A stretch of 64,000 nt of DNA, from contig JAHIRD010000134.1 of NCBI GenBank assembly GCA_018818835.1, positions 1 to 64,000 of the forward strand, in the 5' to 3' direction. This DNA is from Pseudomonadota bacterium (GTDB lineage Bacteria; Desulfobacterota; Desulfobacteria; Desulfobacterales; Desulfolunaceae). The position numbers and the translations under genes are program-made. Below, piece after piece: positions 1-64,000 of this stretch (position 1 is the stretch's first letter; each line of letters opens with the position of its first letter). The notes below the pieces were generated by a model. It was not told the origin of the DNA and ran no database searches. It saw only the letters and a program-made list of their open reading frames with translations.

Positions 1-2075
1 GGCCACATCAATTGAGAATGCACCCGAAGCAACCGTACCAGTATAATCAGTTCCATTGACTGTTAAAGTAACCGTATCGCCGTCTTGGACATCTCCGCCC
101 ACAGTTCCTGTAATGGCAATGTCGAGGCCTGCTTCGGATGCATTGATCACATCGTCAGCTGTGATTTCTGTATCGAGAGTGATTGATGCAGAAATGTTTG
201 TGTCAACCGAGTAACCTTCGGTATCAGTTGCGGTGATGGTGTTGCCAGCTGCATCAGTCGTTGTCACTGATGCTTGAATGGTTGAGGTCGCATCCGCAGC
301 CAGATCAGAGCCAGCAACGTCAATTGAGAAAGCACCGGAAGAAACAGCGCCCGTATAGGTGTTGCCATTGACGGTGAGGGTGACCGTATCACCGTCCTGA
401 ACATCGCCGCCTACAGTTCCTGTGATAGCAACGTCTATTCCAGCCTCAGTAGCGTTGATCACATCATCAGCCGTGATCTCAGTATCCAAAATAATGGATG
501 CAGAAATTGTTGTATCTACCGAGTATTCTTCGGTATCGGTTGCAGTAACGGTATTGCCAGCCGCATCGGTCGTTGTGACTGATGCTTGAATGGTTGAGGT
601 GGCGTCTGAAACCAGGTCAGATCCGGCCACGTCGATGGAAAAAGCTCCTGATGCAACCGTACCGGTATAATCGGTTCCATTGACTGTGAGGGTGACTGTA
701 TCGCCATCCTGAACATCTCCGCCCACAGTTCCTGTGATGGCGATATCAGTTCCGGCTTCGGATGCGTTGATTACATCGTCACCCGAGATTTCTGGATCCA
801 GAGTAATCGAAGCAGAAATGGTCGTATTGACCAAATATCCTTCGGAATCGGTGGCCGTGATGGTGTTGCCTACTGCATCGGTGGTTGTCACGGATGCCTG
901 GATAGTGGAGGTCGCATCTGCAGCAAGGTCAGATCCAGCCACATCAATGGAAAATGCACCGGATGCAACGGTTCCGGTGTAAGTGTGACCATTGACGGTC
1001 AGAGTGACCGTATCGCCGTCCTGAACATCGCCGCCCACATTACCCGTTATGGCAATGTCAAGACCTGCTTCAGCAGCATTGATAACATCATCAGCCGTGA
1101 TTTCTGTATCCAGGGTAATCAATGCAGAAATGGTAGTATCAACCAAGTATTCTTCGGTATCGGTGGCGGTGATGGTGTTGCCCGCAGCATCGGTTGTTGT
1201 CACGGATGCTTGAATTGTTGAAGTTGCATCCGCAGCCAGATCAGATCCGGCCACGTCGATGGAGAAAGCACCTGATGCGACAGCACCGGTGTAATTGTGA
1301 CCATTGACGGTCAAGGTGACGGTATCGCCGTCCTGAACGTCTCCGCCCACGGTGCCGGTAATAGCTACATCTGCTCCAGCTTCAGTGGCATTTATGATGT
1401 CATCTGTTGTGATTTCCGTATCCAGAGTAATGGATGCAGAAATGCTTGTATCAACCGAATATCCTTCGGAATCTGTAGCGGTTATTGTGTTGCCAGCCGT
1501 GTCAGTTGTGGTAACGGATGCCTGGATTGTGGACGTTGCATCTGCAGCCAGATCAGATCCTGACACTGGGATGGAGAATGTCCCATCTGAAACAGTGCCG
1601 GTATAGGTGTTGCCATTGACGGTCAGAGTGATGGTATCGCCATCCTGAACATCGCCGCCCACAGCACCTGTAATGGTAATATCGGTTCCGGCTTCGGCGG
1701 CATTGATGATGTTGTCTGGGGTGATATCAACATCCAGAGTGATGGAGGCAGATATCTCCGTATCCACCATATATCCTTCTGTGGCTGTTTCCGTAACAGT
1801 ATTCCCTGCGGCATCTGTCGTTGTTACACTGGCTTCAATCTCCCGATTTGCATCGTCCCGGAGATCAGAACCGGCTACATCAATGCTGAAGGTCCCGCCA
1901 GCAACGGTTCCGGTGTATTCATGGCCGTTAATGGTTAAGGTGACGGTTTCACCGTTGGGGATATTGCCACCGACAGTGCCTGTGACGGCTATAAATGTTC
2001 CGGCTTCCGTGGCATTTACAATATCATCCGGGGTGATATTTACATCAAGGACAATGGTGGGCTCTGGAATAATGG
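1..2075 (-). repeat. 312-bp tandem repeats encoding Ig-like adhesin domains
   Basis: The marker coding for SIDVAGSDL recurs at about 2, 314, 626, 938, 1250, 1562 and 1874, a strict 312-bp (104-codon) period. Copies nearest the window edge are most alike; the N-terminal-most copies diverge more (for example [17 protein letters not shown]). The array continues past the left edge, so the total copy number cannot be stated. Confidence 0.93.
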
Positions 2076-2547
2076 TTTGATCGGTCGTGGTGGTGTTTAT
2101 AATAAACGGATCATAGGTTGCATCACTATAGGTGGTATCCACATCGATCAGATAGGTCCCAACCTGTCCGGATGAATTATCACCAACATAATAATCAACA
2201 TTGTAATCAAAGGTATCGTCAATTTCGCCGAATGCAGTGTCCTTTTCAAGGTCAGGGATGTCTTCTCCGTTTTCCAAGGCATTTTGCAGGACATCCACAT
2301 CATGGACAATGGCGTCATACACGTCAACTTTACCGATAACTGTTTCATCAATGAGAATTTTCGCGTTTTCATCAAGATTGATTATATTTCCATTCACTAA
2401 CGAAATGACAATATGGGAGGCGTTTGATGTTTCAATGAGTTCATTCTCAAATACAAGATCTCCGGTTTTAAGCTCTCGTACCTGTCCCTGGGGTGTACGA
2501 GCTATGACAGATCCTGATAGTGTTTGAATGATTCCTGCCTGGGCCAT
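1..2547 (-). CDS. LapA/BapA-like giant adhesin, N-terminal part (3' end beyond window)
   Basis: Open on the minus strand from the ATG at 2547 to the window edge (849 codons, no stop), so the C-terminal part, where a type I secretion signal would lie, is missing. An AT-TGGAGGT ribosome site precedes the ATG. Residues 1-70 ([19 protein letters not shown] onward, then [12 protein letters not shown] and a [12 protein letters not shown] stretch) look like the retention module that anchors LapA-type adhesins in the TolC-like pore. A linker follows with TAFG where a di-alanine LapG protease site (TAAG) is expected. From about residue 160 the protein is 104-residue Ig-like repeats ([43 protein letters not shown]), Big_13-like and probably calcium-stabilised. 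Expected role: surface adhesion and biofilm. Family assignment is firm; cleavage by LapG is inference. Confidence 0.9.
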
Positions 2548-2759
2548 GGATACCTCCAATATATTGAATTTGATGCAAAAAACAATTAAAGAATAATTTT
2601 TATATTAATTCATACAGTTACTGTTATAACCGGATTAACAAGAAAAGTGATTGTACCAAGGTCCAATTTTTAATTTATTTTATAATTTCATGGGTTGTTG
2701 TAGTTTGTGCTGAAGGTATAAATGACTTGGACGTGGGATATTTTCAATGTGTTGAGGGC

Positions 2760-2804
2760 AAGAAAAACATAGGCAGAAACAAACTCTGTTCGTCTGTTTC
2801 TGCC
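2760..2804 (-). terminator. Rho-independent terminator after the lipoprotein hydrolase
   Basis: GGCAGAAACA (2772-2781) and TGTTTCTGCC (2795-2804) form a perfect 10-bp stem. Read on the minus strand it is followed by a T-rich run (2760-2771). It lies just downstream of the minus-strand hydrolase gene ending at 2866. The rest of the 2548-2865 gap is AT-rich and holds the adhesin upstream region; no other gene is seen. Confidence 0.7.
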
Positions 2805-2865
2805 CACAAAGAGATGATTTTTAATGATCATATTCAAATATGGATGTAATCATTTTTGGTTAAAA

Positions 2866-3738
2866 TCACCAGTTTTTATACTGTACCGTCCATTTTGGAT
2901 CATACGCACATAAGGGACAATCAGGTCCAACGAATTCGGCCTTGTTTTCTTCTACACCTTTAAGAAGATAATCCAGCCACAGGATAGCAACCCTGCCAAA
3001 TTCACCCCCTTTTTCTTCGAAAAAGGTCCCCAGATGAGCCCCGGTAACCCCGGTTCCATTTTCCGAAAGATCGTAATTGGCCCATACAGCTGGAACATAA
3101 TCCGGAACAGCGGCATAATCCTTTTCTGCCTGGGCATAGGCAATGTCTTTTGGCCCGCTGTTTACCCACATGGTTGGCGTATGAAGGGTCAGAAGATCGT
3201 CTTTGGTTGCTCCACCCAAACTCCCCGTATCAAAAATTCCGCTATTCCAGGCCACGACAGTGGTGACTCGGGGATCAGCGCCCGCATGCAGTGCTTCCAG
3301 CCCGCCACAGGACTGCCCCATGGAAGCCACTTTTTCAGTGTTGATTTTTCCAAAATATTTGCTTTCCGGACGGCTGTTTTCAGAAATGGCCCAGTCAATG
3401 GCTTCGATAAGCATGTCAGGATTCGAGAGCCTTGTCTGGAAAATTCCGTTGCTTGCAATAACCAGATAGTGTTTAGACGCGATTTCACTTAAAAAATCAT
3501 TATATGCGAATCCAGGTGATATACATCCGCCAGCTCCCCATACAACAATGGGCAGCTTTTCTTCCAATCCTTCCAGGTCCTTTGGACGGTAAATAGTATG
3601 ATTTTTAAGGCCGGGGTCCTGTTCAAGTTTAACGTCAGGATCAGCTGAATCACACCCGGAAATACCCATTGAAAAAATTAACATGAAAACATACGTGAAA
3701 AGAAAATGCTTGGCAGAATATTTATTCCATTTCATCAT
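2866..3738 (-). CDS. Exported lipoprotein alpha/beta hydrolase (dienelactone hydrolase/cutinase-like fold)
   Basis: 290 aa. An AAGGAGAG site sits 5-6 bases before the ATG. The N-terminus is a lipoprotein signal peptide ending in a GISGC lipobox (Cys about residue 29), so the mature protein should be membrane-anchored in the envelope. Nucleophile motif GQSCGG near residue 141; WGAGGC earlier probably forms the oxyanion region; the triad Asp is likely in NSGPKD and the His in TGAHLG. A CPLC pair near the C-terminus could form a disulfide. The architecture resembles polyester/dienelactone hydrolase-type lipases. The substrate is unknown. It is the same strand as the CocE-like gene upstream, 108 bp away, and could be co-transcribed. 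Confidence 0.8.
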   Translation of the reverse strand: MMKWNKYSAKHFLFTYVFMLIFSMGISGCDSADPDVKLEQDPGLKNHTIYRPKDLEGLEEKLPIVVWGAGGCISPGFAYNDFLSEIASKHYLVIASNGIFQTRLSNPDMLIEAIDWAISENSRPESKYFGKINTEKVASMGQSCGGLEALHAGADPRVTTVVAWNSGIFDTGSLGGATKDDLLTLHTPTMWVNSGPKDIAYAQAEKDYAAVPDYVPAVWANYDLSENGTGVTGAHLGTFFEEKGGEFGRVAILWLDYLLKGVEENKAEFVGPDCPLCAYDPKWTVQYKNW

Positions 3739-3846
3739 AGCTCTCCTTTTTGAAATAATGTATTAAATTCAATGAATTAAATTTATTTAACACGCAGTGA
3801 TACAAAACAATCCAACGGCCTTCGGGGTTTTGTGCCCCTCCATGGT

Positions 3847-5448
3847 TTACAAATACCCGCCGCGAACGGTCAGGCGTAGTGTCGAACCGCCCGTACCGGT
3901 TACGATATCCGTTCGGACAAATTCCTTTACGGGAATCATCTCAAAACCACCGCCGCCCGAAATTTTCAGTTGAAGCTGCGCTCCGGCAGGGATGCGCTGG
4001 TGGACAGGCCTGATCTCGATGAGGGAGGTGATGACCTGGCCAGGGACCACCGGCGTCGGGGTTACGTGGGAGTCACGGTGGCTAATCTTCAACCAACCGT
4101 CATTGATCAGGCGGGTCTGGCCGTTCAGCAACTCATAGAGTTCAGCATGGATGTTCGCATCGGACTTGGTGTAGCAAGCCGTAAGGCTTAGCTCTATGTC
4201 ACCGGCGAGAACGATGTCCTGATCCAGGGGCGGGGATGTGAACGTTTCATGGTTGATAGCCCAGAGAATCCCCGATAACGGGTGCTGGTAAAACGATCGC
4301 GTGCCGGCCCGGCCTGGCTCTGTGCCCAAAGAGCCGTCACGTCGCAACGCCAGGTTGACAGACACGGCATCATCCGGAGGCCATTGGTCGAACATCTGCC
4401 AGCCGTCACCGACCTCCCGTGGACCCTCGTAGGTAACCACGTGTGAGGGGGGCAGGGGTGCATCAGAACGATCCTGAAGCCAGTGGTCGAACCAGCCCAG
4501 CAGAATGCCCTGGGGCAGTCGCAGTTCTTCAGGTACGCATGCCCCAGGGAGCGTGCAGACATCCGTTTCGAACATGTTGATGTGGGGCCAGGGGCCTGCC
4601 AGGAGCCAAGTGGTGTCATAACGGCCATGCTGGACGAGGGTCTCATAATTGCGCAGAGCCCCGCATGTGAACAGATAGTCTTCCCATCCACTGACCACAA
4701 ACACCGGCACGTCCACGTTGTCGAGTTTGGGCTCGATGGCGATGCCATCCCAGAACGCGTCGTGTGTTGGGTGATCCAGCCAAGCATCCCACACCCGGTT
4801 CGCAGGCACCTGGCCGTAGGTTGTCATGAATACGACGAGGGGCCAGGTGTCCGTAACGCCGGGGCGTTTTTTGACCCCGCCGGGGTAAGCGTCATCAAGG
4901 TAAAGGTCTCTCGGGGCAATTTGTGGGGCAATTGCCTCAAGGTGGGGCGGGTTGCCGATTGCTGCCTGGTAAGAGGTCATGCCGCCATAGCTTGTACCTT
5001 CCTGGCCGATTCGCCCGTTCGAGCCGGGTTGTTCTGCCAGCCATTCAACGAGATCGTAGCTGTCACACCATTCCTCAGGTTGATTGTTGTAGAGATAAAA
5101 CCCCTCCGACTTACCGGTGCCACGTACGTTGCACGTTAGAGCCTGGTATCCGTGGCCGGCCCAGTATTCCAAAACACGTTTGGAGGTCTGTATGAGGATT
5201 GTGTATGGAATGACATTGGTGATAATTCCAGGGAACTGCCCCGGGGCCGGATGTCCATCCATGGCCGGTACGGCCATTTGGCAGTCCAGGGCGATGCCGT
5301 CACGCATAACCGGACTGACAGATGTGACGATGGACTCGTATGTTGCGGGACGGTCATAGGACAACCAGTCGTCCATGTCCTCGGCCCAGACCGGGCAGGT
5401 GTTGAGCAGCATGACAGAGAGTAGAACGACAGATGAAAAACGTCTCAT
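3847..5448 (-). CDS. Secreted CocE/NonD family hydrolase (peptidase S15-like)
   Basis: 533 aa with an AAGGAG site before the ATG and a cleavable signal peptide (MRRFSSVVLLSV...CPVWAED). Residues about 40-330 are the alpha/beta hydrolase with nucleophile motif EGTSYGGM and a later WLAGPWPHINMFE segment for the triad His; residues about 340-530 match the C-terminal jelly-roll domain of X-Pro dipeptidyl-peptidase/CocE enzymes (ending LRLTVRGGYL). The family hydrolyses acyl esters or amides such as dipeptides, cocaine or glutaryl-7-ACA; the substrate here cannot be read from sequence. With the lipoprotein hydrolase downstream it makes a pair of exported hydrolases. Confidence 0.87.
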   Translation of the reverse strand: MRRFSSVVLLSVMLLNTCPVWAEDMDDWLSYDRPATYESIVTSVSPVMRDGIALDCQMAVPAMDGHPAPGQFPGIITNVIPYTILIQTSKRVLEYWAGHGYQALTCNVRGTGKSEGFYLYNNQPEEWCDSYDLVEWLAEQPGSNGRIGQEGTSYGGMTSYQAAIGNPPHLEAIAPQIAPRDLYLDDAYPGGVKKRPGVTDTWPLVVFMTTYGQVPANRVWDAWLDHPTHDAFWDGIAIEPKLDNVDVPVFVVSGWEDYLFTCGALRNYETLVQHGRYDTTWLLAGPWPHINMFETDVCTLPGACVPEELRLPQGILLGWFDHWLQDRSDAPLPPSHVVTYEGPREVGDGWQMFDQWPPDDAVSVNLALRRDGSLGTEPGRAGTRSFYQHPLSGILWAINHETFTSPPLDQDIVLAGDIELSLTACYTKSDANIHAELYELLNGQTRLINDGWLKISHRDSHVTPTPVVPGQVITSLIEIRPVHQRIPAGAQLQLKISGGGGFEMIPVKEFVRTDIVTGTGGSTLRLTVRGGYL

Positions 5449-5878
5449 GGTTTCTCCTTCATTTTAAATAAGATAAATGGATAATATATGTTATTCATTT
5501 TTGTGATGATAAGAAAATGCCAAAAGTGGTTGAAATTAATGAATAACTTTAACCACTTTTGGTCGTTTTTCATGAATGCCTTGGGCTGAAAATTATTAAA
5601 TAGATAAAATGATTGGGTTTTTGGTCGTCATTGGCGTGCGATATGCTCGTATTCGTATGTTTTCTCTTAACCCAGGCTGGTTCTTAATTAAATAGGAATT
5701 GATTTTTTTTCCCAATCAAGGCTGATTTTGACCGGTCTATTGGCATAGGGTCTGATTTTGACTCATTGTTTATTTTCTCGCGGAGCCACAAAGACACAGA
5801 CAAAAATTAAAGACTTTTTCAGGTTAAAAAGGTCCTTGATTTTTTCGATAATACGGATATGGTTAAGTGAAAATTATT
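5449..5878. other. Intergenic region without a recognisable gene
   Basis: AT-rich gap between the divergently oriented CocE-like gene and hicA. No ORF with credible coding character. The phrase resembling 'gcggagccacaaagacac' near 5780 is a common intergenic remnant motif. The promoter of the minus-strand hydrolase should lie near 5450-5530, but no strong -35/-10 pair stands out. Confidence 0.5.
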
Positions 5879-5929
5879 GTGTATTTACACATATTTTCTC
5901 TTGACGTATGTGTAAATACACACTATAGT
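5879..5929 (+). promoter_or_regulatory. hicAB promoter with paired operators
   Basis: A -35 TTGACG (5901-5906) and -10 TATAGT (5924-5929) are separated by exactly 17 bp. A perfect 15-bp inverted repeat, GTGTATTTACACATA (5879-5893) and its complement (5907-5921), flanks the -35; the right arm fills the spacer between -35 and -10. Each arm is itself nearly palindromic (GTGTA-TT-TACAC). This is the layout expected for autorepression by the HicB ribbon-helix-helix domain. It also shows that the in-frame ATG at 5867 lies upstream of transcription and is not the hicA start. Confidence 0.82.
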
Positions 5930-5986
5930 ATGTACGGTTCTTTCACAAATTGCACAAATCTACAACCAAGGCAAAAGGAGATCACA

Positions 5987-6163
5987 TTGAAAAAAGCTGA
6001 GCTGGTGAAACTCCTTCAAAAGGCAGGGTTTGAGAAGATCGAAGGCGGGAACCATGAAAAATGGTGCAAGAAAGGGTTCCCACCGATTCCGGTCCCACGT
6101 CACGCAAAAGACATTCCAAAAGGGACACTCGAAAAGATCCTCAAGCTGGCCGGTCTGAAGTGA
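5987..6163 (+). CDS. hicA: HicA toxin, mRNA interferase
   Basis: 58 aa from a TTG start with an AAAGGAG site 7 bases upstream. The sequence KKAELVKLLQKAGFEKIEGG-NH-EKW then PVPRHAKDIPKGTLEKILKLAGLK is a canonical HicA double-stranded RNA-binding fold; the His in the GGNH segment is the expected catalytic residue. HicA cleaves mRNA and is neutralised by HicB encoded 75 bp downstream. An upstream in-frame ATG (5867) is excluded because it precedes the promoter. Confidence 0.92.
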   Translation: MKKAELVKLLQKAGFEKIEGGNHEKWCKKGFPPIPVPRHAKDIPKGTLEKILKLAGLK

Positions 6164-6238
6164 GCCAAGGCCCCTGAAAGGGGGCTCATCAAAACAACTT
6201 GATCAATGTTGAAACTTACAAACTTAGAGGAGGAAATA

Positions 6239-6628
6239 ATGGACTTTTATTATGCGGTATTCGAGCAGACAGCCGAAGCCGTAGAGGTTTACTTCCCGGA
6301 TATCCCGAACGCCGTAACGTTCGCAGATACCTTGGATGACGCCTTTACAATGGCCACAGATGTTTTGGCCGCTGTGTTAGTCGACTACGACAAACGTCCA
6401 AAAAAAACACCATTCGCAGATCTTAAAGACAAACACGACGGTATTCTTATGGCAATACCTGTAGATGAGAAGATTATGCAAAGCTACGAGCAGACAAAAC
6501 GGGTGAACGTATGTTTCCCGACATCAGTACTTACCAAAATCGATGAGTTTAGAGGGAAACACGCCTTAGGCAGATCGGAGTTCCTTGCCAAAGCGTCTGC
6601 CGAATACATCGCAACCCACCAACAATAA
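6239..6628 (+). CDS. hicB: HicB antitoxin
   Basis: 129 aa, start chosen at the ATG after GAGGAGGAAATA. The N-terminal half (FYYAVFEQT...VYFPDIPNAVTFADTLDDAF) is the partially degraded RNase-H-like HicB domain that binds HicA; the C-terminal half (KRVNVCFPTSVLTKIDEFRGKHALGRSEFLAKASAEYI) is a ribbon-helix-helix DNA-binding domain. It should repress the hicAB promoter through the inverted repeats at 5879-5921. Confidence 0.93.
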   Translation: MDFYYAVFEQTAEAVEVYFPDIPNAVTFADTLDDAFTMATDVLAAVLVDYDKRPKKTPFADLKDKHDGILMAIPVDEKIMQSYEQTKRVNVCFPTSVLTKIDEFRGKHALGRSEFLAKASAEYIATHQQ

Positions 6629-6642
6629 ACAAGTAGAGTAAG

Positions 6643-6686
6643 AAAAAAGGGCCATTCCCGACGCGTCACGGGGATGACCCTTTTTT
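6643..6686. terminator. Bidirectional rho-independent terminator after hicB
   Basis: AAAAAAGGG-CCATTCCC and GGGGATG-ACCCTTTTTT pair around a short loop, with A and T tracts on both flanks, so it can end transcription from hicAB and from any minus-strand gene to the right. Confidence 0.8.
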
Positions 6687-6706
6687 CATTTTATTAAAAC
6701 AAACGC

Positions 6707-6988
6707 CTATCTACAAAATTCCCGTTCCTCACACTTCCGCAACTCATCCCGGTAATACTTCGTATCCTCACGAAGCCCCTTGACGATTTCCTTGAAATGA
6801 TTGATCAATCCCATGGCCGCATCCGATGCCATCCGGAGCACGGGATCATCAGGAACTGGAAGAGCACGAACCCATGGGACCACTTTTGTCATAGATTGAG
6901 AAACTTTGTCCGGACCTGGATCATGATCCGGTTTCTGCCGGGAACAATGTCCCAATAAATGATGGAATTTTATAAAATGGTGGACCAA
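6707..6988 (-). CDS. Small hypothetical protein, possibly a remnant
   Basis: 93 codons, unrecognised. The C-terminal half (RMASDAAMGLINHFKEIVKGLREDTKYYRDELRKCEE) has good amphipathic helix/coiled-coil character, which is why it is listed; the N-terminal half is low-complexity and unconvincing, and no clear ribosome site precedes the first ATG. It could be the tail of a degraded gene in the accessory patch between hicAB and tRNA-Thr. Low certainty. Confidence 0.25.
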   Translation of the reverse strand: MVHHFIKFHHLLGHCSRQKPDHDPGPDKVSQSMTKVVPWVRALPVPDDPVLRMASDAAMGLINHFKEIVKGLREDTKYYRDELRKCEEREFCR

Positions 6989-7054
6989 CGGTGGGCAAAA
7001 TGTTTGAAAAGAAAAAAGGGTTAACAGAAATATTCTGTAAATCCTTGTTTTTAT

Positions 7055-7130
7055 TGGAGCCGATGAACGGAATCGAACCGTTGGCTTGCTGATTACGAAT
7101 CAGCTACTCTACCAGCTGAGTTACATCGGC
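7055..7130 (-). tRNA. tRNA-Thr (anticodon CGT)
   Basis: Minus-strand 76-nt cloverleaf. Acceptor GCCGATG pairs with CATCGGC; the anticodon arm is GCTGA-TTCGTAA-TCAGC with CGT at 34-36 (reads ACG, threonine); the T arm contains GGTTCGATTCC. CCA is encoded (TGG at 7055-7057 on the plus strand). It resembles the thrW-type tRNA of other proteobacteria, a frequent integration target, but no integrase or attachment repeat is seen here. Confidence 0.97.
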
Positions 7131-7144
7131 GTTTTGCATAGATT

Positions 7145-7173
7145 GAATTACAGCGGATTTGAACCAAAAGCAA
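7145..7173 (-). promoter_or_regulatory. Possible promoter of tRNA-Thr
   Basis: Minus strand: TTGCTT (7173-7168), a 17-bp spacer, then TAATTC (7150-7145), about 15 bp before the tRNA 5' end. Weak -10; placed mainly by spacing and position. Confidence 0.35.
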
Positions 7174-7362
7174 GGGGAAAAATGTCTTGAATCATTTCTT
7201 TGGAAACATGATGGAATCGGGTATAGTAACGTTGAATGAAAGATAATAAAACAGTGTCATTTTCAAGGTCTGAAACCAGGGGTAAGAAGGCGGTTCCTGC
7301 ATAACCATCTTTGAAAGACGTCTCTGTGGCTTCTTTGAATATGAAAGGGATATGGGGGTGAT

Positions 7363-8265
7363 ATGATCCGTCTGGGCTTATGCTGCCTGTTTAAACAGGA
7401 GGATATCCGGTTCCGGAGAACCACAGCTACTTTTTTGTCACGAAAATCCATGGGCGAGAGGTTGACCCGTTTGTCTGAGATCTGTCTTCATAATGGACAC
7501 GCCTTGATGCAGGCTCTATCTTTTTGTTATGCGCATGGCATTGGTGCTTTCAGAATCAACAGCCAGATTTTCCCCTTGAAAACCCACCCGGACTTGGCTT
7601 ATGATCTGGATGACATGCCTGATGCCCGAGACATCCGGGAATGTTTTCATGCTTGCCGGGTCTTTGCTTTGAAAAATAATATCCGCCTGACGTTGCATCC
7701 GGATCAATTTATTCTTCTATCTTCAAACAATCCCTTGGTTACATGCCGATCCATTGAGGAACTCAACTACCAGGCTGAATTTGCAGAACTTGTCAATGCC
7801 GATGTGATTAATATCCATGGTGGTGGTGCCTATGGTAATAAAAAAGATGCCCTTATGCGATTGCGAAGGAATATTGAAGGCCTCGAACCAAGTCTGAGAT
7901 CCCGTCTGACACTGGAAAATGATGATCGAGTTTACACGCCGGACGACCTTTTACCTGTGTGCCGGGATATGGGCGTCCCCCTGGTGTATGATGTGCACCA
8001 TCACCGATGTTTACCCGATGGATTGGGTGAAAAAGCGACAACGGAAAAAGTCTTGTCAACATGGAACAGAGAACCTCTTTTTCATGTTTCAAGTCCTTTG
8101 GGAACCTGGAATGGTTCAACCCTTAGAAAGCACGATGACTTCATTGATATCCGAGATTTTCCATCCAGCTGGCAGGGCCTGGATATCACAGTGGATGTTG
8201 AGGCCAAGGCCAAAGAACTGGCCGTGATAAAACTGATGGGGGATTTAAGGGAATTTCAGCGGTAA
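7363..8265 (+). CDS. uvsE: UV DNA damage endonuclease UvsE/UvdE
   Basis: 300 aa, full family length, with GGGGTG upstream of the ATG. It begins IRLGLCCLF and carries the TIM-barrel metal ligands in FRINSQIFP, LTLHPDQFILLSS, VINIHGGGAYGNK, LTLENDD, YDVHHHRC and HVSSPLGTW. UvsE nicks DNA 5' of cyclobutane dimers and 6-4 photoproducts, an alternative excision repair route. It stands alone on this strand; a 151-bp repeat element follows immediately after the stop. Confidence 0.95.
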   Translation: MIRLGLCCLFKQEDIRFRRTTATFLSRKSMGERLTRLSEICLHNGHALMQALSFCYAHGIGAFRINSQIFPLKTHPDLAYDLDDMPDARDIRECFHACRVFALKNNIRLTLHPDQFILLSSNNPLVTCRSIEELNYQAEFAELVNADVINIHGGGAYGNKKDALMRLRRNIEGLEPSLRSRLTLENDDRVYTPDDLLPVCRDMGVPLVYDVHHHRCLPDGLGEKATTEKVLSTWNREPLFHVSSPLGTWNGSTLRKHDDFIDIRDFPSSWQGLDITVDVEAKAKELAVIKLMGDLREFQR

Positions 8266-8272
8266 AGGGATG

Positions 8273-8423
8273 ATGGCGTCGTAAAAAGTCCCATATGCGG
8301 CGTTATAGTGTTTGGCCAGACGTTCGACATACGCTCGTGTATGCCTTCACGCCTGGCCAAACACTATGCCTTGCCTATGGGCCTTTTTCCATAGCCATCT
8401 GTCGACTTTTTACGAGTTCATCA
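8273..8423. repeat. 151-bp palindromic MITE-like element, copy 1
   Basis: Ends share CGTAAAAAGTC in inverted orientation (8278-8289 and 8404-8415). A nested long hairpin inside pairs AGTGTTTGGCC with GGCCAAACACT. A highly similar copy in the opposite orientation lies at 62908-63059, and a degraded end fragment at 32471-32506. It codes for nothing evident. Likely a non-autonomous mobile or REP-like element between uvsE and the START gene. Confidence 0.85.
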
Positions 8424-8533
8424 AGGGATGAGAAGAATAAAAATTTTATACGGCCATAAAAAATGTTGATTTATTATACGATTAATTATTATATGAATTC
8501 AAATTCAAAACTTTAAATTTATTCGAGGATACC

Positions 8534-9565
8534 ATGAAAAATAAACATGTATGGAGTTTTTTGTCGGGACTTGCTCTTGTCTTTTTTTGTTGTACGGCAA
8601 TGGCCTCGGATTCCTGGGAATTTGTCAAGGATGATGAGGGGATTTCAACCTATTCAAGGGATGTCGAAGGATCAGATTATAAATCCTATAAATCGGTGAC
8701 CACGGTTACCGCCAACATGGCCCAGGTGGGTGCTGTTTTCCGGGATATTCTGGCTTATACCAAATGGATGGCCAATGTGTCCCAGGCAAAAATTTTAAAA
8801 AAATACAATGCCAATGACATGGATCTTTATTTTGTCTTGAATTTCCCCTGGCCCACCAGTGACCGGGACACTGTGCTTGCAAGCCGGACCGTGGTAGATA
8901 AAAATACGGGCATGGTTGATATTCACACGGAAGATTACGTGGATTCAACAGTTCCTGAAAAAGACGGTCTTGTCAGGATACCCAAACTCGTACAGATTTT
9001 TACCATGACATATCTGGATGGGAATCACACGGAGGTGACCTACTCCATCCATATGGAAGCAGGGGGGAGCCTTCCTGTTACCGCCGTGGAAATGGATTTA
9101 AAAAAAGCCCCGTTCAAATCATTGAGAAATTTAAAAAAAATTGTCCAGGAAGACGTCTACCAGAAAGCAGATCCCTTTGATGCCATCAATAGTGACATCA
9201 CTAAAACAATATTAAGCCTCAAACTGAAAAACTACATCACGGATGTGGAGCTGATAGAATTACTGCTCCAGGACAAAACGGTCATGGAACAACTGATTCA
9301 AAATGGCCATTCCGAGCAAGGCAGGAAAAAGAATGCCGTGGTCATCGCCAAATTTTATGTTCACTCCCCTGTGTTTGCATCCCGGATCCAAAATGCAAAA
9401 GAAAAGGACGTTCTTTCACATCTTGCTACCAACGATAAACTTTTGAATGATCTTACCCAGGATGATCATTTTATCGGACTGATTCTTGGCGCAGGCCAAA
9501 ACGGATTGACCGAGTCGGTGATCCAGGACATGGTCAGCATGATCACGGAACGATTGAATGGTTGA
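8534..9565 (+). CDS. Exported START-domain (lipid-binding) protein
   Basis: 343 aa with a signal peptide ending near AMASDSWEF. Residues about 25-215 match a START-type domain (DSWEFVKDDEGISTYSRDVEGS, FRDILAYTKWM, FPWPTSDRDTV, then a terminal helix LRNLKKIVQE). START domains bind hydrophobic ligands such as lipids. Residues 215-343 form a helical extension of unknown function with no recognised motif. An AGGAT site precedes the ATG. Bacterial exported START proteins have mostly unknown roles. Confidence 0.8.
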   Translation: MKNKHVWSFLSGLALVFFCCTAMASDSWEFVKDDEGISTYSRDVEGSDYKSYKSVTTVTANMAQVGAVFRDILAYTKWMANVSQAKILKKYNANDMDLYFVLNFPWPTSDRDTVLASRTVVDKNTGMVDIHTEDYVDSTVPEKDGLVRIPKLVQIFTMTYLDGNHTEVTYSIHMEAGGSLPVTAVEMDLKKAPFKSLRNLKKIVQEDVYQKADPFDAINSDITKTILSLKLKNYITDVELIELLLQDKTVMEQLIQNGHSEQGRKKNAVVIAKFYVHSPVFASRIQNAKEKDVLSHLATNDKLLNDLTQDDHFIGLILGAGQNGLTESVIQDMVSMITERLNG

Positions 9566-10164
9566 TTTGTCATCATTGGATTTGAGCAAAACGATTTCGA
9601 TCTCGATAGCGATTTTGATCCCGAAGGAATTAAATCCAAACAAGCGGATGCGCTTGGCACTTGTTCTTCGCGCCAGTGATTCTTGACGATAGACGCATGA
9701 TAGTCTGTTGTCTGTCATGGGTATTTATCTTTACATATGATATTTATTTTGATACCTATAAAAGAATTTTAATATAACTAATTTATGAGGTGATGATAGT
9801 ATGACTGTTCAACCAGTTGTGACGCAAACGTTGCTGACATCAATCTTTTTTAAACCCATACCCGGCGAAAGTACCAAGTCCGAGTCAACGAAATCGAAAT
9901 GGTTCCAAAATGGGTTGATCCCGGCAGTTTTCGCCTCCATGTTTGTCAGCCCGGCATCGTGTAGACCCAGGTGTCGCTGTGATAACCATTTTAATCTAAG
10001 GTCAAACGGAACCGGTGGGCCCAGTTTAGGAATCACCACAGATGGACCAAGTTCCTCGAAGATTAATCCCACCCATTTGCTTTAGTGAACATGAACGGGT
10101 TTTTTTGAGAGAAACAAACACCTGTTTGGGAGGTGCCACCTGTTCCACGTCTTTTCTCCGCCCA
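9566..10164. other. 600-bp region with only uncertain small ORFs
   Basis: Two overlapping antisense ORFs cover 9801-10085: plus, 94 codons with a GAGGTG site 7 bases before the ATG; minus 9809-10072, 87 codons, beginning MGLIFEELGPSVVIPKLGPP and containing HLGLHDAGLTNMEAKT. The minus frame looks more protein-like but lacks a clear start, and neither is recognised; it may be a gene remnant. Nothing else is seen. Confidence 0.3.
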
Positions 10165-10212
10165 TAAAAAAATGGCACGACACCTTTAAAAATCTGCCGT
10201 ACCATTTTTTAA
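10165..10212. terminator. Bidirectional terminator after the RND efflux operon
   Basis: AAAAAATGG-ACG-CA arms pair across 10165-10212 with T runs on both strands; it lies just past the stop of the minus-strand outer-membrane channel gene. Confidence 0.8.
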
Positions 10213-10232
10213 ATTAATGTTGACAATGAATG

Positions 10233-11672
10233 TCACTGTTCAATCAATCCACCCCCACCAAGTACCTTATAGAGTGTCACACGGTTCGCCAGTCTGAGAA
10301 GCCGTGCATCGATCATGGCCTGCTGGGCACTGTACAGGGAGCGCTGGGCATCCAGGACACTCAGGTAACTGTCGATGCCTTTTTTATAGCGCACATCCGA
10401 AAGACGGTAGCTTTCAGCCGTGGCGTATGTCAGAGCTTCCTGGGCTGTGATTTGATCATCCACTGTACCGCCCTGGGCCAGAGCATCGGAAACTTCACGG
10501 AATGCGTTCTGGATGGCTTTTTCGTAGTTGGCCACAGCAATGTCACGGTCAATTTTGGCGGCTTCGAGATTGGCCTTGTTACGACCTCCGGCGAAAATGG
10601 GAATTGAAATCTGTGGCATGAAGCTCCAGACCGTTCCTTCACTGAAAAGGTTGTCCAGCTCACTGCTGGCCACCCCGAATGTACCTGTCAGTGTGATTCT
10701 GGGGAAAAAGGCTGCCCGTGCTGCACCGATATTGGCATTGACGGCTTTGAGCTGTCGTTCTGCGGCCAGAATATCCGGTCGGCTTAGCAGAACCGATGAG
10801 GGCAGGGAAGGGTTCACCTGTTTGATAATACTGTTTTTACTGTCAATCACGCTGAGATTTTCCGGCAGCAGATCAGCAGGGACCGGGCTGCCCACCAAAA
10901 GGATCAGGGCATTTTCATCCTGGGCAACTTTGCCGGTGTATCGGGCCATATCCAGCCGTGCTGCCTCCACCCGTGTCTGGGCCTGTCTCAGATCCAGCTC
11001 TGATGAGGCTCCCAGGTCAAAACGGCGCTGGATCATAGAAAATGATGATTGTTGTGCCGTGAAGGTATCCTTGGCAAGTTTTAAACGCTCTTTATCTGCA
11101 GCAAGGGTGAGCCAAGCTCCAGCAACTTCAGACACCAGAGCGATCTGGGTGCTGGACCGGGCTTGTTCTGTGGCCAGAAACTGTTCAAGCGCTTTGTTCT
11201 TCAGGCTTTTAACCCTGCCGAAGAGATCCAGTTCATAGGCGCTGATGCCCACATTCAGATTGTACTGCCGTGCGATCATGGAATCCCCGGTGCTGGACAG
11301 ACTTTCAGAAATCCTTTGGGAGTTGGCTGTGGCATTGCCGTTCAATCCGGGAAACAGTTCCGATCTCTGAATCCTGTACAAGGCCCGCATCTTTTCAATA
11401 TTAAACATTGCCACGCGAAGGTCCCGGTTGTTGACAAGGGCCAGGTCAAGAACCTTCTGAAGAGGCACGTTAACAAAGAACTCCTTCCATGGAATGTCCG
11501 AGGTTGCTCTGCCATCACCTCCGTCGTTTATTGTCTTGTAAGCCTTCCCGTCGGGCCAGGCTTCGGGAGCCGGGGACTTCGGACGATTGTATTTTGGAGC
11601 AAGGCTGCATCCGCTGGCCGTTACGGCCAGGACACAGAATATGATCACGTATGTTAAACCTTTTTTGTTCAT
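10233..11672 (-). CDS. Outer-membrane efflux lipoprotein, OprM/NodT family
   Basis: 479 aa from the ATG at 11672, preceded by GTGGAGG; a GTG at 11699 in the same frame is less likely because that ribosome site lies inside it. Signal peptide with lipobox (TASGC) then SLAPKYNRP, typical of OprM/NodT channel lipoproteins. Two TolC-type repeats are visible (YELDLFGRVKSLKNKALEQFLAT; ARAAFFPRITLTGTFG; IPIFAGGRN). It should form the trimeric outer-membrane exit duct for the RND pump encoded just upstream (32-bp gap). Confidence 0.93.
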   Translation of the reverse strand: MNKKGLTYVIIFCVLAVTASGCSLAPKYNRPKSPAPEAWPDGKAYKTINDGGDGRATSDIPWKEFFVNVPLQKVLDLALVNNRDLRVAMFNIEKMRALYRIQRSELFPGLNGNATANSQRISESLSSTGDSMIARQYNLNVGISAYELDLFGRVKSLKNKALEQFLATEQARSSTQIALVSEVAGAWLTLAADKERLKLAKDTFTAQQSSFSMIQRRFDLGASSELDLRQAQTRVEAARLDMARYTGKVAQDENALILLVGSPVPADLLPENLSVIDSKNSIIKQVNPSLPSSVLLSRPDILAAERQLKAVNANIGAARAAFFPRITLTGTFGVASSELDNLFSEGTVWSFMPQISIPIFAGGRNKANLEAAKIDRDIAVANYEKAIQNAFREVSDALAQGGTVDDQITAQEALTYATAESYRLSDVRYKKGIDSYLSVLDAQRSLYSAQQAMIDARLLRLANRVTLYKVLGGGGLIEQ

Positions 11673-11704
11673 AGGTATCGTTGTCCTCCACTCAAACACG
11701 GCGT

Positions 11705-14700
11705 TTATTCTTGATGATCAGGCTGTTTCGCCCTGAAAATACTTCTCACGATAACAAAAAAGACCGGAACAAAGAAAATGGCCAGGAATGTCGCAGAGAG
11801 CATCCCGCCCATAACCCCGGTTCCGATGGCATTCTGGCTTCCTGATCCCGCCCCTGAGGAGATAACCAGGGGCAGAACACCCAGGATAAACGCCAAGGAT
11901 GTCATAAGAATGGGTCTTAATCGCAACCGGACTGCTTCCAGTGTGGCTTCAATCAAGCCAACGCCATGTTCCATCTGCTCCTTTGCGAATTCCACGATCA
12001 GAATGGCGTTTTTGGCTGAAAGGCCGATGGTGGTCAGAAGTCCCACCTGAAAATAGACGTCATTGGACAGCCCCCTCATGGTGGCGGCAACCAGTGCGCC
12101 GATAATCCCTAGGGGGACCACCAGCATGACTGAAAAGGGAATGGCCCAGCTTTCATAAAGGGCAGCCAGACAGAGAAAGACCACCAGAAGTGAAATGGCG
12201 TACAATGCAGGAGCTTGGGAACCGGACATCTTTTCCTGGTAGGACAGCCCGGTCCATTCAAATCCGATGCCTGGCTCAAGTTGTGAAGCCATGTTTTCCA
12301 TGGCCATCATGGCATCCCCCGAACTTTTTCCGGGAGCCGCCTGGCCCAGGATCTCTCGGGAGGGCATGCCGTTGAAACGTTCCAGACGGGGTGAGCCAAA
12401 GGTCCAGTGCGAAGAGGCAAAAGATGAGAAGGGCACCATTTCTCCCTTAGTGTTCCGAACGTTCCAGGTATTGACATCCGAGGGATTCATACGAAACGGC
12501 GCATCCCCCATGACATACACTTTCTTAACGCGTCCCCGGTCAATAAAATCGTTGATATAGGCACCGGACCAGGCAGTGGATAAGGTGTCGTTGATGTCCG
12601 CAATGGAAAGCCCCAGAGCCTTGGCTTTATGATAGTCGATGTCCAGTTTGTACTCGGGGGTATCGTCCTGGCCATTGGGGCGGACAGCCATAACAGCAGG
12701 ATTCTGTGATGCCATTCCCAGCAACTGGTTTCTGGCTGCAATGAGTTTTTCATGGCCCAATCCGGCCCTGTCCTGAAGCTGAAAGTCAAAGCCTGTGGCA
12801 TTTCCCAGTTCAACAACCGCCGGGGGAGGGAATGCATAAATTACGGCGTCTTTGACCTGGGAAAGTGCGCCCATGGCTTTTCCGGCAACGGCCTTGGCCT
12901 TGAGGTCCGGTCTGGTTCTCAGATCCCAGTCCCTGAGCTGTACAAAGGCAATGCCTGTATTTTGACCCCGGCCTGCAAAACTGAAACCTGCAACGGTAAA
13001 CAGGGATTTGACAGCCTCTTTTTGTTCAACAAGGAAATGGTGTTCCACTTTTTTCAAAACATCGAGGGTTCGTTCCTGGGTGGCACCCACCGGGAGTTGG
13101 ATCATGGAAAAGAGAATACCCTGGTCTTCGTCGGGAAGAAAGGATGTGGGCATGCGAAGGAAAAGAAAGCCCATCCCCACAAGGATCACCAGATAGATGA
13201 CCATGTACCGCTTGATCTTGAGAAGCATGGCTCCCACCATAGATTGATACACGGTGCTGCTTGCGTCAAACCATCGGTTGAATCGTTTGAAAAACCATGA
13301 AAATATTCCGGTTTCCGAACTTTTGTGCCCCTGGGTAACCGGTTTGAGCATGGTGGCGCACAAAGCCGGTGTCAGGATCAGGGCCACCAATACCGAAAGG
13401 ATCATGGCTGAAACGATGGTAATGGAGAACTGGCGGTAGATAACACCGGTGGACCCCCCGAAAAACGCCATGGGAACAAAAACCGCAGACAAAACAAGGG
13501 CGATACCAATCAGGGCCCCCGTGATCTGGTTCATGGATTTTCGTGTGGCTTCCTTGGGTGAAAGCCCTTCCTCACTCATGATACGTTCCACGTTTTCAAC
13601 CACAACAATGGCGTCATCCACCAGGAGCCCGATGGCAAGAACCATGGCAAACATGGTCAGGGTGTTGATTGAAAATCCAAAGGCTTCCAGCACGGCAAAG
13701 GTTCCCAGAAGAACAACGGGAACGGCGATGGTTGGAATCAGTGTGGCCCTGAAATTTTGAAGAAACAGATACATGACCAGGAATACGAGCAATATGGCCT
13801 CGGCCAGGGTTTTGATCACTTCCTCGATGGAAATTCGGACAAAGGGCGTTGTGTCATAGGGGTAGACGGTTTCCATGCCCTGGGGGAAATATTCCGACAT
13901 CTGTTTGAGCTTGGCTTTGACCACGTCAGCCGTATCAAGGGCATTGGAATTGGAGGCGAGCTTAATGGCAACGCCAGCTGCGGGTTTGCCGTTGAAACGG
14001 GCCACCGAGCTGTAATTTTCACTGCCCAGTTCAATGCGCGATACATCTCCCAGATAGACCGCTGAACCATCCGTGTTGGTTTTAAGGAGGATGGTCCCGA
14101 ATTGTTCCGGGGTTTGAAGTAGCGTCTGGGCCGATATCGTGGCGTTCAACTCCTGGCCGTCAACGGCCGGTGTGCCCCCAAGTTGGCCTGCGGAAATCTG
14201 AATATTCTGGGCTTTGATCGCGGCTTTGATGTCAGCAGGTGTCAGATTGTAACTTTTCATTTTTACCGGATCGAGCCAGATTCGCATGGCGTATTGGGAC
14301 CCGAACAGAAGCACATCCCCAACACCCGGAAGACGACTGATTACGTCCTGAATATTGGCGGCAACATAATCACACAGGTCGTAGCGGTTCATGCTACCGT
14401 CTTCGGAAACAAAGCCTATCACCATAAGAAAGTTTCGGGTGGATTTGGCCACCTGGATACCCAGCTGTTGGACTACCTGGGGCAGGAGAGGGGTTGCCAG
14501 TTGCAGTTTGTTCTGGACCTGAACCTGGGCGATATTGGGATCGGTACCTGATTTGAAGGTCAGGGTGATGGTGACGATCCCCGACGAATCGCTGTTTGAT
14601 GAGATGTAATCCAGGTTGTCGATCCCGTTCATCTTCTGTTCGATGATCTGGGTGACCGTGTTTTCCAAAGTGCTTGCAGAGGCACCGGGATACGTGGCAG

Positions 14701-14836
14701 TAATACTGATTTCAGGCGGAGCAATGGCTGGATACTGGGCAACCGGAAGCTCTTTGATGGCCAAGGCACCGGCGAACATGATGATAATGGCGATAACCCA
14801 CGCAAAGATGGGTCTGTTGATAAAAAAATGGGACAT
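11705..14836 (-). CDS. RND multidrug efflux permease, HAE1 (AcrB/MexB) family
   Basis: 1043 aa, full length. Starts [19 protein letters not shown]4 carries the proton-relay pair in [16 protein letters not shown]; the porter and docking domains are complete ([30 protein letters not shown]); the C-terminal TM bundle has [22 protein letters not shown]. It exports hydrophobic or amphiphilic compounds from the periplasm and inner leaflet using the proton gradient. Twelve base pairs separate it from the upstream adaptor gene. Confidence 0.97.
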
Positions 14837-14848
14837 GATGCCTCTCCT

Positions 14849-16060
14849 CTATTTCTCGGCTCCGGAAGGTGATTTGCCATCGTTGACCGCAGACGCGTTT
14901 TCTCCGGCTCCAAAAGGTACGGTTTTCGCAGGACTGCCCGGACGTACTTTCTGCAAGCCTTCCACAATCACCTTGTCGCCCTGGACCAAGCCGTCACTGA
15001 TCAGCCAGCGGTTGTCCATGGCGCGGTCGATCTGAAGAACTCTGGGCTGGACAATGCCCGAAGGATCCACAATCATGGCCACAGCTTGGCCTTTGGTGTC
15101 ACGGGACACGCATCGTTGGGGAACCAGAATGGCATTTTCATTGATGCCTTCCTCAATGACGGCGCGGACAAACATACCGGGCAAAAGGATCAGGTCGGCA
15201 TTGGGAAAGACGGATCTGAGAATGACGGATCCGGTTCCACTGTCAACCGTGACATCTGAAAATTTTAAGGCGCCTTCCTGGCCATAGATGGTCCCGTCTT
15301 CGAGAATAAGTTTGACTTTGGCCTGGTTTTCAGAATCTTTTTTGATCAGGCCTTTTTCCAGGCTTCGTTTCAAATGAAGCATGCTGGTGCTGGATTGGGT
15401 CACATCCACATAGACCGGATCAAGTTTTTGAATGGTTGAAAGGGCCAGGGCCTGAAAACCCGTGACCAGAGCACCGGTGGTGACCGATGATTTACCGATT
15501 CGGCCTGAAATGGGTGCTTTGACTCGGGTGTATGCAAGATTGATTCGAGCCCGTTCAACCTCTGCACGTGCGGAAACCACATCCGCATCGGCTTTTTTGG
15601 CTGCCGCGTCCGCATCATCGTACTCCTGATGACTGATTGCATTTGCCGCAACAAGCTCTTTGTATCGTTCTGCCTTGGATTGGGCCGGAGGAAGTATTGC
15701 TTCGGCACGAGCCAGAGATGCTTGGGCGCTGTTAAAATCGGCTTTGAAAAGGGCAGGGTCAATTTGGTAAAGCACATCACCTTCGTTGACTTCCGAACCT
15801 TCAGTAAATAAAACCTGCTGAATGATACCCCCGACCTGGGGCCGCACTTCTGCCACAAGAAAGGCGGAAACACGTCCGGAAAGCTCGTTGGTGATGGCCA
15901 CACGTTCCGGCTGGATTTCAATTACGGAAACCTCGGCAGGCTGCCCTCCACCATGGGGGGCCGGTCCCTCATTTTTGGGTTTATCGCAAGCTGACAATGT
16001 CAATACCACTGAAATGATTCCCATGGCGGCAATAATTCCGAATTTTTTATTGTTCTGCAT
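14849..16060 (-). CDS. RND periplasmic adaptor, AcrA/MexA family
   Basis: 403 aa with a lipoprotein signal (LTLSAC). Lipoyl/barrel-sandwich halves (VRPQVGGIIQQVLFTEGSEVNEGDVLYQIDP and VKAPISGRIGKSSVTTGALV) flank an alpha-helical hairpin; beta-barrel and membrane-proximal domains follow. It links the permease to the outer-membrane channel. First structural gene of the efflux operon, 82 bp after tetR with an operator in between. Confidence 0.95.
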   Translation of the reverse strand: MQNNKKFGIIAAMGIISVVLTLSACDKPKNEGPAPHGGGQPAEVSVIEIQPERVAITNELSGRVSAFLVAEVRPQVGGIIQQVLFTEGSEVNEGDVLYQIDPALFKADFNSAQASLARAEAILPPAQSKAERYKELVAANAISHQEYDDADAAAKKADADVVSARAEVERARINLAYTRVKAPISGRIGKSSVTTGALVTGFQALALSTIQKLDPVYVDVTQSSTSMLHLKRSLEKGLIKKDSENQAKVKLILEDGTIYGQEGALKFSDVTVDSGTGSVILRSVFPNADLILLPGMFVRAVIEEGINENAILVPQRCVSRDTKGQAVAMIVDPSGIVQPRVLQIDRAMDNRWLISDGLVQGDKVIVEGLQKVRPGSPAKTVPFGAGENASAVNDGKSPSGAEK

Positions 16061-16117
16061 GTAACACCTATTTAAATATTATTTGTTTATGGACACTAAA
16101 TAGTTTATCCAAAATAT

Positions 16118-16137
16118 AAGAATGAATGCTCATTCTT
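16118..16137. promoter_or_regulatory. TetR-type operator between tetR and the efflux operon
   Basis: AAGAATGA-ATGC-TCATTCTT is a perfect 8-bp inverted repeat. It shares the AATGA-N-TCATT pattern with the palindrome upstream of tetR (16732-16747), so both are probable sites for the TetR protein encoded between them. Confidence 0.75.
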
Positions 16138-16141
16138 AAGT

Positions 16142-16717
16142 TTAAATCCTTATGCTGTCCCAGCAGGATGATACAATCACCTCTGCAAGGGCATCGTCGA
16201 TGACAACAAAACCTGTGTGATGGTCTCTTACGGCCCAGAATATCGGGGCAAAGGCCAGGTCGAAAAAAATGGGCAGGGGAATCTCTTTGATTACCTGATG
16301 CTTAAGCCCTTTATAATAAAGGTCACGGCCAAAGTCAAATTCCCCAGTGTCATTTGAAAGCTTTAATTTTCGGAATTCAAGTCCATAGGGTGAATTGTGA
16401 AACTGTTCTGTATATCTGAATTTCAGGGGATTGCGAATCAGATAGTCAATGATGCCTTTCCCAATGTGGAAAAAACATTCGCGTACCGGTCGATCCGTGG
16501 GATATCTGTTCAAGAGGAAACTTACGAATTCATCATATATCATATGATAAACATCCCTGATCAAAACATCACGGTTCTCGAAATAACGGTAGATGGTTCC
16601 TGCTCCCACCCCTGCCTTGTCAGCAATCATTGCCATGGGAGCCCCGTGGAACCCCTGCTCAGCCATGAGTTCCATGGCCGCACTTAAAATGTCATCACGT
16701 TTATCTGTTTTACACAT
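16142..16717 (-). CDS. TetR/AcrR family repressor of the RND operon
   Basis: 191 aa. N-terminal helix-turn-helix: DDILSAAMELMAEQGF, then AMIADKAGVGAGTIYRYFENRDVLIRDVY. The C-terminal ligand-binding half has no recognisable effector signature. It is in the same orientation and immediately upstream of the adaptor-permease-channel genes, flanked on both sides by matching palindromes, which supports local autoregulation and repression of the efflux genes. Confidence 0.93.
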   Translation of the reverse strand: MCKTDKRDDILSAAMELMAEQGFHGAPMAMIADKAGVGAGTIYRYFENRDVLIRDVYHMIYDEFVSFLLNRYPTDRPVRECFFHIGKGIIDYLIRNPLKFRYTEQFHNSPYGLEFRKLKLSNDTGEFDFGRDLYYKGLKHQVIKEIPLPIFFDLAFAPIFWAVRDHHTGFVVIDDALAEVIVSSCWDSIRI

Positions 16718-16731
16718 AATCCCCTCATTCG

Positions 16732-16747
16732 GAATGAACGTTCATTC
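16732..16747. promoter_or_regulatory. Operator upstream of tetR
   Basis: GAATGAACGTTCATTC is a perfect 16-bp palindrome 15 bp before the tetR start. Its 12-bp core ATGAACGTTCAT recurs exactly at 18198-18209. Confidence 0.8.
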
Positions 16748-17104
16748 TTAGTCGATTTCTGTAAATGCGTCAATGTCTTTTTAAGTTTTTTAACCTTTGG
16801 GAGATTTTTCAGGAGGGAATAAATCATTGAACAAAATAGACACTGGGGCGAATACGGAATGTTACCCAGTGTTTTTTCCATGACATGTAATGACGGACAT
16901 TCGTTAACGTCAAAAGAAGATCAGCCAGCGAATCAGTTTTGGTATAATTCATAAAAACTCCTTTCTGTCCCCAGGCTTGAAATAAAAATAAGTTCCGCAT
17001 CGTGACACGATTTCATGTTTTGCGGTATAGTTATAAAATAATCTTAGAACGTAATATTTCAAGCGGTCTTTTAATTCATTTATAACAAAGACAGGGCAAA
17101 AAAC
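16748..17104. other. Intergenic region upstream of the DUF523/DUF1722 gene
   Basis: AT-rich, about 360 bp between divergent tetR and the next plus-strand gene. Holds their promoters; no additional gene or structured element was recognised. Confidence 0.5.
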
Positions 17105-18067
17105 ATGACATATCCAATCAAAGAACATATGAAAATTGGCGTGAGTGCATGCCTCCTGGGACAGGAGGTTCGGTGGGATGGAGGCCATAAGTTGAATCAT
17201 TTTATAAGGGATATTCTGGGGTCGTTTATGACCTTTGTTCCGGTCTGCCCGGAGGTGGAATGCGGTATGGGTATTCCCCGTGAACCGTTACGACAGGTGG
17301 GTGACCCTGATCATCCCCGTCTGGTTACCCGAAAAAATGGCATTGATGTCACAGAACCTATGGCAACCTGGGCTGTTAATCGTGTTAAGGAACTTGAAAA
17401 AGAAGACCTGTGCGGATTTATTTTTAAAAGCAAATCACCCAGTAGCGGACTGCATAAGGTCAAGGTTTATAATGACAAAGGGAACCCGGTGAATCGGGGT
17501 ATGGGGATGTTCACACGGGTCTTTGTCAGGGCGTTCCCTTTGATTCCGGTGGAAGAGGATGGCCGATTGTCCGATGCCGGTATCAGGGAGAATTTCATTG
17601 AACGGATATTTGTCCTGGCTCGTTGGCGGGATGTTCTGGCAAATGAAAAACACCCCCGATATCTTATGGCTTTTCATACCCAGCATAAATATTTGATTAT
17701 GGCTCACAGTCCCAAACATTATAAGATCATGGGCAGACATGTGGCCTCGGTGGGGCGAGATAAGCTTATGGATGATTATCAGATCTATGAGACCCTTTTA
17801 TTTGAAACCATGGCTCTCAAGGCCACTGTGGCCAAACAGGTGAATGTTCTCCACCATATCATGGGGTATTTCAAAACATGGATTTCATCCGATGAGAAAA
17901 AAGAGCTTCTCGATATCATTGATCATTATCGTTCAGGTCTTATTCCTTTGATCGTTCCCATGACCCTTATCAACCATTATGTAAGAAAATATGATCAAGC
18001 ATACCTCAAAGATCAGATTTATTTGAATCCCCATCCCCTGGAATTGAAGCTTAGAAATCATGTCTAA
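17105..18067 (+). CDS. DUF523-DUF1722 (YbbK-YbgA) fusion protein
   Basis: 320 aa. Residues about 8-145 are DUF523 (KIGVSACLLGQEVRWDGGHK, VPVCPEVECGMGIPREP, FKSKSPSSGL), with conserved Cys residues. Residues about 170-315 are DUF1722/YbgA (FHTQHKYLIMAHSPKHYKIMGRHVA, LINHYVRKYDQAYLKDQIYLNPHP). The pairing is common in proteobacteria, sometimes near photolyase genes; biochemical role is unsettled. A GGG-containing weak ribosome site precedes the ATG. Confidence 0.9.
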   Translation: MTYPIKEHMKIGVSACLLGQEVRWDGGHKLNHFIRDILGSFMTFVPVCPEVECGMGIPREPLRQVGDPDHPRLVTRKNGIDVTEPMATWAVNRVKELEKEDLCGFIFKSKSPSSGLHKVKVYNDKGNPVNRGMGMFTRVFVRAFPLIPVEEDGRLSDAGIRENFIERIFVLARWRDVLANEKHPRYLMAFHTQHKYLIMAHSPKHYKIMGRHVASVGRDKLMDDYQIYETLLFETMALKATVAKQVNVLHHIMGYFKTWISSDEKKELLDIIDHYRSGLIPLIVPMTLINHYVRKYDQAYLKDQIYLNPHPLELKLRNHV

Positions 18068-18135
18068 TAATGACTATTTACAGGCTGTCAAATTATATTC
18101 ATCCGTGTTTGATGGGATTCTATTCATAAAATTGA

Positions 18136-18209
18136 TTGACAGTTTGAATAAATGAACTTAATGTTAAAGTAAGCTTTAACTTTAACGGAGAATTTGGATG
18201 AACGTTCAT
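18136..18209 (+). promoter_or_regulatory. Promoter and two palindromes before the MBL-fold gene
   Basis: TTGACA (18136-18141), 17 bp, TAATGT (18159-18164). The -10 overlaps the palindrome GTTAAAG-TAAG-CTTTAAC (18163-18180). A second palindrome, ATGAACGTTCAT (18198-18209), ends at the start codon and is identical to the core of the tetR operator at 16732-16747. Confidence 0.6.
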
Positions 18210-19011
18210 GAATAAAGTTTTTGATGAGTTTACGCTTCATAAGATAAATGGACATATTTCAACGATTTTTCTTGCGGTTTATCCGGATAAAATTCTGATT
18301 CTGGATGGGGGTTGTCGTAATGATGTCTGGAAAATAGAATCCTATATCACTCGGAAACTTAATCGGAATATGTCATCTGTGAAATTGGTGGTGGCCAGCC
18401 ACGCCCATCCGGATCATGCCGGAGGTTCCCCTGAAATAAGCCGTAAATATGGCCTTAAACTGGCGGCTCCCAGGGCCATTAATAAATGGTACAAGGGCCC
18501 CTGGGGTTTCATACAGCATAAAATTGATACCCTGCTTGGTTTTCATGTGGCCAGGGCCACGGGTAAGCCTTTTGAGAATATCTTTTATCCCCGGAAGGTT
18601 TTTTATGATTACCCCCTGGATGATTCTGCATTGCTCCCGGGATTCGAAGACTGGATCGTGTTTCATTCACCCGGGCATACCAACCATGACATCGTCCTAT
18701 ATAATGAAAATGCCAGACTCTTGTATGCCGCAGACGTGATACTCTGTGTCAATGGCAAGATGCTCCTGCCTTTCCCGGTGCCCTTGGAAGATAAGATGAC
18801 AACGAGTCTTGACCGCATATCCGATCTTAAGGTTGAAACCCTTTTGCTGGCCCATGGTGGCGTGATGAAGGTGGATGGTATGAGAAAAATTACCAGGAAC
18901 CTTCAAGGGCAGTTATATAAGGGACTGCCGCCGCTCCTTGAAAAATTGAAAATTCTGGAATCATTCTCACCGGAAATACGTAAAGAAAAAAAGAGAAAAA
19001 AGGCAGCCTAA
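18208..19011 (+). CDS. MBL-fold metallo-hydrolase
   Basis: 267 aa. Metal motif SHAHPDHAGG (about residues 64-73), a further His in HSPGHTNHD, Asp in YAADVIL and a late His in LLAHGGV complete the usual metallo-beta-lactamase ligands. A basic tail (KEKKRKKAA) closes the protein. The family covers thioesterase-, glyoxalase- and lactonase-like enzymes; the substrate cannot be told. Start follows an operator-like palindrome, suggesting repression. Confidence 0.88.
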   Translation: MNKVFDEFTLHKINGHISTIFLAVYPDKILILDGGCRNDVWKIESYITRKLNRNMSSVKLVVASHAHPDHAGGSPEISRKYGLKLAAPRAINKWYKGPWGFIQHKIDTLLGFHVARATGKPFENIFYPRKVFYDYPLDDSALLPGFEDWIVFHSPGHTNHDIVLYNENARLLYAADVILCVNGKMLLPFPVPLEDKMTTSLDRISDLKVETLLLAHGGVMKVDGMRKITRNLQGQLYKGLPPLLEKLKILESFSPEIRKEKKRKKAA

Positions 19012-19230
19012 AGCAGGTTTTTTCCATGTGATTTAAAGAGGGAGATCGTCTACAGACGCTTGATTTAAAGGGGCCTGAATGTCCTTATTCCCAGGGCCTG
19101 TGTTCCTGTTTCCTGTTGACAAAACTTCAAAAAAATATATAAAGAGTCTTTGTGTTTTTAAATACAAGGGTTTACTGTTGTTTTTAAACAAACCTTCAGG
19201 GGTTCATCATATATTTCAAGGAATTGAATC

Positions 19231-19818
19231 GTGAAATCCAATTTTGTCTTAGTGCAGCTTCTGACGTTGTCCCGAATTCCAATGGCCATTATTTTCGGTC
19301 TGACCTTAAATTTTTCCCAATGGTCATACGGCGTTCTTCTGTTCTGTCTGATTCTGCTGGGGCTGATTGAATTGTCTGACCTGCTGGATGGCTTCAGTGC
19401 GCGCAGACTGGGTATTGTCAGTGAGCAGGGTGCCATGCTGGACCCCTATGCAGACAGTGTGAGCCGTCTGATTGTTTTCTGGTCCATGGCTTCGGCCCAG
19501 TACAACGCAACCCATTACATCATTTTTCTCGTGCCACTTGTCATGGCACTGAGGGATGTGACCGTGGCTTATTCACGGATCATTTTGACCAAACACAACC
19601 GGTCTGTTGCAGCCAAACGAAGTGGTAAAATCAAAGCCGTTGTCCAAGGCGTTGGAGCGTTCTTTATTCTGCTGGGTCCGGTGTATTGGAACTTCACCGG
19701 CTCATGGACCACCCATCTTTTTTCCTGGATCGTTATCATTGCGACGGCAGCATCGGTTGTGGAATACGCAGCCTCCGCCATTTCCGTTGCCATGGAAGAA
19801 AGTCGAAAAACAAAATAG
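19231..19818 (+). CDS. CDP-alcohol phosphatidyltransferase family membrane protein
   Basis: 195 aa from a GTG start with AAGGA upstream. The signature DG-x2-AR-x8-G-x3-D-x3-D is present (DGFSAR ... G-AML-D-PYA-D). Several membrane helices. Family members transfer a phosphoalcohol such as glycerol-3-phosphate, inositol-phosphate or serine onto CDP-diacylglycerol. The size fits PgsA-like enzymes, but which alcohol is used is not evident. Confidence 0.88.
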   Translation: MKSNFVLVQLLTLSRIPMAIIFGLTLNFSQWSYGVLLFCLILLGLIELSDLLDGFSARRLGIVSEQGAMLDPYADSVSRLIVFWSMASAQYNATHYIIFLVPLVMALRDVTVAYSRIILTKHNRSVAAKRSGKIKAVVQGVGAFFILLGPVYWNFTGSWTTHLFSWIVIIATAASVVEYAASAISVAMEESRKTK

Positions 19819-19830
19819 AGCCCGTTTCAT

Positions 19831-19856
19831 AAGGGCACGGCACACCGTGCCCCTAC
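19831..19856. repeat. Short REP-like palindrome
   Basis: GGGCACGG-CACA-CCGTGCCC followed by CTAC. Palindromes of this type are widespread intergenic elements in bacterial genomes. It could also act as a weak transcription stop after the phosphatidyltransferase gene, though no T tract follows directly. Confidence 0.6.
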
Positions 19857-19906
19857 AACGTTTTAAACCCATCTTATTCTAACCCTTTAACAAAAGCCCA
19901 GCGGTT

Positions 19907-20707
19907 ATGATCCCTTCCATTTCATGCATTTCATCAGACCAGATCCGTCATATCACCGGTGTTTTTTTTGATATTGACGATACGTTTTCAAGTTCCGGAA
20001 AGATCCTTCCCTCGGCCTATACTGCCCTGTGGCAACTGAAGCACGCCGGCTTGAAAGTGGTTCCTATTACCGGGCGTCCAGCCGGCTGGTGCGATCATAT
20101 CGCCCGAATGTGGCCCGTCGATGCGGTGGTGGGTGAAAACGGAGCCTTTTATTTCCGTGTGGACGAGCAAAAGGGGCGTTTTGTCAAACGGTTTGTGGAT
20201 GATGATATAACACGCATTGAAAAAAGAAAGCGACTTATAGATATCGGGGCAGAGGTGTTGAATAATGTCCCCGGTACAGCCTTGGCGTCGGACCAGAACT
20301 ACCGTGAGGCAGATCTTGCCATTGATTTCTGCGAAGATGTCCCCCGGCTTGGCTGGGATGACATTGACCGAATTTGCGCCATTTTTGGAAAATACGGGGC
20401 CACATATAAAGTCTCTTCCATTCATGTGAACGGGTGGTTCGGGGATTACAGCAAATTGGATATGACGCGGGTGCTTGCCCATGAACTCTGGAACATGGAG
20501 CTTGAAAAAGAAAAAGACCGGTTTGTGTATTTCGGAGACTCACCCAACGATGAACCCATGTTCCGATTTTTCCCCTTTTCCATTGGTGTGAAAAATGTTC
20601 TGAATTTCACCGATAGAATGCGTTTTCTTCCTGCTTTTGTCACCACCTATGAAGGAGGGGAGGGATTTGCGGAAGCTGTTCGGATGATCCTCGAGAAAAG
20701 GGGATGA
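19907..20707 (+). CDS. HAD-IIB (Cof-like) hydrolase, probable sugar-phosphate phosphatase
   Basis: 266 aa. Motif I FFDIDDTFS with DxD, motif II in VVPITGRP, motif IV in YFGDSPNDEPMF; the cap region lies between residues about 90 and 190. This arrangement fits type IIB HAD phosphatases such as mannosyl-3-phosphoglycerate or sucrose-phosphate phosphatase. No synthase partner is adjacent, so the substrate is open. Ribosome site is weak. Confidence 0.87.
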   Translation: MIPSISCISSDQIRHITGVFFDIDDTFSSSGKILPSAYTALWQLKHAGLKVVPITGRPAGWCDHIARMWPVDAVVGENGAFYFRVDEQKGRFVKRFVDDDITRIEKRKRLIDIGAEVLNNVPGTALASDQNYREADLAIDFCEDVPRLGWDDIDRICAIFGKYGATYKVSSIHVNGWFGDYSKLDMTRVLAHELWNMELEKEKDRFVYFGDSPNDEPMFRFFPFSIGVKNVLNFTDRMRFLPAFVTTYEGGEGFAEAVRMILEKRG

Positions 20708-20970
20708 ATACCCTTGTGCTCCTGTTCCTTTCGACTTATAACGTAAAAATCTAAGAGGCGTTTCGTCCTTTGGTCGTCACATACCTTTTTGACCATGAAA
20801 AAATAAATAAAAATATTCCTGTCATCGTTTGGAATGTGATTGAAAAAATAGGGCCATGAATGTTTTATATCTTGAGACATAGGGTATTTGCATTTTAACT
20901 GCTCCACGAATATTCCATAGAAATATGTTGCAAAGCAATAGGATTTTGTTTTACATTATTAGAAGATACA

Positions 20971-20990
20971 TTCATTATATTAATAATGAA
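20971..20990. promoter_or_regulatory. Palindrome upstream of the PhaR-like gene
   Basis: TTCATTAT-ATTA-ATAATGAA, perfect 8-bp arms, 43 bp before the start codon. A candidate binding site, possibly for the PhaR-like protein itself; AT-rich palindromes can be fortuitous. Confidence 0.4.
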
Positions 20991-21032
20991 CACAGACGCT
21001 ATTAAAAAATAACATGACGACGGAGACAGACA

Positions 21033-21518
21033 TTGTCAGGCAAAGTAATAATTAAGAAGTATAACAACAGACGGTTGTACGATACGGAAACCAGTAAATA
21101 TATCACCATCAATCAGGTTTCGGAAATGATTAAGGACATGAAGGAAATCAAGGTCATTGATGTCAATACCGAAGAAGATGTAACGGCATATATCCTTACC
21201 CAGATTGTCCTTGAAGAAGCAAAAAGTAAAAAAGCTCTTTTGCCCGTGCCCCTTCTGCATATCTTGATACGATACGGCGACAATATTTTAAGTGAGTTTT
21301 TTGACAAACACCTCCAGAAAACCATGGAAAACTATATTAATCAGAAATCAGCCTTTGACGATCATTTTAGAAAAATGCTTGAATTCAGTACCGAATTGTC
21401 TGGCGTTGCCCAGAAAACCATGACAGAGATGTCACCGTTCAAAACCTTTATGAACATGTTTTCCTATCCCGGGGCAACCATGGATAAGGATAAGAAAAAA
21501 AATGATGATCCTGAGTGA
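21033..21518 (+). CDS. PhaR-like polyhydroxyalkanoate synthesis regulator
   Basis: 161 aa from a TTG start (GGAG 10 bases upstream). N-terminal PHB/PHA accumulation regulator DNA-binding domain: VIIKKYNNRRLYDTETSKYI, then VIDVNTEEDVTAYILTQI. The C-terminal part is helical and variable with an acidic/basic tail. PhaR proteins repress phasin and PHA-related genes and sense the polymer. No PHA synthase or phasin gene is in this window. Confidence 0.88.
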   Translation: MSGKVIIKKYNNRRLYDTETSKYITINQVSEMIKDMKEIKVIDVNTEEDVTAYILTQIVLEEAKSKKALLPVPLLHILIRYGDNILSEFFDKHLQKTMENYINQKSAFDDHFRKMLEFSTELSGVAQKTMTEMSPFKTFMNMFSYPGATMDKDKKKNDDPE

Positions 21519-21664
21519 TATGACTTGAATATGCTATTTCATAATCCTTTCTAAGTGAATCCCTATTTTATTTTTCTTTTAAGTGACTTTCTTTTATTTA
21601 TCGGTGCCAAGGGATCTCACGTTAACGTTTGCGTTCATTGATGATACCTTTGACCGAGGCTCTT

Positions 21665-22765
21665 ATGCTGGAAAAAATCCTGTTTGTGGATGACGATGCG
21701 AATATCCTGGCAGCTTACAAACGTAATTTAAGAAAAGAATTTAACATTGCAACCGTCACATCGGGTGAAGAGGGATTGGCCCTGCTCCATAAGGACGGCC
21801 CCTTTGCCGTTGTTTTATCGGACCTTCGTATGCCCGGTTTGGATGGCTTTGATTTTTTATCTAAGGTTAAGGATTTGTCGCCGGATAGCATCTGTATCAT
21901 GCTCACGGGTCACGCGGAACTTCAGGCCTCATTGAGAGCAGTGAACGAAGGGTATATTTTTCGTTTTCTGACCAAACCCTGCAAGGTGAACATCCTTTCC
22001 AAAGCAATCAATTCAGGCCTTGAACAATATTTACGAAACGTGGAACGCCGCAAAGCTGAAGGGCAGGGGAGAAGGTCCACGGGATCGAAAAAAATTCTGA
22101 TTGTGGATGACGACCCTGAAATTCTTTCCCTATTGTCTCACTCAGTCAAAGCACACAAGGACTTTGATGTTGTGACGGCGGATACAGGCATTGTCGCCGT
22201 AAAACTATTAAGACAAATAAAAATCGATCTTTTGGTTTTGGATAGGGAGATACCGGATATTGACGGCCTGGAATTGTTCGATACAATCACCCGGGAATTC
22301 CCTGATATTCCTGTGATGATGATGACATGGTGTCTGGATGAGAACATTCTGGAAAAAGTAAACAGGCAGGCGGGCTATCGTTGCTTTGAAAAACCTTTTC
22401 ATATGGACGATTTTACTGAAACCGTGGTTGAAGAACTTTATTCCGGGCCCAAGGGCGTCATCGACGGAATCAGCATCCCGGCCTTTCTCCAGATGATTGA
22501 AATGGAAGAAAAAACATGCACATTGAACATTAAATCTGCCCAGGATTCTGGGACCATGTATTTCCTGAAAGGCTGTCTCATGGATGCGGAAACCGGAAAT
22601 CTTACGGGACAGGACGCGGCCTTCCGGATCATCAATTGGGTCAAGGCAGCCATTGAAATCGAAAACATGTGCCGCAGGCGTGAAAAAATGATTCGTCCCT
22701 CTTTGATGCAGATACTTATGGAAGCGGCGAAAATGAAAGACGATATGTACGATACAAAAAAATAA
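21665..22765 (+). CDS. Dual receiver-domain response regulator with DUF4388 output
   Basis: 366 aa from the ATG at 21665 (GAGG just upstream; earlier in-frame starts would place that site inside the gene). First REC about residues 4-120 (FVDDD, SDLRMPGLDG, LTKPC), second REC about 143-265 (IVDDDPEI, LVLDREIPDIDG, EKPF), both with phospho-acceptor Asp and conserved Lys. The C-terminus (VIDGISIPAFLQMIEMEEK...) matches DUF4388/PATAN-like domains found in polarity and gliding regulators. No DNA-binding domain, so output is probably protein interaction. Heads the signalling island. Confidence 0.88.
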   Translation: MLEKILFVDDDANILAAYKRNLRKEFNIATVTSGEEGLALLHKDGPFAVVLSDLRMPGLDGFDFLSKVKDLSPDSICIMLTGHAELQASLRAVNEGYIFRFLTKPCKVNILSKAINSGLEQYLRNVERRKAEGQGRRSTGSKKILIVDDDPEILSLLSHSVKAHKDFDVVTADTGIVAVKLLRQIKIDLLVLDREIPDIDGLELFDTITREFPDIPVMMMTWCLDENILEKVNRQAGYRCFEKPFHMDDFTETVVEELYSGPKGVIDGISIPAFLQMIEMEEKTCTLNIKSAQDSGTMYFLKGCLMDAETGNLTGQDAAFRIINWVKAAIEIENMCRRREKMIRPSLMQILMEAAKMKDDMYDTKK

Positions 22766-22786
22766 GGAACCCTCAATTACTTATCT

Positions 22787-24082
22787 ATGACCATGGATCA
22801 AAATCAGCCTTTATCAAAAATTAGCAGCCTTCTTTTGGAACAGGATTTTATCAGGGCAGAAGACCTTGAAAAAGCTATGGATATCCGGTCAAAGAACCTG
22901 AAACGTGCCGAATTGCCCCTGGGGATGATTCTGTTAAAACTCGAGTTGATCACCAATAAAAATCTAAATGATTTGCTCCTTCATCCTGAAACGCAAAAGG
23001 TCATTAAAAAGAATCTCCAGGGAAAAAACTGGATACCCAAGGATGAACGTGACGAATTTTTTAAATGTTTAGAGAAAAACCCAAATCTTAAAAAACTGGT
23101 TGACCAAGGTCGAATGACCATGGACCAGTTAAATCTTATTATTCGGGAAGCCATGGATCGTGTCGCGTTCTTGAAGCTGGCCTTACGACAAGAATTGATC
23201 AGAGGGAAAGACCTCGAAGAGGTTCTTTTGATGAAACGATACAACAAATCCATCAGTGAAATACTTTTGGATGAACACCTGGTGAGTCTTTCGGAATTGA
23301 ATTTTGTGTACAGGAAATGTGATGAAAGTCTGAAGTTGGGCACAATCCTTGTTTTACAGAATCTCATCACCCCTGAGCAGATAGAAAAGAATCTTGCTGA
23401 ACAGAAGGTTAAAAAAGACTCACTTGGCCAGATCCTCCTCCGCAACGGGATGATATCCCTGGCCCAGCTTTATTTTGCTTTATCCATTCAGTTTAATACC
23501 CCGTTCAGAGAATTAAAAGGGTTCACCTTCAACGGAAAACAGGAAGCCGAACTCAGGGATATTGTGGGACAGATCTATGCCACGGAAAATTTAATTATCC
23601 CTTTGTTTTTAAATGAGAACAACCTTACCCTGGCCGTTTCGAATCCGGCTCATATTGTGAAAATGCATGAATTGATGTCCCGATACAGCCACCTGAATAT
23701 GAGCTGTGTGTTGATTACGGACGAGAAATTTGAGCAACTTTACGCCATGCTCTACGGTGAGATTCTAAAAGCTCCCGCACACAGGGTATCCATGGGCCAG
23801 GATATGCTCTGCCAGGAGAACGGGAAATGGGTCATCACCGATCCCAGTTCCCAGTTGTGGCTGATCTCCAATCTTTATGAGTGTTATGCAACCTTGTGTA
23901 CCGATGCAGGTTCTGGCCTTATTGAAAAGAAAAAAGATCTATTTTTAGACTTTATCCTGGAAAGTTTTGATACGATTTGCAGGGACTATGACTGCCAGAG
24001 TGTGTCGTTCTGGTTTGACATGGAAACGGGTACTCCTGCAATCAAAGCCTCACCTGTTTTGCGAGCGTCTGTTGTCGGTTAA
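22787..24082 (+). CDS. Stand-alone MshEN-domain protein (T2SS/T4P ATPase N-domain without ATPase)
   Basis: 431 aa, 21 bp after the previous gene. Repeated helical motifs (LGTILVLQNLITPEQIEKNLAEQ then SLGQILLRNGMISLAQLYFALSIQF) match the MshEN/GspE N-terminal domain, whose tandem motifs can bind cyclic di-GMP. Residues about 265-330 have the ATLAVSNP-type half (NNLTLAVSNPAHI). No Walker motifs follow; residues 330-431 are unrecognised. Probably a regulatory or adaptor component, perhaps a c-di-GMP effector. Confidence 0.75.
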   Translation: MTMDQNQPLSKISSLLLEQDFIRAEDLEKAMDIRSKNLKRAELPLGMILLKLELITNKNLNDLLLHPETQKVIKKNLQGKNWIPKDERDEFFKCLEKNPNLKKLVDQGRMTMDQLNLIIREAMDRVAFLKLALRQELIRGKDLEEVLLMKRYNKSISEILLDEHLVSLSELNFVYRKCDESLKLGTILVLQNLITPEQIEKNLAEQKVKKDSLGQILLRNGMISLAQLYFALSIQFNTPFRELKGFTFNGKQEAELRDIVGQIYATENLIIPLFLNENNLTLAVSNPAHIVKMHELMSRYSHLNMSCVLITDEKFEQLYAMLYGEILKAPAHRVSMGQDMLCQENGKWVITDPSSQLWLISNLYECYATLCTDAGSGLIEKKKDLFLDFILESFDTICRDYDCQSVSFWFDMETGTPAIKASPVLRASVVG

Positions 24083-24115
24083 ACGATCTTCATATAAAAT
24101 CCAAAGGGACGGATT

Positions 24116-25294
24116 ATGGCACGAATCATCAGTATCACCAGCGGAAAGGGGGGGGTGGGCAAAACAAATCTGGCGGTGAATTTGGGGATTCGTCTTGGGG
24201 AGCAGGGCTTCAAAACCTGCCTGTTTGATGCAGATCTGGGGCTGGCCAACATTAATATTCTTTTGGGACTTGTTCCGGAATATACCCTGGTCGATCTGAT
24301 TGAAGGACAGTGCTGTTTTACGGATCTTTTAATAAAAAACATTCATGGCATGGATATCATACCCGGCAGCACCGGTGTTTCCATGCTTGCTGATCTTGGA
24401 CCCACAGCTTTGGATAACCTTATCGGTGCTCTTTCCGATCTCGAAGATTACGACTATATCCTTTTGGATACATCTGCAGGTATTTCAAAGCAGGTTATTG
24501 CCTTTTGCATGGCCGCAACCCATGTGATCGTTACTCTGATTCCCGAGCCCACATCCCTCACCGATGCCTATTCCCTTTTAAAGGTCCTTTATAAAAACGG
24601 ATTTGATAAGTCGGCCTTTGTTCTTGTCAACCGGAGTAAAAATAAGGAATTTGGTCAGCGGATCTTTAACAAATTCAGGGATACGGTACAAAAATTTCTA
24701 CCTCTGACCATACACTCTCTTGGATCACTTAACGATGATCCACAGGTCAGCGAGGCTGTCGCTCGTCAGACACCCTTTGTCCGGGTCTTCCCCCAGTGTA
24801 TGGCCAGCCTTGGCATCAAAGAAATCGCCGAGCGACTTAGACTCCATGATGCCGGGGTAAAGGATGATAATTCCATGGATTTGTTTTTGCATCGCATGAT
24901 GGACTACCTGCGTGAACCTGTGAAACATACATCCGGTTATGAGAGACAGGCTAAAGCCAGTATTCTCCACGAAAAACATGACAGGATTAATGATAACCAG
25001 AAAGCCCTTTCAATACAGGGAGGAGATCTGTCAAAGGATTTGGTCGAAAAGGATGAAATGGTCTCCCAGATCCTTATGGCCCTGAATAGCCTTGTGAAGC
25101 ATACGGAACAAATTTCGGAAGATGTGGCTGCCATGAAAAAAAACATGGAACTCAGACAAAATAAAAATCAGGATCGTGGAGAAAAAAAATCAGAGTCTCC
25201 CCCAACGGTTCCGGTGATTGATCTTGATTTTGAAAAATATGTCATTGGAGCCCGCCGTGCTGGGTCTCCAATAGGGCCTGGCCATGAAAAATAA
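24116..25294 (+). CDS. FlhG/MinD-like ParA-family ATPase with long C-terminal tail
   Basis: 392 aa. Deviant Walker A SGKGGVGKTN near residue 10, FDADLGLANINILLG (Walker A' region), LLDTSAGIS (Walker B). This is the FlhG/YlxH branch that places flagella, pili or chemosensory arrays. Residues about 270-392 are an extension with a coiled-coil-like stretch and a charged tail. The gene overlaps the next by 11 bp, indicating translational coupling to the hybrid kinase. Confidence 0.9.
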   Translation: MARIISITSGKGGVGKTNLAVNLGIRLGEQGFKTCLFDADLGLANINILLGLVPEYTLVDLIEGQCCFTDLLIKNIHGMDIIPGSTGVSMLADLGPTALDNLIGALSDLEDYDYILLDTSAGISKQVIAFCMAATHVIVTLIPEPTSLTDAYSLLKVLYKNGFDKSAFVLVNRSKNKEFGQRIFNKFRDTVQKFLPLTIHSLGSLNDDPQVSEAVARQTPFVRVFPQCMASLGIKEIAERLRLHDAGVKDDNSMDLFLHRMMDYLREPVKHTSGYERQAKASILHEKHDRINDNQKALSIQGGDLSKDLVEKDEMVSQILMALNSLVKHTEQISEDVAAMKKNMELRQNKNQDRGEKKSESPPTVPVIDLDFEKYVIGARRAGSPIGPGHEK

Positions 25295-27815
25295 TAAAAA
25301 CCTTATTTTACCCCTGCTGGTTGTGACCCGGGATCCGGATATCAATGAAAAAACAAAAAATCTTCAAGCAACCGGATACCAGGTGAGGTATGCAGATGGC
25401 GATGCCATGGCTCTCTCCATGCTTGGAAAATATTCCTTTCCCCTTATTATCATGGACCAGAATGCTTTAGGAAATGATCTTGGAGGTATTATATCTCTGA
25501 TAAAAAAAAAGAACGTTATCGAAAAAAATCAGATGATATTAATTACAGACGCAGGGGATGATGAAAAAGTATTGAAGGGATATGACTTTCAGGTGGATGA
25601 GGTGGTTTCAAGGCCAGTTGAAGAAAAGGAGCTGGTCTTTCGTTTGAACAGGGCGAAGAGGGTGTTCCTCCTTGAAAAAGCCCTTAAGCAGACAGTCCGG
25701 CGCATGCAAAAAATGAAAGAAGACGAGCCCGAGAAACGAGGGCAAATTTCTAAGAATATGGAAACACTGGGTCGACTCGCTGCTGGCGTGATCCATGAAA
25801 TCAATACTCCGGTGCAGTATGTGGGTGACAATCTCCATTTTCTGGGGGATTCTGTGGGGAGCCTGTTTGATGCGTTGGACCATTGCGCGGACATTCTCGT
25901 GGCCCATCCAGGAATCCCTATTCCACAACATGTAATAGGCGAAATCATGGATACACGAAAACGTCTGGATATAAATTATTTGAAAGACGAGCTTCCTGAA
26001 AGTATACGGCAATCACTCCAGGGAGTTGAGAGAATCTCGGAAATTGTACTTGCCATTCGAAATCTATCCAACCAGAGTCAGGAAAATAAAAAATCAACGG
26101 ATATCCTCAAAGCAATTTCAACCTGCGTTACAGTCACTCGCAACGAGTGGAAAAAGGTTGCGGAACTAAAAACGGATTTTGCATCGGTTCTTCCCGAAGT
26201 TCAGTGCAGTCCTGGGGCATTTACCCAGGTGGTCGTCAATTTAATCATCAATGCGGCCCATGCCATTGAAGAGGTTCATTTATCAGACCCGGAAAGAAGG
26301 GGCCTGATTCTTATTACGGCACGTCACATGGATCAGATGCTTGAGGTGCGTATCAGTGATAATGGAGCCGGAATACCCGAAACCATAGGGCCACAGATAT
26401 TCGACCCTTTCTTCAGCACCAAACAAGAGGGCAAGGGGACCGGGCAAGGTCTGTCCATATCCAAATCCATTATCGAAGATTATAAGGGGCAGCTGACCGT
26501 TGAAACCCAGCCGGGAAGGGGAAGTGCCTTTGTCATAACCCTTCCAGTGAAAGTCCAGGACACGACCGTGATGCTCCTGCCACAGAGTATACGGGGGCAT
26601 GGAGATGAAGGCACACAAGATGTTTCATTATCCGCACGTCATATCCTGTTTGTTGATGATGAAAAGGAGATATTAAACGGTATCTCACGGATGCTCAAAC
26701 CCATGGAAGGAATATGGAACATGAGTTTTACCCAGAGTGGCCGGGATGCACTTGAGTTTCTTAAAAAAAATCAAGTGGATGTTGTGGTGTCCGACTTTAC
26801 CATGAAGGAGATGAATGGATTAATATTTTTGGATCATGTTAAGAATAACCACCCCCAGATCATCCGCATTATGTTGTCAGGTGAAATCGATTGGAATTTC
26901 ATTATGAAAACAGTTCATATCGTTCACCAGTTTATAGCCAAACCAACGGATGCGGAAATGTTAAAGGTTACAATTTCAAGGGCCTTTGACATGAAAAGAC
27001 TCCTGATTAATGATGATCTTCGTCGTGCTGTGGCCAACATGGATTCATTGCCCAGTTTGCCGTCGATATACACGGAAATCACCAAGGAACTTCGATCCCC
27101 CAATGGGTCCATGAAAAAAGTCAGCCAACTGATTGCCCATGACACGGCCATGACCACGAAAATCCTTCAGCTGGTGAATTCTGCATTTTTCAGCCTTCCA
27201 ACCCATATCTCAAACCCGGAACAAGCCGTGGCACTCTTGGGTTTTGAAACGGTGAAAGCCCTGGTTCTTCACTATGAAATTTTTTCCAAGGTCAAAATTG
27301 ATAAGAAATTCCGTTCGTTTCTGGAGCAGCTTTCCAGGCATAATATGGCAACCGGCCATCTTGCCAGAAAGATTGCCATCTGTGAAAAAAAAGACAAGGC
27401 TACGGTGGATCAGGCGTTTATGGGTGGCATTCTTCATGATTGCGGTAAATTGATTCTTGCCAGCAATTTCCCCGATGATTTCAGCCGTGTACTTGCCCTG
27501 TCAGATAAAAAGAACCAGCAGAGCTATGTTTCAGTAGAAAAAGAGGTCTTTAAAACCAGTCATTCGGATGTGGGAGCCTATCTCACAGGCATCTGGGGTT
27601 TTCCCCTTCCCATCGTAAATGCCATTTTTTATCATCACCTGCCCTCCCTGAATGAGGAGGAAGGATTGGGTCCTGCAACGGCTGTTTATGTGGCCAATGC
27701 GATGGTCGAAGGGTCTGGCGATAACCTCGATATGGCTTTTTTAAGTAAACGGGGTTTGGGGAACAAACTTGCCACGTGGTTGCCGCTGATGGTTGAGCAG
27801 GAAGCTGTTGACTAA
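25284..27815 (+). CDS. Hybrid signalling protein REC-histidine kinase-REC-HDOD
   Basis: 843 aa. REC1 about 9-125 keeps acceptor D58 but has Arg-Pro for the usual Lys-Pro (VVSRPVEEKEL). Kinase: H-box AAGVIHEINTP with H171, N-box VVVNLIINAAHA, G-boxes DNGAGIP and GTGQGLSIS. REC2 453-570 has D504 and K553 (IAKPTD). HDOD about 588-800 (LPSLPSIYTEI, FMGGILHDCGKLILASNFP, YHHLPS). HDOD domains are usually protein-interaction modules; here GGILHDCGK retains an HD pair. Fusing sensor kinase, internal receiver and HDOD on one chain is unusual. Start overlaps the ATPase gene. Confidence 0.9.
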   Translation: MKNNKNLILPLLVVTRDPDINEKTKNLQATGYQVRYADGDAMALSMLGKYSFPLIIMDQNALGNDLGGIISLIKKKNVIEKNQMILITDAGDDEKVLKGYDFQVDEVVSRPVEEKELVFRLNRAKRVFLLEKALKQTVRRMQKMKEDEPEKRGQISKNMETLGRLAAGVIHEINTPVQYVGDNLHFLGDSVGSLFDALDHCADILVAHPGIPIPQHVIGEIMDTRKRLDINYLKDELPESIRQSLQGVERISEIVLAIRNLSNQSQENKKSTDILKAISTCVTVTRNEWKKVAELKTDFASVLPEVQCSPGAFTQVVVNLIINAAHAIEEVHLSDPERRGLILITARHMDQMLEVRISDNGAGIPETIGPQIFDPFFSTKQEGKGTGQGLSISKSIIEDYKGQLTVETQPGRGSAFVITLPVKVQDTTVMLLPQSIRGHGDEGTQDVSLSARHILFVDDEKEILNGISRMLKPMEGIWNMSFTQSGRDALEFLKKNQVDVVVSDFTMKEMNGLIFLDHVKNNHPQIIRIMLSGEIDWNFIMKTVHIVHQFIAKPTDAEMLKVTISRAFDMKRLLINDDLRRAVANMDSLPSLPSIYTEITKELRSPNGSMKKVSQLIAHDTAMTTKILQLVNSAFFSLPTHISNPEQAVALLGFETVKALVLHYEIFSKVKIDKKFRSFLEQLSRHNMATGHLARKIAICEKKDKATVDQAFMGGILHDCGKLILASNFPDDFSRVLALSDKKNQQSYVSVEKEVFKTSHSDVGAYLTGIWGFPLPIVNAIFYHHLPSLNEEEGLGPATAVYVANAMVEGSGDNLDMAFLSKRGLGNKLATWLPLMVEQEAVD

Positions 27816-27945
27816 TTATTCCATGACATTATTGTCTTGCATTATTTATTGTTTTCGATATAATGTGAATCAGAGACTGATTGTATTTAAATGCTCAACC
27901 TTTCTGGGCTCCCCGGAATTAAAAATCCCCACAGGAAAAAATCAG

Positions 27946-30156
27946 ATGATTTCAAAACTCCATTTAGTCATGCGATCAATTTTATTTTGTTTAATGGTGT
28001 TTTATTTTGCTGGAATGACAGCGGTTTCCAATGCCCAGGAGATTATTCTCGATGACGACACTCTGTCCGTAAACCTTGGACAACAGATGGTCTACTTGGA
28101 GGATAAGACGGGAATTTTGACTGAGCCCGACCTTTCTTCAGGTACCCACGTCAGGGACTGGGAAAAAAATCAAAATGAAATCCTTAATTTTGGCTATACA
28201 AATTCTGTATACTGGATAAAAGGGGTGTGTAAAAATATCAGCCTGAGTGATCTGACGTTTTTAATTGAGATCGCCTATCCTGTTCTTGATGATATCACGG
28301 TGTATACGATCCGGGACACTGAAACGACTGAAGTAAAAATGGGAGATAATCTGTCGTTTTACAGTCGACCCATTGAACACCGTAATTTTGTTTTCCCCCT
28401 TTCATTTTCCCCGGGAGAATCACTGGAAATTTTATTCAGGGTCAAGACCTCAAGTTCCATGCAGATCCCGCTGACTTTGTATAAGCAACACTATTTCCTC
28501 GATAAAAACCAGACGGAGTTGATCGTTCTTGGCATTTATTACGGCTCCATGATCAGCATGATCCTGTATAACCTTATATTATTTCTCTCTGTCAGAGATA
28601 AGAACTATCTGTACTTTGTATTATATGTGACCTGCATGACATTGTTTTTGATCAGCTTGAATGGACTCAGCTATCAGTATATCTGGCCTAAAAGTATCCG
28701 GTGGAATAATCAGGTGCTTGTGGTGACCTTGAGTGGGGTTTCTTTATTCTCCTGTCTTTTTACGTCAGGGTTTCTGAAGGTTAAGGAAAGATATCCCAAA
28801 AGTAACCTGGTTTTTATTTCCATTGGTGTTCTGGCCGGTGGGATTATTTTTTCGGCTTACAGCATACCGTATAAAACTGGTATAGTAGCTGCAATCCTCC
28901 TGACCATGGCCGCATTTTTATGGAGCATGATCATCACCGTCGTCAGATTGTTTGAAGGTTACACACCGGCACGATTTTATGGGGTGGCCTGCTTTGCCAT
29001 ACTTTCAGGGGGTGTGATTCTGGCGCTTAACAAATTCAGTATTATTCCACGAAGCGCAATTACAGAATATGCAACTCAATATGGAACGATCTTTGAAGTT
29101 ATCGTGCTGTCGTTTGCCCTTGCAGATCGCTTGAATATCGAGAAAAAAGAAAAGACACGGGCCCAGAATATGGCCCACGAGCAGGAACGAAATGCAAGAA
29201 TTGCCAATGAAAATGCATTGAAAGCAGAACGAGATGCCCGTGAGACAAGGGAAAAGACATTTGAAATTCAAAAAAAATCAACGGAAACCCTGGAACAGAA
29301 AGTGATAGAACGAACACTTGCGTTGAATAATACCCTTCAACAGGTCAGTGATGCAAACAACGAGGTCATGGTCAGTCTGGAGTATGCCAGCATGATCCAG
29401 GCGGCCATGCTCCCGGGTAAAGATAAACTCAACCAATGTTTAGCCTCCCATTTTATCTGGTGGATGCCCCGGGATATTGTTGGCGGAGATTTTTACTATG
29501 TTGATGATCTGGATGCAGGCCCTATAGTGGCCATGGCAGACTGTACAGGCCACGGTGTTCCCGGAGCATTAATGGCCTTGGTTGCAAATTTTGAGTTGAA
29601 ACGGATTGTAAAGGGTGAACATTGCCTTGATCCGGGTGAAATCCTTGCCCGGTTGAACAGAAGGGTCAGGAAAAGCCTTAAACAGGACACATCTTATGCA
29701 ATTTCCGATGATGGTCTGGATATCGGTATCTGCGTTTTTAATTTAGAACAAAAGAGTCTTGATTTTGCCGGGGCAAAAATGAATCTTCATTTTGTCAAGG
29801 AAAACATAATAAATACCATCCAGGGCGATAAGAAAAGCGTGGGTTATATATCTTCCAGGCCTGATTTGAATTATACCACTCACAGAATTGATCTTTCCAA
29901 GGACATGACAGTCTATCTTTTTACTGACGGCCTGACTGACCAGCTCATTGAAAAAACAGGGCGGCGGTTTGGTTCGAAACGATTAAAACAATTGGTTGAG
30001 GAATACAGTGGCCTCCCCTTTTCACATCAATTGGAAAAATTAAAAGAAATATTCTTAAGCGAAAGAGGCAGCAGAGATCAAGTTGATGACATAACCATGA
30101 TGGGATTCAATGTGTGTATTAACGGGGAGCGCCCCCCTTTCTCCTTCGATACCTAA
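27946..30156 (+). CDS. 7TM-DISM receptor with SpoIIE/RsbU-type PP2C phosphatase (paralogue 1)
   Basis: 736 aa from the ATG at 27946, which begins a normal signal peptide; the longer upstream in-frame extension lacks such sense. Periplasmic 7TMR-DISMED2 domain about 30-180, seven-helix 7TMR-DISM membrane domain about 195-400, an arginine/glutamate-rich coiled coil about 405-490, then PP2C-SpoIIE phosphatase about 500-725. Metal-site motifs are canonical: GGDFYYVDD, MADCTGHGVPGALM (Asp 532), YLFTDGLTDQ, RDQVDDITMM. Such SiaA-like proteins dephosphorylate anti-sigma-factor antagonists. No STAS or anti-sigma partner is adjacent. Confidence 0.9.
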   Translation: MISKLHLVMRSILFCLMVFYFAGMTAVSNAQEIILDDDTLSVNLGQQMVYLEDKTGILTEPDLSSGTHVRDWEKNQNEILNFGYTNSVYWIKGVCKNISLSDLTFLIEIAYPVLDDITVYTIRDTETTEVKMGDNLSFYSRPIEHRNFVFPLSFSPGESLEILFRVKTSSSMQIPLTLYKQHYFLDKNQTELIVLGIYYGSMISMILYNLILFLSVRDKNYLYFVLYVTCMTLFLISLNGLSYQYIWPKSIRWNNQVLVVTLSGVSLFSCLFTSGFLKVKERYPKSNLVFISIGVLAGGIIFSAYSIPYKTGIVAAILLTMAAFLWSMIITVVRLFEGYTPARFYGVACFAILSGGVILALNKFSIIPRSAITEYATQYGTIFEVIVLSFALADRLNIEKKEKTRAQNMAHEQERNARIANENALKAERDARETREKTFEIQKKSTETLEQKVIERTLALNNTLQQVSDANNEVMVSLEYASMIQAAMLPGKDKLNQCLASHFIWWMPRDIVGGDFYYVDDLDAGPIVAMADCTGHGVPGALMALVANFELKRIVKGEHCLDPGEILARLNRRVRKSLKQDTSYAISDDGLDIGICVFNLEQKSLDFAGAKMNLHFVKENIINTIQGDKKSVGYISSRPDLNYTTHRIDLSKDMTVYLFTDGLTDQLIEKTGRRFGSKRLKQLVEEYSGLPFSHQLEKLKEIFLSERGSRDQVDDITMMGFNVCINGERPPFSFDT

Positions 30157-30277
30157 TCTATGACCTTTTTTTGTTATCATGAAATGGATCACAAATTATA
30201 GGCAGAGTTAGGAATAGATGCAAATCTGAGCCCCTTAAAACGTGAAATAAACCCTATAAAAATCGGATATCACACCC

Positions 30278-32467
30278 ATGAAAATTTCGAATAAACATAT
30301 GTGGATCATACTGGGGATGAGTATTGCTTTTTCTTTTATAGCGAGTGTTTCTGTCCAGAAAGTCATGGCTGTTCAGCCTCCTTTAGTGAGTCTGGATGAT
30401 CAGACACGGGAAATACATCTTGTTTCCATCATGTCTTATCTTGAAGATGCAGAGGGGGTGTTTGAGATCAACGACATAAATTCAAGCAATGGGGCTGGTT
30501 TGAATTGGAAGGAAACAGGCAATAATTCGTTGAATTTGGGATTTACCGATTCTGTTTATTGGCTTAAAGGCAGATTTATAAATCAAGGAGAAAAAAAACA
30601 AGAATTTTTTATTGAGATCGGTTACCCGATTCTCGATTATATTCGTGTATATATTTTAACTGATAAGGACATGAAAACGATTCATCTGGGTGATAAATTA
30701 CCTTTTTCCCAACGCCCCATGAAGCAAACAAATTTTGTCTTTCCAATTTTATTTTCACCAGGTGAACCGATCACCATAATTATGCGATTTCAGACCACAA
30801 GTTCCATGCAGATCCCTGTGAACCTTTATCAAAAACACTATTTTATTGAGAAAAGTCAGGCGAATACTTTACTTATGGGATGTTATTTCGGATTTATGAT
30901 GATCATGATTATCTATAATATTTTTATTTTCCTTTCCGTAAGAGATATCAATTATCTTTATTATGTTTTATACGTATTATCCGTGTATTTTTTTATTGCC
31001 AGTCTCGATGGGCTTGGTTTTCATTACCTCTGGCCAAACAGTGTGTTCTGGAATGACAAGATCCTTATCATTTCTCTAAGCGGTATTATTGTTTTTGCGT
31101 CGATCTTTGCCGTTGGATTTCTGGGCCTCAAGGACAGCCGTCCTGTCTGTTATAAACTATTCGTTTTTTTGGCCATCTCAGGAGCAATTATTGCGTTCTC
31201 ATCCATCATCCTTCCATACAAGATAGCTATCAAAGTGGAAATTTTACTTGGTCTGTCCTGCAGTATTGTGGGTCTGTTCTCTGCTTTTTCACGCTGGAAA
31301 GAAGGTTTTTCACCGGCAAAATATTATTCGATTTCATGGACTGCCGCCTATACGAGCGCAATTGTTGTATGTCTGGATAAGGTAGGTATTATCCCTCGAA
31401 GTGTATGGACCGTAAATTCAATGCAAATCGGAACACTTGTCGAAGTCATGCTCCTTTCTCTTGCCCTGGCGGATCGCCTCAATCTCGAGAAAAGAGAGCG
31501 GGTCAAAGCCCAGGAATTGTTGCATATCCAGGATCGGAGCGCCAGAATTGCCAATGAACATGCACTGGTCAATGAACGAAAAGCCAGGGAGGCCCGTGAA
31601 CATGCCCTTGTCATCCAGGAAAAAGCCAATGAAACCCTGGAATTGAAAGTCAAGGAACGGACCCTTGAACTCAACAGGTCTCTTGCGGATATCAATGAGG
31701 TAAACACCAAGATTAACAGCAGCTTGAGATACGCCCGCATGATTCAGTTGTCCATGCTGCCAGCCCAGGAAAAAGTGCAGGAATTTTTCCCCAGGAATTT
31801 TATACTTTGGAAGCCCCAAGATATTGTGGGTGGTGATTTTTATTATATGGATGCCATGGATAATATTTCCGTGGTGGCAGTGGCTGATAGCCGGGAAAAA
31901 GGTGTTCCCGGTGCCTTTATGACATTTATTGCAAGTTCTGAATTGAAACGGATCATTCGAGGGGATAAATGTTATGATACAGGTCAAATTCTTCAAACCA
32001 TGACCAAGCGTATCGGAAAATCATTAAAGCAGGTATCTCCCAAAGACCTTTCGGATATTGGACTTGATATTGGCTTATGTCTGATAAATCATGATCAGAA
32101 ATATCTTGAATTCTCAGGGTTCGGTCTGGACCTGACATACACACTGAAACGTGAAATTTATACCATTGCCGGCGACGAAATTCGAGAGGGTTTCGGATTT
32201 TCGGCCAGAGATGATGTTGTAAACGTGACTCGGATTGGCATTGAACCCGGGATGACTGTCTATTTATCAACAGACGGACTGAAAAAACAGCCGGGAGAAC
32301 AAAACGGACAGAGATTTGGTGAAAAATGTTTGAACGAATCAATTCTCAGCCATTGTGAACTTCCTCTGGACAAGCAATGCGATCAAATATTGAAGGCCTT
32401 TGACATGTACCGTGGCAGCAGAGACCAGGCTGATGATGTGACCATGGTTGCATTCGGAATCGATTGA
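30278..32467 (+). CDS. 7TM-DISM/SpoIIE-like protein with altered active site (paralogue 2)
   Basis: 729 aa; same domain order as the preceding gene and clearly its paralogue (for example LSLALADRLNLEK; MIQLSMLPAQEK). The PP2C domain keeps GGDFYYMDA, STDG and RDQADDVTMV, but the key loop reads ADSREKGVPGAFM (Asp 537) instead of DCTGHGVPGA, and TDGLTDQ has become TDGLKKQ. The Gly-His of the metal-site loop is lost. It may be a pseudophosphatase, a regulator of paralogue 1, or an enzyme with altered metal binding. The reading frame is otherwise intact. Confidence 0.85.
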   Translation: MKISNKHMWIILGMSIAFSFIASVSVQKVMAVQPPLVSLDDQTREIHLVSIMSYLEDAEGVFEINDINSSNGAGLNWKETGNNSLNLGFTDSVYWLKGRFINQGEKKQEFFIEIGYPILDYIRVYILTDKDMKTIHLGDKLPFSQRPMKQTNFVFPILFSPGEPITIIMRFQTTSSMQIPVNLYQKHYFIEKSQANTLLMGCYFGFMMIMIIYNIFIFLSVRDINYLYYVLYVLSVYFFIASLDGLGFHYLWPNSVFWNDKILIISLSGIIVFASIFAVGFLGLKDSRPVCYKLFVFLAISGAIIAFSSIILPYKIAIKVEILLGLSCSIVGLFSAFSRWKEGFSPAKYYSISWTAAYTSAIVVCLDKVGIIPRSVWTVNSMQIGTLVEVMLLSLALADRLNLEKRERVKAQELLHIQDRSARIANEHALVNERKAREAREHALVIQEKANETLELKVKERTLELNRSLADINEVNTKINSSLRYARMIQLSMLPAQEKVQEFFPRNFILWKPQDIVGGDFYYMDAMDNISVVAVADSREKGVPGAFMTFIASSELKRIIRGDKCYDTGQILQTMTKRIGKSLKQVSPKDLSDIGLDIGLCLINHDQKYLEFSGFGLDLTYTLKREIYTIAGDEIREGFGFSARDDVVNVTRIGIEPGMTVYLSTDGLKKQPGEQNGQRFGEKCLNESILSHCELPLDKQCDQILKAFDMYRGSRDQADDVTMVAFGID

Positions 32468-32470
32468 TCG

Positions 32471-32506
32471 TTCCCAAGCCATACGTCGACTTTTTGAGGG
32501 TTCATC
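32471..32506 (-). repeat. Degenerate end fragment of the 151-bp element
   Basis: About 35 bp (CCATACGTCGACTTTTTGAG-like) match one end of the elements at 8273-8423 and 62908-63059 with several substitutions. It lies between the SpoIIE paralogue and a DUF2238 remnant, and supplies the stop codon region of the latter. Confidence 0.5.
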
Positions 32507-32680
32507 TTAATTGTTTGTCGTGTAATTTTGACAATAATATCAAAGCAGTAATGGCGCCGATTAAGGCCATGAGCATATCTGACTGGGTATCCCATGCATA
32601 GCCCTGTGTTCCCAGGAAAGCATCGGCAGACTCTCCTGTTGATACGGCGACCCACCATTCAATAAAGAGTCAATAAAATG
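32502..32680 (-). pseudogene. C-terminal remnant of a DUF2238 (YjdF-like) membrane protein
   Basis: The minus strand encodes EWWVAVSTGESADAFLG, TQGYAWDTQSDM, LMALIGAITALILL, SKLHDKQLR and stop, the conserved end of DUF2238 proteins. Only about 56 codons remain; going upstream the frame meets a stop near 32665, and no N-terminal part is found. Family recognition is from memory of the WDTQ-DM and LHDRQL signature. Confidence 0.6.
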
Positions 32681-32924
32681 TCCGCGGTGGCCCATGTCTG
32701 GTTGATTGACAAGAAAAAATGCTAAACAACTTAAGATCGCTTTTAAGTCACATGTTTGTTAACATAGAAACTATTATATGACAAGCGACATTACTTTTTT
32801 TGAGATAGCTTCATGCTTTTTTTGGTTTTTTTTTCATATATAATGCAAATTGATAAACGATATGTTATGAAAAAACCACAGACAGATTCCTTGTAAATGA
32901 GATGAATTTTTATCGGAGATGCAC

Positions 32925-33542
32925 ATGTTTAGTCCTGAATTTTTTCTGACATCACTGGTCGTGGTATTGATTCCCGGAACCGGTGTGATTTATACTGTTT
33001 CAACAGGTCTTTTTTATGGCTGGCGAGCAAGCATTGCTGCGGCTATAGGCTGCACCGCAGGAATCATTCCCCATCTTTCTGCAAGCATACTCGGATTGTC
33101 TGCCATTCTTCATATGAGTGCTGTTGCCTTTCAGACGGTTAAGTATGCCGGGGCACTCTATTTGCTTTTTCTTGCCTGGTCAATGTGGCGCGATACAGAG
33201 GCTCTTAAATTTAATGCCCCTTCATTAACGCAGGGTCATTTGAGAATTATCATCAAAGGATTTTTGATCAATATTCTCAATCCTAAGCTGTCCATATTTT
33301 TCCTGGCATTTTTGCCACTTTTTATTTCGTCGAGCACCTCATCACCCATGTTTGATATGTTTATTCTGGGTGTTGCCTTTATGGCGATGACCTTGGTTGT
33401 TTTTATTCTGTATGGCATTTCAGCACATGGGGTCAGGCGGTATGTGGTCAAATCACCAAAGATCATTGTCTGGCTTCAACGATCATTTGCTGCTCTTTTT
33501 GTGGCACTTGGATTAAAGATCGCACTGTCGGAACACGAATGA
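32925..33542 (+). CDS. LysE/RhtB family exporter
   Basis: 205 aa from the ATG at 32925; GGAG at 32915-32918 is well spaced for it and directly abuts the alternative ATG at 32919. N-terminal FFLTSLVVVLIPGTGVIYTVSTGL with the P-G-P-like family motif region, and six hydrophobic segments; KGFLINILNPKLSIFFLAFLP is the conserved middle motif. Exports amino acids or homoserine-lactone-like compounds; substrate unknown. Overlaps the next gene by 4 bp (ATGA). Confidence 0.9.
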   Translation: MFSPEFFLTSLVVVLIPGTGVIYTVSTGLFYGWRASIAAAIGCTAGIIPHLSASILGLSAILHMSAVAFQTVKYAGALYLLFLAWSMWRDTEALKFNAPSLTQGHLRIIIKGFLINILNPKLSIFFLAFLPLFISSSTSSPMFDMFILGVAFMAMTLVVFILYGISAHGVRRYVVKSPKIIVWLQRSFAALFVALGLKIALSEHE

Positions 33543-34351
33543 AGAATCAAAAAAAATCTCAAAATCAAGCGCAAATCATCTATTTCTCCCACGGAGGAGG
33601 CCCCTTGCCGATTCTCGGAGATACAAGCCATAAAACCATGGTAAATTTTATGCAGCAGCTTCCTTCAAGGCTAAGGGAGCCTGAGGCCATACTCGTCATC
33701 AGCGCCCATTGGGAGGAAAATGTTGCAACTCTATTAAGTGCACAATCCCCTTCCATGTTTTACGATTATTATGGTTTCCCCGATGAATCCTATGAAATCG
33801 TTTATTCGGCTCCTGGAAGTCCTGAACTTGCCAATAGAGTCGATAGTTTATTGCTTAAGCATAAGATATCGTCTCGCCTTGATGCTCAGCGGGGATTTGA
33901 TCACGGCTTATTTATTCCACTCAAACTGATGTACCCCCAAGCCCATATTCCGTCACTGCAACTTTCCCTGGTGCGCGGCCTTGATCCTGCAGTCCATATA
34001 GAGCTGGGCAAAGCCTTGGGGGAATTGATGTCCGAGAATATTCTGGTGATCGGGTCCGGGTTTTCATTCCACAATATGAAAGCCTTTTCTTTTCAAGGAA
34101 TCCATAGGGAAGATCCAGCCAATGACGCTTTCCAGGATTGGCTGATTGATGTATGCACCGGCCCCATGGCCCAAGCGACACGTGAACAATACCTGATCAA
34201 TTGGGAGAGCGCCCCGTCGGCGCGCTACTGTCATCCCCGTGAAGAGCATTTGTTGCCGCTTCATGTGTGTCTTGGTATGGCGGGAAAACCGGCTTCGGCC
34301 CTATTTGATGACACGATCCTGGGCAAGCGCAGCGTTGGTTTTTTGTGGTGA
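33539..34351 (+). CDS. LigB-type (DODA/YgiD-like) extradiol dioxygenase family protein
   Basis: 270 aa. FSHGGGPLPILGD near the start, ISAHWEE, GFDHGLFIPL and CHPREEHLLPLHV are the conserved His/Glu metal-binding motifs of the class III extradiol dioxygenase superfamily. YgiD members open catechol rings such as DOPA, but many are functionally unassigned. In an apparent anaerobe an oxygen-using role is uncertain. Translationally coupled to the LysE exporter (ATGA overlap). Confidence 0.9.
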   Translation: MKNQKKSQNQAQIIYFSHGGGPLPILGDTSHKTMVNFMQQLPSRLREPEAILVISAHWEENVATLLSAQSPSMFYDYYGFPDESYEIVYSAPGSPELANRVDSLLLKHKISSRLDAQRGFDHGLFIPLKLMYPQAHIPSLQLSLVRGLDPAVHIELGKALGELMSENILVIGSGFSFHNMKAFSFQGIHREDPANDAFQDWLIDVCTGPMAQATREQYLINWESAPSARYCHPREEHLLPLHVCLGMAGKPASALFDDTILGKRSVGFLW

Positions 34352-34395
34352 AAAACTTATTGACATACCTATGGTCATGATATAGCAAAAAGGAA

Positions 34396-34571
34396 TACAT
34401 GTTCAGGTGCCGAAAGGCATAATCGGGAATCCTGTTAAAATCAGGAACGGGCCCGCCGCTGTAATCCTTACATCTTTTTAGAAGAAACGCTTTCAGCCAT
34501 GTACGCCACTGATCCAGGATCGGGAAGGCTGCTGAAAGGGGAGGAGAGTCAGAAGACCTACCTGAATGTAC
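34396..34571 (+). promoter_or_regulatory. Cobalamin (AdoCbl-class) riboswitch
   Basis: Conserved elements in order: TACATGTTCAGGTGC (P1 5' side), GGGAATCCTG, GGGCCCGCCGCTGTAATC, the B12-box-like GCCACTGATCCAGGATCGGGAAGG, and AGTCAGAAGACCTACCTGAATGTA closing P1. It lies 5' of cbiK with an intrinsic terminator in between, so cobalamin should shut cbiK off. Confidence 0.93.
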
Positions 34572-34628
34572 GAACCGGATGCTTCGTGGACAGAAGGCTG
34601 GTTTAAGATCTTATGGATAAACAGGGCT

Positions 34629-34668
34629 ATCCCCGGATCACTGACATTGTCGGTCTGGGGATTTTTTT
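34629..34668 (+). terminator. Riboswitch expression-platform terminator
   Basis: ATCCCC ... GGGGAT closing stem with an inner ACTGAC-ATT-GTCGGT helix, followed by a run of seven T. It lies between the riboswitch aptamer and the cbiK start at 34709, which also explains why the in-frame start at 34613 is not used. Confidence 0.82.
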
Positions 34669-34708
34669 GTTCCGGGCCATGTTAATTTTTTTATTCATAG
34701 GAGAAATC

Positions 34709-35596
34709 ATGAAACAATCTCGTTTACCCAAATTCATTTTTATGTCCCTTGTTGTTGTTCTTGGATCCATTTCATTGACCTTTGCAGGAAGCCACGGCCA
34801 CAAAAAAGACACGAAAAAAGGGATTCTTCTGGTGGCCTTCGGGACCTCGGTTCCCCAGGCCCAGAAGTCTTTTGATCATATCGCTGACATGGTTGGAAAG
34901 GAATTTGGCACGATTCCGGTAAAGTGGGCATATACCTCATCCATTATCCGGAAAAAACTTGCCAAACAAGGCAAACAGTTGGATTCCGTTGAAATGGCTC
35001 TGGTCAAGATGATGGAACAAGGATTTACCCATGTGGCTGTCCAGTCCCTGCATACCATCCGGGGCGAAGAATACGACGACCTTGTAAAGACGGTTCAGGC
35101 CTTCAGCCACCTGCCCGATGGGTTTGAAAAGATCATAGTCGGAGAGCCCCTGTTGAATCTTGAAGACGATATGAAAACCGTGACCCAGGCCATTATTGAC
35201 AATCTGCCGCCCCAGAGGACGAAAAACGAGGCCGTGGTCTTGATGGGCCATGGCACTCCCCATCCGTCCAATGCATTTTATGCAGCCCTGATGTTTCATC
35301 TTCAGAGAAAAGATCCCCTTGTGTTTGTTGGGACAGTGGAAGGCTCTCCCGATATCACTGAGATCAAAGACATGATGGTGGAAAAAAAGATCAGCAAGGC
35401 CTGGCTGGTTCCCTTTATGTCTGTTGCGGGTGATCATGCCATGAATGATATGGCGGGAGATGAAGAGGATTCCTGGAAAAATATTTTGGGCAAGGCGGGT
35501 ATTTCCTCCACGCCGGTGATGAAAGGGACAGCAGAATACGACAATATGGTGACGATCTGGATTGCTCATCTGAAAACTGCCATGTCCTATCTGTAG
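34709..35596 (+). CDS. cbiK: Sirohydrochlorin cobaltochelatase, periplasmic CbiK type
   Basis: 295 aa from the ATG at 34709 (AGGAG upstream). A signal peptide (KFIFMSLVVVLGSISLTFAGSHGHKK) precedes the CbiK domain, as in the periplasmic CbiK variant known in Desulfovibrio. Conserved segments: ILLVAFGTSVPQAQKSF, VQSLHTIRGEEYDDL, VVLMGHGTPHPSN, FVGTVEGSPD, PFMSVAGDHAMNDMAGD. The enzyme inserts cobalt (or iron) into sirohydrochlorin; the exported form may serve haem or metal handling rather than cytoplasmic B12 synthesis. Its control by a cobalamin riboswitch supports a corrinoid link. Confidence 0.93.
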   Translation: MKQSRLPKFIFMSLVVVLGSISLTFAGSHGHKKDTKKGILLVAFGTSVPQAQKSFDHIADMVGKEFGTIPVKWAYTSSIIRKKLAKQGKQLDSVEMALVKMMEQGFTHVAVQSLHTIRGEEYDDLVKTVQAFSHLPDGFEKIIVGEPLLNLEDDMKTVTQAIIDNLPPQRTKNEAVVLMGHGTPHPSNAFYAALMFHLQRKDPLVFVGTVEGSPDITEIKDMMVEKKISKAWLVPFMSVAGDHAMNDMAGDEEDSWKNILGKAGISSTPVMKGTAEYDNMVTIWIAHLKTAMSYL

Positions 35597-35621
35597 AATT
35601 GATTCCAATGGAATGAAAACC

Positions 35622-35645
35622 AAGGGCGATTCTCGAATCGCCCTT
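35622..35645. other. Perfect hairpin between cbiK and the trmO remnant
   Basis: AAGGGCGATT-CTCG-AATCGCCCTT, 10-bp perfect stem, 25 bp after the cbiK stop. No T tract follows, so it may be an attenuating or mRNA-stabilising 3' structure rather than a classical terminator. Confidence 0.6.
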
Positions 35646-35657
35646 AACGGAGGCCAT

Positions 35658-35913
35658 ATGGTTGAGCTTTTCCCCATCGGAGTGATCCGAACGCCTTTCA
35701 AACACAATAGGACTTTCAATTGTGAGGCTTCTTTCCGTTCATGATCATAGGGTTGAGATTGAAGGGATAGACGTGCTTGATAATACGCCACTTTTCGACA
35801 TCAAGCCCTATGTACCTGTGTTTGATCAGCCGGAAGGGGAGGTGCGTTCAGGCTGGGTGGGGGCTTCAAAGGGTGAGGGCGGTGAGAAAAGGTCTGATCA
35901 TCGTTTTAAATGA
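35658..35913 (+). pseudogene. trmO: TrmO/TsaA (tRNA N6-methyl-t6A) gene with internal deletion
   Basis: Starts at ATG 35658 after CGGAGG with VELFPIGVIRTPFK, the N-terminus of TrmO. The frame then breaks: 64 bp on, in a different frame, comes VRLLSVHDHRVEIEGIDVLDN-TPLFDIKPYVPVFD, the C-terminal half. Roughly 75 family residues between these are absent, including the SAM-contact RPNPIG region. This is a deletion plus frame change, so no functional product is expected. Confidence 0.82.
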
Positions 35914-36083
35914 GCAAATCTCTGTAAAACAGCTAAATCCAGTAATATCAAATGCCTTGACACATATCCAACCTTGTGGTATTTTTACTGAAGCTTTTTT
36001 CTATAGTTATTTAACATGCTTATCAAATTATTATTACTTTTAGCAAATATGTTGAATCGTTTATTCACTGGAGACAATCCCTT

Positions 36084-38009
36084 ATGGATGAAAAAAAACA
36101 GTCGGAAAAAGACTTGTTTGACCTTGATGATGAACTTATAGAACTGACCGATACGGTTCAAGACGAAGAAATAATCGATTTAACAATTCCTCCTGATGAT
36201 ACTGATGATATTATTGACCTAACCCAGCCCGTTCAAACAAAAATTATGTCCCATTCAAGCGTCTCCAATGATTTTGATGACGATGATATCATTGATCTTA
36301 TGCAACCGGTCAACATGGCTGAAGGTTCACCGTTGGATCTATCCGGCATGGATGATTCAACTGAAGACAGTGCACCTGTTATGTTTGATGATGATAGTGA
36401 TGAGATCATTGAGCTCGGAGATCCCGTGACCCAGATTCTGGATGATGATGACGGCCCTGTCGTCCCCGTAATGGTTGACGAAGAAGAGAATATTTTAGAT
36501 TTGTCAGAACCCGTGACTCAAATTCTGGATGAAGACAAGGTTCCCGCTGCAATCAAAAAAGATATTCAGGATCCGTATGAATTTTCAACCCAGACTATGG
36601 AGGAAGAGCTCGTGGATCTGATGGGATCACTTGATGATGACGACGAGATCCTTGATCTGACTGATTCGGCTGGCCAGACCCTGGATGATGAATTTCTTGA
36701 TCTGACAATACCGACAGATGATGATGAAATACTTGAACTGACCGATTCGGCTGATCAGACGCTGGACGATGAAATTCTTGATCTGACCATACCGGCAGAT
36801 GACGAAGATGAAATACTTGAACTGACCGATTCGGCTGACCAGACCCTGGACGATGAGATCCTCGATCTGACAACGACAGTGGATGAAGATGCTGAAATAC
36901 TTGAACTGACCGATTCGGCTGATCAGACCCTGGATGACGGGATCCTCGATCTTACCGATACAGCCACAATGACCATAGACGAAGAGATCCTTCTTGACCT
37001 GACATACGCTGATGACGCCGAGGACGTTTCTGATCAGATGGAACCGCCTACACAGATTCTGGATGAATTGACATCTGATTTCCCGGAATTAACTGTTCAA
37101 GATAATGATTTTGCGTCTTTTTCAGAGCAAACGAGTGATAATCTGCAATTCGATTTATCAGAAATTCCGATATCTGATGAAAAACAACCCACCATCATCA
37201 ATGCCGAACCGGTCAAGGGTGATTTTGATTTTGACAGTTTTGCAGAGCAAACATCAGACAACCTCAGGGTACCTCTTTCAGATACACCTAAAACCTCAGA
37301 ATTTTCGTCCTCTGATACGTATGATATGGATGATGAGATTATCGATCTGACTCTTGTGCCAGAAGATCTGGAGGCTTTAAGTGATTATGCCGATGGGGAA
37401 TATTCCGATGTATCCGGATCGTCCTTGGACGATACCGTGGAGATGGATGCAAAAGAGGATGACCTGGATGATTTCCTTGGAATGGATGTTGAAGAAGATA
37501 CTCTTAATGATACTGCGGAAATATCATCTGTTCCCGATTCCGAAGATATGGACTCCTTGGTTTTCGATGATACTGTGGTGGATGAATTCCTGGATTTGTC
37601 AGATATCGTTTCTGATTCAACCGAAGAACAGCTGGATCAAACCCAGGAAGACCTTATGGATATCACCTGGGATGATGGCCATGTTCCAGGGGCTGCCTTG
37701 GAAGAAACCATTGGCTTCTCAGAGCTGGAAGATGAAATTGATAAGGAAATCAGCAGTCACAAGCACGATGACAAAAAAAGTATTACTGAGTCCTTGGGAT
37801 TCGAAATTCCCAGTGAAAATCAAGAAGGAGAAGGAGCTACCCAGACAATCACCGTATCACAGGAACAGCTGGACCAGTCTGTGGAGCGTGTTCTCAGGAA
37901 ACTGTACGGAGAAAAAATTGATGCCATTTTGACCGAAGTCATTGGTAAAACCGTTTCTCAGGATATTGAGCGGCTGAAAGGTCTTCTGGTACAACCTGAA
38001 GATAAATAA
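36084..38009 (+). CDS. Highly acidic, (I/L)DLT-repeat protein with helical C-terminus
   Basis: 641 aa, unrecognised as a whole. Residues 1-560 are overwhelmingly Asp/Glu and punctuated by more than a dozen short motifs of the form E-(I/L)-(I/L)-(D/E)-LT (IIDLT, EILDLT, EILELT), often with QTLDD between. It has almost no Lys/Arg or aromatic content and should be disordered. Residues about 595-641 (EQLDQSVERVLRKLYGEKIDAILTEVIGKTVSQDIERLKGLL) form amphipathic helices resembling the C-terminal oligomerisation helices of PopZ-like proteins and similar deltaproteobacterial tails; this likeness is tentative. No signal peptide. A GGAG site precedes the ATG; a good terminator follows. Possible scaffold or condensate-forming hub; function not known. 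Confidence 0.8.
   Translation: MDEKKQSEKDLFDLDDELIELTDTVQDEEIIDLTIPPDDTDDIIDLTQPVQTKIMSHSSVSNDFDDDDIIDLMQPVNMAEGSPLDLSGMDDSTEDSAPVMFDDDSDEIIELGDPVTQILDDDDGPVVPVMVDEEENILDLSEPVTQILDEDKVPAAIKKDIQDPYEFSTQTMEEELVDLMGSLDDDDEILDLTDSAGQTLDDEFLDLTIPTDDDEILELTDSADQTLDDEILDLTIPADDEDEILELTDSADQTLDDEILDLTTTVDEDAEILELTDSADQTLDDGILDLTDTATMTIDEEILLDLTYADDAEDVSDQMEPPTQILDELTSDFPELTVQDNDFASFSEQTSDNLQFDLSEIPISDEKQPTIINAEPVKGDFDFDSFAEQTSDNLRVPLSDTPKTSEFSSSDTYDMDDEIIDLTLVPEDLEALSDYADGEYSDVSGSSLDDTVEMDAKEDDLDDFLGMDVEEDTLNDTAEISSVPDSEDMDSLVFDDTVVDEFLDLSDIVSDSTEEQLDQTQEDLMDITWDDGHVPGAALEETIGFSELEDEIDKEISSHKHDDKKSITESLGFEIPSENQEGEGATQTITVSQEQLDQSVERVLRKLYGEKIDAILTEVIGKTVSQDIERLKGLLVQPEDK
36654..36960 (+). repeat. 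84-bp internal repeats in the acidic protein gene
   Basis: The unit coding for ELTDSADQTLDDEILDLT begins at about 36654, 36735, 36819 and 36903, spaced 81-84 bp. The last three are nearly identical in DNA, pointing to recent unit duplication. Confidence 0.85.
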
Positions 38010-38056
38010 AATTGTAAAAACCTTAAAAACATACTATAAAATTCATTTTTAATGAT

Positions 38057-38088
38057 AACTGGGAATTAGATCATAGTTCCCAGTTTTT
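38057..38088 (+). terminator. Rho-independent terminator after the acidic protein gene
   Basis: AACTGGGAA and TTCCCAGTT pair around an 11-base loop followed by TTTTT. It separates the acidic protein gene from valS. Confidence 0.85.
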
Positions 38089-38132
38089 ATTATATGAGGT
38101 ATGATTTTTTAAAAAATTCGAGGTCGTTAGTT

Positions 38133-40787
38133 ATGAGTACAGAACAGCTGGATAAGGGGTATGAACCCCATGATGTTGAACAGAGATGTTATGAATACTG
38201 GATGAAGGAAAAATTATTCTGCGCCGAAGAAAAACAAGGGAAAAAAGCCTTTTCCATTGTGATTCCTCCGCCCAATGTCACCGGTGTCCTTCATATGGGT
38301 CATGCATTGAACAACACCTTGCAGGATATTTTATGCCGGTACAGACGTCTGCGTGGAGATAATGTGTTGTGGATGCCCGGAACAGATCATGCCGGAATCG
38401 CAACCCAGAATGTGGTTGAAAAAAAACTGGCCACGGAAGGTGTTTCACGCCATGAAATCGGCCGGGAAAAATTTGTTGAAAGGGTCTGGGCCTGGAAAGA
38501 GGAATCCGGAAATGCCATCATCAATCAGCTGAAGCGGATGGGTGCGTCGTGTGACTGGGACCGGGAACGTTTTACAATGGATGAAGGCCTTTCCAAAGCT
38601 GTTCGTAAGGTGTTTGTGGAGTTATACAAACAGGGCTTGATTTATAGGGGCAATTACATTATCAACTGGTGCCCTCGCTGCAACACGGCCCTGGCCGATC
38701 TTGAAGTGGATTTCGAAGACAAGCAGGGCAAGCTTTACCATATCAAATACCCCTTTGCTGACGGATCAGGCCATTTTGTTGTGGCCACCACCAGGCCCGA
38801 GACCATGTTCGGTGATACCGCCGTGGCCGTTAATCCGGATGATGAACGCTATAATAATATTACGGCCAAAACCGTCAAACTGCCTCTTACCGACAGGGAG
38901 ATTCCGATAATTCGTGATTCCTATGTGGAGATGGGTTTTGGAACCGGAGCCTTGAAAGTGACCCCGGCCCATGATCCCAACGATTTCCATATTGGCCAAC
39001 GACACAATCTTGAAAGCCCCAAGGTAATCAGTGATGAAGGTTTCATGCTTGAAGGGGCCGGACGCTTCCAAGGATTGACCCGGGAAGAATGTCGGAAACA
39101 AGCGGTTGAAGCCCTTGAAAAAGACGGCCTGATGGTCAAAATTGATGACCATGCCCACAGCGTGGGGCATTGCTATCGCTGCAAGACCATCATCGAACCC
39201 AATCTGTCCAAACAGTGGTTTGTGAGCACAAAGCCCCTGGCCGAAAAAGCCATCAAAGCCGTGGAAGAGGGGAGAACCCGGATTATTCCCGAGCACTGGA
39301 CCAAAACCTATTATGAATGGATGAACAATATCCGGGATTGGTGTATTTCCCGCCAGATCTGGTGGGGACACAGGATCCCGGTGTGGACCTGTGATGACTG
39401 TGGTGAGATCATCGTTGAGCTGGACGATCCCACGGTGTGTCCCTCCTGTGCCAAAACAAATCTAAACCAGGACACGGATGTGCTGGACACCTGGTTCAGC
39501 TCAGCCCTATGGCCCTTTTCCACCATGGGATGGCCAGATCAGACAAGCCTCTTAAAGACCTTTTACCCCACATCTACCCTGGTGACGGGATTTGATATAC
39601 TTTTTTTCTGGGTGGCCCGTATGATGATGATGGGTTTGCATTTTATGGATGAAGTGCCTTTCAAGGATGTGTATATCCATGCCCTGGTCCGGGATGAAGA
39701 AGGCCAGAAAATGAGCAAATCCAAAGGAAATGTCATTGATCCCCTGACGGTCATCGACAGTTACGGAACCGATGCTTTTCGATTCACCCTCACCGCCTTT
39801 GCAGCCCAGGGTCGTGATGTGAAGATGTCTCTGGCCAGAGTGGACGGCTACCGCCATTTTATCAACAAGCTCTGGAATGCGGCTCGCTTCTCATTTATGC
39901 ATCTGGATAAGGCCTATCCTGAACTGGACATGGAGCATATGAGCCTTGCGGATCACTGGATCCTGTCCAAATTGAAGAAAGTCACTGATGAGGTGACCCT
40001 GACTCTGGATGAATACCGTTTCAATGAAACCGCCAACGCCCTGTATAAATTTGTCTGGAATGAATTCTGTGACTGGTACCTTGAAGCCTCCAAACCAGCC
40101 CTTTACGGTAAAAATGGCGATGCCTGTATGAACGCATCCAAGGCTGTTCTTTACAGGGTTCTCAAGGATACCCTGATTTTGCTCCATCCGGTGATTCCCT
40201 TTGTCACCGAAGAAATCTGGGGGAAAATACCAGGTGTGACAGGGTCCATCATGACCGCCACCTATCCCGGTGATCGTGAGGGTCTTGTGGTCAATGAGAC
40301 AGCCGAAAAGGATATGGATCTGGTCATGGGCGTCATTTCAGGCGTTAGAAACATCCGGGGCGAGATGAATATTGCTCCATCCATGAACCTTACCGCCCAG
40401 TTCCAGAGTGATGCAGACATGGTTCGAAACACAGCCAAAGAACACAAAGACCTGATCATGATTCTTTCAAGGCTGGATGCATTTGAGATCACCCCTGTGG
40501 GAGAAAAACCCCGATCATCTGCCACAGCCATTGTGGGTGACGGGAGCCTGTTTGTGAAACTTACGGGTGTCATTGATTTTGACAAAGAGACTGCGCGTCT
40601 TGAAAAAGCCATTGCCAAGCTTTCCAAGGAAGTGGAAGGGATTTCACGGAAACTCAATAATGAGGATTTTATGGGCAAGGCCCCTGAAGATGTGGTGGAA
40701 AAGGTCCGGACCCAGCACCAGGAAGCCAGTGAAAAGCTGGATAAATACATGGAAAATATAGAAAAGATCAAACAAGCCCAACACTAA
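38133..40787 (+). CDS. valS: Valyl-tRNA synthetase
   Basis: 884 aa from the ATG at 38133 (CGAGG nine bases upstream; the in-frame start at 38094 lies next to the preceding terminator). Class I signatures HMGH (GVLHMGHALNNT) and KMSKS (QKMSKSKGN), the editing domain (TTRPETMFGDTAVAVNP, ALKVTPAHDPNDF) and the C-terminal coiled-coil arm (DKETARLEKAIAKLSKEVEG). Charges tRNA-Val; normal bacterial length. Confidence 0.98.
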   Translation: MSTEQLDKGYEPHDVEQRCYEYWMKEKLFCAEEKQGKKAFSIVIPPPNVTGVLHMGHALNNTLQDILCRYRRLRGDNVLWMPGTDHAGIATQNVVEKKLATEGVSRHEIGREKFVERVWAWKEESGNAIINQLKRMGASCDWDRERFTMDEGLSKAVRKVFVELYKQGLIYRGNYIINWCPRCNTALADLEVDFEDKQGKLYHIKYPFADGSGHFVVATTRPETMFGDTAVAVNPDDERYNNITAKTVKLPLTDREIPIIRDSYVEMGFGTGALKVTPAHDPNDFHIGQRHNLESPKVISDEGFMLEGAGRFQGLTREECRKQAVEALEKDGLMVKIDDHAHSVGHCYRCKTIIEPNLSKQWFVSTKPLAEKAIKAVEEGRTRIIPEHWTKTYYEWMNNIRDWCISRQIWWGHRIPVWTCDDCGEIIVELDDPTVCPSCAKTNLNQDTDVLDTWFSSALWPFSTMGWPDQTSLLKTFYPTSTLVTGFDILFFWVARMMMMGLHFMDEVPFKDVYIHALVRDEEGQKMSKSKGNVIDPLTVIDSYGTDAFRFTLTAFAAQGRDVKMSLARVDGYRHFINKLWNAARFSFMHLDKAYPELDMEHMSLADHWILSKLKKVTDEVTLTLDEYRFNETANALYKFVWNEFCDWYLEASKPALYGKNGDACMNASKAVLYRVLKDTLILLHPVIPFVTEEIWGKIPGVTGSIMTATYPGDREGLVVNETAEKDMDLVMGVISGVRNIRGEMNIAPSMNLTAQFQSDADMVRNTAKEHKDLIMILSRLDAFEITPVGEKPRSSATAIVGDGSLFVKLTGVIDFDKETARLEKAIAKLSKEVEGISRKLNNEDFMGKAPEDVVEKVRTQHQEASEKLDKYMENIEKIKQAQH

Positions 40788-40905
40788 GTTTAACATCCCT
40801 TGGTGTCGGATAAATTTCGTGTGAAGGCATTCCCAATGACCTTCTTGAAATGTGGCAAACGCAAAATTTTAAGAACCTCCCCGGGCTCGATTAAGGAGAA
40901 ATGTG

Positions 40906-41154
40906 ATGAGTTATCCTAAAATTAAGCACGTCAAGGCCATTGCGAATAAATGCCTTTTTATAACATTTACGAATAATATTAGTAAAATATACGATTGCAC
41001 CCCATTGATGAAAGACGAGACCTTCAAACCGCTATTAAACGACAGTCTATTCATGTCAGTCAAAGCAGATAAACATGGTTTTGGTATAAGTTGGTCTGAT
41101 GAACTTGATCTTAGCGAATCCGAACTCTGGATCAATGGAATGATGGCTGAATAA
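40906..41154 (+). CDS. DUF2442 domain protein
   Basis: 82 aa; AAGGAGAAATGTG precedes the ATG. PKIKHVKAIANKCLFITFTNN...KIYDCTPL then GFGISWSDELDLSESELWING is the compact DUF2442 fold. DUF2442 genes often accompany DUF4160 partners in toxin-antitoxin-like pairs, but no partner is seen next to it. Function unknown. Confidence 0.82.
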   Translation: MSYPKIKHVKAIANKCLFITFTNNISKIYDCTPLMKDETFKPLLNDSLFMSVKADKHGFGISWSDELDLSESELWINGMMAE

Positions 41155-41249
41155 AATATTTTTAAATGAGTTGCTATCGTATGAGATTGTATAATTTCCA
41201 TATTGGGTGTTAGTCGTAGACATTCTATTATTGCATTATAGAGATACAC

Positions 41250-42077
41250 ATGGAGCTAAACATAAAACACCTCATTGAACTTGCCTTTGCCGAAGATATC
41301 GGGTCCGGTGATATCACATCCGACTTCGCCATTGAAGCTGATGCTAAAGGTGAAGGCTATATTGTGGCCAAGCAGGATCTGATTCTTGCCGGAGCGTGCA
41401 TCGCCGAACAGGTTTTTAAAACACTTGACCCCTGTGCTGATATCACCGCGTTTTTTAAGGATGGTGACACAGTGAAAACAGGTGAAACCGTCATGGAATT
41501 TAAGGGTCTGATGCGAGCCTTGCTCAAAGGTGAACGAACCGCTCTGAATTTTCTCCAACGCCTTTCCGGTATTGCCACGAATGTCAGAAGCTACGCAGAT
41601 GAAATGGCGGGTTCACGTGCCCGGCTGGTGGATACCCGAAAAACAATTCCCGGCTGGCGCGTCCTTGAAAAATACGCCGTCAGGGTGGGCGGGGCTTTCA
41701 ATCACCGCATGTCCCTTTCAGACGGAGTACTGATCAAAGACAACCACATCGCTGCCTGTGGAGGCATTAAACATGCCGTGGATAAAATTCGTCACCATGT
41801 GTCCCATCTGGTCAAGATTGAGGTGGAGGTCACTACCATGGACGAGATTCAGCAGGCCCTGGATGCTCGCGCTGATGTGATCATGCTTGACAATATGGAT
41901 CTGGATCAGGTCCGAGATGCCGTGGCATTCATCGCTAAACGCGCTTTGGTGGAAGTCTCCGGTAATGTGACCAAAGACCGTCTCAAAGACCTTGCCGCCA
42001 CCGGGGTTGACATCATCTCCTCCGGTGCGTTGACCCACCAGGCCCGTGCCGTTGATTTGAGCATGCGGATTAGGTAA
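41250..42077 (+). CDS. nadC: Nicotinate-nucleotide pyrophosphorylase (carboxylating)
   Basis: 275 aa. EDIGSGDITSDF near the start, ERTALNFLQRLSGIAT, DTRKTIPGWRVLEKYAVRVGGAFNHR, LIKDNHI and VEVSGNV are the QPRTase active-site motifs. Converts quinolinate and PRPP to nicotinate mononucleotide in de novo NAD synthesis. No nadA or nadB is nearby. Confidence 0.96.
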   Translation: MELNIKHLIELAFAEDIGSGDITSDFAIEADAKGEGYIVAKQDLILAGACIAEQVFKTLDPCADITAFFKDGDTVKTGETVMEFKGLMRALLKGERTALNFLQRLSGIATNVRSYADEMAGSRARLVDTRKTIPGWRVLEKYAVRVGGAFNHRMSLSDGVLIKDNHIAACGGIKHAVDKIRHHVSHLVKIEVEVTTMDEIQQALDARADVIMLDNMDLDQVRDAVAFIAKRALVEVSGNVTKDRLKDLAATGVDIISSGALTHQARAVDLSMRIR

Positions 42078-42179
42078 GTATCCTTCTATTGAAATTGAGG
42101 GCACCACAGACCACTGTGTCCGGAAGTCACCCCGGAAGCTACTCTGGATGTTAATTTGTTAAGAATCCCTTCCGGAGGC

Positions 42180-42272
42180 ATGAGCCGACATGAGTTTCAT
42201 GAGAATTTGAAGCTTAAAGATCATGAACAATATCTTAAGGCCAATTTATTAACTGCATTGGAAAAGGTCTGA
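42180..42272 (+). CDS. Tiny candidate ORF
   Basis: 30 codons (MSRHEFHENLKLKDHEQYL then KANLLTALEKV) with a strong CCGGAGG site four bases before the ATG. Unrecognised; may be a small protein or the start of a degraded gene at the left edge of the decayed restriction locus. The surrounding 42078-42377 gap has nothing else evident. Confidence 0.3.
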   Translation: MSRHEFHENLKLKDHEQYLKANLLTALEKV

Positions 42273-42377
42273 TTGTAATGATCAAGCCCGACACACCCCG
42301 ATGCAGTATGCAGAAATACCGACTGACCACAAAAAGTCACACCTTATTTAAAGGCGATAAATAAAGAGAGAAAACCC

Positions 42378-43728
42378 ATGCTTCAATATAACCCCGAGCT
42401 TAAATTAAAAATCGACCAGCTGTGGAATAAATTCTGGAGCGGCGGTATTTCCAATCCACTGACTGCCATTGAACAAATCACCTATCTTCTGTTTATGAAA
42501 CGGCTGGACACACTGGATCTGTACAAGAAACAGTCAGATACTAAATCAACGGGTAAACGATACGTTTCGAAATTTGACGGCTTCTGGATTCCTCCGGAAC
42601 ACAGGGATAAGTTGAAGAAAGACCAAAAGCCATTTAGGGTGGAACGGCACACCCTAAGGTGGAGTGAGTTCAAAGACATGAAGGCCGAAGAGATGCTCCT
42701 GCATGTGCAAAACAAGGTTTTCCCCTTTCTCAAAGACATGAATGGGACGGACTCTAACTTTACCCATCATATGAAAAACGCGGTGTTTATTATCCCCAAA
42801 CCGGCCCTCTTGGTCGAGGCGGTGAAAACCATCGACGAGATTTTTGATATTATGGCAAAAGACTCCAACGAAAAGGGTCATGCCTTTCAGGATATTCAGG
42901 GAGATGTCTATGAAATGCTGCTCTCTGAAATTGCCTCTTCTGGAAAAAACGGTCAGTTCAGAACCCCCCGCCATATCATTAAGCTGATGACCGAACTGGT
43001 TCAGCCTCAATTGGGTCACCGCATTGCCGATCCGGCCTGTGGGACTGGCGGTTTTTTGCTGGGAGCCTATCAGTACATTTTAACCCAGTTGGCCTTCAAT
43101 AAAGGTTCAACCCTTCTGACATCGGATGCTGAAAAAAAAAGGAACTGCTTGTGTGATCGTGCCTCAGGGGGTGTTGTTCAGTTCAGGCGGTGCCTTCAAG
43201 AGTCTGCGGCAGTTGCTGGTGGAACGCTGCGACCTGAAAGCCGTGATCACCATGCCCAGCGGTGTGTTTAAACCCTATGCCGGGGTCAGCACCGCAATCC
43301 TTCTTTTTACCAAAATATGGGGTCCCAAAGACACGGTCAGAACTCCGGCCACGGAACACACCTGGTTTTATGACATGGGGGATGACGGTTATTCTCTGGA
43401 TGACAAACGCAGCAAAAAAGACGGGCATGGCGATCTACAGGACATCATCGAAAAATTCCACGCACGCAATCCAGAAACAGACACGGACCGAACGCAAAAA
43501 TGGTTTGTGGTTTCATGGGAAGCAAGCAAAGATGAAGGTTATGATTTGAGCTTCAGCCGTTATCGTGAAGATGTCTTTGAAGATATGGAATACGAAAGTC
43601 CTTCATTGATTTTGGATAAATTGATCAAGGCCGAAGTGGGCGATGCCAGTGAAGAGGATCTTGCCACGGTGAAGAGCGGAATTGTGCGGGAACTGCTGGC
43701 GTTAAAGGAGATGATCGGCAATGGGTGA
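42378..43728 (+). pseudogene. hsdM: Type I restriction-modification methyltransferase HsdM, core deleted
   Basis: The first frame (42378-43130) gives the HsdM N-domain (LWNKFWSGGISNPLTAIEQITYLLFMKRLD) and SAM motif ADPACGTGGFLLGAYQYIL. It then jumps out of frame; the second frame (from about 43126) resumes at KKKGTACVIVPQGVLFSSGGAFKSLR and runs to the C-terminus. The roughly 100-130 residues between, including the catalytic NPPF motif, are absent. The junction is at nine consecutive A (43132-43140). No hsdS or hsdR remains, so the system should be dead. Confidence 0.9.
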
Positions 43729-44440
43729 CCACGAAACACACGAAAGGCACGAAAGGAAAAAACAGGTGGAAAATAGCTTGTTTGACCGGATTAGTGCCAT
43801 TCTCGAACAGGCTATGAAGAACGTCGTCTGCTCGGTGAATTCCAATATGGTTATAGCTTATTGGCTCATCGGGCGGGAAATTTTTGAAGAGATTCAAGGC
43901 GGCGAACCACGGGCGGAATATGGGAAACAGGTCTTGGAAGAGTTGTCTGTAAACCTGAATTCGCGTTATGGATCGGGCTTTTCTGTGCCCAATCTCCAGA
44001 ATTTTCGAAAATTGTATCAGGTGTTTCAGTCTCGTTTGGACATTCAGTACCCGGCGGGTACTAAATCTCCGGATACTGAAAAAGACAGTCATGGCAGCCA
44101 CGAATCGTTCCTGCCCTCAAATCAGTACCCGGCAGGTACTGAATGGGTTTATGGTTTTCATCCGCAACTCTCTTGGTCGCATTACCGGGCTCTGATGCGG
44201 GTAAGCGATGAAAAAGCCAGGGCATTTTATGAACAGGAATCCGCAGAATGCGGTTGGACCAAAGCGCAGCTTGAGCGTCAGATTCAGTCATCTTACTATG
44301 AACGCATCCTCACAAATCATGGCGAGTCGGGCTTGCTTCCTGTCTGCCGGGAACGATTGCCCGGTGAGAGTTTGAACCCGATTCATGTGTTGAAATCGCC
44401 CTATGTACTTGAGTTTCTCGACCTGCCGGAAATGGTATAA
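43721..44440 (+). pseudogene. YhcG/DUF1016 family nuclease gene, truncated
   Basis: 239 codons. The DUF1016 N-terminal domain is present (AYWLIGREIFEEIQGGEPRAEYGKQVLEELS, GSGFSVPNLQNFRKLYQ, LSWSHYRALMRV, QIQSSYYERIL) and it reaches SPYVLEFLDLPE, where full YhcG proteins continue into a PD-(D/E)XK nuclease domain. Here a stop follows at once, so that domain is missing. The start overlaps hsdM by 8 bp, as in type I loci with an accessory YhcG. Two palindromic insertions sit in the linker (about 44045 and 44125). Confidence 0.8.
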
Positions 44441-44822
44441 AGCATACTGGCGGTATTTGAGTGATGATAGTTTAAAGGGTTTGGACGAAAAGACAAAAAG
44501 AGATACTTACTTTGCAGGTTTAAGTGCCGATGAGGCTGAATTTTTAAATATAATTAAAAAACCCGCTTTATCTGCTTTTATAAACAACAGTAGCGATGTG
44601 TTGGCGAGGGCAGCACAAGAGGCACAGTTTTATTCTTGAGAAACTGTTGCTGGAGATCGTCTGGCCGGGTCTGCTTTCCCTTTTTCGTGTGTTTCGTGGT
44701 AAATAAAAAAGCTCACATGATCAACCCGTTATCAGTATCCACAGACCAAGTAAGCGATCAAGTAAACGACCAAGTAAAGGAATTGGCTCAAGCCCTGGAC
44801 GGGGGACAGATCGGGCCATGAC
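44403..44822 (+). pseudogene. Unidentified gene debris, including a DQV-repeat tail
   Basis: From about 44446 the plus strand encodes YLSDDSLKGLDEKTKRDTYFA and GLSADEAEFLNIIKK, good protein-like text with no start, ending at 44639. A second piece near 44717-44820 encodes STDQVSDQVNDQVKELAQAL, like the tail of AlbA_2/RecG-like ATP-binding proteins. Both look like remnants of genes from the same decayed locus. Confidence 0.45.
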
Positions 44823-44874
44823 CTGATGACGATTCTTGGCTTATCCCATCGGCCGAACTTTCAGGAAAAATTAA

Positions 44875-46227
44875 ATGAAAAAGGATCGAAAAGAAAAATT
44901 AATGAATCTGGGGGCCGAGTGTCTGGCTGACGTCTTGCTGGTATTGGCTGAACGGATTGATGCCGTGGAAGAACGGGTGACGAGTATGCTTGCAGGCCCC
45001 AAAGAAAACATCCAGCGGTTCAAGAAAAAATTGTCCAGCCTGAAGCGGTCCCGGCGGTTTGTCCGCTGGGGAGAATCCGCAGGCTTTGCACGTGACCTGG
45101 AAGGATTGCTTGAAGATATGAAGGATAGTGTCAGCGATCCTCTCACTGGGGCTGCGCTGGTGGTTTTGTTTTATGAAACGGACGAGGGTGTCATCGGCAA
45201 TTGCGATGATTCCAGCGGGAATGTGGGAGATGTATACCGCTTTGATGCAAAGGATCTGTTCGTTGACTATGCCTCACGCTGTGAGGACAAAGGGAAAATC
45301 GCCAAGATGGTTCTCACACTGAATCTCAATGACAATTACGGGGTGCGGGATGCGCTGATGGAGTGTGCGGAGTCATACCTTCCTGAGACGGAAATCCGTG
45401 GTATGATTTCAACGCTTCAAGCCTTGGGTGATGACGAGGCTGATAAGCATAAGAAACATCACTTTCTGATTCTGATTGAACTCTTGGCCCGTCAAATCAA
45501 GGATGCACCCCTTTTTGAGCAAACCCGCATTGCAGCGTGGGGAGATGTTCCAACCGCAGCGAAAGTCGATATTGCCCGTGTTTATCTGGAAAGTGGCGAT
45601 AGTCAGACTGCTTTTTCCTGGCTGGAAAAAATCCCCAAGGAAGAAGCGTATCAGTCGTATGAACGGGATAAGTTGTACCTCGAGATATACGAGCAGTGGG
45701 GCGATACGGGCAAATTAGCCGAAATTCTTTTTGAGAAATTCAAAAGCTATCCCTCTATGAAAAGTCTTGAAGGCCTGTTGGACGTGATTGGCCATGATAA
45801 GAAAGATGAGGTTGTGGCTGAAGAAGTGGTCGATATTTTAGCTGAAAACAAACTCAGGGACTGTGATGCTGAATTCCTCATTGCCATGGGAAAGTTCGAC
45901 GAAGCGGAAACCTATCTGCTTGAGCGAGCCGATCAGTTGAACGGTCATTATTATGAAAGCCTGCTTTCTTTTGTGGCTCCCATGGAATTGGAAGATCGCT
46001 CACTGGTGGCCAGTTTGATATACCGAAGTCTGCTGGATTCCATTTTGGAGCGGGGATACACCAAGGCTTACCCCCATGGGATTCGATATCTTAAAAAACT
46101 GGATGCCTTGGCACCGTCAATTCGTGACTGGCGTCATTTTGATCATCATGAAACCTATGCCGAAGGGCTTACTCAATCCCATGGTAAAAAGCACAGCTTC
46201 TGGTCAAAATACAGAGGCACGAAATAG
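44875..46227 (+). CDS. DUF6880 family protein
   Basis: 450 aa, intact. N-terminal AECLADVLLVLAER, an all-helical repeat-like centre with SWLEKIPKEEAY and GDTGKLAEIL, and a conserved end HGIRYLKKLDALAPSIRDW with HETYAEGL and HGKKHSFWSKY. The family is often encoded near restriction or defence genes, sometimes with SWIM zinc-finger partners; function unknown. It follows the decayed type I R-M locus on the same strand and may be a surviving accessory gene. Confidence 0.7.
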   Translation: MKKDRKEKLMNLGAECLADVLLVLAERIDAVEERVTSMLAGPKENIQRFKKKLSSLKRSRRFVRWGESAGFARDLEGLLEDMKDSVSDPLTGAALVVLFYETDEGVIGNCDDSSGNVGDVYRFDAKDLFVDYASRCEDKGKIAKMVLTLNLNDNYGVRDALMECAESYLPETEIRGMISTLQALGDDEADKHKKHHFLILIELLARQIKDAPLFEQTRIAAWGDVPTAAKVDIARVYLESGDSQTAFSWLEKIPKEEAYQSYERDKLYLEIYEQWGDTGKLAEILFEKFKSYPSMKSLEGLLDVIGHDKKDEVVAEEVVDILAENKLRDCDAEFLIAMGKFDEAETYLLERADQLNGHYYESLLSFVAPMELEDRSLVASLIYRSLLDSILERGYTKAYPHGIRYLKKLDALAPSIRDWRHFDHHETYAEGLTQSHGKKHSFWSKYRGTK

Positions 46228-46268
46228 ATAATCCAGGCCCAACCGGTGCGCATTTGTAGGCAGCTCAA

Positions 46269-46314
46269 GGGAAGGCGGTTGTCTTCCAGGGCCGGAGTTT
46301 CAATCCGCCTTCCC
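46269..46314. other. Long hairpin between convergent genes
   Basis: GGGAAGGCGG (46269-46278) and CCGCCTTCCC (46305-46314) form a perfect 10-bp stem between the DUF6880 gene and the minus-strand DUF169 fragment. No T tract on either strand; may still terminate convergent transcripts. Confidence 0.55.
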
Positions 46315-46337
46315 AATCATGCCTGATTCAGAAAAAA

Positions 46338-46521
46338 TCAGGATATTTTTTCGAATTTGACCATGGGGCATCCTGCACATACATCCAGTCCGGGCCAGGG
46401 TTGGCCGCCTTCACCCAGAAGGGAAGGGTCGCCGGTTTCTTCAATACGTTTAACTAATTGCTTCACGGTTGCAATGATCTGGCTTCCGGGAATAAACAGG
46501 TTCATGTAGTTCATTTCGGTT
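46338..46521 (-). pseudogene. C-terminal fragment of a duplicated DUF169 gene
   Basis: Encodes EMNYMNLFIPGSQIIATVKQL, then GGQPWPGLDVCAGCPMVKFEKIS, closely matching the last 60 residues of the intact DUF169 protein at 49422-50201. DNA similarity spans 46340-46521 and stops exactly where the phospholipase-D gene ends (stop 46522-46524). The N-terminal three quarters are missing. Confidence 0.88.
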
Positions 46522-48336
46522 TCATAGCAAAGGTTTGACAAATCCAAAGAGGGTTTTGGTGATCAGTGTGCCGATGACTTTACCGCTTCGGTCCAGAGGA
46601 ATGTCCGGGAAATTCCCCACGTAATGATAATGGTCGTAAAAATCGTCATGGTCGGACTCCAACGGTGTTTTGTTATCATTGAGTTCATAAGATCCGGCGT
46701 AGCGCAGGGGCCAGGGGTCGACCAACGGCAGAATCCGAGACAAATCCGAAAGGATGGTGTTGGGAGCACCCAGGCCGAGGGGGTACTTGTTTCTGGCGAT
46801 CACCCAGCTGTTTTGAGGGGCCATGTCCTTGGCGATACTGTTTTTTACCAGGGCGGCAAATCCCTTGTCACGAACGACAAGTCCCACTTCGGTGTTCAAA
46901 TTTTCGCTCCGGGGATCCAGGTTGTATGACCCGATGAAGGTGATTTCGTCATCGATTACAAGTGTTTTTGCGTGCAGGCACATATAAGGCTCACCGGGGT
47001 GGGGAGGCCTTTGAAGGCTGGTGTCTTCTTCAACTCGGGCCTCACCGAATTCCCTTTTTTCAGCCGGTGTAAAAGGTCTTGCCTTTAATGTGTCGTAACC
47101 GGGCATATACGTTCTCATATCACCGGGAAGGGGCTTGAATTCGTAGATGTGAAATTTAAGGTCCTGGAGCATGGTCTGTTTCTGCTGAAAGGACAAGGCG
47201 TAGCAATGCCAGCTGTCGGTGGCCGCCAGACTGTTCGTGGCGATGCGGATATTCATGTCTGGATGCTTTTTCCGTATCTCTTTGAAAAGGGTGATGGCGG
47301 GGTCCGTTAACACCAGATACGGTGTGTTGATATAGATATTATCCCTGGCTTCGGAAACCAGACGGGCCAGTTCCATGGTGATTTTGCCTGCCCCCATAAA
47401 TCTGCCCAGCCATTTCTTCTCATTCTTTCCGGGATTGTCGTCAATGAAGTAGGCGTGGTCAACAGGGTGAAGGTGATCTGAAAACAAAGCCTTGATCTTA
47501 TGATAATTGTCGGCATCGGCCAACATCTCGCCAAACATGCCGTGAAAGGCGAAATCTTTGGGCGTGGTCCAGGTTTTAATTTGAACGTCGTTAATATCCA
47601 CAAGGGATTTAAGGGGGATGGAATATTTGAATGACCAGAACGCGTTAAAACTCTGACGCAATTCCTTGACCACGGGCCCAGTGACAAGGATATCTCGATC
47701 CCGATAGTTCATACCCCTGGCTTGATCGTAATAGGCATTCTGGTTGTTTCGGCCTCCTGTGATGCCGACGTGGTCATCCACGATAAACACTTTGTTGTGC
47801 ATGCGCTGGTTGACCTTATTGAACCCGCTGAGCAACCGGGTCAGCTTATCCACGGCCGAAGGGTTGATTCGGTGCTCTGAAAACGGTCCCACAATGGGAT
47901 TGTACATCTTTATGGACAGATTGGGGTGAACTGTTGCCAGAAAAGCCGCAATCTCGGGATGCTTTTCCGATACAAAATGATCGATAAGTAATTGGACCCT
48001 GACCCCCCGTTTAGCCGCCCGGATCATTTCATGCATCAGCAACCGGCCGGTTTCATCATTCATCCATATGATGGTCTGCATGGCAATGGAATGACGGGCC
48101 GCACGGATAAGGTGAATCCTCAATAGTAAGGCTTCCTCCCCCACATCAAGCAGGGCCACGTTGTTTTTCGTTTCCGGAATCTCTGGGCCGGTAAGGGAAA
48201 GCAGGGGCGAATCAACCGCCTTTACGGTGAATCCCTGGACATCGGGAGAGCCGTTGGGAATTGTTTTGGGAGTGCATGACAGCATGCACAGCGTCAGGAT
48301 CAGAGTAAGGAGTAACGCATCTTTTTTCAGGTTCAT
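46522..48336 (-). CDS. Phospholipase D-family lipoprotein
   Basis: 604 aa with a lipoprotein signal (LTLCMLSC). Two HKD motifs: MHNKVFIVDDHVGITGGRN (about residue 180) and LHAKTLVIDDEITFIGSYN (about residue 455), so the bilobed PLD fold is complete. Resembles cardiolipin synthase/PLD-like proteins exported to the periplasm; may hydrolyse or exchange phospholipid headgroups. Its stop codon abuts the truncated DUF169 copy. Confidence 0.9.
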   Translation of the reverse strand: MNLKKDALLLTLILTLCMLSCTPKTIPNGSPDVQGFTVKAVDSPLLSLTGPEIPETKNNVALLDVGEEALLLRIHLIRAARHSIAMQTIIWMNDETGRLLMHEMIRAAKRGVRVQLLIDHFVSEKHPEIAAFLATVHPNLSIKMYNPIVGPFSEHRINPSAVDKLTRLLSGFNKVNQRMHNKVFIVDDHVGITGGRNNQNAYYDQARGMNYRDRDILVTGPVVKELRQSFNAFWSFKYSIPLKSLVDINDVQIKTWTTPKDFAFHGMFGEMLADADNYHKIKALFSDHLHPVDHAYFIDDNPGKNEKKWLGRFMGAGKITMELARLVSEARDNIYINTPYLVLTDPAITLFKEIRKKHPDMNIRIATNSLAATDSWHCYALSFQQKQTMLQDLKFHIYEFKPLPGDMRTYMPGYDTLKARPFTPAEKREFGEARVEEDTSLQRPPHPGEPYMCLHAKTLVIDDEITFIGSYNLDPRSENLNTEVGLVVRDKGFAALVKNSIAKDMAPQNSWVIARNKYPLGLGAPNTILSDLSRILPLVDPWPLRYAGSYELNDNKTPLESDHDDFYDHYHYVGNFPDIPLDRSGKVIGTLITKTLFGFVKPLL

Positions 48337-48417
48337 AGTTCTCTGTGAATGAATGAAATAATGGTTTATTTGCTTGTTTGTTTTTTTATGTGTGTATCAC
48401 ATCAGGTAGCATTCTGC

Positions 48418-48499
48418 ACAGGGTTTCTTTTGAGAAGGAATTTTTTGATTCATTCATTTTTTTTCTATTTAGCGTTCAACAAAATTTTTTCGGCTTCGT
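48418..48499. repeat. 82-bp direct repeat, copy A
   Basis: Includes ACAGGGTTTCTTTTGAGAA and TTCAACAAAATTTTTTCGG; repeated with about a dozen differences at 50222-50303, same orientation. Copy A covers the last codons and downstream region of the small exported protein gene. Confidence 0.88.
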
Positions 48500-48848
48500 G
48501 ACATGATTCAAGTGCTTCTGGTAAGCATGACGTACAGTTGATAACATCAAAAATGGACATTTTCATGTCGTGGCCTAGGGAGAGTGCTTCCAGATCTTTT
48601 ATGATTTCCTGCTCAATGGGATTGTATTGATTCATTTTTTCTTCACATAACTTGGCTTTTTCAGGATCATCCATGGATGTGCGATATTGTTCCATGTCCC
48701 TTCCGGCTTTGATCAATTTTATCATTTCGGATTTAACTTTGTTTAATTTTGCATCCTTATCATGTGCGGATGGTTGTCCATAGGCATGACTGAGGCAAAA
48801 TAAAGAAATCAGAGCAACAACACACATAGAATTTAAGAACGTTTTCAT
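48465..48848 (-). CDS. Small exported protein of unknown function
   Basis: 127 aa with a signal peptide (LISLFCLSHAYGQ). The mature part is helical and charged, with a CTSC motif followed by a third Cys (NCTSCLPEALESCHEAEK) near the end. AGAGGG precedes the ATG. Unrecognised; the Cys cluster could bind metal or form disulfides. A copy of its last codons is duplicated at about 50275-50303. Confidence 0.7.
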   Translation of the reverse strand: MKTFLNSMCVVALISLFCLSHAYGQPSAHDKDAKLNKVKSEMIKLIKAGRDMEQYRTSMDDPEKAKLCEEKMNQYNPIEQEIIKDLEALSLGHDMKMSIFDVINCTSCLPEALESCHEAEKILLNAK

Positions 48849-49269
48849 ATGACCCTCTCTTCTGGGTTAATATAAATTAGTAAAATCAAGAACAATCTGA
48901 GGTTCCCATCGTTTAGACAATGTTTTGTCAAAACAACCTATGAGATGTTTAAACTTAAAACAACTCTCGCTTCCTCATTCATAGCCTGACAATCTTATAC
49001 ATTTCTCCTTCTTTACCTTTTCAGCGGTTCGTATTTAGAAACGTATCTTGTTTTTCCTGACACTCGAACTCGGCATGGTGTCGTTCATGCTCCCCATGGA
49101 CTTAAAGCATGGGCAGAATATATACAATACTAAAGTTAAAAGTCAAGCTTTTTACTATTGCCATCTGATTTATATAATCAAGACTAACACGCTCGTGCGG
49201 CTCTGGGAGTGGGGCAAACGAAAAACGGTTTAAAAAAAGGGATAGAACGTCAATATTCAATCCCCTTAT
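48849..49269. other. AT-rich intergenic region, nothing recognised
   Basis: About 420 bp upstream of the small exported protein and downstream of the DUF169 gene. Short ORFs here lack coding character. Confidence 0.4.
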
Positions 49270-49317
49270 TATCGTTTAAAAGCATCAATAAGAGTCAAGA
49301 GCAGACCTGACCCCCTT
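49270..49317. repeat. 48-bp direct repeat, copy A
   Basis: TATCGTTTAAAAGC-TCAATAAGAGTCA-GAGC-GACCTGACCCC; repeated in the same orientation at 50889-50935 with about four substitutions. The GGTCAGGTC core (other strand) resembles sequences that accompany IS200/RAYT-like transposases. Confidence 0.85.
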
Positions 49318-49368
49318 TCCCTTTTCTTTAGATTTGTAAGTATACCAAGAGAAGGGAGTTAAATTAAC

Positions 49369-49395
49369 AAAGGCGGGTTTTAAAACCCGCCTTTT
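49369..49395. terminator. Terminator after the DUF169 gene
   Basis: AAAGGCGGGTTTT-AAAACCCGCCTTTT, a perfect palindrome with T-rich flanks, 26 bp past the minus-strand DUF169 stop. Confidence 0.75.
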
Positions 49396-49421
49396 CCAAA
49401 AATATTCTTGGCCTGTAAGGC

Positions 49422-50201
49422 TTAGGATATTTTTTCGAATTTGACCATGGGGCAGCCCGAACAGACATCCAGGCCCGGCCATGGCTGGCCGCCTTTGCCA
49501 AGAAGGGACGGGCCGCCAGTGGTTTTAATGCGTTTGATCAATTGCTCAACTGTGGGGATCATCTGGGTGCCGGGGATGAACAGATTCATGTAGTTCATTT
49601 CAGTTTTTCCCGAGGTTTTGGAACCGGCGCACATGGTGGTCATGTTGGCAGTGTTTTTATTAAAAGTGTAGACACTCCCCGAACAGACAGCAGAATTGGG
49701 GGTAGCGAAAAATGTAAGGTTGGGTTTGTTCATGGCCCCCATGTAATCATTTAATATATGGTATGCCTGATACGGAGTGACCATGATGAAAACAACGCTT
49801 GGATCAACGCCAATAGCATCGAAGTTTTCCATAGGTGCCATGTAGATTCCTTTGCAGGATCCTTCGGATAAACGTTCCTTTTCCTGGGGAACCTGCCAGG
49901 ATAAGTCGGAATCTATGAGGTATTTCTCGTGGTTTTTCCCATCGACGTGACGCTCAAGGGACCTGAATCCGAAAACAGGTTGGGCATTTTTACATAAAAG
50001 ACGGTCCGGTTCCATGAAAAGCGCATGTTTGGCCGAACGGGCTGCGGCAAGATACTGGCAGTAAGATAATTTTGATTTTGCTTTGTGGCTTACTGTCAGA
50101 GACTCTATTTCAGATTCATCAAAAACAAACCGGATGCCTACGGGGTCATAATCCAGTCTGAAATTCCATATGAGGGTTTCCATTGCTTTGCTGTAATTCA
50201 T
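49422..50201 (-). CDS. DUF169 family protein
   Basis: 259 aa after an AAGGGAGAA site. DYDPVGIRF near the start, SYCQYLAAAR, CKGIYMAPME, MVTPYQAYHILNDY and a Cys-containing end (GLDVCSGCPMVKFEKI) match DUF169. The several Cys suggest metal or redox function, unproven; the family is common in sulfate reducers and methanogens. A truncated copy of its 3' end is at 46338-46521. Confidence 0.85.
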   Translation of the reverse strand: MNYSKAMETLIWNFRLDYDPVGIRFVFDESEIESLTVSHKAKSKLSYCQYLAAARSAKHALFMEPDRLLCKNAQPVFGFRSLERHVDGKNHEKYLIDSDLSWQVPQEKERLSEGSCKGIYMAPMENFDAIGVDPSVVFIMVTPYQAYHILNDYMGAMNKPNLTFFATPNSAVCSGSVYTFNKNTANMTTMCAGSKTSGKTEMNYMNLFIPGTQMIPTVEQLIKRIKTTGGPSLLGKGGQPWPGLDVCSGCPMVKFEKIS

Positions 50202-50221
50202 ACTTTTTCTCCCTTATCATT

Positions 50222-50303
50222 ACAGGGTTTCTTTTGAGAAAGAATTTTTTGATTCAATCCGTTATGTTCTATTTCGCGTTCAACAAAATTTTTTCGGCTT
50301 CGT
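50222..50303. repeat. 82-bp direct repeat, copy B
   Basis: Second copy of the repeat at 48418-48499, here carrying a stray end of the small exported protein gene upstream of the intact DUF169 gene. Confidence 0.88.
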
Positions 50304-50329
50304 TACCGGAATTCGAGAACACATCACTC

Positions 50330-50731
50330 TCAATAGGAGGTTATCTTCAACCGTTGACCGATATCTTTGCCAAGACGTTCAGCGTCCTTTTCCGGTACAT
50401 TGTAATTACTAAAAATTTCAGGCCATTTTGATACAGCCACATGAACCTCTTCAATGATTCCCATTGCATGTTGCCGCCTTTTTATTCCAAAATGTTTTAT
50501 CTCGGTAAGAAGCGTTTCAGTATTCGGCGGCCGGGTTTGAATGCCGATTCGAAGAACGTGTTCCTGGTTAAATCCGATGTTCGGCACCATATCAAAAGCG
50601 GGACTTAAGCGCCAGCCGTTGTAATCGTGCAGCATGATAAAATTTTTCAGGTGATCGTCAGTATTGCCGATCATGATGTTGAATACCATCTGCCGGTAAA
50701 GCCTGTTAAGATCATAGCCCGGTTGTGATGA
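50330..50731 (-). pseudogene. HipA-like kinase, C-terminal remnant
   Basis: Encodes DLNRLYRQMVFNIMIGNTDDHLKNF, then WRLSPAFDMVPNIGFNQ and a C-terminal helical region: the catalytic loop (NTDDH) and DFG-equivalent (AFDMVP) of HipA kinases. The N-lobe and ATP-binding region are absent and an in-frame stop (50732-50734) lies just upstream, so it is not expected to work. No hipB is seen. Confidence 0.82.
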
Positions 50732-50886
50732 TCATATTTTACACGCTCGTTTGCCACTGGCCCGTTGCCGCTTGCTGGTTTTTTTCTCGAATTTGGCAAA
50801 CAGGTCGTCCTTTTCTGCCAGCAGAGCGTCCCAATCGTCGAGCCTGCCGAGAAGGCTGCTCGCAGCCAACCAGTTGCCGATCAATG
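50732..50886 (-). pseudogene. Unidentified gene tail
   Basis: About 50 codons, beginning around LIGNWLAASSLLGRLDDWD, continuing ALLAEKDDLFAKFEKKTSK, and ending at the stop 50732-50734. Protein-like but lacks a start and is cut at the direct repeat 50889-50935. Possibly the tail of a transposase-like gene; not recognised. Confidence 0.35.
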
Positions 50887-50888
50887 TC

Positions 50889-50935
50889 TATCGTTTAAAA
50901 GCTTCAATAAGAGTCACGAGCGGACCTGACCCCTT
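50889..50935. repeat. 48-bp direct repeat, copy B
   Basis: Second copy of the repeat at 49270-49317, bracketing the DUF169 gene and the HipA remnant. Confidence 0.85.
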
Positions 50936-50939
50936 TATT

Positions 50940-52493
50940 TTAAGCCGGAAAACTGAGATTATTTATAAATGCCTCTTGAAATTGAGTGTCGCAGGCGAGA
51001 TCTACCGTTTCAATTTCAGCCGACATGTGAGTGGTTTTATGAATATACCGTTCATCACAAAGAGCCATGACCGCTCCTGAACCGGCTAAATTTCCGGCGA
51101 TGTCTATCTTGTCATCATCCATGTCCGGAATCATACCCAGTCTCTTTAGATCAGAGGTGTTGAGATAAGCGCCAAACGCTCCGGCAATGATAAGTTTTTC
51201 AAGTTTACTGATCCCGGCTCGTTTCATTAAAAATGTGATACCTGTGATCAATGCGGATTTGCCCAGCTGGACCGACCGGATATCTTTTTGACTGATATGG
51301 ATGCACGACTGGCCGGATTCCGAATTTTCCGGTACAAGGATAAATTTGTCTTGGCCTGATCGAAAGGCCCCATCTGGTCTGATAATCTTTTTTCTGCAAA
51401 ATTGCGCCACGGCATTGATCACACCGGCACCGCAGATACCGGATGGTTTGGCGACTGAGGCGCCGGATGAGTTTACCAGAAAGACGCCTGTAACATGTTC
51501 ACTGTCATCGATTTCAATGGCATTGATCGCCCCGGTAGTCGCCTGGATGCCGCAGGACAGTGTTGCTCCTTCAAATGCTGGGCCGGTTGCACATGATGTT
51601 GCATGAAGGGAATTTTTATGTTTCAACATCAGCTCACCGTTGGTGCCCAGATCAATGAGCAGGGTGCCGTCGGGCTGTGATTCCATGTCGGCAGCCTGGG
51701 CGGCCGCCAGGATGTCTCCGCCGAGAAATCCGGAAATATTGGGCAGGGTGTAGACCTTAAAGCCCTTCATGTTAAATTGTAAATCCTGGGAATCAAAGCA
51801 CCTGGCCTCATGGAATGCCGGTTGATAGGGGGCGATGCCGATGGACTTGGGATCTGTCCCTGTTATGATATGAATCATGGCGGGGTTGCCGACCACCACC
51901 ATTTTGGAAATTGAAGCGGGGGCACCCTTTAAAGCCTTCAGCAGTTTTTGTATCCCCCATTCAATACTCTGAACAGTCAGCCGTTGTAGCTTCTCAAGGT
52001 TTTTTTCATCCTCGGCCACGGCTGTGATCCGGCTCATGACATCGGCACCGTGCAGGGCCTGGGGGTTTTTTAGTGCAATGGACGAGACGGCCTCGCCCTT
52101 GAGGATATCGCAAAGATAGACAGCCATGGTGGTTGTTCCCAGATCGACGGCCACACCGTATACAGGGCCTGCTCCGGCATCAGTAAACCGGTGTTTGAAC
52201 GAGTCGGGAAAGGAAAGTCGGGCTTTATCCATAATAAACAAAGGCAATATTGAGGATTCGGGTATCTGGATGACACTATCCCTTTCAACCGTATACGTGC
52301 ATGAATCAACCGTTTCGAATCGGCCATCGCCGTTTAGGATGTCAACTTTGCATTTGCCGCATCTGCCTTTTCCCCCACAATCGGATCTTAGAATGATGCC
52401 GTGGTGCATGAGCGATTCAAGCAAGCTCTGCCCGGAATCCGCATAAAGGGTTTTCCCTTGTTTTAAAAGATGAATTGAAACGATTTCAGTCAT
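50940..52493 (-). CDS. Corrinoid-protein reductive activase (2Fe-2S + ASKHA ATPase)
   Basis: 517 aa from the ATG at 52493; an in-frame ATG at 52508 is possible and neither has a strong ribosome site. N-terminal 2Fe-2S ferredoxin domain with CGGKGRCGKC (about 40-50), linker, then the ASKHA domain characteristic of RACE proteins (YGVAVDLGTTTMAVYLCD, IDLGTNGELML, SGICGAGVINAVAQF, AGAFGAYLNTSDLKRLGMIP). These use ATP to reduce inactive Co(II) corrinoid to Co(I). It pairs with the corrinoid protein encoded at 57940-58575 and is divergent from that operon. Confidence 0.93.
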   Translation of the reverse strand: MTEIVSIHLLKQGKTLYADSGQSLLESLMHHGIILRSDCGGKGRCGKCKVDILNGDGRFETVDSCTYTVERDSVIQIPESSILPLFIMDKARLSFPDSFKHRFTDAGAGPVYGVAVDLGTTTMAVYLCDILKGEAVSSIALKNPQALHGADVMSRITAVAEDEKNLEKLQRLTVQSIEWGIQKLLKALKGAPASISKMVVVGNPAMIHIITGTDPKSIGIAPYQPAFHEARCFDSQDLQFNMKGFKVYTLPNISGFLGGDILAAAQAADMESQPDGTLLIDLGTNGELMLKHKNSLHATSCATGPAFEGATLSCGIQATTGAINAIEIDDSEHVTGVFLVNSSGASVAKPSGICGAGVINAVAQFCRKKIIRPDGAFRSGQDKFILVPENSESGQSCIHISQKDIRSVQLGKSALITGITFLMKRAGISKLEKLIIAGAFGAYLNTSDLKRLGMIPDMDDDKIDIAGNLAGSGAVMALCDERYIHKTTHMSAEIETVDLACDTQFQEAFINNLSFPA

Positions 52494-52590
52494 GTGTTTT
52501 GTACCCATAATTTTTTAAGATCGTTTATGTTCGTGTCATTCAGTTCCGCCCAATCACCCGCTTCATTTAAACAAATCCTTTTAACGAGAT

Positions 52591-52606
52591 TGCAAAATAT
52601 GATCCA
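52591..52606 (-). promoter_or_regulatory. Possible sigma54 promoter for the activase gene
   Basis: Minus strand TGGATCATATTTTGCA (52606-52591): GG at -24 and GC at -12 with correct spacing and TTGC, but the -24 box departs from TGGCAC. About 100 bp before the activase start. Confidence 0.5.
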
Positions 52607-52841
52607 GGTACAAAAGATCCAGACTCCCTCGCCCGCTTTCTCCCAATATTGATGAGCTATAGACCCATGCATATACATTTTTAATGGGTTGGTGCCTTCG
52701 TGTCTCGGATTCGGACTGGGCTTTATTTTTACGATATAAAGTAAAATTACGTTAAAAAGTAAAAACATCGTTTCTATCAGAGAACGTCTATCTATATTGT
52801 AATTAACTGAAAATATTTCGTTTTAAGGCATTTTTTTTGGA

Positions 52842-52857
52842 TGGCATATGTCTTGCT
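52842..52857 (+). promoter_or_regulatory. Sigma54 promoter of the methyl-transfer operon
   Basis: TGGCATATGTCTTGCT matches TGGCAC-N5-TTGCW at nearly every fixed position (GG at -24, GC at -12). About 110 bp before the transporter start. An encoded sigma54 activator (59658-62828) is the likely regulator. Confidence 0.83.
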
Positions 52858-52964
52858 CTTTACAGTCCCAGTGTTTTGTCGCGATGCATTCAATTAAATT
52901 GAGACAGCCGCTTCTTGAACCGTGAGATGCCGTTGTCATGAAACTAACTGTGGAGGAGATGTGT

Positions 52965-54326
52965 ATGGAGGCCCAGAGTAAAAGCCTTAAAAGATCTGTC
53001 ATCAACCTGTATGGGTTACCCTCGTTCGGATTTCAGCTATTTGTAAACATGGAAATTTTTTTCTTTGCCGCATTTTTGACCGATTACGCCAAGATTCCTG
53101 TGGCCTTGGCAGGGACGGTACTCATGGTCACGAGTATCTTTGACATCATATGGGTACCCACGGCAGGAGTGATCCTGGAAAAAAGCAACATGCGGTGGGG
53201 CAGATACCGCTCCTGGCTGCTCATCGGTCCTCCACTTGCCGCCGTTTTCTTCACGTTGCAGTTTGCCAAAATTGGCACCCCCGTCGCAAATGCCATTCTT
53301 ATTTCTGTGGGGTTCATCGTCTCCCATTTGATCTGGAATATTTTTTACGCCGGTCATATTGCCATGAACAACTCCATGACCACAGCCAGGGAAGACCGGA
53401 TATCTATGGCCTCAAACCGGGGGATGTTCAATGCCTTGGGAGCCATAGCTTTTTCCGTGGTTGGGGCCAAGAGTATTCAAATGATGGGAAACGGCGATCA
53501 GGCACTGGGATGCACTCTGACGGTGGTTGCGTCAGGAGTTATGATGGTTCTCTGTTATTGGGCTCTTTTTGCCATCACAAAGGACTATGCCTACCATCCG
53601 TCAGACCATGCCAAGGCTGAGAGCAGGGACAAGATGAGTATCGGCGAAATGCTCAAGCAAATTGTGGTCAACCCGCCCCTGATCGGTCTGATGCTGGCTG
53701 AATTGGGACGTTACCTGGGCCGGTTTATCATCTTTGGACTGGCTTTCTACTACTTTAAATATGTGGTCAACAACCTTGCCGTGATTGCAGTCTTTTTTAC
53801 CGGACTGAATGTGGTCTGCTTCTTTGGAGCCATGGTTACAGCACCTCTGGCTAAAAAATTCGGGGAAAAAACCATCTATGTCGTTTCCTTGAGCCTTTTC
53901 ATCATAGGACTTATGGCCGTATGGCTGCTGCCCATGAATCATGTCTCTTTTATGGTCGTTATGTTTGTGGCTTATCTGGGCTACGGCATGCCTGATGCGC
54001 TGGGTGTTGCCATGTACTCGGCCACGGTGGACTACGGCGAGTGGAAAACCGGTAAAAATGCCAGAGGCTTTATCATGTCCTTGATCAGCTTTCCTATTAA
54101 GACCGCTGTCTTTGTCAGAAGCGTTGTGATCACTGGAATCCTTGTATCCGCAGGGTATGTTGCCGATATGGCGCCCACCCCTGAACTGATTTCAGGCATT
54201 AAAAACGGTATCGCTCTGATTCCGGCTGTGTTTATCGGAGCGGGGCTTTTGATCATCATGGTGCTTTACCGCATTACCCCGGAAAAACACCAGGAAATGC
54301 AGGATGAAATTGCTGCACGAAAGTAA
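52965..54326 (+). CDS. MFS/GPH-family (MelB-like) transporter
   Basis: 453 aa from the ATG at 52965, eight bases after GGAGGAG; upstream in-frame starts sit on or before that site. Twelve hydrophobic segments; GSLDIIWVPTAGVILEKSN-like loop (FDIIWVPTAGVILE..RWGRYRSWLL) is the GPH signature, and SATVDYGEWKTGKNARGF is conserved in the second half. Family members take up sugars, glucuronides or related organic compounds with cations. Its place as first gene of the methyl-transfer operon suggests it brings in the methylated substrate. Confidence 0.88.
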   Translation: MEAQSKSLKRSVINLYGLPSFGFQLFVNMEIFFFAAFLTDYAKIPVALAGTVLMVTSIFDIIWVPTAGVILEKSNMRWGRYRSWLLIGPPLAAVFFTLQFAKIGTPVANAILISVGFIVSHLIWNIFYAGHIAMNNSMTTAREDRISMASNRGMFNALGAIAFSVVGAKSIQMMGNGDQALGCTLTVVASGVMMVLCYWALFAITKDYAYHPSDHAKAESRDKMSIGEMLKQIVVNPPLIGLMLAELGRYLGRFIIFGLAFYYFKYVVNNLAVIAVFFTGLNVVCFFGAMVTAPLAKKFGEKTIYVVSLSLFIIGLMAVWLLPMNHVSFMVVMFVAYLGYGMPDALGVAMYSATVDYGEWKTGKNARGFIMSLISFPIKTAVFVRSVVITGILVSAGYVADMAPTPELISGIKNGIALIPAVFIGAGLLIIMVLYRITPEKHQEMQDEIAARK

Positions 54327-54385
54327 GTCAATCACAGGGAACGATCTGTCCAAATTATATCATTTATTCAAAACAAGGAGTTACG

Positions 54386-55618
54386 ATGAAACGTTTTAAA
54401 ACCCGGTTTTCAATGATGGGAAAATTACAACTTGCAGTACTGGCTCTGGCACTTTGTTTGACCTCAGGCACTGCATCGGCCTTTGATTTTGATGTGGAAG
54501 GCACCAAGGTCACCCTGGGTGGTTACCTGAAGGTCATGCTCAATTACGATTTTAACGGAGCCTTGAACAACAACACCAACCATCCCACGGACGGGGATAT
54601 CATCAATGCCTACGACGCCCCCCTGGACGGAACGACCTATGAGGATGAAAACGATTTCGGCATGACAACCAGGGAAAGCCGTGTGTTCCTGAAAACCGCA
54701 ACCGACAGCGACGTGGGACTGATCACAACCCATTTCGAAGGGGACTTTAACGGCGATGTAGGGGGCTCTCCCTCCTGGTCTAACAGTCGGACATTCCGTC
54801 TGCGCCATGCCTACGGTGTGATCCACATGGGTCAGAACACGATTCTTGCCGGTCAGACCTGGTCTACCATGATGGATTTTGCAGCGGCCGTTCCGGTCAT
54901 GGATCTGTCGTCGGATCCGGGAGTCGTCTTTGTCCGCCAACCCCAGGTTCGGTTCCAGCACAATTTTGATAAAGGGCATTTCTTTGCCCTGGCCATGGAA
55001 AACCCGGCCCGCGGCCTGACGGCCAACGGAAACGGCCCACTGCTCATCAATTCGGAGACAAAATCCGCCGACACCATGCCGGACCTCATTGCCAAATATT
55101 TCTGGGGTACCAAAAATTTTCATTTGTCACCCGCGGTTCTGGTCCGACGTTTTGAGCTGGACGGCAAGAGTTCCATGGCCTGGGGTTCATCATTGACCGG
55201 TCATATCGGTTTCGGCAAGGGTCACACGTTTTACGGCGGTGTCCTTTATGGCGACGGCATGGGACGTTACGGCGGCCTGGGTCTCAACACCGGCGCAGGC
55301 CTTACCGCTTCCGGTGATATCGAGACCGTCTCGTACATGGGTTACAACTCCGGTTTTACGTTCAAGCTAAAAGACAACCTGGCCTGGACCCTGGGATGCG
55401 GTTATTCGGAAAACGACGAGGACGCCTACACGGGAAGTGACGCGGTACTAACCGGCAGCGCCAGCAAAGAGGCTTTTTCATATCATACGAACCTGGTCTG
55501 GAATATCAACAAATCCCTGGAATACGCCGTGGGTTTCATCAGCATGAAACAGAAAGTCATGGATGACCGCGAGGGCGATTTGATGCGTGTTCAGAACTAT
55601 GTTAAATTTTCTTTTTAA
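54386..55618 (+). CDS. DcaP-like outer-membrane porin
   Basis: 410 aa; AAGGAG upstream. Signal peptide ending ASAFDFDVEG, then VTLGGYLKVMLNYDF and repeated amphipathic strands, with SRVFLKT, TRHFEGDF-like and GQTWSTMMDF motifs as in DcaP/porin-like proteins, and a terminal Phe (VQNYVKFSF) typical of beta-barrels. DcaP-type porins pass dicarboxylates and other organic acids. Third component of uptake in the operon. Confidence 0.85.
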   Translation: MKRFKTRFSMMGKLQLAVLALALCLTSGTASAFDFDVEGTKVTLGGYLKVMLNYDFNGALNNNTNHPTDGDIINAYDAPLDGTTYEDENDFGMTTRESRVFLKTATDSDVGLITTHFEGDFNGDVGGSPSWSNSRTFRLRHAYGVIHMGQNTILAGQTWSTMMDFAAAVPVMDLSSDPGVVFVRQPQVRFQHNFDKGHFFALAMENPARGLTANGNGPLLINSETKSADTMPDLIAKYFWGTKNFHLSPAVLVRRFELDGKSSMAWGSSLTGHIGFGKGHTFYGGVLYGDGMGRYGGLGLNTGAGLTASGDIETVSYMGYNSGFTFKLKDNLAWTLGCGYSENDEDAYTGSDAVLTGSASKEAFSYHTNLVWNINKSLEYAVGFISMKQKVMDDREGDLMRVQNYVKFSF

Positions 55619-55650
55619 CGTGTGAGTCCATTGGATACATAACGACCTTT

Positions 55651-55694
55651 ACCCCCTGTCGCCTGGAGGCTGCGGCTCCAAGGCGACAGGGGGT
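55651..55694. other. Strong 18-bp stem-loop between porin and MFS genes
   Basis: ACCCCCTGTCGCCT pairs with AGGCGACAGGGGGT and the inner GGAG with CTCC around GCTGCGG. No T tract follows, so it more likely protects or partitions the polycistronic mRNA (high porin, lower downstream) than ends it. Confidence 0.7.
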
Positions 55695-55739
55695 GACACA
55701 ATCGGCAGCGGATACAGTTCAAACCATGTGGAGACCATT

Positions 55740-57038
55740 ATGAAAGACCCCAGAGACATGCTTGATCAAGGAAACATGAGACCTCTGCAGATCATCGTCG
55801 TGATCATAACCATTTTGTTGAACGCCATCGATGGGTTTGATGTCCTGTCGATCAGTTTTGCCGCACCGGGCATTGCACGGGAGTGGGGGATTTCTCCTGC
55901 TGCCCTGGGTGTTGTCATGTCCATGGAACTCATCGGCATGGCCATCGGCTCGTTTTTTCTCGGCGGGGTGGCAGATAGGGTGGGGCGGCGGCCGACTCTT
56001 CTGGGATGCCTTGCCGTCATGACCGTGGGGATGCTCCTGGTGACCACGGCGACCAATACCATTCAACTGTCTGTCTGGCGCGTTATGGTGGGCCTTGGCA
56101 TCGGCGGCATCCTGGCCTGCATCAATGCTGTGGTGGCTGAATTTTCCAATGTCAAACGCCGGGGCTTGTGTATTTCCATTATGGTCATCGGCTATCCCCT
56201 GGGCGGTACCTTCGGTGGCATGGCCGCCTCACATCTGCTTCAGATCCATGACTGGCGGTCCATATTCTATCTGGGGGCCGTGCTGACCGGTATCCTTCTT
56301 CCCGCGGTCTACTTTTTTGTCCCGGAATCCGTGCACTGGCTGGCCAGGAAGCAACCCAAAAACGCCCTGGCAAGAATCAATGCCACCCTTGACCGGATGA
56401 AGTTAGCCCTCGTAACGGAGCTACCCCGGTGTGACGGCATGGACGAAAAAACATCCTTGGCCGATATCTTTTCCAAATCACTGCTTGGTCCGACCCTGAT
56501 TCTGACGGCGGCCTATTTTCTCCATATCACCACCTTTTACTTTATTCTGAAATGGTCCCCCAAAGTTGTGGCTGACATGGGTTTTTCCCCCTCTCTTGCA
56601 GGTCAGGTTCTGGTCTGGGTCAGTATGGGCGGGGCCATAGGAGGTGCATTGTTCGGCTGGCTGACTACCCGTATCGGGCTGAAACGGCTGACCATTGTCA
56701 TCCTTTTTCTTACTGCCGTTTTTGTGGCTGTTTTCGGGCGGACCTCCGCTGATCTCAGCCAGATAAAATTACTTGCAGCCTTTGCCGGTTTCTTTGGAAA
56801 TGCCGGGATATCCGGGCTTTATTCCATTCTTGCCGTGTCCTTTCCAACCCATGTGAGGGCCACAGGCACAGGCTTTGTGATAGGAGTAGGCCGGGCAGGG
56901 GCGGTGTGTTCGCCCATTCTGGCAGGTTTCCTTTTGCAATCAGGTGCAACCCTGCCTTCGGTGGCGCTGGTCATGGGTTTTGGATCTCTTTTGGCAGGTA
57001 TGTTCTTGGTTTTTTTGAAAATGCAGTCACATCAGTGA
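55740..57038 (+). CDS. MFS transporter, aromatic acid:H+ symporter-like
   Basis: 432 aa from ATG 55740 (GTGGAG six bases upstream; the in-frame GTG at 55728 is part of that site). Twelve TM segments; DGFDVLSISFAAPGIAREWGIS and GGVADRVGRRPTLLG are AAHS/ShiA-type signatures, and RATGTGFVIGVGRAGAVCSPILAG is the matching second-half motif. This family imports benzoate-, hydroxybenzoate- or vanillate-like acids. Supports a methoxylated aromatic substrate for the cluster. Confidence 0.87.
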   Translation: MKDPRDMLDQGNMRPLQIIVVIITILLNAIDGFDVLSISFAAPGIAREWGISPAALGVVMSMELIGMAIGSFFLGGVADRVGRRPTLLGCLAVMTVGMLLVTTATNTIQLSVWRVMVGLGIGGILACINAVVAEFSNVKRRGLCISIMVIGYPLGGTFGGMAASHLLQIHDWRSIFYLGAVLTGILLPAVYFFVPESVHWLARKQPKNALARINATLDRMKLALVTELPRCDGMDEKTSLADIFSKSLLGPTLILTAAYFLHITTFYFILKWSPKVVADMGFSPSLAGQVLVWVSMGGAIGGALFGWLTTRIGLKRLTIVILFLTAVFVAVFGRTSADLSQIKLLAAFAGFFGNAGISGLYSILAVSFPTHVRATGTGFVIGVGRAGAVCSPILAGFLLQSGATLPSVALVMGFGSLLAGMFLVFLKMQSHQ

Positions 57039-57101
57039 ACAACGCAGGGTGACACCAAACAGTTTAAGGTTTTTCTAACCCTAAAAAAGGACGTTAAAAA
57101 A

Positions 57102-57905
57102 ATGATTATTATCGGAGAAAAAATTAACGGAGCCATTCCTTCCGTTACTGAAGCCATCGAAAAAAAAGATGGGGAATTCATAAAAGAGCTTGCCAAATCC
57201 CAGGCCGATGCAGGGGCAAATTTCATCGATGTCTGTGCCTCCACGGATGTTGCCGTGGAACTGGAAACCATGAAGTGGCTCATTGATCTTGTTCAGGACA
57301 CCACGGATACACCCATTGCCGTTGATAGTCCCGATGCTGATATTTGTGCCAGGTCCATGGCCTTTTGCAACAAGCCCGGCTTGATCAATTCGGTCTCCAT
57401 GGAAGGGAACAAGATTGATATGATTTTCCCGCTGATTGCCGATACAAAATGGGAGTGTGTCGCACTTTTGTGTGATGACACGGGCATTCCCAAAAGCGGA
57501 GAACACCGCCTGGAGGTGTTTGCGGCAATTATGGAAAAGGCCAAAGAATACAAAATCGACCCCTCCCGCCTCCATATCGATCCGCTGGTTGAAATGCTGT
57601 GTACATCTGAAGACGGTATCAACACCGTGCTTGATGTGATCCGAAAGATCAAGACACAATACCCGACCATTCATGTCACCGGCGGGGCAAGCAATATTTC
57701 CTTTAACCTGCCAGCCCGGAAATTTGTAAACCAGGCATTTCTTGTTCTTGCCATTGGCGCGGGAATGGACAGCGCCATCATTAATCCGCTACACAAGCAT
57801 ATGATGGGGTTGATCTACGCCACGGAAGCCCTCATGGGTAATGACGAGTACTGCATCGAATATATAAACGGATACAGAGATGGGCTCTACGGGCCCGTGA
57901 AATGA
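57102..57905 (+). CDS. Methyltetrahydrofolate:corrinoid methyltransferase (pterin-binding domain)
   Basis: 267 aa. IIIGEKINGAIPSV, GANFIDVCAS, PIAVDSPDA, LINSVSMEG and HVTGGASNISFNLP are the DHPS/MeTr TIM-barrel motifs. Proteins of this type (MtvA/MtgA-like) move a methyl group between the corrinoid protein and tetrahydrofolate. Followed 34 bp later by the corrinoid protein. Confidence 0.92.
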   Translation: MIIIGEKINGAIPSVTEAIEKKDGEFIKELAKSQADAGANFIDVCASTDVAVELETMKWLIDLVQDTTDTPIAVDSPDADICARSMAFCNKPGLINSVSMEGNKIDMIFPLIADTKWECVALLCDDTGIPKSGEHRLEVFAAIMEKAKEYKIDPSRLHIDPLVEMLCTSEDGINTVLDVIRKIKTQYPTIHVTGGASNISFNLPARKFVNQAFLVLAIGAGMDSAIINPLHKHMMGLIYATEALMGNDEYCIEYINGYRDGLYGPVK

Positions 57906-57939
57906 TCATCATGTTTTAACCAATATAAGGAGATACCTC

Positions 57940-58575
57940 ATGTCTAAAATTGAAGAAGTCAAAGCCCATGTCGAAAACGGTAAAACCAAGCTTGTTCCCG
58001 GGCTGGTCCAGGAAGCCTTGGATGCCGAACATTCACCCCAGGACATCCTCAAGGCCATGGTTGCAGCCATGGGGGTCGTGGGTGACAAGTTTTCAGCAGG
58101 AACCATTTTTGTTCCGGAAATGCTCATTGCGGCCAAAGCCATGGCAAAAGGGGTGGACGTTCTTAAACCCCATCTCGCAGGTGATACGTCCTCGTCTCTG
58201 GGGACATGCGTTATCGGTACCGTGCAGGGGGACTTACACGACATCGGCAAAAATCTGGTGGCCATGATGGTGGAAAGTGCCGGTTTCACCATCGTTGATC
58301 TTGGTGTGGATGTTTCCGCTCAGAAATTTATCGATGCTGTTAAGGAAAATGAAAATGTAACTCTGGTGGGCTTGTCAGGTCTTCTTTCCACGACCATGCC
58401 AGCTCTGAAGGATACCGTGAAAGCACTCAAGAATAGTGATCTGACAGGATTCAAAGTTATGGTGGGCGGTGCCCCCGTGACCCAGGCCATGGCGGATGAG
58501 ATAGGCGCGGACGGATATGCACCGGATGCGGGTGGTGCGGTAATCAAAGCCAAGGAACTGGTAAGAGCAGCATAA
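57940..58575 (+). CDS. Corrinoid (B12-binding) methyl-carrier protein
   Basis: 211 aa; AAGGAG upstream. N-terminal four-helix cap (about 1-85), then the Rossmann domain with the cobalt-ligating motif GDLHDIGKNL (His about residue 104), followed by LSTTM and VGGAPVT. It carries the methyl group as methyl-Co(III) between the two methyltransferases encoded either side of it and needs the activase (50940-52493). Confidence 0.95.
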   Translation: MSKIEEVKAHVENGKTKLVPGLVQEALDAEHSPQDILKAMVAAMGVVGDKFSAGTIFVPEMLIAAKAMAKGVDVLKPHLAGDTSSSLGTCVIGTVQGDLHDIGKNLVAMMVESAGFTIVDLGVDVSAQKFIDAVKENENVTLVGLSGLLSTTMPALKDTVKALKNSDLTGFKVMVGGAPVTQAMADEIGADGYAPDAGGAVIKAKELVRAA

Positions 58576-58597
58576 AAACAAAGGAGATCAATAAATC

Positions 58598-59575
58598 ATG
58601 TTAAGCAAACGTCAAAACTTGATGGAAACCATAAAGGGAGGCAATCCGGACCGGTTTGTCAATCAGTATGAATACCTCGACATTATTCTGGAGGCTCCGC
58701 TCAGAACCCGGCCCAAACCGGGCGAAATCATCACCAACGAATGGGGCATCACCTACAGTTGGCCCAAGGACCAGTTGGGGCCGTTCCCCCTTCATGATGA
58801 TGAGCACCGGGTGCTGAAAGATGTGACAAAATGGAAGGAAATTGTAACGTTTCCTTCTGTGGATTTCTCCGACGAACGCTGGGAAGCTGCCATTAACCAC
58901 GCCAATGCCGTGGACCGCAACGATAAGTTCGTTACTGTGTTTTTCGCTTCAGGTACCTTTGAGATGACCCACAATCTCATGGGCATGGAAGATGCCATGA
59001 TGATGCTGTACGAAGAACCGGAATGCATGCATGAGCTCATCGAGGCTCTGACCGATTACGAAATCCGTTACGCAGAGCAGATCATCAAACGTATCAAACC
59101 CGATGCCCTGTTTCACCATGATGATTGGGGTGGACAGATCTCATCCTTCCTTTCTCCGGAGATGTTCAGGGAGTTCTATCTGGAACCCTACAAAAAAGCC
59201 TACAAATTCTGGAAAGATAACGGGGTGGAGATCATCGTCCACCACAGTGATTCCTATGCCGCCAACCTGGTGCCCCAGATGATCGAGATGGGCATCGACA
59301 TTTGGCAGGGTGTCATGACCACCAACAACACCCCCGAACTGATCAAACAATATGGCAGTCAGATTTCCTTTATGGGAGAAATTGACAGCGGTCCTCTGGA
59401 TCATCCGGAATGGGATGCCAATGAAATTGCCAAACATGTGGAAAAAGCCTGCGCTGGCTGCGGGAAGCACTTCTTTATCCCATGCCTGACCCAGGGCCTG
59501 AATTTGAGTTCGTTCCCAGGCGTCTACGATGCCGCCACCGAGGCCATCAACGCCATGAGCAAAAAAATGTTTTAA
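58598..59575 (+). CDS. UroD-like methyltransferase (substrate:corrinoid methyltransferase)
   Basis: 325 aa; AAAGGAG upstream. Uroporphyrinogen decarboxylase-fold protein of the MtaA/MtvB branch: HHDDWGGQISSFLSPEMFREFYL, VHHSDSYAANLVPQMIEMGIDIWQ, FMGEIDSG and a CLTQ segment near the end. Genomic partners show it is a methyltransferase, not a haem enzyme. Likely role: demethylate the imported substrate and methylate the corrinoid protein. Specific substrate unknown. Confidence 0.9.
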   Translation: MLSKRQNLMETIKGGNPDRFVNQYEYLDIILEAPLRTRPKPGEIITNEWGITYSWPKDQLGPFPLHDDEHRVLKDVTKWKEIVTFPSVDFSDERWEAAINHANAVDRNDKFVTVFFASGTFEMTHNLMGMEDAMMMLYEEPECMHELIEALTDYEIRYAEQIIKRIKPDALFHHDDWGGQISSFLSPEMFREFYLEPYKKAYKFWKDNGVEIIVHHSDSYAANLVPQMIEMGIDIWQGVMTTNNTPELIKQYGSQISFMGEIDSGPLDHPEWDANEIAKHVEKACAGCGKHFFIPCLTQGLNLSSFPGVYDAATEAINAMSKKMF

Positions 59576-59606
59576 TGACCCATTCATTTTCTTCTCCTCA
59601 TCGTTG

Positions 59607-59646
59607 AAATTGGCCTCCGGCTCTGTCGGGGGCCAATTTTTTTTTT
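59607..59646. terminator. Terminator closing the methyl-transfer operon
   Basis: AAATTGGCC ... GGCCAATTT stem with a T9 run. It separates the operon from the convergent regulator gene. Confidence 0.88.
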
Positions 59647-59657
59647 AGGATTTGTTT

Positions 59658-62600
59658 TTAGCTTTGTGTGAGACGGTAGGTATCTCTTTCAATGCCCAGG
59701 CGCTTCATCTTTGAGTAGAGGGTGGTGGGTTTGAGCTCTAAAAGTACCGCTGCGCCGCCCTGGCCGCTGACTTTGCCCCGGCACAGGGTCAAGGCCTTGA
59801 TGATATGGCGGGCTTCCATGTCCCTTAGCGAGAGCATTTTTTCCTCGACCGGGGTGGGGCCGGTCGGGGAGGTGTCAAGGGCGGGAATGACCAGACGTCC
59901 GCTTTTGCTGAGAAGCACGGCCCGTTCGATCACATGGCGAAGTTCGCGAATATTGCCCGGCCAGGGATAATTCATGAGAATATCCATGTCCTTTTTGGAA
60001 ATGGTATCGATTTTTTTTCCGAATTTTTTGGCGAACATGTCCATGAAATAGCGCGCTATGCCGGGGATGTCGTCCACCCGCTCACGCAGGGCCGGAACCT
60101 TGATGGGAAAGACGTTGAGCCGGTAATAAAAGTCGGACCGGAAAAGGCCCAGTTCGACCAGATCTTCGATATGTCTGTTGCTGGCTGCCAACAGGCGGAA
60201 ATTGGTTTTCAGGGTCTGGCTCCCACCCACCCGTTCAAATTCTCTGGTCTCCAGAACCCTGAGCATTTTGACCTGAATATCCATGGAAAAAGCATCGATA
60301 TCATCAAGGAAGAGGGTGCCCTTGCTTGCAAGTTCGAACCGCCCTTTGCGGGTCTGGGCCGCTCCGGTAAAGGCGCCTTTTTCATGACCGAAAAGCTCGC
60401 TTGCAATCAGTTCCGGACTTAGGGACCCCACGTTGACCGCAATGAACGGACCTGATGACCGCTTGCTGTGCTGATGAATGGCCTGGGCCACCAAATCCTT
60501 TCCCACTCCGGTTTCACCGGTGATCATGACGGTGGAATCTGAATCAGCCACTTGGCTGATCAGGTTCAGCATCTTTCGGAAAGGGGCTGACCGCCCGATC
60601 ATTTGGGTTTTAAACGGGTTAATTTCAAAGGATTGTCTGTAAAAACGGGTTTCGGCTTCCAACTCACTGTTCAGATCGATGATTTCTTCATAGACGGCCA
60701 TGTTTTCAAGGGCCACGGCCGCCTGGTTGTTGATGATTCTCAACAGGGCGATTTCATCTTCGGGGAGTTGAAGCGGGGTTGGGCCCCGGTCAATGAAAAG
60801 AACGCCCATGACCTTTGATTTCAGGCGAATGGGAAAACATCCGGACCATTCCCTTGCATCCATGCTGCCGACATCTTCAAAATGGCAGGCCCCAGCCTTG
60901 CAGATCGTTTCCGTCCCGGAATCGATCACCTGTTCGATGAGAGCCATCTGCCCGGAAAATGATTCCAGGGCGATTTCGGAACTGTCAATATTTCTGTTGG
61001 CAACCATTTCCAGGGTCTGGTTCTGCCGAAGAAAGATGGCCCCGCGTTCCGCACCTGCGATCAGCATGGCCTGTCTGATGATTTTGCCGAGGAGTTCTTC
61101 TTTTGTCCGGGTGGAGCTCAAGGCCTCGCTGACGTTTAACAGGGAGTCCACCCAGAGCGCATTTTTGGATGTCCGGTCCAGATAAGGTTTGAGGTCCTTG
61201 GGGAAGAGATCCGGGTTGACCTTGGAGAAAACGTCCCAGGCTGATTTGAGCAGATTTTCAGCCACGGGAATCTTTTTTTCACTGATCCGGACCCGTGCCA
61301 ACAAAACCTGGGTATGGGCCAGTTCGATCTTGGCGCCGGATTCGCTCAAAAGGGCGATACTTTTTTTCAAATCCGCTTTGATCCGGCTTTGGGGTCCTTT
61401 TTGCCTGAAGGCCTTGAGAGCCCGGTATCTGTATGCAACCCCCTGCATAAAAATATCCGGCCACGTGATCAACCGTTCAATGTCAGATTCGAAATCCCAT
61501 TCCGGGTGAACCATACCCATTTCTTCGAGGCCGAGCATGATTTCGAGGTTGTCCGGACCTCTGTGGTGGAGAGTCCCCAAGGCCTTGCCGTTTTGCCATG
61601 CCTGGTCCAGATATTTGTAGGCTTCGTCGTATTTTCCACGGCAGTAGGCAAAAAAGGCCCTTTTCCCGTTGCCGGGCCACAGAATGTAATTGTCAAGAAA
61701 CTCTTCCGGGGTATTGAAGATTTCTTTGAGAAAGACCTCCCCTTCATCGATCCTGCCCGCATCTGACAGAACGACGACAAGGGCCAGTGTGGCAAACCGG
61801 TCAAGGGAATCGGCCCCAAGCTCTTTGGCTTTTTTACGGACCGCCCGGATCAGGCCCACCGCCCGGGCTGTCTCACCGGCCACACCGTAGATCCATGCCA
61901 GCCGTATACAGCTTTTCAGGGTTTCCAGATCCGAAGGCAGCTCTTCGTGGCTTCCGATGACCGACTCGTACCGCTCAATGGCTTTGTCCACATACCCCTG
62001 CCAGAAGAGGAGTTCGGAATTGGCCAGAACGACCTGAAGCTGCACATCGGGGGGGAAATCATAGTCGGACAGCATCTCCCAGGCAAGTTCCAGGTGTTTG
62101 GCAGCTTCGTCGTTGGTGATGGTTTTAATATAGGTTTTGGCGATCAGCACCCTGAGATTGATCTTTCGCACCGGGTCGTCGAATTCTTCACTGTATTCCA
62201 GGGCCAGTGTCAGGAATTGTCTTTGGATCTGGGGTGGCAGGGAATTGTCTCTGCACATGCAAAGGCCGATGGCGGCATCAATGAAGTTTTTTCTGCCCTC
62301 GTGATCAAGGGTGGTCTGAGTCATGCTTTCCAGGGCGATCCGGTAATAAATGGCCGCATCCACGGCCAGGTTCAATTCAAGGCAATAGTGACCGGCCCTG
62401 ATCATTTCTCTATAATGATCCAGCGGCAGTCCGGAAATTTCATAAATATGGGCGAGGGTGAGCCATCGTCTGATATTGTCTGGGAGATGATTGCAGATAC
62501 CTGAGACAGCCAGCCTGGCCGTTTGCATCACCACGGCTTCAGGTACGCTTTTTAAGCGTTCCCGTGCTGTTTTGAAATCCGGTAGAAAATAGAACCCGGC

Positions 62601-62828
62601 CCCTTGTTCCTTATCCCTTGCGACAATGCCCGAATGGATCAGATCCTCCATGGCCTGGAGGATTGCCACCGGTGGACGGCCTGTAATGGTGCACAGTATG
62701 TCCAGGGAAATGGGCGGCGGCAGCAAGGTGATGAGCTGTGAAATTTCCTCGGTCATGTCATTTGGATCTGAAGATGGGTGGTCAATCTGTTTCATGGCTG
62801 TTTTAAACTCCTGTTCTATAAATACCAT
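59658..62828 (-). CDS. Sigma54-dependent activator with TPR-like sensor, GAF, AAA+ and Fis domains
   Basis: 1056 aa from ATG 62828. Residues about 25-90: a winged-helix-like segment (LPPPISLDILCTITGRPP). About 100-560: helical TPR/MalT-like repeats. About 580-720: GAF domain (KIIRQAMLIAGAERGAIFL, RIINNQAAVALENMAVYEE). About 765-1000: AAA+ with Walker A GETGVGKD, GAFTGA (GHEKGAFTGAAQ) that contacts sigma54, and FLDDIDAF. C-terminal Fis-type HTH (AAVLLELKPTTLYSKMKRLGI). Such large MalT-like sensors respond to small molecules. Converges on the operon with the sigma54 promoter at 52842. Confidence 0.93.
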   Translation of the reverse strand: MVFIEQEFKTAMKQIDHPSSDPNDMTEEISQLITLLPPPISLDILCTITGRPPVAILQAMEDLIHSGIVARDKEQGAGFYFLPDFKTARERLKSVPEAVVMQTARLAVSGICNHLPDNIRRWLTLAHIYEISGLPLDHYREMIRAGHYCLELNLAVDAAIYYRIALESMTQTTLDHEGRKNFIDAAIGLCMCRDNSLPPQIQRQFLTLALEYSEEFDDPVRKINLRVLIAKTYIKTITNDEAAKHLELAWEMLSDYDFPPDVQLQVVLANSELLFWQGYVDKAIERYESVIGSHEELPSDLETLKSCIRLAWIYGVAGETARAVGLIRAVRKKAKELGADSLDRFATLALVVVLSDAGRIDEGEVFLKEIFNTPEEFLDNYILWPGNGKRAFFAYCRGKYDEAYKYLDQAWQNGKALGTLHHRGPDNLEIMLGLEEMGMVHPEWDFESDIERLITWPDIFMQGVAYRYRALKAFRQKGPQSRIKADLKKSIALLSESGAKIELAHTQVLLARVRISEKKIPVAENLLKSAWDVFSKVNPDLFPKDLKPYLDRTSKNALWVDSLLNVSEALSSTRTKEELLGKIIRQAMLIAGAERGAIFLRQNQTLEMVANRNIDSSEIALESFSGQMALIEQVIDSGTETICKAGACHFEDVGSMDAREWSGCFPIRLKSKVMGVLFIDRGPTPLQLPEDEIALLRIINNQAAVALENMAVYEEIIDLNSELEAETRFYRQSFEINPFKTQMIGRSAPFRKMLNLISQVADSDSTVMITGETGVGKDLVAQAIHQHSKRSSGPFIAVNVGSLSPELIASELFGHEKGAFTGAAQTRKGRFELASKGTLFLDDIDAFSMDIQVKMLRVLETREFERVGGSQTLKTNFRLLAASNRHIEDLVELGLFRSDFYYRLNVFPIKVPALRERVDDIPGIARYFMDMFAKKFGKKIDTISKKDMDILMNYPWPGNIRELRHVIERAVLLSKSGRLVIPALDTSPTGPTPVEEKMLSLRDMEARHIIKALTLCRGKVSGQGGAAVLLELKPTTLYSKMKRLGIERDTYRLTQS

Positions 62829-62907
62829 CAATCCACCGGGTTGGGAAGGGCCGTGTCAATCTGTCATGTGAATGCAGGAAGGCTTACTGCGGATGTGCCA
62901 TAAAATG

Positions 62908-63059
62908 TGATGAACTCGTAAAAAGTTGACGGATGGCTATGGAAAAAGGTCCCTATGCAAGGCACTGTGTTTGGCCGGGCGCGAAGGCATACTTTATGCG
63001 TATGTCGAACGTTCGATTAAACACTATAACGCTGCATATGGGACTTTTTACGACGCCAT
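62908..63059. repeat. 152-bp palindromic MITE-like element, copy 2
   Basis: Reverse-complement of the 8273-8423 element with limited substitutions; ends TGATGAACTCGTAAAAAGT and ACTTTTTACGACGCCAT. It stops six bases before the -35 of the marR promoter, so it forms the upstream flank of that promoter. Confidence 0.88.
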
Positions 63060-63064
63060 AAAAC

Positions 63065-63119
63065 TTGACAAGCGACTCTGACACTATTATGTTGCCATGA
63101 CAACAGTTGCTATAACAAT
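63065..63119 (+). promoter_or_regulatory. marR promoter and operator pair
   Basis: TTGACA (63065-63070), 17 bp, TATGTT (63088-63093). Two related sites follow, GTTGCCATGACAAC (63091-63104) and GTTGCTATAACAAT (63106-63119), 15 bp apart start to start, overlapping the -10 and the likely transcription start. This is the usual layout for MarR autorepression. Confidence 0.7.
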
Positions 63120-63134
63120 AATTGTGAGAAAAAA

Positions 63135-63611
63135 ATGAAACAACGAAAAGATACACGTAAAACATCCTTTGGGTATCGATTCGCCATGCTTCACAGGCTG
63201 CAGATGGCCATGTGCAGGAAAGATATTCAGACCCAGGGTCTCCAGCCCAGCCAGCTGCCCTTCGTCATCAGCCTTGTCCATGAGGACGGCCCGGTGACCC
63301 AAGGCTACCTGTCGGAGCATCTGGTCATCGACAAAGGCACCACCGCAAGGGCCATCCAGCAGTTGGAAAAAAAAGGGTTTGTCAGTCGCAGAATCAATCC
63401 GGCTAACCGCCGGCAGAATCTTGTTTCCGCCACGGAAAAGGCCCATGCCGCAGCGGATAGACTGGTCGCCACCCTGACCGATGCAGCGGAATCCATTGTA
63501 AAGGGATTTAGCGACCAAGAAAAAAAACTGGTCCTGGATTTCATGGACAGAATGCTTGTAAATGCCCAGGAGACCGTGAATCAGATTCATGAAAGTAACA
63601 AATCCATATGA
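63135..63611 (+). CDS. MarR family regulator
   Basis: 158 aa. Winged helix with SQLPFVISLVHEDGPVTQGYLSEHLVIDKGTTARAIQQLEKKGFVSRRINPANRRQNLV, the classical MarR recognition and wing region, then dimerisation helices. Likely represses itself and the exporter that overlaps its stop by 4 bp (ATGA). Confidence 0.93.
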   Translation: MKQRKDTRKTSFGYRFAMLHRLQMAMCRKDIQTQGLQPSQLPFVISLVHEDGPVTQGYLSEHLVIDKGTTARAIQQLEKKGFVSRRINPANRRQNLVSATEKAHAAADRLVATLTDAAESIVKGFSDQEKKLVLDFMDRMLVNAQETVNQIHESNKSI

Positions 63612-64000
63612 AGTTTAAATATAAAGACGTGTCCGAAAACGTCATGATGGTCATCCTGGCTTTTATCAGTGCCTTTCCAGCCTTATCCACCGACCTTTAT
63701 ATTCCGGCCCTGCCCCAGATGGTCACGATATTCGAGACTAGCCCGGCCAGGGTGAATCTGACCCTGAGCCTTTTTTTCGTCTTTTTCGGGGCCGGGATTC
63801 TCTTCTGGGGCCCATTGAGCGATAAATACGGACGAAAACCGATTCTTTACTGCGGTCTGTTGATCTATATTGTCTCGAGCCTTTTCTGTGCCTTGGCGGA
63901 CAGTTACCTTCAGCTGGTCATCGCCAGGATTTTCCAGGCCTTTGGAGGGGGAGCCGCAACCGCTGTTGCCACCGCGATGGTTAAGGATCTCTATACCGGA
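63608..64000 (+). CDS. Bcr/CflA-like MFS exporter, N-terminal part
   Basis: 131 codons to the window edge, no stop. ILAFISAFPALSTDLYIPALPQM, FFVFFGAGILFWGPLSDKYGRKP and a run of TM segments are characteristic of Bcr/CflA drug-resistance transporters. Overlaps marR by ATGA, implying co-regulation. Confidence 0.88.
   Translation, partial: MKFKYKDVSENVMMVILAFISAFPALSTDLYIPALPQMVTIFETSPARVNLTLSLFFVFFGAGILFWGPLSDKYGRKPILYCGLLIYIVSSLFCALADSYLQLVIARIFQAFGGGAATAVATAMVKDLYTG

Follow-up and report, generated by a model that had tools for sequence, protein, structure and literature searches.

A valS-linked acidic protein of Desulfobacterota with a repeated linear motif and probable remote homology to PopZ

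Introduction

PopZ serves as a model of bacterial condensates and of how the cell pole is organized. One paper states that it occurs only in alphaproteobacteria and reports an acidic linker that is repulsive and a helical end that is attractive (PMC9512792). The linker of the Caulobacter protein has been described as little conserved in sequence. The sole genomic context common to popZ of Agrobacterium and Caulobacter is valS, found a few hundred bases downstream (PMC5686542), and the popZ of Magnetospirillum likewise adjoins the valyl-tRNA synthetase gene (PMC6414705). In Caulobacter, PopZ is bound by the zinc ribbon of ZitP, with Trp35 as the PopZ-binding residue (PMC5182065).

A second described system is RomR, whose C-terminal tail is helical, carries a conserved Glu and an invariant Trp and Pro, and is not homologous to characterized domains (PMC3441718). 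This tail, RomR-C, is required and sufficient for oligomerization and required for polar position (PMC10329633). Both the helical end of PopZ and RomR-C are reported to drive oligomerization or condensation. Here we describe a protein family of Desulfobacterota that shares several features with both systems.

Results

The gene and its acidic region

The protein that led us to the family is encoded in a stretch of 64,000 nucleotides from a Desulfobacterota genome, referred to below as the window. The gene and the features of its first part are as follows.

36084..38009, + strand: candidate scaffold gene, a single intact reading frame for an acidic linker-motif protein of 641 residues
35957..35985, + strand: promoter-like site, TTGACA-17-TATTTT with TG ahead of the second hexamer, about 100 bp 5' of the start codon, by consensus match only
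36132..37601, + strand: acidic, probably disordered region (residues 17-506) with 12 strict or 15 loose (I/L)(I/L)(D/E)L(T/S) motifs, from pattern positions and a shuffle control

The initial annotation described a 641-residue acidic protein, and the frame is indeed unbroken, with 33% D/E, 3% K/R and a net charge of -0.306 per residue over residues 1-585. This segment has no Cys and one Trp, and the charge-hydropathy line places it among disordered sequences; judged by its composition, the region ahead of the tail is probably disordered. Searches of Pfam and NCBIfam with the 641-residue protein returned no family at E 0.1. Promoter-like sites number eight in the scanned region, with 5.5 expected.

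The strict form of the motif, [DE][IVLF][IVLM][DE]L[TS], occurs 12 times in the protein and a looser form 15 times, compared with means of 0.077 (maximum 2) and 0.68 (maximum 5) in 5000 residue shuffles. More than a dozen evenly spaced motifs had originally been claimed. Their number holds, whereas even spacing is confined to two runs, with starts at 17-42 and 175-271 and steps of 12-15; the remaining steps range from 26 to 147. The second of these runs coincides with a tandem array in the DNA.

36642..36974, + strand: four 84-bp units in tandem (81 bp for the first step), two motifs coded per unit, e.g. DEILELTDSADQTLDDEILDLT, from TRF and unit comparison

The units begin at 36642, 36723, 36807 and 36891, the first step (36642 to 36723) being the one of 81 bp, and neighboring pairs share 70/84, 70/84 and 63/84 identical bases. 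The 84-bp duplications noted earlier are therefore real, and calling them recent is fair, if not in an extreme sense. Another stretch, DF.SF.EQTSDNL, is present twice in the protein (residues 342-350 and 382-390), and a similar one was seen by eye in the relative L026.

Across the DNA of the same genome, the pattern [DE][IV][ILM][DE][LF]T[DE], which recovers only 4 of the 12 strict motifs of the candidate scaffold gene, gave eight matches (control, 0). Four lie in that gene, and the other four are single matches in genes named by eye as encoding a response-regulator sensor protein, a CheW-like protein, a hydrolase and a lytic-transglycosylase-like protein. The genome therefore holds no further array of exactly this form. 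An array of LDFSDLE type does exist elsewhere, in an 814-residue protein (G000:C289, L244, 1604-4048, - strand) that has a ZitP-type zinc ribbon, a long acidic region with about eight such repeats, and a DUF3426 domain (E 7.5e-9).

Two other comparisons were set aside. Eukaryotic SUMO-interacting motifs have a hydrophobic core in acidic surroundings, and the repeats had been called SIM-like on that account; the resemblance is one of form only and implies no SUMO system. The HubP/FimV polar landmarks combine acidic repeats with a small C-terminal domain, and the window protein has no FimV_Cterm match (0 NCBIfam families at E 0.1). A weak FimV_Cterm match (9e-5, under its cut-off) does occur nearby, in the open reading frame at 44875-46227, which is mainly DUF6880 (1.8e-51). 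Elsewhere in the window, positions 2-1680 hold 5.4 copies of a 312-bp repeat, which may belong to a large repeat protein truncated at the edge of the window, and an HsdM-type methylase occupies two overlapping frames (42378-43271 and 43126-43728) and looks split or frameshifted.

The C-terminal helix and the family

37860..37991, + strand: C-terminal amphipathic helix spanning residues 593-636, the family's conserved domain and by inference a PopZ/RomR-C-like oligomerization helix, from the relatives search, tail profile, hhalign and structure model

A helical end of about 45 residues had been anticipated, and the structure model, built on an alignment of 66 rows (65 relatives plus the window protein), agrees with it: residues 593-636 are predicted to form one straight helix of 44 residues with pLDDT mostly 95-99, preceded by three ten-residue blocks that average 50, 42 and 56. 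A helix of some 45 residues is, taken alone, a weak family marker. A PDB profile search with the tail returned eight weak matches (best E 0.063), all to coiled-coil fusions and unrelated proteins.

A search with the whole protein in 58 genomes (own included) found a match in 25, nearly all of them lying in or reaching into the last 50 residues. The initial annotation had proposed looking for homologues that keep the C-terminal helix, and a profile built from these 25 tails matched 254 of the 291 class genomes sampled, with a single match in nearly every one. In a sample of 297 genomes from the phylum the same profile matched 13: eleven from the order of the window, counting its own genome, and two from outside that order, both weakly. 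Of the latter, L067 is a relative adjoining valS; L068 lacks a downstream valS signature and looks like a chance match.

What class members have in common outside the tail is mainly an acidic composition and the motif. After trimming to the first Met and exclusion of the last 50 residues, with some loci cut at their start, at least one loose motif was present in 85 of 95 class members, compared with 11.1 expected from shuffles. Among 101 untrimmed frames, 13 had none (some of these cut at the start), 31 had one, 29 had two, 25 had three to eight, and three had 13, 15 and 16, the last two being the window protein and L026. A short recurring stretch of the type DDFVDSLGMELD was also seen by eye between the motif region and the tail in L028, L030, L036, L046 and other class members.

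Repeat slippage is one conceivable source of so many motifs. Eight of those in the window protein fall within the tandem 84-bp units, and the linker is very variable in length (54-658 residues precede the tail in trimmed class members, some loci being cut), so the region might be an entropic acidic spacer whose motifs are by-products and bind nothing. Slippage offers no explanation, however, for the 60 of 101 class members that carry just one or two motifs, with 13 carrying none; the excess over shuffles in the 95 trimmed members and the recurrence of the motif outside the class and in two alphaproteobacterial PopZ proteins, described below, also speak against this reading, which we regard as very unlikely.

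Gene order in the class and the phylum

38057..38085, + strand: intrinsic-terminator-like hairpin between the candidate scaffold gene and valS (stretch 38045-38100, -20.4 kcal/mol, z -5.5)
38094..40787, + strand: valS, the conserved neighbor, as the listed open reading frame with a true start perhaps slightly further in (TIGR00422 match 38154-40712)

All 25 genes from the first search for relatives (own included) have the valS signature NVTG 72-225 codons past their stop, in the first part of valS. Among 70 loci taken from named records, NVTG lies 67-206 codons past the stop in 66, two more have NITG (L087, L091), and in the last two the contig edge was reached (L092, L096). Combining the two checks, valS is next in 93 of 95, with two at a contig edge; the two sets overlap in genomes, and their counts are not independent. 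With a terminator-like hairpin between the genes, a single plain operon is no obvious reason for this order, although the scan that found it gave three such sites with 1.7 expected, a count not above chance by itself.

We sought valS in 118 genomes of the phylum and retrieved its upstream side in 90 (30 + 60), none from the order of the window. In 47 of the 90 the upstream gene has a related tail, mostly with an acidic linker by eye; at the other 43 there is a different gene, a contig end (L147, L172) or nothing that could be read. Two of the 47 (L155 and L162) are without NVTG, and the statistics rest on the remaining 45. The loose motif is present in 26 of these 45 untrimmed, typically once and early in the visible frame (e.g., DEPIIDLTEVVEEGPG, EEEEIIELVDVVEEPE), and after first-Met trimming in 23 of 44, where 5.4 were expected. 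Variants missed by the pattern were seen by eye in another four (L203, L222, L227, L229). Of the 15 genes that remain, ten have by eye a receiver domain, or the end of one, plus a W-E/D-V-V/I-P tail, and several others are cut at their start. In L167 the receiver domain is matched by Pfam (Response_reg, 2e-20) and the tail is also present; L148 has the motif and a receiver match under the cut-off (21.5 bits). The recurrence of the motif across class and phylum backs the earlier suggestion that it is a linear docking motif, putative as that function is. In a further gene upstream of valS, L154, the tail module appears by eye several times in tandem, a natural multivalent version.

A gene order kept throughout the class might also be explained if the protein anchored or regulated valyl-tRNA synthetase. 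Against such a partnership stand the hairpin between the genes in the window, the example of popZ, which has the identical neighbor yet a function at the pole, and the 43 phylum valS loci without such an upstream gene, some of them due to contig ends. We consider it highly improbable.

Comparison with PopZ and RomR

In four alphaproteobacterial records the PopZ gene is followed by valS, with one further gene between them in Sphingomonas. The linker of Caulobacter PopZ includes DDEVLELTDPI (PMC11018776; the letters are identical in PDB 6xry), for which the shuffle P of the strict motif is 0.00055, and Sphingomonas PopZ has SPEVLELSDPM (P 0.00135). Among the four alphaproteobacterial loci Sphingomonas alone has a loose motif, which is absent from PopZ of Shinella and of Sinorhizobium K101 and from the incomplete frame of S. 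meliloti Ak57.

The tails can be aligned. Comparing 100 class tails with four alphaproteobacterial PopZ tails, hhalign gave a gap-free alignment of 56 columns with a score of 21.97 and an E-value of 3.5e-4, one that, like the other hhalign E-values here, refers to a single pair of author-chosen alignments. None of 150 column shuffles reached this score (maximum 6.3), the reversed control scored 2.95, and 32 ValS windows from the same loci scored at most 7.5. Omitting one of the PopZ rows left the score at 21.93. The phylum tail set aligned with PopZ at E 3.7e-5, or 1.3e-5 without that row. The hhalign probabilities against PopZ are low (14-59%) despite the small E-values. Class tails also aligned with 12 RomR-C-like tails from the phylum (E 2.9e-5, score 27.9; shuffle maximum 16.7, reversed 8.3) and with the whole phylum tail set (E 5.8e-7).

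Other hallmarks of PopZ are missing. The PopZ family PF10691 (DUF2497) has no match in the window protein, in the 21 genomes of relatives (own included) or in seven Desulfobacterota proteins searched to a limit of E 10 with HMMER filters on; Sphingomonas PopZ matches it at 2.7e-25. The helix-1 pattern of PopZ (EEILASIRRII type) was absent from all 101 class members and all 45 phylum genes, and present in both alphaproteobacterial N-termini on which it was tried. A mid-tail proline occurs in one of 101 class tails versus 32 of 45 phylum tails (0 versus 18 with a narrower pattern). The design had at first been called PopZ-like, a description supported by the valS neighbor, the charge of the acidic linker, the motif in the Caulobacter linker and the alignable tail, and limited by the absence of PF10691 and helix 1.

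The missing family match, the missing helix 1 and a class tail without a proline kink, along with two complete alphaproteobacterial PopZ proteins that lack the motif, would fit a convergent origin, in which an acidic repeat protein with an oligomerizing tail arose apart from PopZ and stands beside valS by chance. Neighbor, motif and tail are three separate features that agree, however, and related genes adjoin valS in 47 of the 90 phylum loci outside the order. Convergence is, in our assessment, unlikely.

Discussion

We think it likely, on the evidence of sequence and comparison, that the gene product is a self-assembling scaffold of PopZ/RomR type, an oligomeric and probably polar hub in which a docking motif has been multiplied. 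As PF10691 does not match and helix 1 is absent, we name the protein a PopZ/RomR-type scaffold and a probable remote homologue of PopZ, and not a member of the PopZ family. The C-terminal helix would mediate oligomerization, which we infer because the tail resembles the PopZ tail and RomR-C, both of which oligomerize. The long negative chain may keep the assembly open and fluid, which is what the PopZ linker is reported to do. The repeated E-I-I-D/E-L-T motif is a putative docking site for a single client protein or a small number of them, and each oligomer could thus offer dozens of sites. The cluster would most likely sit at the cell pole and gather clients there, and motif number may be what grew in this lineage.

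A more tentative proposal, which we hold with some doubt, is that PopZ, RomR and the Desulfobacterota family go back to a single ancient scaffold gene that adjoined valS and predates the split of Alphaproteobacteria and Desulfobacterota. E-I-I-E-L-T-D-V-V would then be an ancient client-docking signal, kept in Caulobacter PopZ and multiplied to about fifteen copies here, and the zinc-ribbon/DUF3426 protein with ZitP layout would be a candidate partner. That protein is a possible partner by analogy: its zinc ribbon, acidic region and DUF3426 follow the layout of ZitP, and the spacing of its ribbon fits. All 27 ribbons that could be read, out of 30 loci, have Phe at the position of Trp35. PF13719 is matched in 39 of 40 genomes, so the co-occurrence of a ZitP-like protein with the scaffold says little.

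If the valS-linked Desulfobacterota family is a true counterpart of PopZ, the design would be far older and PopZ would be tied to RomR. Excerpts of the open-access literature on PopZ, DUF2497, RomR and valS in connection with Desulfobacterota or deltaproteobacteria yielded no claim of a PopZ link. The initial annotation considered the scaffold type undescribed; its design is that of PopZ and RomR, and what we did not find in those excerpts is its presence in Desulfobacterota, the motif in common and the increase in motif number. A true counterpart would also single out the eleven-residue stretch of the Caulobacter linker as worth mutating, and class members, with 0 to 16 motifs, would provide a natural series for the effect of valency on assembly properties.

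Compared with PopZ, the candidate scaffold shares valS downstream, which is a common context of popZ if not a formal criterion, and an acidic disordered linker, judged by charge and hydropathy, whose charge of -0.306 per residue is close to the -0.269 of the Caulobacter PopZ linker. The two linkers differ in proline content (4.4% in the window protein versus 29.5% in Caulobacter PopZ) and in motif number, about 15 versus one each in Caulobacter and Sphingomonas PopZ. PopZ has an N-terminal helix 1 for clients, which the window protein lacks, and a tail with proline, whereas the window tail is modeled straight and without a mid-tail proline. RomR, the polarity response regulator of Myxococcus, is compared here through its published description and the RomR-C-like tails of the phylum. 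Like the window protein, it joins a disordered linker to a short helical tail, and this tail is reported to oligomerize and to help polar position. The window protein has no receiver domain by Pfam and lacks the Trp/Pro signature of RomR-C, with no Trp in residues 586-641. Receiver-type genes of RomR layout with a WEVVPELAE-like tail nonetheless sit upstream of valS within the phylum.
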